Below, piece by piece: positions 1-32,705 of a stretch of 32,705 nt of DNA (position 1 is its first letter; every line of letters begins with the position of its first letter). Made by a program: the position numbers and the translations under genes. Source of the stretch: Candidatus Nanopelagicales bacterium (lineage in GTDB: Bacteria > Actinomycetota > Actinomycetes > S36-B12 > CAIYMF01); the NCBI GenBank assembly GCA_025456015.1, contig JALOLK010000025.1:1-32705 (forward strand), in the 5' to 3' direction. The notes below the pieces were generated by a model that ran no database searches, was not told where the DNA came from, and was given only the letters and a program-made list of their open reading frames with translations.

Positions 1-297
1 CGAGAGCACCTCGCCGGTGCGCTTGACCGGCTGGCCCTCCTCGATCGCCGAGCCGTCGCCGAGCAGCACGACGCCGATCTCGCGGACGTCGAGGTTCAGC
101 GCGACGCCGAGCAGGCCGCCCTCGAACTCGAGCAGCTCGTTGGTCATCGCCGAGTGCAGGCCCTCGACCCGGGCGATGCCGTCGCCGGTCTCGATGACCC
201 GGCCGACCTCGTCCCGGGCGGTCTGCGGCTGGTAGGCCGCGACGTTGCGCTCGATCGCCGCCCGGATCTCCTCGGGGCGGATCGCCAGCTCCGTCAT
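1..297 (-). CDS. atpA: F0F1 ATP synthase subunit alpha, N-terminal part (gene runs off the left edge)
   Basis: Reverse strand from ATG at 297 reads [47 protein letters not shown]..., typical AtpA N-terminus; lies downstream of atpH. Confidence 0.93.
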
Positions 298-363
298 CGT
301 TGCTCCTCGTTGCCTGTCGTCGCGGGTGCGGGTCGTGTCGTGCGTGTCTGGGTGGTGCGCGGC

Positions 364-1173
364 CTAGCCGACCAGGGCCCGGCGGGCCTGGTCGATCCGG
401 TTGGCCAGGGTGCCGTCGATGACCTCGGAGCCGACCCGGACCGCGACCCCGCCCACCACGGTGGGGTCCACGGCCACGTTGAGCCGGATCGGGCGCCCGT
501 GCAAGCGGGACAGCACAGCGGCGAGGCGCTGGGCCTGTTCGGGCGCCAGCGGCTGCGCCACGCGGACCTCGGCCACCGCTCGGCCGCGCTGCTCGGCAGC
601 CAGGGCCATGAGGTCCTCGAGCACGGTGTCGGCGCGCCGACCTCGCAGGGTGGCCATCGCGTGGCCGACCACCCGGATGGTCTGCGCGGTTGCCCGGCCC
701 TCGAGCAGCGAGGCGACCAGCGCCTGCTTCGCCGGGGAGCCCACCGACGGGTCGGTGAGGGCCATCTGCAGGTCCGCGGAGCCCGAGACCGCGCGGCTGA
801 ACACGAACAGCTCGTCCTCGACGGCGTCGAGGTGACCCTCCTGCTCCGCGACCAGGAACGCCGCCTGGGCGGCCAGGCTCTCGATGGCCTCGATGAGCGC
901 GGTGGGCTCGGGCCAGCGCAGGCCCACCACGTCGGCCAGGGTCTGCACCGCCAGCGCCGACAGGCGCGGGCCGAACAGCGACTCGACGGTCGCCACACGG
1001 ACCTCCGGTGGCTGGCCCGCGTCGGACAGCGCGGCGCGCAGCTGCAGCTCGCCGCCGATGGCGTCGGCGGCGGCGAACAGCTCGTCGGCCAGGCCGGGCA
1101 GCGCCGCGTCGCCGCGCCGGGCGTCGAGGCGCTCGCGCAGCGCAGCTGCGTGCTCGCGTGATGTGCGGGTCAT
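364..1173 (-). CDS. atpH: F0F1 ATP synthase subunit delta
   Basis: 269 aa ORF with OSCP/delta-like C-terminus (VVGGVAVRVGSEVIDGTLANRIDQARRAL); position between atpF and atpA; 4-nt overlap with atpF. Confidence 0.93.
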   Translation of the reverse strand: MTRTSREHAAALRERLDARRGDAALPGLADELFAAADAIGGELQLRAALSDAGQPPEVRVATVESLFGPRLSALAVQTLADVVGLRWPEPTALIEAIESLAAQAAFLVAEQEGHLDAVEDELFVFSRAVSGSADLQMALTDPSVGSPAKQALVASLLEGRATAQTIRVVGHAMATLRGRRADTVLEDLMALAAEQRGRAVAEVRVAQPLAPEQAQRLAAVLSRLHGRPIRLNVAVDPTVVGGVAVRVGSEVIDGTLANRIDQARRALVG

Positions 1174-1724
1174 GGCGTGCCGGACCCCTGGGCGGAGGTG
1201 GAGGCCTCCAGCTCGGCGATGAAGCGGTCCACGGTGGCCCGGGCCCGCTGGTCGTCGGTGAGCGTCTCGCCGACGATGCGGCTGGCCAGCTGCACGGCCA
1301 GGTCCCCGACGTCGCGCTGCAGCGAGCCCACGGCCGCTGCTCGCTCGGCCTGGATCTGGGCGTCGGCGCGCGCGGTGACCGCGGCCGCCTGCGCGGCGGC
1401 CTCGGCGCGTGCGGCGGCGATGATCTGCTCCCCCTCGGCCTGCGCCGAGGTGCGGATCGCGGCCGCCTCCTTGTTGGCCGCCTCCAGCTGGGCGGAGTAG
1501 GCGTCGCGCGTCCGGGCCGCCTCGGCCTGCATCACCTTGGCGCGCTCGATGCCGCCCTCGATGCGCTCGGCGCGCTCCTCGACCATCTCGTTGAACCGGG
1601 GCAGCACGAACTTCCAGAACAGGGCCAGGAGGATGAAGAACGAGATCGAGCCCCAGAGGATGTCGTACGACGCAGGGAGCAGCGGGTTGGGCTCCTCTGC
1701 CGCGACGATGAATACGGTGGTCAT
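1170..1724 (-). CDS. atpF: F0F1 ATP synthase subunit b
   Basis: 184 aa ORF, single N-terminal TM segment (ISFFILLALFWKFVLPRFNEMVEER) followed by a charged Ala-rich helix. Confidence 0.93.
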   Translation of the reverse strand: MTTVFIVAAEEPNPLLPASYDILWGSISFFILLALFWKFVLPRFNEMVEERAERIEGGIERAKVMQAEAARTRDAYSAQLEAANKEAAAIRTSAQAEGEQIIAAARAEAAAQAAAVTARADAQIQAERAAAVGSLQRDVGDLAVQLASRIVGETLTDDQRARATVDRFIAELEASTSAQGSGTP

Positions 1725-1771
1725 GGGCCTTCCTGCCTCAGCCGGGGATCAGCGCGCGGGACGCGGGCGGA

Positions 1772-2026
<255 letters not shown>

Positions 2027-2057
2027 TCATCGCCCGGGAGTCTGTGGTGGTGGGCGG

Positions 2058-2873
2058 TCAGTGCTCGTGGCTCGTGGCGCCGTCGATGTAGACGGCGGTG
2101 AGCAGGGCGAAGATGTAGGCCTGCAGCGGAGCGACGATGAGCTCGAAGCAGACGAACGCGAAGCCCATCGCGAAGGACGGGACCGCCACGGCCTTCATGA
2201 GCCCCTCCGCCTCGAACAGGAAGTAGCTCGTCGCGCCGAAGAACAGCACCAGCAGCAGGTGGCCGGCCATCATGTTGGCGAGCAGACGGATCGTGAGCGT
2301 GACCGGGCGCAGGATGAACGTGGAGATGAACTCGATGGGCGTCACCAGCACGTAGATCGGCTTGGGCACGCCCGGCGGGAACAGGTTCATCTTCAGGTAC
2401 GCGCCGACCCCGTGCTCCTTGATGCCCGCCCAGTTGAACGTGACGTAGGAGATGATCGCCAGCACCAGCGGCACGCCGATGACGGCCGTCGCCGCGATGT
2501 GCATCATCGGGACGATGCCGGTGATGTTGAAGGCGAGGATCATCCAGAACAGCGTCACCAGCAGGGGCGCGAACCGCCGGCCCTTGCGCCCCATGACCTC
2601 GTCGATGATGTTCACGTAGACCAGGTCGACGGCCATCTCGCCGAGGTTCTGCACCTTGGCGGGGACCAGCTGCGGCTTCTTGAAGGCCATGACGAAGAAC
2701 AGGGCCAGCACGCCGGCCATGAACAGGCCGATGAGGTTGATGCGCGTCGGGGCCCACCACGCATCGCCCAGCTGTGGCGGGAAGAACTCCATGATCGTGG
2801 GCGCGGAGTATCCCCCACCCTCGCCCTCGGCCATCGGAGCGATCGACCCGACCGCCGCGAGGAGGTTCTGCAC
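2058..2873 (-). CDS. atpB: F0F1 ATP synthase subunit a
   Basis: 271 aa membrane protein with conserved RPVTLTIRLLANMMAGHLLL segment. Confidence 0.95.
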   Translation of the reverse strand: MQNLLAAVGSIAPMAEGEGGGYSAPTIMEFFPPQLGDAWWAPTRINLIGLFMAGVLALFFVMAFKKPQLVPAKVQNLGEMAVDLVYVNIIDEVMGRKGRRFAPLLVTLFWMILAFNITGIVPMMHIAATAVIGVPLVLAIISYVTFNWAGIKEHGVGAYLKMNLFPPGVPKPIYVLVTPIEFISTFILRPVTLTIRLLANMMAGHLLLVLFFGATSYFLFEAEGLMKAVAVPSFAMGFAFVCFELIVAPLQAYIFALLTAVYIDGATSHEH

Positions 2874-2930
2874 GATCAGCCCTTCCCGGGGTCGCTGTGG
2901 ACGTGGTGGCGCGTGGACCGAAACCCTGCT

Positions 2931-3206
2931 TCAGCCGTCGCGACCGAACCGAACATACACGATCCCGAATGCGGTCAATGACCCGACCACGACGCCGATC
3001 GCCGTGAGCGTCGGGGAGGTCCCCAGCCACCGGTCGAGCAGCCAGCCGAGGCCACCCCAGGTGATCGGCCCGGCCAGCAGCGTGCCCAGCGCGGACCACG
3101 CGACAGACTCGCCCTGGGGCTGCAGCGACGGGTGCATGGGCCGCTCGGCCCCGTCCTCGCCCGGGGGCGGATCGGGGACCCGGTCGGGCCCTGCGGGGAC
3201 GCTCAC
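2931..3206 (-). CDS. AtpZ/AtpI-family small membrane protein (putative start GTG at 3206; alternative ATG at 3137)
   Basis: C-terminal ...LLAGPITWGGLGWLLDRWLGTSPTLTAIGVVVGSLTAFGIVYVRFGRDG, two-TM AtpZ-like; GTGA overlap with the upstream gene stop supports the GTG start. Confidence 0.7.
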   Translation of the reverse strand: MSVPAGPDRVPDPPPGEDGAERPMHPSLQPQGESVAWSALGTLLAGPITWGGLGWLLDRWLGTSPTLTAIGVVVGSLTAFGIVYVRFGRDG

Positions 3207-3667
3207 CGGCCGGCCGGCTCGACGTACGGCACCTTGGTGGTGGCCACGATCCTGGCCTCGAGCAGCAGGCTGCCGGCCGTGCCCACGAGCAGGGCGAGGA
3301 ACAGCGCCGGGCGGGAGTAGAAGTCCTGGTCGCGGAGCAGGGCGAGCACCGCGATGATCAGCACCATCTTCGCCAGCCACGACCCCAGCACCCAGAGACC
3401 GAGCTGGGTCGGCGCCATGCGTGCCGTGGCCAGCGCGAGCACGACGGTGATGCCGAAGAAGGCGACCGCCAGGCCCATCCCGATGAGCGCCCCCCAGGCT
3501 CCGGCCGAGCCGGCCAGCAGCCACCCCAGCAGCGTGGCCGCCGGCAACGCCACCGCCGAGGCGATGGCCCCGACGCGCAGCACCCGGCGCATCGGGACCA
3601 CCAACCCCTCGGGCGCGGCCGGTGGCCGGTCGGGGGCGGGCTGGCTGCTGGTCGGGTCGTCGCTCAT
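3203..3667 (-). CDS. AtpI-like membrane protein upstream of atpB
   Basis: MSDDPTSSQPAPDRPP... followed by four hydrophobic segments; operon position between the wecA-like gene and atpB; 4-nt overlap with the upstream CDS. Confidence 0.7.
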   Translation of the reverse strand: MSDDPTSSQPAPDRPPAAPEGLVVPMRRVLRVGAIASAVALPAATLLGWLLAGSAGAWGALIGMGLAVAFFGITVVLALATARMAPTQLGLWVLGSWLAKMVLIIAVLALLRDQDFYSRPALFLALLVGTAGSLLLEARIVATTKVPYVEPAGR

Positions 3668-4773
3668 GTGGGCACCTCCGAGGGCGTGGGGCGTCGCAGG
3701 TTCGGCCAGGCCACGCCCAGGACGAGCAGCAGGGCCCCGACCCCGGCGGCTGCCAGGGCCCAGCCGATCGGGACGAAGGCCAGCAGGACCGCGGTGAACG
3801 CGATGAGCGCCGCCCAGCCGGTGAGCAGCAGCACGGCGCGGCGCTGGGAGTGGCCCATCTCGAGCAGGCGGTGGTGCAGGTGCTGCTTGTCCGGGGCGAA
3901 CGGCGAGCGGCCCGCGCGGGTGCGCCGCACGACCGCCAGCGCGAGGTCGAACAGCGGCACGGCGAGCACTGCCAGCGGGACCAGCAGCGGCAGCAGCGCG
4001 GGCAGCAGCGTGGTGCCCGCCAGCGCATTGGGGTCCACCTTGCCCGTCAACGTGATGACGCTGGCCGCCATGAGGTACCCGATGAGCATCGAGCCGGTGT
4101 CGCCCATGAACAGGCGGGCGGGGAAGACGTTGTGCGGCAGGAACCCCAGGCACATGCCGACGAGCAGGGCCGAGACCAGCGCCGAGAGGGTGGCCCGCTC
4201 CACCCCGAACTGCACGCTGAGCAGGTACGCGTAGACGAAGAAGGCCGCTGCCGACACGGCCGTGATGCTCGCGGCCAGGCCGTCGAGGCCGTCGACGAAG
4301 TTGATGGCGTTGACGCTGATGAGCACGATGAGCACGGTCAGCAGCACCGAGGTGGTCGGGTCCAGGACGAGCACCCCGCCGATCGGCAGCCAGAGCAGGG
4401 TGATGCCCTGCAATGCCATGACACCCGCGGCGAGCACCTGCCCGGCCATCTTCGTCGGGGCGTCGAGCTCCCACCGGTCATCGGCCAGGCCCAGCAGCAC
4501 GATGATCGTGGCCCCCGAGAGCAGGGCCACGCCCTGCTGGGCGCCGCCCTCGAAGACCGAGCGCATCATCGGCAGCTTGCTGGCCAGGACCATGCCGGCG
4601 ACCAGGCCGGCGAACATGCCCAGGCCGCCCCAGCGCGGGATGGCGTGGTCGTGCACGTCGCGGTCGCGCACGCCGGCCACGGCCCGCGAGCGCAGCGCCG
4701 CCTCGCGCACGAGCGGCATCACCAGGTAGGTGAGCGCCGCGGCGACCAGCAGGCTCAGCGTGTACTCGCGCAC
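3664..4773 (-). CDS. wecA: MraY/WecA/TagO-family undecaprenyl-phosphate GlcNAc-1-phosphate transferase
   Basis: 369 aa; NFVDGLDGLAASI, FLPHNVFPARLFMGDTGSMLIGY and DKQHLHHRLLEMGHS motifs are diagnostic of the family. Confidence 0.9.
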   Translation of the reverse strand: MREYTLSLLVAAALTYLVMPLVREAALRSRAVAGVRDRDVHDHAIPRWGGLGMFAGLVAGMVLASKLPMMRSVFEGGAQQGVALLSGATIIVLLGLADDRWELDAPTKMAGQVLAAGVMALQGITLLWLPIGGVLVLDPTTSVLLTVLIVLISVNAINFVDGLDGLAASITAVSAAAFFVYAYLLSVQFGVERATLSALVSALLVGMCLGFLPHNVFPARLFMGDTGSMLIGYLMAASVITLTGKVDPNALAGTTLLPALLPLLVPLAVLAVPLFDLALAVVRRTRAGRSPFAPDKQHLHHRLLEMGHSQRRAVLLLTGWAALIAFTAVLLAFVPIGWALAAAGVGALLLVLGVAWPNLRRPTPSEVPT

Positions 4774-4791
4774 GGGCGACCCGACCGAGCG

Positions 4792-6063
4792 CTACCCGCG
4801 CGGGTACGCGGGGAACGCGCGCACCAGGGCGCCGACCTGCTCGCGGATCTCGGGGGCGGCGCTGCCGTCCTCATCGCGCACCGCGCGGCCGATGAGCTCG
4901 GCGATCGTGGCCATCTGCTCGGTGCCCATGCCCTGCGTGGTGACCGAGGGGGTGCCGACGCGGATGCCCGACGCGACGCTGGCCGGCCGGGGGTCGTTCG
5001 GGATCGCGTTCTTGTTCAGCACGATGCCGGCGGCGTCGCAGCGCGCCTCGGCCTGCGTGCCGGTCACCTCGAGGCCCTGCAGGTCCAGCAGCGCCAGGTG
5101 CGTGTCGGTGCCCCCCGTGACCGCGCGCATGCCCTGCGCGGCCAGGCCCGCGGTGAGCGCCTGGGCGTTGGCGATGACGTCGCGGGCGTACTGCTGGTAC
5201 GCCGGGCTGGCCGCCTCCTTGAGCGCCACGGCCTTCGCGGCCACCGCGTGCATGAGCGGGCCGCCCTGCATCATCGGGAACACGGCCTTGTCCAGGGCCG
5301 CGGCGTGCTCGGCCTTCGCCAGCAGCATGCCGCCGCGGGGGCCGCGCAGCACCTTGTGCGTGGTGAACGTGACGACGTCGGCGTACGGCACCGGGCTCGG
5401 GATCGCCTTGCCGGCGACCAGGCCGATGAAGTGCGCGGCGTCGACCATGAGGATGGCCTCCACCTCGTCGGCGATGGCGCGGAACGCCGCGAAGTCGATC
5501 AGCCGCGGGATCGCCGAGCCGCCGCAGATGATCATGCGTGGGCGGTGCTCGCGGGCGAGGTCGCGGACCTGGTCGTAGTCGATGTCCTCGGTTCCGGCGT
5601 TCACCCCGTAGTGCACGGCGTTGAACCACTTGCCCGAGAAGCTCACCTTCGTGCCGTGGGTGAGGTGCCCCCCGTGCGGCAGGCTCATCGCCAGGACCGT
5701 CTCGCCCGGCTTCATGAACGCGCCGTAGGCGGCGATGTTCGCGCTGGCCCCCGAGTGCGGCTGGAGGTTGGCGTGGTCCGCGCCGAACAGCGCCTTCGCC
5801 CGCTCGATGCCGATCTGCTCGGCGTCGTCGACCACCGCGCAGCCGCCGTAGTAGCGCCGGCCCGGGTACCCCTCGGCGTACTTGTTGCTCAGCGTCGAGC
5901 CGAGCGCGGCGAGCACGGCCGGCGACGTGAAGTTCTCGCTGGCGATCAGCTGCAGGCCCGAGCGCAGCCGGTCGAGCTCGCCGAGGATGACCTCGGCGAT
6001 CTCGGGGTCCTCGGCGGCGAGGGCATCGAAGTCGGGGCCCCAGAACGGGGTGGCATCGGACAT
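4792..6063 (-). CDS. glyA: Serine hydroxymethyltransferase
   Basis: 423 aa; LIASENFTSPAVLAALGSTLSNKYAEGYPGRRYYGGC and VVTFTTHKVLRGPRGG (PLP-lysine motif). Confidence 0.97.
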   Translation of the reverse strand: MSDATPFWGPDFDALAAEDPEIAEVILGELDRLRSGLQLIASENFTSPAVLAALGSTLSNKYAEGYPGRRYYGGCAVVDDAEQIGIERAKALFGADHANLQPHSGASANIAAYGAFMKPGETVLAMSLPHGGHLTHGTKVSFSGKWFNAVHYGVNAGTEDIDYDQVRDLAREHRPRMIICGGSAIPRLIDFAAFRAIADEVEAILMVDAAHFIGLVAGKAIPSPVPYADVVTFTTHKVLRGPRGGMLLAKAEHAAALDKAVFPMMQGGPLMHAVAAKAVALKEAASPAYQQYARDVIANAQALTAGLAAQGMRAVTGGTDTHLALLDLQGLEVTGTQAEARCDAAGIVLNKNAIPNDPRPASVASGIRVGTPSVTTQGMGTEQMATIAELIGRAVRDEDGSAAPEIREQVGALVRAFPAYPRG

Positions 6064-6126
6064 GGGCCCTCCAGGCGAACCGGCGCGGGCGCGGCGGGGA
6101 GTGGGTGCGGCGGGACGCCGGGGAGT

Positions 6127-6783
6127 CTACGCGGGCGCCGGGCCCGCCTGGGCCGGGTCGGGCGGGACCACGAGGTCCGGGCACGCGGCGAGCAGCTGCT
6201 CGACCGGCCAGGGCCCGGGCCGCAGCAGCACCGGGGCCCCCCCGGTGCAGTCGATGACCGCCGAGGGTGGGCCCTCGGGCAGGGTCCCGGCGTCGAGCAC
6301 CACCGCGAGGTGCTCGGCCAGCGCGGGTGGGAAGGCGCGATCGGGGTCGGCAGGGGCGGGTCCGGCCGCCACGACGCCGAGCGGTCCGGTGCGTCCCAGC
6401 AGCTCGAGGGCCACGGGGTGCAGCGGCATCCGCACGGCGATCCGGTCGCCGGCGGCAGCCACCGACCAGGCCAGGGTGGGCTGGGCGTGCAGCACCAGCG
6501 TGAGCGGCCCGGGCCAGAAGTCGCGCATGAGCCGGCGCGCGACGTCGTCGGCACGGGCCACGCCGGCGACGGTGGCGATCCGCGGCACCATGACCGGGAC
6601 GGCCAGGTCGGGCCGGCCCTTGGCCGCGCGCAGGGCCGCGATCCCCCGCTCGTGGAAGGCGTCGGCGGCCACCCCGTAGGCGGTGTCCAGCGGCAGGCCC
6701 ACGAGCTGGCCCCGGCGCAGCGCGGCGGCGGCGGCGGCCAGCCCGCGGTCGCGCTCGTCGGCGTCGTCCATCGTGATGCGCAT
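6127..6783 (-). CDS. L-threonylcarbamoyladenylate synthase (Sua5/YwlC/YrdC)
   Basis: From ATG at 6783: MRITMDDADERDRGLAAAAAALRRGQLVGLPLDTAYGVAADAFHERGIAALRAAKGRPDLAVPVMV, YrdC-like; TGATG overlap with the prmC stop. Confidence 0.88.
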   Translation of the reverse strand: MRITMDDADERDRGLAAAAAALRRGQLVGLPLDTAYGVAADAFHERGIAALRAAKGRPDLAVPVMVPRIATVAGVARADDVARRLMRDFWPGPLTLVLHAQPTLAWSVAAAGDRIAVRMPLHPVALELLGRTGPLGVVAAGPAPADPDRAFPPALAEHLAVVLDAGTLPEGPPSAVIDCTGGAPVLLRPGPWPVEQLLAACPDLVVPPDPAQAGPAPA

Positions 6784-7730
6784 CACGACGGCATCCTCCC
6801 GGTCCGCACGGCCGCGGTGGTCCGCGGTCGGCCGCTGAGGTCCTCGTGGTCGACGACCGCACCCCACGCGGCACGGCCGGGCTCGACCGGATCGCGTTGG
6901 GCGCGCAGCACCCCGGGCACGCCGAGCGGACCGCCGGCCTCCCCCTGCACGTCGGCGTGCTCCACCAGCAGCAGGCCCCCGGGCCGCAGCAGCCGGGCCG
7001 CCTGCACCGCCAAGGGGCGGATGACGGCCAGCCCGTCCGGGCCACCGAACAGCGCCAGGTGCGGGTCGTGGTCGCGCACCTCGGGCTCGCGGGGCACGGC
7101 GTCGTCGGGGACGTACGGCGGGTTGGTCACCACCACGTCGACACCACCGACGAGGTGCGCCAACGGCGCGCCGGGCTGGGCACACGTCGTGGCGTCCCCG
7201 GCGGCCAGGGTGAGCCGGCTGCCGGCGGCGCGGACGGCAGCGTCGTGGGCGTCGGCGTTGCGCTCGGCCCAGGCAAGCGCCTCGGCGGAGCGCTCGATGG
7301 CGTGCACGCGGCTGCCGGGCAATTCCGTGGCCAGGGCCAGGGCCAGGGCCCCGGAGCCCGTGCACAGGTCGACCAGCACCGGCGCCGGGATCCGGGGTCC
7401 CTCGGCCAGGTGGGCCAGGGCCAGGTCGACCACGAGCTCGGTCTCCGGCCGCGGGACGAAGACCCCAGGCCCGACGCTCAGCTCGAGGTGGCGGAACGGC
7501 GCGCGGCCGGTGAGGTGCTGCAGGGGGATCCGACGGCAGCGCTGCGCGACGAGGGCGTCGAAGGCCGCGATCCGCTCGGGGTCGACCTGCGGGTCGAGCA
7601 GGCGCAGCGTGGCCCGCGGCCGGCCCGTGACGTGTGCCAGGAGCAGCTCGGCATCGACCTGCGGCGACGTGACACCGGCCGACTGCAGCGCGACCACGGC
7701 CTCGGCGAGCAGGGCGCGGGCGGTCGGCAC
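6783..7730 (-). CDS. prmC: Peptide chain release factor N5-glutamine methyltransferase
   Basis: 315 aa; VLVDLCTGSGALALALA, VVTNPPYVP (NPPY) and FVPRPETE motifs; adjacent to prfA. Confidence 0.93.
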   Translation of the reverse strand: MPTARALLAEAVVALQSAGVTSPQVDAELLLAHVTGRPRATLRLLDPQVDPERIAAFDALVAQRCRRIPLQHLTGRAPFRHLELSVGPGVFVPRPETELVVDLALAHLAEGPRIPAPVLVDLCTGSGALALALATELPGSRVHAIERSAEALAWAERNADAHDAAVRAAGSRLTLAAGDATTCAQPGAPLAHLVGGVDVVVTNPPYVPDDAVPREPEVRDHDPHLALFGGPDGLAVIRPLAVQAARLLRPGGLLLVEHADVQGEAGGPLGVPGVLRAQRDPVEPGRAAWGAVVDHEDLSGRPRTTAAVRTGRMPS

Positions 7731-7808
7731 CCGGTCACCCTACGGCCGCCCCGGACCGCAGATCAGGCGATGGCCCAATGCGACCGGGCGGCCCCGGCGT
7801 GGCCGGCG

Positions 7809-8876
7809 TCAGGGGGCCGAGAGGCGGGCAGTGAGGTCGGCCGCGGTGAGGGCCTCGATGACCGGATCGAGGTCGCCGTCGAGCACGGCGTCGAGGTTGT
7901 GCGCCTTGTAGTTGACCCGATGGTCGGCGATCCGGTTCTCCGGGTAGTTGTAGGTGCGCACCCGCTCGGAGCGATCCACGGTGCGCACCTGGGACTTGCG
8001 GGCGTCGGAGGCCTCCGCGTCGGCGGCCTCCTGCGCGGCGGCCAGCAGGCGGGCGCGCAGGATCCGCATGGCGGACTCCTTGTTCTGCAGCTGGCTCTTC
8101 TCGTTCTGGCAGCTCACCACGATGCCGGTGGGCAGGTGGGTGATCCGCACGGCCGAATCGGTGGTGTTCACGCTCTGCCCGCCGGGCCCGGAGGAGCGGT
8201 AGACGTCGATGCGCAGGTCGTTGGGGTCGACCGTGACGTCGACGTCCTCGGCCTCGGGCAGCACGAGCACCCCTGCCGCGGAGGTGTGGATGCGGCCCTG
8301 CGACTCGGTGACCGGCACGCGCTGCACGCGGTGCACGCCGCCCTCGAACTTCAGCCGCGCGAACGGGGCCTCGCCCGGCTCCACGGTGCCGCGGGCCTTG
8401 ACCGCGACCTGCACGTCCTTGTAGCCGCCGAGGTCGGACTCCTCGGCATCGAGCACCTCCGTGCGCCAGCCGCGGCGCTCGGCGTAGCGCAGGTACATGC
8501 GCAGCAGGTCCGCGGCGAACAGTGCGGACTCCTGGCCGCCCTCGCCGGCCTTCACCTCGAGGATGACGTCCTTGTCGTCCATCGGGTCGCGCGGCACGAG
8601 CAGCAGCGTGAGGCGCTCGGCCACCTCGGCCCGCTGGGCGGCGACGGCCTGGGCCTCGTCGGCGAAGCTGGCGTCCTCGGCGACCAGCTCACGGGCCGCG
8701 ACCTCGTCGTGGCCCAGGGCCACCCAGTGGCGGTAGGCGGCCACGACCGGGCGCAGCTGGGCATGGCGCTTGCCGACCCGACGCGCCGCAGCCTGGTCGG
8801 CGTGCAGGGCGGGGTCGGCGAGCTGGCGCTCCAGGTCGTCGTACTCGCGCTCGAGCGCGAGGCAGGACTCGAACAC
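7809..8876 (-). CDS. prfA: Peptide chain release factor 1
   Basis: 355 aa; [25 protein letters not shown] (GGQ motif) and [21 protein letters not shown]. Confidence 0.96.
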
Positions 8877-8903
8877 GTGGCAGCCCTCGTCAGCGACGAG
8901 TGG

Positions 8904-9077
8904 CTACTGGTCGGCCTTCGTGTCGTCGGCCTTCGCGTCGGCGGCCTTCTTGCCGAACCGGGCCTCGAACTTGGCCACGCGGCCGCCGGTGTCGAGGATC
9001 TTCTGCTTGCCCGTGTAGAACGGGTGGCAGGCCGAGCACACGTCGGCGTGGATCACGTGGGCACAGGGGTGCGCCAC
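8904..9077 (-). CDS. rpmE: 50S ribosomal protein L31, N-terminally truncated or remodelled (possible pseudogene or assembly deletion)
   Basis: Frame contains [36 protein letters not shown], the canonical L31 C-terminal two thirds. Upstream in-frame sequence (V)AHPCAHV... from GTG at 9077 does not show the MK..IHP..-CxCG- half in any frame. Confidence 0.6.
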
Positions 9078-9198
9078 ACGTGAACCGGTCGCGGTCGGAC
9101 GAGTATCCCACGCACGGGCAGGGGCGCCCAAATGCGCGGGTAGGGCTGCAACGCCGGGCAGGTCCGGGCGATTCCCGCGCCCGCGGCGAGCGAGTCGA

Positions 9199-10470
9199 TC
9201 ACGCCCGGGTGGCCGGGGCCCTGGCCGGCAGCCGGCGCAGGGCCACCGCACCGATCGCCGCGGCCAGCAGGCAGCCGAGCGCCCCCAGCACCAGGCCCCA
9301 CCGCGGGCCGAAGGTGGCAGCGACCCAGCCGGCGAGCGGGCCACCGAGCGGGGTCGTGCCCAGGAACGCGACCAGCCACAGGGCCATGACCCGGCCGCGC
9401 ATCGCCGGGTCGGCGTGCAGCTGCAGGGTGGCGTTGCCGCGCGCCATGACCGACACGCTGGCCGCCCCCACGCCGACCAGCAGGAGCATGGCCAGCTCGA
9501 CGGTGGGGGCCAGCGCCGTGGCCAGGACGAGTGCGCCGAAGAGCAGGGCGCCGCGGACGAGCGTGGCGATCCCGGTGCGGCCGCGGGCCGCGGTCCACAG
9601 CCCGCCCACCACCGACCCGACGGCCATCGCCGCCGTCATGAAGCCGTAGGTGCGCGAGTCTCCGGCGAAGGTCTCCTTGGCCAGCACCGGCAGGGTCACC
9701 GGGAACTCGTAGGTCAGGCAGCCCATCACGGCCATCATGAGCAACGGCACGGCGAGCATCGGCTCGCGCCGCACGTACGCCAGGCCTGCGCGCACCTGCC
9801 CGCGCTCGTGCGGCTGGGGTGGGGCTGGCCGCAGGCGGGCGGCGTCCAGGCGCAGCAGCAGCCAGGCGATCGGCAGGTAGGACGCGGCGTTGAGCGCGAA
9901 GCACAGCCCGATGCCACCCGCCGCGATGATGAGCCCGGCAAGGGCCGGGCCGACGACCCGTGCGACGTTGACCATCACCGAGTTCAGGCTGACCGCGTTG
10001 CGCAGGGTGTCCGGGCCGACGATCTCGATGACGAACGCCTGCCGGGCCGGCTTCTCGAAGGCGTCGGTGACCCCGAGGGCGGCGGCCAGCAGCAGCACGT
10101 GCCACAGCGCGACCGTTCCGGTCAGGGTGAGCACGGCCAGCGCCCCGGCCAGGCCGGCCATGACCAGCTGCAGCGCCACGAGCAGGCGGCGCTTGTCCGC
10201 CCGGTCGGCGACCAGGCCGCCGTAGGGCCCGACCAGGAGCACCGGCAGGGTCTGGGCGGCGAGCACCAGGCCGACCCACGTCGCCGACCCGGTGAGCTCC
10301 AGCACCAGCCAGGCCTGGGCGACCAGCTGCATCCACGTGCCGATGAACGACACGGCCTGACCGGCGAAGTAGCGCCGGTAGTTCGGCTCGGCCAGGGCGG
10401 CGAAGGTGTCGGCCGACCACCGCCGAAGGCCGCTGCGCGCCCCGGGTCGCGGCGGGGCGGGCACGGTCAC
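9199..10470 (-). CDS. MFS transporter (EntS/DUF894-like)
   Basis: 423 aa, ~12 hydrophobic segments, [68 protein letters not shown]. Confidence 0.85.
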
Positions 10471-10555
10471 GCGCCCATCCTGCCAAGGCGGGACAGCACG
10501 GGTGGTGGGCCCAACGGCCCTGCCGCGGGACCTGCGCCGGTCCGCGCCGGCCCGC

Positions 10556-12358
10556 TCAGTCGTCGGAGCGTGAGCCCGAGGCCGTCGGCGTGGTCTTCTG
10601 CACCTGCACGAGGAACTCGTAGTTGCTCTTCGTCTCGCGCAGCTTGTTCAGCAGCAGCTCGATGGCCTGCTGCGGGTCCAGCGCGTGCAGCACGCGCCGC
10701 AGCTTCCAGACGATCTTGAGCTCCTCGGAGCTCATGAGCAGCTCCTCCTTGCGGGTGCCCGAGGCGTCGACGTCGACGGCCGGGAAGATGCGCTTGTCCG
10801 CCAGGCGCCGGTCGAGCTTGAGCTCCATGTTGCCGGTGCCCTTGAACTCCTCGAAGATCACCTCGTCCATCCGCGAGCCGGTCTCCACCAGCGCGGTGGC
10901 CAGGATCGTCAGCGAGCCGCCGTGCTCGATGTTGCGGGCAGCGCCGAAGAACTTCTTCGGCGGGTACAGCGCCGCGGAGTCCACGCCGCCGGACAGGATG
11001 CGCCCCGAGGCCGGCGCGCTGAGGTTGTACGCACGACCGAGGCGGGTCATCGAGTCCAGCAGCACGACGACGTCGTGGCCCAGCTCCACGAGGCGCTTGG
11101 CCCGCTCGATCGCGAGCTCGGCGACCATCGTGTGGTCATCGGCGGGTCGGTCGAAGGTCGAGGCGATGACCTCGCCCTTCACCGAGCGCTGCATGTCGGT
11201 GACCTCCTCGGGCCGCTCGTCGACGAGGACGACCATGAGGTGGCACTCCGGGTTGTTCTCGGTGATCGCGTTGGCGATCGCCTGCAGCACCATCGTCTTG
11301 CCGGCCTTGGGCGGGGACACGATGAGGCCACGCTGGCCCTTGCCGATCGGCGCGACCAGGTCGATGATCCGCGTCGTCATGTTCGTGGGGTCGGCCTCGA
11401 GGCGCAGCCGCTGCTGCGGATAGAGCGGCACGAGCTTGCCGAACTCGGGGCGGTTGCGGTTGTCGTCGGGCTCGGTGCCGTTCACGGTGTCCACCCGCGC
11501 CAGCGGGTTGAACTTCTCGCGCCGGTCGCTCTCCCGCGGCTGGCGCACCTGGCCGGTGATCGCGTCGCCCTTGCGCAGGCCGTGGCGCTTCACCATCGAC
11601 AGCGAGACGTAGACGTCGGTCGGGCCGGGCAGGTAGCCGGTGGTGCGCACGAAGGCGTAGTTCTCGAGGATGTCGACGATGCCGGCGACCGGCACCAGGA
11701 CGTCGTCCTCGCTGATCTCCGGCTCGCGCTCGCCGCCACCCTGGTTGCCCGGGCGGCGCTCGTTGCGGTTGCGGTTGCGGTCGCGGCGGTTGCGCCGGCG
11801 GCCGCCGGCCTCGTCGCGGTCGCGGTCGTCGCGCTGGCCGCCGTCCTGCTGGCGCTGCCCGCCCTGGTTCTGGTCGCGGCGCTGGTCGCCCTGCGACTCG
11901 CGGCCCTGCTGGCCCTGGTCGCGGCGCTGGTCGCCCTGCGACTCGCGGCCCTGCTGGCCCTGGTCGCGGCGCTGGTCGCCCTGCGACTCGCGGCCCTGCT
12001 GGCCCTGGTCGCGCGCCTCCTGCGAGGGGCCCGGACCGGCCGGCTGCTCGGCTGCGCGGCCGGGCGGCTCGGCCCCGCCCTCGGCACCCTCGACCCGCTC
12101 CTGCACACCGCGGCGCTGGCGCTGCGGGCGCTCCTTCACCCGCGCGCCGCCGTCGGCGGCCTGGCCCCCCTGGCCGCCCTGGACCGCGGTGATGGCCGCG
12201 ACCAGGTCGCCCTTCTTCATCCCCGAGACCCCGGACAGGCCCAGGTCGTGGGCCATGGTGCGCAGCTCGGGCAGGAGCATCCCGGACAGCCCCTGGCCGG
12301 AGCGGCGGCCGCGGCCGCCAGCCTGGTCGGACTGCGGGGCGGTGATCGTGTCGGTCAC
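10556..12358 (-). CDS. rho: Transcription termination factor Rho with an Arg/Gln/Gly/Asp-rich insertion
   Basis: From GTG at 12358: VTDTITAPQSDQ...; Rho N-domain LPELRTMAHDLGLSGVSGMKKGDLVAAI, RNA-binding and P-loop SPPKAGKTMVLQAIANAI, C-terminal LLNKLRETKSNYEFL. Confidence 0.95.
   Translation of the reverse strand: MTDTITAPQSDQAGGRGRRSGQGLSGMLLPELRTMAHDLGLSGVSGMKKGDLVAAITAVQGGQGGQAADGGARVKERPQRQRRGVQERVEGAEGGAEPPGRAAEQPAGPGPSQEARDQGQQGRESQGDQRRDQGQQGRESQGDQRRDQGQQGRESQGDQRRDQNQGGQRQQDGGQRDDRDRDEAGGRRRNRRDRNRNRNERRPGNQGGGEREPEISEDDVLVPVAGIVDILENYAFVRTTGYLPGPTDVYVSLSMVKRHGLRKGDAITGQVRQPRESDRREKFNPLARVDTVNGTEPDDNRNRPEFGKLVPLYPQQRLRLEADPTNMTTRIIDLVAPIGKGQRGLIVSPPKAGKTMVLQAIANAITENNPECHLMVVLVDERPEEVTDMQRSVKGEVIASTFDRPADDHTMVAELAIERAKRLVELGHDVVVLLDSMTRLGRAYNLSAPASGRILSGGVDSAALYPPKKFFGAARNIEHGGSLTILATALVETGSRMDEVIFEEFKGTGNMELKLDRRLADKRIFPAVDVDASGTRKEELLMSSEELKIVWKLRRVLHALDPQQAIELLLNKLRETKSNYEFLVQVQKTTPTASGSRSDD
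11870..12004 (-). repeat. Three perfect tandem 45-bp repeats within rho, encoding DQGQQGRESQGDQRR-type units
   Basis: Unit ctggtcgcggcgctggtcgccctgcgactcgcggccctgctggcc at 11870-11914, 11915-11959 and 11960-12004, followed by a partial fourth copy (ctggtcgcg). Confidence 0.95.
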
Positions 12359-12617
12359 GTGGTTCCTCGAGGTGATGGACGGCCGCAGCGGTGGAAACGG
12401 ATCCCCCCACGCCGCTGCCGGCGCTTCAACATGTGGATCGGACCGGGCGGTGCGGTGCTGGAGCGACCGATCGGGTTCGGCGTGCGGTGAGGCGGCGCTG
12501 AACGGGCGATGCGCGCACCGCGTGGGTCCGGGACACACGGTAGCACCTGATGGTCGCATCCGGTTCACTCGACGCCGGGCGCCGCTGCGTCCCGGCCGGG
12601 GGCGCCGGCGGATCGCG

Positions 12618-13538
12618 CTACCGGGCCCAGACCCCGCGCGCCGCGACGGGCACGGCCCGCACCTGCCAGGCGGGCCCGGCCAGCTCGGCCAGGCGGGCGA
12701 CGACCGGCGCGGGATCCCCCACCGCGAAGGCGATCACGCTGGGACCGGCCCCCGAGACGGCTGCCGGGATGCGCGCGTCCCGGACCGCCTCGACCAGGCC
12801 CAGCGCAGCGGGGTAGACGCTGCGCCGCTGCGGCTGGTGCAGCCGGTCGTCGGTGGCCTCCAGCAGCAGCGCGGGGTCGCTGGCCAGCGCGTGCACGAGC
12901 AGGGCGGCGCGAGCGACGTTGAAGACCGCGTCCGCGTGGGCCACCCGCGTGGGCAGCGCCCCGCGGGCGCGCTCGGTGGCGCACTCCTGCTCGGGGATCG
13001 CCAGGACGGGGGTCACGTCCGGGTGCACCGCGAGCCGCACGGCCCGCCCGACCGGGCCGACCTCGCCGGTCTCCAGCCAGGCGACCGTCGCGCCGCCCAG
13101 GACAGCCGGGGCGACGTTGTCGGGGTGGCCCTCGAGTCGGGTGGCCAGCGCGACCAGCTCGGCCGACGACACCGCGTCGGCGACGTCGGCGAGGTGGGCG
13201 GCCACGGCCAGCGCCCCGACGATCGCCGCGGCCGAGGACCCCAGGCCGCGGCCGTGCGGCACGGCGTTCTCGCAGCGCAGCGCCAGGCCGCGGCCCGCCA
13301 GCTCGCCGGACTCGTCGAAGGCGGCCAGGCCGGTGCGCACGACGCGCGCCACGAGGTTGCTCGCGTCGGTCGCCACGGTGCCCGCGCCCTGCCCGACCAC
13401 CTCGACGGTGACCGCGCTGCCCGGCACGAACCGCGCGTGCACGCGGTCGACCACGGCCAGGGCCAGGCCGAGGCTGTCGAAGCCCGGGCCGAGGTTGGCG
13501 CTGGTGGCGGGGACCTCGACGACGACCTCGGCCGTCAC
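12618..13538 (-). CDS. thrB: Homoserine kinase
   Basis: From GTG at 13538: [46 protein letters not shown]-kinase motif; GTGA overlap with thrC. Confidence 0.95.
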
Positions 13539-14632
13539 GGCGCGAGGTCCAGGGCGCGAGCCGCCGCCGCCACGTCGACGGGCACCAGGACCGGGTCGGC
13601 CGCCCGGGCCAGGGCCCACTGGGTGTCCTTCAGGCCGTGCCCCGTCAGCGTGCAGACGATCGTCTGGCCGGGATCCACCCGGCCAGCGGCGTGCGCGGCC
13701 ACCAGGCCGGCCACCGAGGCGGCCGAGGCCGGCTCGCAATAGAGGCCGTCGCGCGCGGCCAGGGCGAGGTGGGACTCCAGGATCTGCTCGTCGGAGACCA
13801 TGTCGATGCCTCCCCCGGAGTCATCCCGGGCCGCGATCGCCTGCTGCCAGGAGGCCGGGTTCCCGATGCGGATCGCGGTGGCCAGGGTCTCCGGCGCCGC
13901 GACCGGCGCGCCCCGCACGATGGGCGCGGCACCCTCGGCCTGGACGCCCCACATGCGGGGGCGACGACTCGCCGGGCCGTCGGCGTGGTACTCGACGTAG
14001 CCCTTCCAGTAGGCCGTGATGTTGCCGGCGTTGCCGACCGGCAGCACGTGCACGTCCGGGGCGTCGCCCAGCGCATCGACGATCTCGAACGCCGCGCTCT
14101 TCTGGCCCTCGATGCGCGCCGGGTTCACCGAGTTCACCAGGGCGACCGGATGGGTGCCGGCCAGGTCGCGGGCCAGGCGCAGGCAGTCGTCGAAGTTGCC
14201 GTCCACCTGCAGCAGCCGGGCCCCGTGCGCCACGGCCTGGGCCAGCTTGCCCATCGCGATCTTGCCGGCGGGCACGAGCACGGCCGGCGTCATGCCGGCC
14301 TTCGCCGCGTAGGCCGCGGCCGAGGCCGAGGTGTTCCCGGTGGAGGCGCAGATGACTGCGCGGGCGCCCTCGTGGGCCGCCATCGAGATGGCCATGGTCA
14401 TGCCGCGGTCCTTGAACGACCCGGTGGGGTTGGCGCCGTCGAACTTCAGCAGCACCCGACACCCGGTGAGCTCGCTGAGCCAGCCGGACTCCACCAGCGG
14501 GGTGCCCCCCTCGCACAGCGACACCACCGGGGCGTCGGCGGGCAGCGGCATGCGCTCGCGGTACTCCGCGATGACCCCGCGCCACGGCCGCGCGCCGGTG
14601 GCCAGGGCGCCGGGCATGCCCGCGGCGCTCAT
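13535..14632 (-). CDS. thrC: Threonine synthase
   Basis: [31 protein letters not shown]...; [25 protein letters not shown]-binding motif. Confidence 0.95.
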
Positions 14633-15933
14633 CGGCCCTCGCCGATCACCCGCATGGCCGCCAGGACCGTGTCGACGACCTCGAGGTGGCGCAGCTGGTC
14701 GACCGTCGCCGCGAGGTCCGCGTCGCGACCGGGATGGGTGAGGATGAGCAGCTCGGCCGCCTCGCCCTCGCCCTTCTGGGTGAGGCTGCGGATGCTGGCG
14801 CCGTGCTCGGCGAACACCCCGGCGACCGCGGCGAGGACGCCGGGCCGGTCGCGGACCCGCAGGTGCACGAAGGCCGCGGTGGTCGCCGCGCCGACCGGTA
14901 GGACGGGCAGGTCGGCGTAGCTGGACTCCCCCGGCTCGCTGGAGCCGGTCACCCGGTTGCGCGCCGAGGCGACCACATCGCCCAGCACCGCGCTGGCGGT
15001 GGGCCGCCCGCCCGCGCCGCGGCCGTAGAACATGACCTGGCCCGCGGACTCGGCCTCGACGAAGACCGCGTTGAAGGCGTCGCGCACGCCGGCCAGCGGG
15101 TGGGTGCGCGGCACCAGCGTGGGGTGCACCCGCACCGAGACGCCGTCGGGCTCGTCGAGCCGCTCGGCGATCGCCAGCAGCTTGATGTCGAAGCCCATCT
15201 CCCGGGCGGCCAGGACGTCGTCGGCGCCGACCTGCCGGATGCCCTGCACGTCGACGTCGTCCTGGGTGACCCGCGTGTGGAAGGCCAGCGAGGCCAGGAT
15301 CGCGGCCTTGGCGGCGGCGTCGTGGCCGTCCACGTCGGCCGTCGGGTCGGCCTCGGCGTAGCCCAGGGCCTGGGCGCCGGCCAGGGCCTCGTCGAAGCTG
15401 GCGCCGGTGGCGTCCATCTGGCTGAGGATGTAGTTGGTCGTGCCGTTCACGATCCCGAGGACCCGGCGGATGCGGTCGCCGGCCAGCGACTCGCGCAGCG
15501 GCCGCAGCAGCGGGATCGCCCCGGCCACCGCCGCCTCGTAGGACAGGTCTACGCCGGCCTCGGCCGCAGCGGCGTGCAGCGCGGCGCCCTCGGTGGCGAT
15601 GAGGGCCTTGTTCGCGGTCACCACGGAGGCCCCACCCTTGAGGGCGCGCAGCACCAGCTCGCGAGCGGGCTCGATGCCGCCCATGAGCTCGACCACGATG
15701 TCCGGGGAGCTGTCCAGCAGCGCCTGCAGGTCGTCGGTGAGCAGGGCGCTCGGGATGCCGGGGCGATCCCGGGTGACGTCGCGCACGCCGACCCCGGTCA
15801 CCTCGAGGCGGGCCCCGACCCGGGCTGCGAGGTCGTCGGCCTGCTCGGTGAGCAGCCGGACCACCTGGGCGCCCACGGTGCCGCCGCCGAGCACGACGAC
15901 GGACAGCGGCTGGCGGGCGGCGGGCGGTGCCAT
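14629..15933 (-). CDS. hom: Homoserine dehydrogenase with C-terminal ACT domain
   Basis: From ATG at 15933 (AGGAG upstream): [47 protein letters not shown]-terminal ACT-like [24 protein letters not shown]. Confidence 0.95.
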
Positions 15934-16001
15934 GGGGGACTCCTGGGACGGTGGTGCGGGCGGGCGTGATTGTCTCACGCGGGCCCGTCACCGACGGACC
16001 G

Positions 16002-17474
16002 TCAGGGCAGCCCAGCCCCCACCACGCCGCCCTGGTGGTCGGCCGTCGGCCCCGCCCCGGCGAGCGCGGGGTCCAGCGCGAGCAGGTCGGCCTGGGTCTC
16101 CCGGCGCAGCACGACCTGGTCGTTGCCGGCGCGCACGGACACGACCGGGGGCCGGGCGATCATGTTGTAGTTCGACGCCATCGCCCGGCAGTAGGCCCCC
16201 GTGGCGGCCACGGCGAGCAGGTCGCCGCGGCCCACGTCGGAGGGCAGCCAGGCATCGCGCACCACGACGTCACCGGACTCGCAGTGCTTGCCCACGATGC
16301 GGGTCAGCATCGCCGGGGCCGAGGAGACCCGGTTGGCCAGCACGACGGTGTACTCGGCGTCGTAGAGGGCGGTGCGGATGTTGTCGCTCATCCCACCGTC
16401 GACGGAGACGTAGGTGCGCCAGGCGCCGGTCCGGTACTCGACCGGCTTGACCGTGCCCACCTCGTAGACGGTGACCATGCTCGGCCCGACGATCGCCCGG
16501 CCCGGCTCCACGCCGATGCGCGGCACCGGCAGGCCCCGGCGCTGGCACTCCCCCGCGACGATGACGCGCAGCGCGTCGGCCATCGCCACCGGGGCCACGG
16601 GATCGTCCCCGGGCAGGTAGGCGATGCCCATCCCACCGCCCAAGCTCAGCTCGGCCATGGTGAGGCCCTCGGCCCCGGCGAGCTCGGCGATGAACTGCAC
16701 GACGCGGTGGGCGGCGACCTCGAAGCCCGCGGTGGAGAAGATCTGCGACCCGATGTGGGAGTGGATGCCCAGCAGCGCCAGCGAGGGGCGGGCGGCGACC
16801 GCGAGCACCGCCTCGCGGGCGGCCCCGGAGGTCAGGGACAGGCCGAACTTCTGGTCCTCGTGCGCGGTCGCGATGAACTCGTGGGTGTGCGCCTCGACCC
16901 CGGTGGTCACGCGCACGAGCACGTGGGCGACCGCGCCGGCCGATGCGGCGAGGTCGGCCAGCCGGTCCACCTCGTCGAGGGAGTCGATCACGAAGCGACC
17001 GACGCCGGCGGCCAGCGCGGCGCGCAGCTCGGCGTCGGACTTGTTGTTGCCGTGCAGGGTGATCCGCTCCGGCGGGAACCCCGCGGCCATCGCCAGGCCC
17101 AGCTCCCCGCCGGTGCAGACATCCAGGCCCAGGCCGGCCTCGGCCAGCCACCGCACCGTGGTGCCGCTGAGGAACGCCTTGCCGGCGTAGGAGACCAGCC
17201 CCGGGACGTCGGGGTCGGTGTAGGCGGCCTGGAAGGCCGCGGCCCTCGCGCGGAAGTCGGCCTCGTCGAGCAGCAGCACCGGGGTGCCGTGGCGGGCGAC
17301 CAGGTCCGTGACCGGCTGGCCCCCGACGACGAGGCGGCCCTGGGGGTCGCGCCGGGCCGTCGCCGGCCAGATCTGGGCATCGATCCGCGCCATCGCGGTC
17401 GTGTCCGGCGCTGGCGGCAGTGTGGTGTGGGGCAGGCCGTCGCCGTGCAGCGGGCCGGCCGGGTGTGCGCGCAT
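16002..17474 (-). CDS. lysA: Diaminopimelate decarboxylase
   Basis: 490 aa; [32 protein letters not shown] (PLP lysine), [23 protein letters not shown] motifs. Confidence 0.95.
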
Positions 17475-17501
17475 GGGCGCAAGGGTACGCAGGCAGCCGG
17501 C

Positions 17502-18467
17502 TCAGGCAGCGGCACTCGGCTGCGGCAGGTCGCGGCGTCGGAATCCGTGCCGCAGGCCCTCGACGTCCGCGGCGAGCACGATCGCCACCCCGACGACGTA
17601 GAGCCACAGCTGCAGGGCCACGAAGCCGCCGAGGATGGCCACCACCTGGCTGTAGGTGACCGAGACCTGCAGGTACCAGCCCAGGCCGACCGTCCCGAGC
17701 AGGATGATCGCCGTGCTGGTCGCCGCGCCCACGTTCCGCCACCCGACCACCCGCCGGGCGCGGGTGCCGAAGCGCATCGAGGCGGTGAGCAGCAGGTACA
17801 CCAGCGCCAGCGCGAGGGGCAGGCGCAGGTAGCGGATGCCCCCGCTCCACACCTCGCCGATCCCGAACAGCTCGAGCACCCGCGGCACCAGCGTGAGCAG
17901 GACGACCCCGACGACGATGGCCAGCTGGCACAGCAGCGTGATGCCGATGGCGACGATCCGGCTGGCCACGCTCGGGGGCTGCGGCTCGAGCTCGAAGGTG
18001 ATGTCGAGGACCTGCCGGCCCACGTAGACGAACCGGCTGGCCGCGTAGAGGGAGACGGCCAGGCCGACCAGCCCGGCCACGCCGACCGTGCTCAACGAGG
18101 TGTCGTCCATGGTGGCGAGGCTGGTCAGCGCAGGGCCCAGCGAGGCCAGCGCCTCGGGCCGGTCGCGGAGCACGTCGGCGAGGTCCGCGGCGAACTCGGC
18201 CGGGTCGGTCACCAGCGCGACGATGGCGCCCAGGGACACGAACGCGGGCACCAGCGAGAGCATCCCGAAGAAGGCCAGGCCCCCGGCGAGCACCGAGCCG
18301 CGGTGCCGCGCGAACCGGGCGTACACCGACAGGGCGAACCCGGCCGCCGGGGCCAGGGCGGGCAGGTGCGCCTCGATGCGGCCCGCCCACGCGGTGATCG
18401 CCGGGGAGGCGCCCTCCTCGGCCACCCGCTCGGCCGCGGTTCGCCCGGACCCGGCCGGTACGCCCAC
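17502..18467 (-). CDS. YihY/BrkB (virulence factor BrkB) family membrane protein
   Basis: FARHRGSVLAGGLAFFGMLSLVPAFVSLGAIVAL and later TM segments match YihY/BrkB; likely GTG start at 18467 near the argS stop (longer start at 18542 possible). Confidence 0.8.
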   Translation of the reverse strand: MGVPAGSGRTAAERVAEEGASPAITAWAGRIEAHLPALAPAAGFALSVYARFARHRGSVLAGGLAFFGMLSLVPAFVSLGAIVALVTDPAEFAADLADVLRDRPEALASLGPALTSLATMDDTSLSTVGVAGLVGLAVSLYAASRFVYVGRQVLDITFELEPQPPSVASRIVAIGITLLCQLAIVVGVVLLTLVPRVLELFGIGEVWSGGIRYLRLPLALALVYLLLTASMRFGTRARRVVGWRNVGAATSTAIILLGTVGLGWYLQVSVTYSQVVAILGGFVALQLWLYVVGVAIVLAADVEGLRHGFRRRDLPQPSAAA

Positions 18468-18469
18468 CG

Positions 18470-20134
18470 CTACATCCGCTCGGGCGCGGACACCCCGAGC
18501 ATGCCCAGGCCGTTGACGAACACCTGCCGGGAGGCGGCGCACAGCCAGAGCCGGGCGACGTGCTGGGCACCGACGGGCTCATCGCCCATCGGCAGGACCC
18601 GGCACACGTCGTAGAAGCGGTGGTAGGACGTGGCCAGCGTCTCGAGGTACCGGGCGATCCGGTGCGGCTCGCGCAGCTCCGCGGCGCTGGCCACCACCCG
18701 GGGGAACTCGCCCAGCACGCCGAGCAGGTCCGACTCGCGCTCGTGGTCGAGCAGCGCGGGGTCGAAGGCCATCGTGCGCCAGTCGATGCCCAGCTCGGCG
18801 GCGTTGCGCAGCACCGAGGCGATCCGGGCCGAGGCGTACTGCACGTAGTAGACCGGGTTGTCGTTGCTGCGCCGCAGCAGCAGGTCGACGTCGAGGACCA
18901 GCGCGGAGTCCACGGGGTAGCGGATCAGCGAGTACCGGGCAGCGTCGACGCCCACCTCGTCGACGAGGTCGTCGATGGTGATGACGTTGCCAGCGCGCTT
19001 GCTCATGCGCACCTCCTCGCCGCCCTTCACCATCTTCACGAGCTGGCCGATGAGGACCTCGATGTTGGCGTCGGGGTCGTCCCCGGCGCACGCGGCCACC
19101 GCCCGCAGCCGGTTCACGTACCCGTGGTGGTCCGCGCCGAGCAGGTAGATGCAGCGATCCGCGCCCCGGGCCCGCTTGTCCACGTAGTAGGCGGTGTCGG
19201 AGGCGAAGTAGGTGCGGTCGCCGTCGGCCTTGACCAGGACGCGGTCCTTGTCGTCGTCGAACGTGCTGGTGCGCAGCCAGATGGCGCCGTCGGCCTCGTA
19301 CACGTGGCCCTGCCGGCGCAGCTGCTCGAACGCCCGGTCGACCGCGCCGGACTCGTGCAGGCTGCGCTCGGAGTACCAGACCTCGAACTCGGTGCCGAAC
19401 CTCGCCAGGCTGTCCTGCTGCGCCTCGAGCATGAGCCGGTAGCCGAGGTCGCGGAACATGACCAGCTGCTGGTCGATCGGCAGGTCCAGGATCCCCCGGT
19501 CGTTGGCGACGATCTGCGCGGCCAGGTCCTTGATGTACCCGCCGTGGTACCCGCCCTCGGGGGCCGGCCGGCCGTGCGCGGCGTTCATGATGGACTCGCC
19601 GAAGCGGTCCATCTGCACCCCGCGGTCGTTGATGTAGAACTCGCGGGTGACATCGGCGCCCTGGGCGCGCAGGACCCGCGCGATCGAGTCGCCGACCGCT
19701 GCCCACCGGGTGTGGCCCAGGTGGATCGGGCCGGTCGGGTTCGCCGAGATGAACTCGATGTTGATCCACCGGCCGCGCTGGGTGGTCCCGTGGCCGTAGT
19801 GGCCGTCCTCGGCCACGATGCGGGCGGCCACCTCGCCCTGGCTGGCCGCCTCGAGCGTGATGTTGACGAACCCCGGCCCGGCCACCACGGCGCTGGCGAT
19901 CGCCGGGCTCTTGGCCAGCTCGGCGGCCAGCAGCTCGCCGATCACCCGCGGCGGGGTGTGCGCGGGCTTGGCCAGGGTCATGGCCACGTTCGTGGCGTAG
20001 TCGCCGTGCTCGCGGTTCTTGGGCCGCTCGATCGCCGCGTTGACGCGGTAGCCCTTGGGCAGGCAGAGCTTGTTGGCCTCGATGAGGTCACCCACCGTGG
20101 CCGAGACCAGGGCTGCCAGGGCGTCGGGCGTCAT
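18470..20134 (-). CDS. argS: Arginyl-tRNA synthetase
   Basis: 554 aa; EFISANPTGPIHLGHTRWAAVGDSIARVLRAQG class I HIGH-like motif; RMSKRAGNVITIDDLVDEVG KMSK-like motif. Confidence 0.97.
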   Translation of the reverse strand: MTPDALAALVSATVGDLIEANKLCLPKGYRVNAAIERPKNREHGDYATNVAMTLAKPAHTPPRVIGELLAAELAKSPAIASAVVAGPGFVNITLEAASQGEVAARIVAEDGHYGHGTTQRGRWINIEFISANPTGPIHLGHTRWAAVGDSIARVLRAQGADVTREFYINDRGVQMDRFGESIMNAAHGRPAPEGGYHGGYIKDLAAQIVANDRGILDLPIDQQLVMFRDLGYRLMLEAQQDSLARFGTEFEVWYSERSLHESGAVDRAFEQLRRQGHVYEADGAIWLRTSTFDDDKDRVLVKADGDRTYFASDTAYYVDKRARGADRCIYLLGADHHGYVNRLRAVAACAGDDPDANIEVLIGQLVKMVKGGEEVRMSKRAGNVITIDDLVDEVGVDAARYSLIRYPVDSALVLDVDLLLRRSNDNPVYYVQYASARIASVLRNAAELGIDWRTMAFDPALLDHERESDLLGVLGEFPRVVASAAELREPHRIARYLETLATSYHRFYDVCRVLPMGDEPVGAQHVARLWLCAASRQVFVNGLGMLGVSAPERM

Positions 20135-20140
20135 GCCCGC

Positions 20141-20146
20141 ATCGTA
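20141..20146 (-). promoter_or_regulatory. Candidate -10 (TACGAT) for a leaderless argS transcript
   Basis: TACGAT on the minus strand, 6 nt from the argS ATG, the spacing expected of actinobacterial leaderless mRNAs. Confidence 0.45.
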
Positions 20147-20179
20147 GTGCCGCGCGGTGGGCCGGACCGTCCGCGGGAT

Positions 20180-20208
20180 TTGGGGCCGCCCGGGCCCACG
20201 GCTACGAT
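20180..20208 (+). promoter_or_regulatory. Candidate tRNA-Arg promoter (-35 TTGGGG, 17-nt spacer, -10 TACGAT)
   Basis: ttgggg at 20180-20185 and tacgat at 20203-20208, about 14 nt upstream of the tRNA 5' end. Confidence 0.5.
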
Positions 20209-20222
20209 GGGCGCGCCCTGCA

Positions 20223-20294
20223 GCCCCCGTAGCTCAGGGGATAGAGCGGTGCCCTCCGGAGGCATGCGCGCAGGTTCGAATCCTGCCGGGGGCA
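20223..20294 (+). tRNA. tRNA-Arg (anticodon CCG), no encoded CCA
   Basis: GCCCCCG/CGGGGGC acceptor, GCTC..GAGC D arm, GTGCC-CTCCGGA-GGCAT anticodon arm, GCAGG-TTCGAAT-CCTGC T arm. Confidence 0.95.
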
Positions 20295-20335
20295 CGTATG
20301 GGAACGGCCCCTTTCGAGGGGCCGTTCCCATACGT
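20294..20335. terminator. Perfect 18-bp hairpin (acgtatgggaacggcccc / ggggccgttcccatacgt), extendable to 19 bp around a TTCG loop; starts at the last tRNA base
   Basis: Inverted repeat read directly; no T-tract follows. Confidence 0.75.
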
Positions 20336-20397
20336 ACACCCAATGGCGGGATTCGGGAGGAGCCGCGCAACGCGCGGCGACGGGTCCTGCCGGGGGC

Positions 20398-20438
20398 ACG
20401 TATGGGAACGGCCCCCTCGTGGGGCCGTTCCCATACGT
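20398..20438. terminator. Second copy of the 18-bp hairpin with a different loop (ctcgt)
   Basis: Identical stem arms to 20294-20335, loop differs. Confidence 0.75.
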
Positions 20439-20538
20439 ACACCCGATGGCGGGATTCGGGAGGAGGCTCGCGCAGCGAGCCGACGGGTCCTGCCGGGGGC
20501 ACGCGCCCCGCTGTGGGGCTCGGTGCTGGGGCGGAGCC

Positions 20539-21897
20539 TCAGCCGGCCAACCGCGCCAGCAGCAGTGCCTCGGCCAGGGTCAGCCGGCGCAGCACCTCGA
20601 GGTCCACGCTCTCGTTCGGGCCGTGCCAGCTGGCGGCCGGATCGCCGGGACCCACGACGAGGATCGTCGCCTCCGGGAACCGCTCGGCGATGTCGGCGAT
20701 GAACGGGATCGAGCCACCGATGCCCATGTGCACCGGCTCGACCCCGTCCCAGGCCTCGGCGAACGCGGCGCGAGCAACCTCGGCGTGCGGACCGGTCGGC
20801 ACCAGGGCGGTCGCCCGGCCCGCGGAGCCCGGCGTCGTGGTGACCGACACCCCCCACGGGGCGCACGCGGCGAGGTGGTCGGCCAGGGCCTGCTGCGCGG
20901 CCGCCGGGTCCTGCCCCGGCGCGATCCGCAGGCTCACCTTCGCCCGGGCCACCGGGAGCAGGACGTTCGCCGCGGCCTCGGTCCGCGGGGCGTCGATGGC
21001 CAGCACCGTCACCGCCGGGCGCGACCAGATGCGGTCGGCCGCGGAGCCCGACCCGATCGAGGCGACCCCCTCGAGCACGCCGGCCTCGGCGCGCAGCGCG
21101 GCCTCGTCGAGGTCGACGGTCGGCACCGGGCCGTGCACGAGTCCGGGCACCGCCACGTTCCCGGCCTCGTCGTGCAGGCCGGCGAGCAGCCGGCAGAGGG
21201 CCGTGAGCGCGTCCGGGAACAGCCCGCCGAACACGCCCGAGTGCTGCTCGGAGGCGTGCGTGCGCACCTCCACGAACACCTCGACGAGGCCCCGCAGGGA
21301 GGTCGTGAACGCCGGGACGTCGACCTCCCAGTTGGACGAGTCCGCGATGACCACGACGTCGGCGGCGAGCAGTTCGGCGTGCTCGGCGAGGAACGTCGCG
21401 AAGGTCGGGGACCCGACCTCCTCCTCCCCCTCGACGAACACCGTGACCCCGACCGGCAACCCGTCCGGGTACGCCTGCTGCAGCACCCGCAGGGCCCCCA
21501 CGTGGGCCATCAGGCCGGCCTTGTCGTCAGCCGCCCCGCGGCCGTACAGCCGGCCGTCGCGCTCGGTCGGCTCGAACGGGTCGCTGTGCCAGTCCGCCAG
21601 CGCACCGGCCGGCTGCACGTCGTGGTGCGCGTAGAGCATCACGGTCGGGGCCCCGGGGGGCGCCGGGATCCGCGCGACCACGGCCGGGGCGCCGTCCTCG
21701 GCGTCGAGCACGCGCACGTCGGGCAGCCCCGCGTCGGCGAGCAGCGCGGCCACGGCCTCCGCGCTGCGCACGACGTCCGGCGAGCTCGGGCCCTCCCGGC
21801 TCACGCTGGGGATCCGCACGAGGTCCTCGAGATCGGTCCGGATGGCGGGCATCGCCGCGGCGACCGCGGCCCGGAGCCCCTGGGTGGCGTCAGTCAT
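20539..21897 (-). CDS. M20/M28-family dipeptidase
   Basis: From ATG at 21897: MTDATQGLRAAVAAAMPAIRTDLEDLVRIPSVS; VMLYAHHDVQPAG, GRGAADDKAGLMAHVGAL, VFVEGEEEVGSP metal-binding motifs. Confidence 0.92.
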   Translation of the reverse strand: MTDATQGLRAAVAAAMPAIRTDLEDLVRIPSVSREGPSSPDVVRSAEAVAALLADAGLPDVRVLDAEDGAPAVVARIPAPPGAPTVMLYAHHDVQPAGALADWHSDPFEPTERDGRLYGRGAADDKAGLMAHVGALRVLQQAYPDGLPVGVTVFVEGEEEVGSPTFATFLAEHAELLAADVVVIADSSNWEVDVPAFTTSLRGLVEVFVEVRTHASEQHSGVFGGLFPDALTALCRLLAGLHDEAGNVAVPGLVHGPVPTVDLDEAALRAEAGVLEGVASIGSGSAADRIWSRPAVTVLAIDAPRTEAAANVLLPVARAKVSLRIAPGQDPAAAQQALADHLAACAPWGVSVTTTPGSAGRATALVPTGPHAEVARAAFAEAWDGVEPVHMGIGGSIPFIADIAERFPEATILVVGPGDPAASWHGPNESVDLEVLRRLTLAEALLLARLAG

Positions 21898-21953
21898 GGC
21901 GGCCATCCTCCCAGCGCCGCGCGATGGAGGCAGCACCGGCGGGAGCCCGCCGA

Positions 21954-23489
21954 TCAGCCGACCTGGAAGGCCTGCGGCGCCGAAGCGGTCCCCGCGGCGT
22001 CCGAGGCGATCACGCAGACCGTCGTGGGCAGGTCCGCGGCCTCGAGGAACGCCGGCTCGCCGGTGAAGGGCTGGTAGCCCTCAGCCGTGGCGCAGTCGGT
22101 GGTCCCCGGCGGGCCGGTGGTCCAGACGAACGTGCTGAAGTCGGGTGGGTCGGGCACGGGCGCCACGAGGAGCCCGCCGGTCACCGGGGTCTCGCGCAGC
22201 TCGATGGCGCCGGCGTCCGGAGCGGTGCCGGCCACGGTGAACCGCAGCGGGGTGGGCTGGCGGGCGCTGCCCACGCAGAGCAGGGCCAGGCCCTGGCTGG
22301 TCGGGGCGCGCACCCGCAGCACCCCCTCGGCGTCCACCACGGCCGGCCGGCGCCCCGCCTCGGCCCAGCAGTCGGTCGCGCCCAGCATGCCCACGAGGGT
22401 CGTGCTGGCCGGGGCGCTGCCCTCGGCGATCCGCACCTCCATGAGGGAACCGGCGGGCACCGAGGACGAGCCGATCGAGGCCTCCACGACCGTGCTCGGG
22501 ACCTCCAGGGGGCACTGGCCGCCGAGCCGCAGGCCGCGCAGCGTCAGGCAGCGGCCCACGCCGGCCACGCCGACCAGGTAGCTGGTGTCGGCGCGGAACG
22601 CGATGGAGCCCTCGCCCACCTCGCAGGGCCGGCCGGCGGCGCAGTCCGGCGAGGGGATGGCCCCGATGGTGCTGGCGGCCACCAGTCCCACGGCCCTGCC
22701 CGCGGGATCCAGCGCTGGGGACCCGAACGATCCCTCGAGGATCCCCCCGCACCCGATCGCGGCGGTGTCGCGCAGCACCCACGGCCCGTCCGCCAGGTCG
22801 GTGGTGCGCTCGACCTGGCAGCGGCTGCCGCGCAGGAGGACCTCGTCGCTGGGCACGCCAGCCACCGGCACGCCGGCGACGAGGATCTGCTGGCCGTCCA
22901 CCGGGGCAGCCGTCGCCTCGATCGCGGGGATCCCCTGGTCGGCCAGCCCGCCGTAGACCGCCGCGAGCCGGAGCACCGCCAGGTCGGTGCCGCGCACCGA
23001 CGCCCACGCGATCGCCACGACCGGCACCGTCAGGCTCGAGGCCGCCCCGCCGCCACGTGCCGAGAACAGCGCGAACTCGACCGCGGCCCCCTCGACGGGG
23101 ATCCGGGACAGCACCGTGGCGGAGTCCTCGATGCCCGCGCAGCGCCCCGCGGTCAGGACGTGCGCCGGTGCGTCGTCGCGCTCCAGCGGGGACAACCCGA
23201 CTGGGGCCAGCAGCCATGCGGTGCACGGCCCCGCCAGCCCGCGCAGGCGCCCGACGGCGGGCAGCGAGGTGCCCCGCCCCTGTCGCTCGTCGAACGCGGC
23301 GCCGGGTGTGCTGGCGGTGGAGGCAGCCTGGGACTGCCGCTCGGCCCGGTCCCGCAGGCCGACGACCGCGATACCGACCAGCAGCGCGGCGATGACGACC
23401 ATCACCAGGCCGGCGGTCGACCATCCCGGGGCGCCCCGGCCGGCCCCCGCCGACAGGTCGGCGCCAGCGTCGGGGGCGGGGTCGGACAT
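21954..23489 (-). CDS. Membrane-anchored trypsin-fold (S1-like) protein, probably catalytically inactive, with a C-terminal extension
   Basis: N-terminal TM (AGLVMVVIAALLVGIAVVGL); VLTAGRC, TDLAVLRL and EGSFGSPALDPAGRAVGLV align to S1 catalytic blocks with His and Ser replaced. Confidence 0.6.
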   Translation of the reverse strand: MSDPAPDAGADLSAGAGRGAPGWSTAGLVMVVIAALLVGIAVVGLRDRAERQSQAASTASTPGAAFDERQGRGTSLPAVGRLRGLAGPCTAWLLAPVGLSPLERDDAPAHVLTAGRCAGIEDSATVLSRIPVEGAAVEFALFSARGGGAASSLTVPVVAIAWASVRGTDLAVLRLAAVYGGLADQGIPAIEATAAPVDGQQILVAGVPVAGVPSDEVLLRGSRCQVERTTDLADGPWVLRDTAAIGCGGILEGSFGSPALDPAGRAVGLVAASTIGAIPSPDCAAGRPCEVGEGSIAFRADTSYLVGVAGVGRCLTLRGLRLGGQCPLEVPSTVVEASIGSSSVPAGSLMEVRIAEGSAPASTTLVGMLGATDCWAEAGRRPAVVDAEGVLRVRAPTSQGLALLCVGSARQPTPLRFTVAGTAPDAGAIELRETPVTGGLLVAPVPDPPDFSTFVWTTGPPGTTDCATAEGYQPFTGEPAFLEAADLPTTVCVIASDAAGTASAPQAFQVG

Positions 23490-23555
23490 GGCTGCACGGT
23501 ACGCGACGCAGGTCCCGCGCTCCGGCGCCCCGGCACCCGCCGATGCTCGGTCGGT

Positions 23556-23573
23556 CATACCCCAAGGGGTATG
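23556..23573. promoter_or_regulatory. Perfect palindrome catacccc-aa-ggggtatg, CsoR/CstR-family-like operator overlapping a candidate -10 (TATGCT, 23570-23575)
   Basis: ATACCCC-N2-GGGGTAT symmetry 30 nt upstream of the GTG of a persulfide/CoA-disulfide reductase-type gene. Confidence 0.6.
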
Positions 23574-23602
23574 CTGGGGGCCTCTCGACGTGAGGAGTCC
23601 AC

Positions 23603-25279
23603 GTGCGGACCATCATCATCGGCGGGGTGGCGGGCGGAGCGTCCGCCGCCACCCGGCTGCGCCGCCTCGACGAGCAGCACGAGATCGTCGTGCTCGAGCG
23701 CAGCGGCTACGTCTCCTTCGCCAACTGCGGCCTGCCCTACTACATCGGTGGCACCATCCCCGAGCGGCGGAGCCTGCTGCTGCAGACCCCGGCCAGCCTG
23801 CATGCCCGGTTCGGCCTGGACGTGCGTGTGCACAGCGAGGTGGTCGCCATCGACGTCGCCGCCCGGACCGTGACCGTGCGTGACCTCGCCGACGGCGGCC
23901 GGGAGTACACCGAGGCCTACGACCACCTCGTGCTCTCCCCCGGCGCCTCCCCGATCGTGCCGCCCATCCCCGGCGTCGAGCGCGCGCTGACGCTGCGCAC
24001 CATCGAGGACACCGACCGGATCAAGCAGCGCGTCGACGACCTGCTCGGGGCTGCTGACTCCAGCGAGGACGGCGTCACCAGCGACCACCACAGCGCGGTC
24101 CTGGTGGGCGGCGGGTTCATCGGGCTGGAGATGGCCGAGAGCCTGCGCGAGCGCGGCCTCGACGTCACGGTGGTGGAGCTGGCGCCGCAGGTGATGGCGC
24201 CGCTGGACCCCGAGATGGCCGCCATCGTTGCCGCCGAGCTGCGCCGCCACGGCGTGGGGCTGGCCCTGGGCGTACAGGTGAGCGAGGTCCGACCCGACAC
24301 GGTCCTGCTCTCCGACGGCCGGGAGCTCGACGCCGACCTCGTGGTGATGAGCATCGGGGTGCGCCCCGACGTGACGCTGGCGAAGGCCGCCGGGCTCGCA
24401 CTCGGCCCACGCGGCGGCATCCAGGTCGACGCCCAGATGCGCACCTCGGACCCGCACATCTTCGCCGTGGGTGATGCGGTCGACAAGAGCGACGCCACGA
24501 CCGGCGAGCCCACCCTCGTGCCCCTGGCGAACTCCGCGAACCGCCAGGGCCGGCTCGTCGCCGACGTCATCGCAGGACGCAGCATCCGCTTCGGCGGCGT
24601 CCTCGGCACGGCCATCGTCAAGGTGTTCGACCTGACCGTGGCGGTGACCGGGGTGAACGAGAAGCGGCTGCGCGCGTCGGGGCGCAACCACCGCGCGATC
24701 CACACCCACCCGGGCTCGCACGCCGGGTACTACCCGGGTGCCGAGCGGATCAGCCTGAAGCTGCTGTTCGACCCGAGCACCGGGCAGATCCTCGGCGCGC
24801 AGGGGGTCGGCGGGGCCGGCACGGACAAGCGCATCGACGTGCTGGCCACGGCGATCATCGGCGGCATCCGCGCCGACGAGCTGGCCGACCTCGAGCTGGC
24901 CTACGCCCCCCCGTTCGGCTCGGCGAAGGACCCCGTGAACCAGCTGGGCTACGTGGCCGACAACCTCATGACCGGGACCACGCGCACCATCGGCTGGGAC
25001 GAGGTGGACGCCAGCGATCGGCTGCTCATCGACGTGCGCACCGCGGGCGAGCACCGCCGGGGGCACCTCGAGGGGGCGGTCCACATCCCGATCGACGAGC
25101 TGCGGGCCCGCCACGTCGAGATCCCCCGCGACGCCTCGGGCGCGCCGGTCCCGGTCGCGGTCTACTGCCAGGTCGGCCAGCGCGGGCACACCGCGTCCCG
25201 ACTGCTCACCCAGCTCGGCTATGACGTCGTGAACCTCGACGGCGGATGGCTCACCTGGTCGCTGGCCCACGCCCGCTGA
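23603..25279 (+). CDS. CoA-disulfide reductase / NADH-dependent persulfide reductase-type FAD oxidoreductase fused to a C-terminal rhodanese domain
   Basis: 558 aa from GTG with GAGGAG RBS; IIIGGVAGGASAATRLRRL, SFANCGLPYYIGG redox Cys, GGGFIGLEMAESL, C-terminal rhodanese with VYCQVGQRGHTASRLL. Confidence 0.9.
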   Translation: MRTIIIGGVAGGASAATRLRRLDEQHEIVVLERSGYVSFANCGLPYYIGGTIPERRSLLLQTPASLHARFGLDVRVHSEVVAIDVAARTVTVRDLADGGREYTEAYDHLVLSPGASPIVPPIPGVERALTLRTIEDTDRIKQRVDDLLGAADSSEDGVTSDHHSAVLVGGGFIGLEMAESLRERGLDVTVVELAPQVMAPLDPEMAAIVAAELRRHGVGLALGVQVSEVRPDTVLLSDGRELDADLVVMSIGVRPDVTLAKAAGLALGPRGGIQVDAQMRTSDPHIFAVGDAVDKSDATTGEPTLVPLANSANRQGRLVADVIAGRSIRFGGVLGTAIVKVFDLTVAVTGVNEKRLRASGRNHRAIHTHPGSHAGYYPGAERISLKLLFDPSTGQILGAQGVGGAGTDKRIDVLATAIIGGIRADELADLELAYAPPFGSAKDPVNQLGYVADNLMTGTTRTIGWDEVDASDRLLIDVRTAGEHRRGHLEGAVHIPIDELRARHVEIPRDASGAPVPVAVYCQVGQRGHTASRLLTQLGYDVVNLDGGWLTWSLAHAR

Positions 25280-25320
25280 GCGGCCCGGGGACGCGTCCAC
25301 AGCCGACGGCGCAAGCGCGC

Positions 25321-25348
25321 TTGAACCCGCGCGGTCTTGGGGTACGGT
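25321..25348 (+). promoter_or_regulatory. Candidate csp promoter (-35 TTGAAC, 16-nt spacer, -10 TACGGT)
   Basis: ttgaac at 25321-25326 and tacggt at 25343-25348, ~70 nt upstream of the csp ATG. Confidence 0.4.
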
Positions 25349-25417
25349 GTTCGCGCCTGCGCACGCGCCCGTGCGTGCACGGGCTCACCCGAGGGAAGTA
25401 CAGGAGTAACCAGCACC

Positions 25418-25621
25418 ATGGCTCAAGGCACCGTCAAGTGGTTCAACGCCGAGAAGGGGTACGGATTCATCGCCCCCGACGATGGCTCCGCCGATGTCTT
25501 CGTTCACTACAGCGCCATCCAGAGCAGCGGCTACCGGTCGCTTGACGAGGAGCAGCGGGTGGAGTTCGAGGTCACCCAGGGCCAGAAGGGCCCCCAGGCC
25601 GACCAGGTCCGCCCGATCTGA
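25418..25621 (+). CDS. Cold-shock domain protein (CspA family)
   Basis: 67 aa [70 protein letters not shown]1 and RNP2 motifs; GGAG RBS. Confidence 0.97.
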
Positions 25622-25640
25622 CGCCGCCACCAACGGCTCC

Positions 25641-25683
25641 CGCAGGGGCCCACCGATCCCGACCGGATCCGTGGGCCCCTGCG
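25641..25683 (+). terminator. Strong hairpin after csp
   Basis: cgcaggggcccac ... gtgggcccctgcg, 13-bp perfect stem ~20 nt after the stop codon. Confidence 0.7.
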
Positions 25684-25733
25684 TCGTCCCGGGTCCGGGC
25701 GCACGGCACCGGGCTGGGCACGTCGGGGCCCGA

Positions 25734-26849
25734 TCAGGTCGAGCGGCGCGCGCTGCGCAGGGCGATCGCCGAGACGCCCATGGTCGCCAGTCCCCCGACG
25801 AGCAGCGCGGGCGCGGGGCCGAGCCGGCCGCCGGCGACCGAGGCCGCCAGGGCGGTGGCGCTGGCAGCGCCCAGCGCGAGCCAGCGGCCCGCGCCACCGC
25901 GCAGGAAGGCGGCGAGCCCGCCCACGGCCAGGGCCGCGAGCGCGCCGCGCACCGGCCAGGCCAGGGCTCCCTGCGCCATCCCGACGGCCCCGACCAGCGC
26001 CAGCGCCGTGCCCGCGACCGCCGCGGTGCGCCGACCGCGCGCCAGCCGCGCGCCGAGCAGCGCCCAGGCCACCCCGAGTCCGGCCAGGCCCACCCAGGTC
26101 CACAGCCCGGCCGGCACCACGACCCAGACCGCCCACGCCCCCGCCGCGAGCAGGCCCAGCTCGGCCAGCGGGGTACGGGCCACGACCACGACGAGCAGCA
26201 TCCCCAGGACGCTGCCGAGCGCGTGGGCCGTCGCGGGGACCCCGGCGCTGCCCTGCCGGACCTCGAGGGCCAGGCCCGTGGCCACCGCCACGGTGGCCAT
26301 CCCCGTCGTGAGCAGCACCGAGACCGCCCGGCGCCGCTCGTCGCCGGGCTGGCGCGCCCAGGGCAGGCGCACGAACAGCCCCGTGGCCAGCAGGGCGACG
26401 GCTGTCAGCGCCACGCCCGCGGCCCGCATGCCGGTCGTCCAGTCGGCCCATCCGCGCACCGCCACGCCGAGGACTGCCACCACGACGAGCCCCGCGCCGG
26501 CGTAGACGCCGAGCTCGGCGGCCGCCCGCCGCGACAGCAGGGCCGCCGGCGCCTGCGCGCCCGGGCCATCGGTGCCGCCGGCCACCGCCTCCCCCCGGGC
26601 CAGCACGGTCGTCGCGGCGCCGGGGTCGGCCTGCGCACCGGCCAGGGCGGGGTCGAGTCGCGTCGTGTCGTGGGTGGCCTGCGGTGCCGCTGCGCCACTG
26701 CCGGCCGGGAGGCCGGGCGGCCGGATGCCGAGCACCTCGGTCGGGTTCGTCCCCGGCGCCGGCATCGGGCCCTGGACCGGGTCGGCGTGCGCCCGGGGCA
26801 TGGGGGCGGTGAGCGCCTCGGGGCCGGGCACCGCCTCGCCTGCTGCCAT
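25734..26849 (-). CDS. Multi-pass membrane protein of unknown function with Pro/Ala-rich N-terminal cytoplasmic segment
   Basis: 371 aa from ATG at 26849; ~100 aa low-complexity N-terminus then ~10 hydrophobic segments. Confidence 0.65.
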   Translation of the reverse strand: MAAGEAVPGPEALTAPMPRAHADPVQGPMPAPGTNPTEVLGIRPPGLPAGSGAAAPQATHDTTRLDPALAGAQADPGAATTVLARGEAVAGGTDGPGAQAPAALLSRRAAAELGVYAGAGLVVVAVLGVAVRGWADWTTGMRAAGVALTAVALLATGLFVRLPWARQPGDERRRAVSVLLTTGMATVAVATGLALEVRQGSAGVPATAHALGSVLGMLLVVVVARTPLAELGLLAAGAWAVWVVVPAGLWTWVGLAGLGVAWALLGARLARGRRTAAVAGTALALVGAVGMAQGALAWPVRGALAALAVGGLAAFLRGGAGRWLALGAASATALAASVAGGRLGPAPALLVGGLATMGVSAIALRSARRST

Positions 26850-26903
26850 GACACGCAAGCGTAGGCCGCCATCGCGGGCCGTGGTCGCAGCACACTGTCC
26901 CCC

Positions 26904-28598
26904 GTGACGGTGGCGCAGCGGCTCACGACCCCGAACCTCGTGCGCCTGCGCGCGTGGCGGCGCGAGGACCTGCGTCCCGACCTGTTCGCCGGCCTGGGGG
27001 TGGCGGCCTACCTGGTGCCCCAGGTGATGGCCTACGCCACGCTCGCCGGACTGGACCCCGTGGTCGGCCTCTGGGCCTGCCTGGTGCCGCTCATGATCTA
27101 CCCCTTCATCGGATCGAGCCGGCTGCTCTCGGTCGGCCCGGAGTCCACCACGGCGCTCATGACCGCCGCGGCGCTCGCGCCGCTCGCGGCCGGCGACCCG
27201 TCCCGGTACGCGGCCATGGCGGCGCTCGCCGCCCTCGTGGTCGGGCTGCTGTGCCTCGTGGGGGGGCTGCTCCGCCTGGGAGTGGTGGCCTCCCTGCTGA
27301 GCAGGCCGGTGCTGCTGGGCTACCTGGCCGGGGTCGCGGTGATCATGATCGCCGGACAGGTCGGCGCGCTGCTCGGGGTCGAGTCCGACGGGGACGGGCC
27401 CCTCGGTGAGCTGGCGGCCGCCGCCGGGCAGCTGGGCAGCGCCAATGCCGCGACGGCAGCGATCGGCCTGGGCGTGCTCGTGCTGCTCCTGATCGGCAGC
27501 TGGCGCTCGCCCACGCTGCCCTGGCCGCTGCTGGCCGTGCTCGCCGCGACGCTGGTCACTGCGTGGGCCGACCTCGAGCGGTTCGGCGTGGAGGTCGTCG
27601 GCGAGGTCCCGACCGGGTTGCCCCCGCTGAGCATCCCGACCGAGATCCCGCCCCTCGCCCTGCTGATCGGGCCGATCGCCGCCATCGCCGTCGTCGGGTT
27701 CACCGACAACGTCCTCGAGGCCCGGGCGTTCGCCCGGCCCGGCGAGCAGGTCGATGCTGACGCCGAGCTGCGCGCCCTGGGCCTGACCAACCTCAGCTCC
27801 GGGCTCACCTCCGGGATGCCGGTCTCCAGCAGCGGCTCGCGCACGGCGCTGGCGCGCGCCTCCAGGGCGAGCACGCCCGCGTATGGGCTGGTCACGGCGG
27901 CCAGCCTCACCTGCGTGCTGCTGTTCGCCGGCCCGCTGCTCGCCAGCTTCCCCAGCGCCGCCCTCGCCGCGCTGGTCGTGTTCGCGGCCCTGCGGATCGT
28001 CGACGTGCCGCAGTTCCGGTGGCTCTGGGGGTTCCGTCGCACCGAGTTCTGGCTGGGCGTGGCCACCTTCCTCGCCGTGCTCACCCTCGACCTGCTCGTC
28101 GGCGTGGCCGTGGCGGTGGCCCTCTCCGTGCTCGCGATGCTGGCGCGGGTCGCTCGGCCGCACGCCGCCGTGCTCGGTCGGGTGCCGGGGCTGGCCGGCA
28201 TGCACGACATCGGCGAGTACCCGACCGCCGAGGAGGTCCAGGGCCTGCTCGTCTTCCGCTACGACTCGCCGCTGTTCTTCGCCAACGCCGAGGACTTCCG
28301 GCTGCGCGTCCTCGCCTCGGTCGCCGAGCACGAGGCCGCCGGGAGCCCGGTCACGACGGTGCTGCTGAACTGCGAGGCGAACGTCGACGTCGACTCGACC
28401 GCGATCGGGGCCATCGAGGCCCTGGTCCGCGAGCTGCACCACCGAGGCATCGAGGTCTCGCTGGCCCGGGTGCACGTCGAGCTGGCCATCCTGCTCGAAC
28501 GGGCGGGGATCCTCGACCTCATCGGCACCGATCTCGTGTACCCGACGCTGCCCACCGCCGTCGAGGGCTACCAGGGCCGCCACCCGGCCGGCCACTGA
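26904..28598 (+). CDS. SulP-family anion (sulfate) transporter with C-terminal STAS domain
   Basis: 564 aa; LFAGLGVAAYLVPQVMAYATLAGLDPVVGLWACLVPLMIYPFIGSSRLLSVGPESTTALM; STAS-like LLNCEANVDVDSTAIGAIEALVREL. Confidence 0.92.
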   Translation: MTVAQRLTTPNLVRLRAWRREDLRPDLFAGLGVAAYLVPQVMAYATLAGLDPVVGLWACLVPLMIYPFIGSSRLLSVGPESTTALMTAAALAPLAAGDPSRYAAMAALAALVVGLLCLVGGLLRLGVVASLLSRPVLLGYLAGVAVIMIAGQVGALLGVESDGDGPLGELAAAAGQLGSANAATAAIGLGVLVLLLIGSWRSPTLPWPLLAVLAATLVTAWADLERFGVEVVGEVPTGLPPLSIPTEIPPLALLIGPIAAIAVVGFTDNVLEARAFARPGEQVDADAELRALGLTNLSSGLTSGMPVSSSGSRTALARASRASTPAYGLVTAASLTCVLLFAGPLLASFPSAALAALVVFAALRIVDVPQFRWLWGFRRTEFWLGVATFLAVLTLDLLVGVAVAVALSVLAMLARVARPHAAVLGRVPGLAGMHDIGEYPTAEEVQGLLVFRYDSPLFFANAEDFRLRVLASVAEHEAAGSPVTTVLLNCEANVDVDSTAIGAIEALVRELHHRGIEVSLARVHVELAILLERAGILDLIGTDLVYPTLPTAVEGYQGRHPAGH

Positions 28599-28600
28599 CG

Positions 28601-28618
28601 CGTCGCCGGCCGGCGACG
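28601..28618. terminator. Perfect 18-bp palindrome after SulP
   Basis: cgtcgccggccggcgacg immediately downstream of the stop at 28598. Confidence 0.4.
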
Positions 28619-28680
28619 GGCACGATCGCGGCGGTAGCGTCCGAGCGCCGGCCGACCGGGCCGGGCGGATCGGAGGGGTC

Positions 28681-30162
28681 ATGCTCAAGACGTCGGAGGT
28701 CGGCAACCGGCTGGCCAAGGAGGAGTTCCGGGCGATCGTGCCGCAGCTGCGGGTGGACCTCGTGAACGCCCAGTACGACCTGCGTGGCGCCGACTTCGGC
28801 GTGCTGCTGTTCGTGGCCGGCGACGACCGGATCGCGGGCAACGCCGTGGTGAACCGGCTCAACGAGTGGATGGACGCCCGGTTCCTGCGCACCCACGTCA
28901 TGGGCCCGCTCACCCCCGAGGAGGCCATGCGGCCGCGGTTCTGGCGGTTGTGGCGCGACATGCCGCCGAAGGGCCGGATCGCCCTCATGGCCGGCGGGAT
29001 CATGCGCCTGCTCAACGAGAACCTCACCGGCGACCTGCCCGACCACGAGTACGACCGGGCCGTGGACCACCTCGAGGCCCTCCAGGAGGCGCTGGTCGCC
29101 GACGGCACGCTGGTCATCAAGATCTTCCTGCACACGCCGGCGAAGGTGCAGCGCAAGCGGCTGCGCCGGGCCGAGTCCGACGACGAGGGCTGGCGGGTCG
29201 ACCAGCGCGACTGGGCCATGCTCGACCTGCTCCAGGACGGCGAGGCCAAGCTTGAGAAGCTGCTGCGGCGCACGTCGGTCGCCGGTGCCCCGTGGTCGGT
29301 GATCGAGGCGACCGACGCCCGGTACCGCGACGTAGCGGTGGCTCGCACCGTGCTCAACGCGATCACCGCGCGGCTGGCCGGGCGCCCACCGCTGGGGCCG
29401 GCGGTCAGCGAGCAGCTGTTCTCCCCCGGGGACCGGCAGACCACCGTGCTGGACGGCGTGGACCTGCAGACGACGACCGAGCGGGCCCGCTACACCAAGG
29501 AGCTCAACCAGCTGCAGCGCGAGCTGCACGGGCTGGCCCGGCAGGCCCGCGACCGCGGCCTGTCCTCCGTGCTGGCCTTCGAGGGCTGGGACGCCGCCGG
29601 CAAGGGCGGGGCGATCCGCCGGGTCACCCAGGCGCTGGAGGCCGGTGACTACCGGGTCATCTCCACCGCCGCACCGACCGAGGAGGAGCGCCGCTACCAC
29701 TACCTGTGGCGGTTCTGGCGCGACCTGCCACCCGCCGGCCACGTCGTGATCTACGACCGGACCTGGTACGGACGGGTGCTCGTGGAGCGCATCGAGGGCT
29801 TCGCCCAGCCCGCGGAGTGGCAGCGGGCCTACGACGAGATCAACGACTTCGAGGACCAGCTCGTCGAGCGCGGCTTCCACGTCGCCAAGTTCTGGCTGCA
29901 CATCTCCCCCGAGGAGCAGCTGGCCAGGTTCCAGGCCCGCGAGAACACCCCGGAGAAGTCGCACAAGATCACCGAGGAGGACTACCGCAATCGCGAGCAG
30001 TGGGACGACTACGTGCAGGCGGTGGACCAGATGGTCCTGCGGACCTCCTCGAGCGACGCCCCGTGGCACCTCATCGGCGCCAACGACAAGTACACCGCGC
30101 GCCTCGAGGTCCTCGAGCACGTGAACAAGGGGCTCAAGCGGGCCCTGCGCCGCATGTCCTGA
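28681..30162 (+). CDS. pap: Polyphosphate:AMP phosphotransferase (two tandem PPK2 domains)
   Basis: 493 aa; C-terminal domain FEGWDAAGKGGAIRRVTQAL Walker A and YDRTWYGRVLVERIEGF; N-terminal PPK2-like domain with degenerate P-loop. Confidence 0.88.
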   Translation: MLKTSEVGNRLAKEEFRAIVPQLRVDLVNAQYDLRGADFGVLLFVAGDDRIAGNAVVNRLNEWMDARFLRTHVMGPLTPEEAMRPRFWRLWRDMPPKGRIALMAGGIMRLLNENLTGDLPDHEYDRAVDHLEALQEALVADGTLVIKIFLHTPAKVQRKRLRRAESDDEGWRVDQRDWAMLDLLQDGEAKLEKLLRRTSVAGAPWSVIEATDARYRDVAVARTVLNAITARLAGRPPLGPAVSEQLFSPGDRQTTVLDGVDLQTTTERARYTKELNQLQRELHGLARQARDRGLSSVLAFEGWDAAGKGGAIRRVTQALEAGDYRVISTAAPTEEERRYHYLWRFWRDLPPAGHVVIYDRTWYGRVLVERIEGFAQPAEWQRAYDEINDFEDQLVERGFHVAKFWLHISPEEQLARFQARENTPEKSHKITEEDYRNREQWDDYVQAVDQMVLRTSSSDAPWHLIGANDKYTARLEVLEHVNKGLKRALRRMS

Positions 30163-30173
30163 CCGGCCTCCCG

Positions 30174-30200
30174 GCACCCGGTGGCCGCACGGCCGGGTGC
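30174..30200. terminator. Hairpin between convergent genes
   Basis: gcacccgg-tggccgcacgg-ccgggtgc, 8-bp perfect outer stem in the 39-bp convergent gap. Confidence 0.6.
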
Positions 30201-30201
30201 G

Positions 30202-31116
30202 TCAGGGGGTCGCCTCGGCGATGCCCCGGAGGACCTCGGCGACGCGTGCGCTCGAGCGGCCCAGGTACTCCGGCGCCAGGTAGTCGTCGAGGAACGCCCG
30301 CACGTCAGGGGTGATGGTCGGGCCGTCACGCAGGATGTCCACCAGCTCGTCGAACGAGTCCGGGTGGTACCCGATGCGCGCGTCGAAGATGTGGGACTCG
30401 GCGCTGCCCGGCATGTACTCCCCGATGCGGTCGGCGAGCAGCCACCGCGGGAAGATCACCGGCTTGCCCAGGGCCCAGGCCTCGTAGACGGTCGTGCCGA
30501 AGTCGGCGATGACGATGTCGGCCTTGGGCATCGACGCCCCCGTGGGGGTGTGGTCGCTGCGGTTGCGCGGGTGCACGGACACGTCGATCCAGGCGAACCG
30601 CGACAGCGGCCGCAGGTACTGCTCGAACTCCGGGAAGCTCGAGGTGGAGCGGGCCGTCTCCCCGCGCTTGCGACGGTTGTGCGTGGGCGCCCAGAGGACC
30701 CGGGGGCGCGGGTCGCGCAGGAGCCGGCGGCTCCGGGCTGCGGGGACCTGGTCCAGCAGCACGTCCAGCCGGGGCCATCCCACGACGTGGATCTGCTCGG
30801 GCTCCAGCCGGATCGCCTTCGAGGCCAGCAGCCGACGGCGCAGCCACTCGCCGGGCACGAGCAGGTGCTGGCGCTGGTTGGCCAGTCGCCGGCCCTGCCC
30901 GTCGGAGGACCACAGGTAGTTCTTGTCGGCGACCCCGTGGCTCATGACGACGTCGGCGCGCGGGCGGATGAACAGGCAGAAGTTCAGCGAGCCGCTGCGG
31001 TAGTCGCCGCGCGTGGGCGGCTCGGGCATGTGGGCGTCGATGAGGTCGAGCAGCTGGCGCTGGACCCCCTGGTAGGACTCCGCGCGGTCGAGCACGTATC
31101 GGAGCGGCCGCGGCAT
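30202..31116 (-). CDS. CDP-glycerol glycerophosphotransferase-like protein (TagB/TagF family)
   Basis: 304 aa; VLWAPTHNRRKRG, DVSVHPRNRSDH, ADIVIADFGTTVYEAWALGKPVIFPRW motifs. Confidence 0.75.
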   Translation of the reverse strand: MPRPLRYVLDRAESYQGVQRQLLDLIDAHMPEPPTRGDYRSGSLNFCLFIRPRADVVMSHGVADKNYLWSSDGQGRRLANQRQHLLVPGEWLRRRLLASKAIRLEPEQIHVVGWPRLDVLLDQVPAARSRRLLRDPRPRVLWAPTHNRRKRGETARSTSSFPEFEQYLRPLSRFAWIDVSVHPRNRSDHTPTGASMPKADIVIADFGTTVYEAWALGKPVIFPRWLLADRIGEYMPGSAESHIFDARIGYHPDSFDELVDILRDGPTITPDVRAFLDDYLAPEYLGRSSARVAEVLRGIAEATP

Positions 31117-31280
31117 GGCGCACAGGGTAGCGAGCCCGGCAGCGCGGTCGTGCCGGCCCGGCGGCACGTGCCGCGGCCCCGTCCGATGGCGCGTCCGGGC
31201 GCCCGTCGATCCGACACGGGCGGGTCTCACATCCTGGGATGCAGTGGACTTTCCCTGGACGCAGGGGCACCCTTGCACCC

Positions 31281-31370
31281 ATGACCTCGGCCGGGAACGC
31301 GTCGGACGCCCTCGTGGCGCGCCGGCACGTCGACCTGTGCCGAATGCAGTCCTGCATGTGTTGCGCCTGA
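31281..31370 (+). CDS. Cys-rich leader peptide / uORF upstream of sulfite reductase (29 aa; alternative GTG start at 31314 gives 18 aa)
   Basis: ATG...TGA reads MTSAGNASDALVARRHVDLCRMQSCMCCA; ARRHVDLCR core resembles actinobacterial putative leader peptides near sulfur genes. Confidence 0.7.
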   Translation: MTSAGNASDALVARRHVDLCRMQSCMCCA

Positions 31371-31393
31371 TCCCGCACGCCTCCCTCCTGGAT

Positions 31394-31411
31394 GCCTGCG
31401 GTCGAGCAGGC
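31394..31411 (+). promoter_or_regulatory. Candidate attenuator hairpin between leader peptide and sulfite reductase
   Basis: gcctgc-ggtcga-gcaggc, 6-bp perfect stem 23 nt after the leader stop codon. Confidence 0.35.
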
Positions 31412-31480
31412 GCCGGATCCTGACGCGATCACGCTGCCCTCGCGACCGTGAGCGTCCTCCGACCCACCGGAGCACGCCAG

Positions 31481-32705
31481 ATGACCGAGACCACCGCACG
31501 CTCGAGCGACGCCCCACGCGCCCGTGGCCCCCGCGCCGGCCGCGACGAGGGCCAGTGGGCCCTGGGCTCGACCGAGCCGCTGAACGCCAACGAGGTGTTC
31601 AAGGCCGCCGACAACGGCCTGAACGTCCGCGAGCGCATCGAGACGGTGTACGCCCGTGAGGGCTTCGCCAGCATCCCCGCCGACGACCTGCGGGGCCGCA
31701 TGCGCTGGTGGGGCCTCTACACGCAGCGCCGGCCCGGCATCGACGGCGGCCGCACGGCCAGCCTGCCGCCCGAGGAGCTCGACGACGCGTACTTCATGCT
31801 GCGCATCCGTTCCGACGGCGGCGCGCTGTCCAGCGCGCAGGCCCGCACGATCGCCGGCATCTCGCGCGAGTTCGCCCGCGACACCGCTGACATCACCGAC
31901 CGCCAGAACATCCAGCTGCACTGGATCCGCATCGAGGACGTCCCCGAGATCTGGCGCCGCCTCGAGGCGGTCGGGCTGAGCTCGACCGAGGCCTGCGGGG
32001 ACACGCCCCGGGTCATCCTGGGCTCGCCGGTGGCGGGGGTGGCCGCGGACGAGATCATCGACGGCACACCCGCGATCGAGGCCATCGTCGCCCAGTACGT
32101 CGGTGATCCGGCCTACGCCAACCTTCCGCGCAAGTTCAAGACGGCGATCTCGGGCTCGCCGCGTCAGGACGTGGCCCACGAGGTGAACGACGTGTCCTTC
32201 GTGGGCGTGGTGCACCCCGAGCACGGGCCGGGATTCGACGTCTGGGTGGGCGGCGGGCTGTCGACCAACCCGATGCTCGCGCAGCGGCTCGGTGCCTGGG
32301 TGCCGCTGGCCGAGGTGCCCGAGGTGTGGGCCGGGATCATCGGCATCTTCCGCGACTACGGGTACCGGCGGCTGCGCAACCGGGCGCGGCTGAAGTTCCT
32401 CGTCGCGGACTGGGGAGCCGCCCGGTTCCGCGAGGTGCTCGAGGCCGAGTACCTGCACCGCGCGCTGCTCGACGGCCCGGCCCCGGCGCCGGTGCCGCCC
32501 GGCGCCCGCGACCACGTGGGCGTGCACCCCCAGCGGGACGGCCGGGTCTACGTCGGTGCCGCGCCGACCGTCGGGCGGATCTCCGGGCAGGTGCTCGGCG
32601 CGGTCGCCGACCTCGCCGACGAGCACGGCAGCGGGCGCATCCGGCTGACCGCCCAGCAGAAGCTGGTCCTGCTCGACGTGGCCCCCGAGCGCGTCGAGGC
32701 CCTCG
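31481..32705 (+). CDS. Ferredoxin-type nitrite/sulfite reductase, N-terminal part (runs off right edge)
   Basis: MTETTARSSDAPR...RWWGLYTQRRPGIDGGRTASLPPEELDDAYFMLRIRSDGGALSSAQARTIAGISREFARDTADITDRQNIQLHWIRIEDVPEIWRRLEAVGLSSTEACGDTPRVILGSPVAG, typical of actinobacterial SirA/NirA. Confidence 0.93.
   Translation, partial: MTETTARSSDAPRARGPRAGRDEGQWALGSTEPLNANEVFKAADNGLNVRERIETVYAREGFASIPADDLRGRMRWWGLYTQRRPGIDGGRTASLPPEELDDAYFMLRIRSDGGALSSAQARTIAGISREFARDTADITDRQNIQLHWIRIEDVPEIWRRLEAVGLSSTEACGDTPRVILGSPVAGVAADEIIDGTPAIEAIVAQYVGDPAYANLPRKFKTAISGSPRQDVAHEVNDVSFVGVVHPEHGPGFDVWVGGGLSTNPMLAQRLGAWVPLAEVPEVWAGIIGIFRDYGYRRLRNRARLKFLVADWGAARFREVLEAEYLHRALLDGPAPAPVPPGARDHVGVHPQRDGRVYVGAAPTVGRISGQVLGAVADLADEHGSGRIRLTAQQKLVLLDVAPERVEAL

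Follow-up and report, generated by a model that had tools for sequence, protein, structure and literature searches.

The closest described counterparts of the array analysed here are the RtT repeats of Escherichia coli, known since work on tyrT (Bosl and Kersten 1991, cited in PMC2965389 and PMC4986893). The only role suggested for them there is a proposed link with the stringent response. RtT RNAs were reported to be released from tRNA operon transcripts and were detected by Northern blot in Actinobacillus (PMC4986893), and a tandem GA motif was reported beside the closing helix of RtT RNA (Rivas 2020, PMC7657543). At E. coli loci that were chosen by hand and do not amount to a genome survey, the RtT copies (RF00391) following tyrT/tyrV, proK and serX each carry 19 nt of their own tRNA 3' end and score 46-137 bits against RF00391. 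The annotated RttR is 171 nt long, and its 3' terminus coincides with the copied CCA. At tyrV and serX, an inverse-complementary segment precedes the copy; at proK, no such segment of at least 7 nt was found in this place.

The window, i.e. the whole stretch of 32,705 nt that we analysed, is contig C27 of a draft genome of a Candidatus Nanopelagicales bacterium (G000; 2.7 Mb, 163 contigs, 78% complete). It harbours a tRNA-Arg(CCG) gene with argS, on the minus strand, on one side and a convergent M20 peptidase gene on the other. Like RtT, the array starts directly after a tRNA gene and carries the 3' end of that gene (Table 1). An initial sequence-only reading had concluded that no usual feature type explains this architecture; the E. 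coli RtT repeats, however, share its layout. The 16-nt end TCCTGCCGGGGGCACG is present at 20281-20296, 20385-20400 and 20488-20503, unit 1 being 20281-20384 (104 nt) and unit 2 being 20385-20487 (103 nt). Sequence and repeat search agree exactly with the coordinates first given for two units of ~104 bp and a third tRNA end, and the repeat search of the array detected a direct repeat of 92 nt (88% identity) and inverted repeats of 25 nt (92%). As first described, hairpin 1 has a perfect stem in unit 1 (C20295-G20334) and in unit 2 (C20399-G20437), and the short hairpin 2 is paired in both, with stem sequences that differ. The near-invariant linker was also correctly recognised, but the nature of its 5' part had been overlooked: this segment, GGCGGGATTCG, is inversely complementary to the host T-stem/T-loop CGAATCCTGCC, with one G.T pair. 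We call it anti-T. The folding of an RNA comprising the tRNA and the array has a z-score of -8.4 relative to dinucleotide shuffles. The hairpin gcccc-gctgt-ggggc (20505-20519), between the last tRNA-end copy and the stop codon of the convergent M20 peptidase gene, is real as reported, but it is short and not a feature of the family described below.

Table 1. Features of the tRNA-Arg(CCG) gene and of the array that follows it, in window coordinates.
Feature	Position	Strand	Basis or remark
tRNA-Arg(CCG), host gene	20223..20295	+	ARAGORN; Rfam RF00005, 63.8 bits, 20223-20294
tRNA 3' end from position 60 on, template of the copies	20281..20296	+	sequence
Unit 1 hairpin 1, perfect stem, terminator-like	20295..20334	+	similar hairpins follow element-less tRNAs
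Unit 1 anti-T segment GGCGGGATTCG	20345..20355	+	complements host T-loop and T-stem 3' strand; host covariation, 136 copies
Unit 1 GGAGGAG, conserved	20356..20362	+	
Unit 1 hairpin 2, CCGCGC-AAC-GCGCGG	20363..20377	+	variable sequence, pairing retained; covariation
Unit 1 CGACGG, conserved	20378..20383	+	
Spare tRNA 3' end no. 1 (positions 60-74)	20385..20399	+	sequence; extent family-wide
Unit 2 hairpin 1	20399..20437	+	
Unit 2 anti-T segment	20448..20458	+	host covariation
Unit 2 GGAGGAG, conserved	20459..20465	+	
Unit 2 hairpin 2, GCTCGC-GCA-GCGAGC	20466..20480	+	covariation
Unit 2 CGACGG, conserved	20481..20486	+	
Spare tRNA 3' end no. 2	20488..20502	+	sequence

A BLAST search with the unit retrieved a second copy in the same genome, downstream of tRNA-Ala(CGC), and an equivalent array after the matching tRNA-Arg of a sister species (G001), where the stem changes are compensatory. 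The regular architecture on the tRNA 3' end is thus not an artefact of this assembly; the presence of the family in many genomes, about half of the sampled set of the order, likewise rules this out. The motif TTCGGGAGGAG-N-CGACGG was found after other tRNAs in further families of the order. A covariance model (R1) trained on 15 copies, whose core comprises a T-stem-like helix, GGAGGAG, a variable hairpin and CGACGG, matched 86 of 168 genomes of the order (E <= 0.01), 38 of 396 genomes sampled class-wide (E <= 0.001) and 7 of 398 sampled phylum-wide (E <= 1e-4). Two of the phylum matches lie outside the class, after a serine-type tRNA (G756) and an initiator-Met-type tRNA (G819), both identified by eye; these cassettes carry their own CCA-containing tRNA ends in tandem. 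Matches in Sphingomonas (L215), Verrucomicrobiia (L275), Kofleriaceae (L245) and Bipolaricaulota (L234) scored with the model but have no upstream tRNA and were discarded as false positives.

The model yielded 165 distinct copies, 136 of which are located on the same strand downstream of a tRNA or tmRNA gene, typically with 46-60 nt between the tRNA and the first unit. The host genes encode Ala, Arg, Gly, His, Leu, Met, Pro, Ser and Thr tRNAs and tmRNA. Copies without an upstream host are mostly found at contig ends or after a 3' tRNA fragment resembling the far end of an integrated element. Across the family, units measure about 57-115 nt, and cassette-bearing cultured genera include Phycicoccus, Humibacillus, Pedococcus and Intrasporangium. 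No Rfam family matches the cassette, and we found no such actinobacterial family in the open-licence literature searched, a scope that makes this weak evidence of novelty.

We then compared each copy with its host gene. Host complementarity of the anti-T segment spans positions 56 to about 64 and includes the variable T-loop sites 57 and 59, at which anti-T is complementary to its own host in 128 and 126 of the 136 copies, respectively. The direct copy covers host positions 60-74 (15 nt) and then ends: its identity to the host is 0.86-0.91 over 60-68, about 0.7-0.86 up to 74 and 0.5 beyond. Over 60-74, identity is 0.844 for the own host but 0.539 for hosts with a different amino acid; in 106 of 132 cases, no other host matches better than the own one. 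Copies of the own end of at least 11 nt follow 87 of 105 tRNAs with a core, versus 13 of 82 without; some of the latter may have degenerate cassettes. Since the T-stem-like helix was part of the model training, its pairing is partly built in, whereas the host pairing of 56-59 and the association with tRNAs are outside the covariance model. We hold the existence of the family and its host matching with very high confidence. CGGGGGC, proposed as a decoy for the tRNA 5' GCCCCCG, may pair in this way, but a different complementarity, that of 20345-20355 with tRNA positions 56-64, is the strongest of those conserved.

The linker core is the most conserved part of the cassette, with nearly invariant GGAGGAG and CGACGG, so that the unit is neither confined to one assembly nor devoid of a conserved linker. 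Hairpin 2 shows strong covariation, and the outer helix varies in step too. Paired cells amount to 91.8% versus 67.4% after shuffling in the seed set, and to 88.5% versus 65.4% in the A3 alignment, which was fitted to the structure and biases these numbers towards it, although slid controls are nonetheless lower. The base following CGACGG is complementary to the opposite base in only 10 of 126 copies; complementarity is thus avoided at this site. As judged by sequence alone, GAG-[hairpin 2]-CGA would permit G.A/A.G pairs.

Hairpin 1, which adjoins the tRNA, is near-perfect in most copies, yet fast-diverging. It had been taken as part of the cassette proper, but cassette-free tRNAs of the same genome are followed by the same style of terminator hairpin, which rules out a cassette-specific hairpin 1. 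It is therefore best read as the ordinary tRNA terminator of this lineage, often duplicated with the tRNA end. This duplication and the convergent orientation of the downstream gene would suit an array that consists of nothing but tandem transcription terminators, as had been suggested. We nevertheless judge that explanation very improbable, because it leaves the invariant core, the covarying hairpin 2 and the host match of anti-T unexplained, and because not every unit is a terminator hairpin: compact tandem units with a period of 57-59 nt (L118, L121, L185, L198) are devoid of the long hairpin 1.

Together, the matched segments also make up the two arms of a large, imperfect palindrome with hairpin 1 at its centre. 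A neutral explanation is conceivable on this basis, in which template switching in the quasi-palindrome and recombination between direct copies keep the core matched to its host without any function. The near-perfection of the fast-diverging hairpin 1 and the different repeat numbers of close relatives are in line with such a process. However, it accounts neither for the near-invariance of GGAGGAG and CGACGG and the covariation of hairpin 2, nor for the avoided complementarity after CGACGG, nor for the occurrence of the same layout with a different core in E. coli, and we regard it as rather unlikely.

Another explanation invokes recombination at the DNA level. The T-arm and 3' end of the tRNA gene would be the attachment site of a recombinase, or of a casposase-like integrase generating 14-15 bp duplications, and the units would be non-autonomous insertions or scars shuffled as in integrons. 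Integration that targets tRNAs leaves direct copies of the tRNA 3' end behind, casposases do target such ends (PMC6614799), and the hosts include tmRNA, a classic integration target. In one genus, the arrays behind tRNA-Ser(GCT) have mixed hairpin-1 and hairpin-2 modules, and their unit order differs among species. On the other hand, integration would not supply the inverted segment, which takes part in the near-universal match to the own host, and the cassettes found after different tRNAs of one genome are not near-identical, unlike the products of recent transposition. No integrase was recognised among the six main genes flanking the window array (argS and those for the M20 peptidase, a BrkB-type protein, a PLP-dependent decarboxylase, a trypsin-like protease and an NAD(P)-disulphide oxidoreductase). 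The single unit of the G014 Arg array is an apparent hybrid of G006 units 1 and 3, which fits plain recombination between repeats; recombination or slippage between units suffices for such hybrids and reorderings. The att-like scars initially envisaged are not favoured, and we consider recombination as the origin of the cassettes unlikely.

Putative mobile sequences were observed at several loci. Foreign sequence at tRNA fragments in G014 and G006 (L101, L167) contains an ORF judged by eye to encode a putative DDE-type IS transposase; although this sequence had looked like an autonomous relative, we therefore treated it as an IS insertion and did not consider it further. The same IS-like end abuts tRNA-end fragments at position 61/62 (Pro, Thr) in L336 (G014:C11) and L167 (G006:C5), as if this element favoured cassettes. 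A flank of ~150 nt is shared by L364 and L365 (G006:C19, G008:C61). It lies directly after tRNA-Arg in G008, whereas in G006 and G014 the last spare tRNA end comes before it, so that spare ends may represent alternative integration sites. G006 and G008 were considered as an empty-site pair. Their shared flank resembles the end of an integrating element, but no integrase was recognised in the ORFs read, and we therefore did not use this pair as proof of insertion. In L137, L157, L143, L208, L242 and L175, cassettes follow 3' tRNA fragments starting around the anticodon loop, as expected at the far end of an integrated element; the old 3' half, once displaced, keeps its array.

Other repeats also occur at these loci. 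Several tRNA-Ser(GCT) loci (L147, L151, L152, L320-L335) contain an unrelated second repeat with nested palindromes, CCGATTGCGTGATCG...CGATCACTTGCAATCGG, located directly after GGGAG or after a tRNA-end copy in several species, and sometimes in place of hairpin 2. Yet another unit type, CCGATGCGG...CGCATCGG, present in L322, L324 and L331, likewise terminates in the copied tRNA-Ser end, CTCTCGTCTCCGC; these units are possibly a third class of tRNA-end repeat. At a contig end (L164, G006:C89), the tRNA-Gly end 'CCACCCGCTC' is found in short tandem copies ~16 nt apart, 3' of the cassette.

Our preferred reading is that the array consists of two actinobacterial RtT-like tRNA-trailer cassettes with an RNA-level role, a statement to which we assign as a whole a probability of roughly 0.5. 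The RtT-like layout and the host matching, taken alone, are highly probable; it is the RNA-level role that stands at about even odds, which we still prefer to scars of recombination and to neutral evolution of repeats. The tRNA-derived small RNA proposed at the outset survives in this form, as a putative tRNA-linked RNA. Each cassette comprises, in order, the tRNA, the terminator hairpin, the linker, anti-T, the GGAGGAG-hairpin-CGACGG core and the spare tRNA 3' end, and would act as an RNA produced by read-through past the terminator. Anti-T and the spare end would close a T-stem-like helix; the RtT-like domain so formed would have a tRNA-like end that enzymes of tRNA 3' processing could trim, as suggested by E. 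coli RttR ending at the copied CCA. Tandem units would result from ordinary repeat expansion and contraction. The terminator-like hairpin that separates the tRNA from the core argues against an RNA role, as read-through has to be assumed. Because many tRNAs have no cassette, and about half of the genomes of the order have none at all, the role of the cassettes is not essential.

Self-folding of the cassette alone would not require the host match at 57 and 59, since the spare copy lacks 56-59. Alternatively, anti-T might pair with the T-loop/T-stem of the host and thereby free the 5' strand of the tRNA for the spare end. Energy calculations predict the pairing of anti-T with the host (state B) to be more stable than that with the spare copy in 70 of 78 loci, a preference for which the longer complementarity is in large part responsible and which does not prove a switch. 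In a switch- or repair-like version, anti-T in the read-through transcript would displace the host's own T-stem/acceptor 3' strand and the spare copy would substitute for it, giving a tRNA or tmRNA two interchangeable 3' ends, with cassettes fitted to each host gene and a layout that arose separately in enterobacteria (RtT) and actinobacteria. We deem this version, which the energy calculations allow, quite unlikely.

With the RtT layout present in another phylum, at many tRNA identities and at tmRNA, what had been an oddity of a few operons becomes a design that recurs. With well over 100 copies, and cultured genera among the carriers, it can be tested which pairings matter.

In both RtT and the cassette, single or tandem units follow a tRNA and end in the tRNA's own 3' end from the edge of the T-loop on, a structured domain precedes the copy, and an inverse segment lies at the 5' side of this domain (for RtT, at tyrV and serX). 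As in the cassette, RtT at proK and serX has a terminator-like hairpin between the tRNA and the domain. The two differ in unit length (57-115 nt for the cassette versus 168-181 nt for RtT) and in their cores, GGAGGAG/CGACGG with one hairpin being specific to the cassette. In addition, anti-T matches host positions 56-64, reaching into the T-loop, whereas its RtT counterpart matches 59-68. Unlike RtT, the cassette has tmRNA among its hosts, and in genes that do not encode CCA its copy usually ends at position 74. RF00391 gave no match in the window at its gathering score, nor in 20 loci at E values up to 10; for this reason, we file the cassette as RtT-like in layout but not as a member of RF00391.

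The E. coli arg spacers (argV/Y/Z/Q) resemble the cassette in carrying 18-19 nt of their own 3' end ~115 nt downstream, preceded by an inverse segment (59-66); they give no Rfam RtT match at the gathering score and are associated with a single host tRNA only. The 3'ETS-leuZ sponge RNA of E. coli, annotated behind leuZ, similarly derives from a tRNA 3' trailer, but a copied tRNA 3' end was not detected downstream of leuZ. Casposons and other tRNA-targeting integration share with the cassette a tRNA 3' end duplicated at the insertion site (PMC6614799). Such a target-site duplication is present here; the 15-nt duplication of 60-74 alone does not separate integration from the RNA reading. In contrast to casposons, the cassette is only ~57-115 nt long and gene-free, with no adjoining integrase recognised, and its inverted segment is also host-matched. 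With integron cassette arrays, the likeness is limited to hairpin-bearing tandem units and changes in their order. We conclude with high confidence that the cassette represents a second RtT-like family, unrelated in sequence to RtT and with broader hosts.
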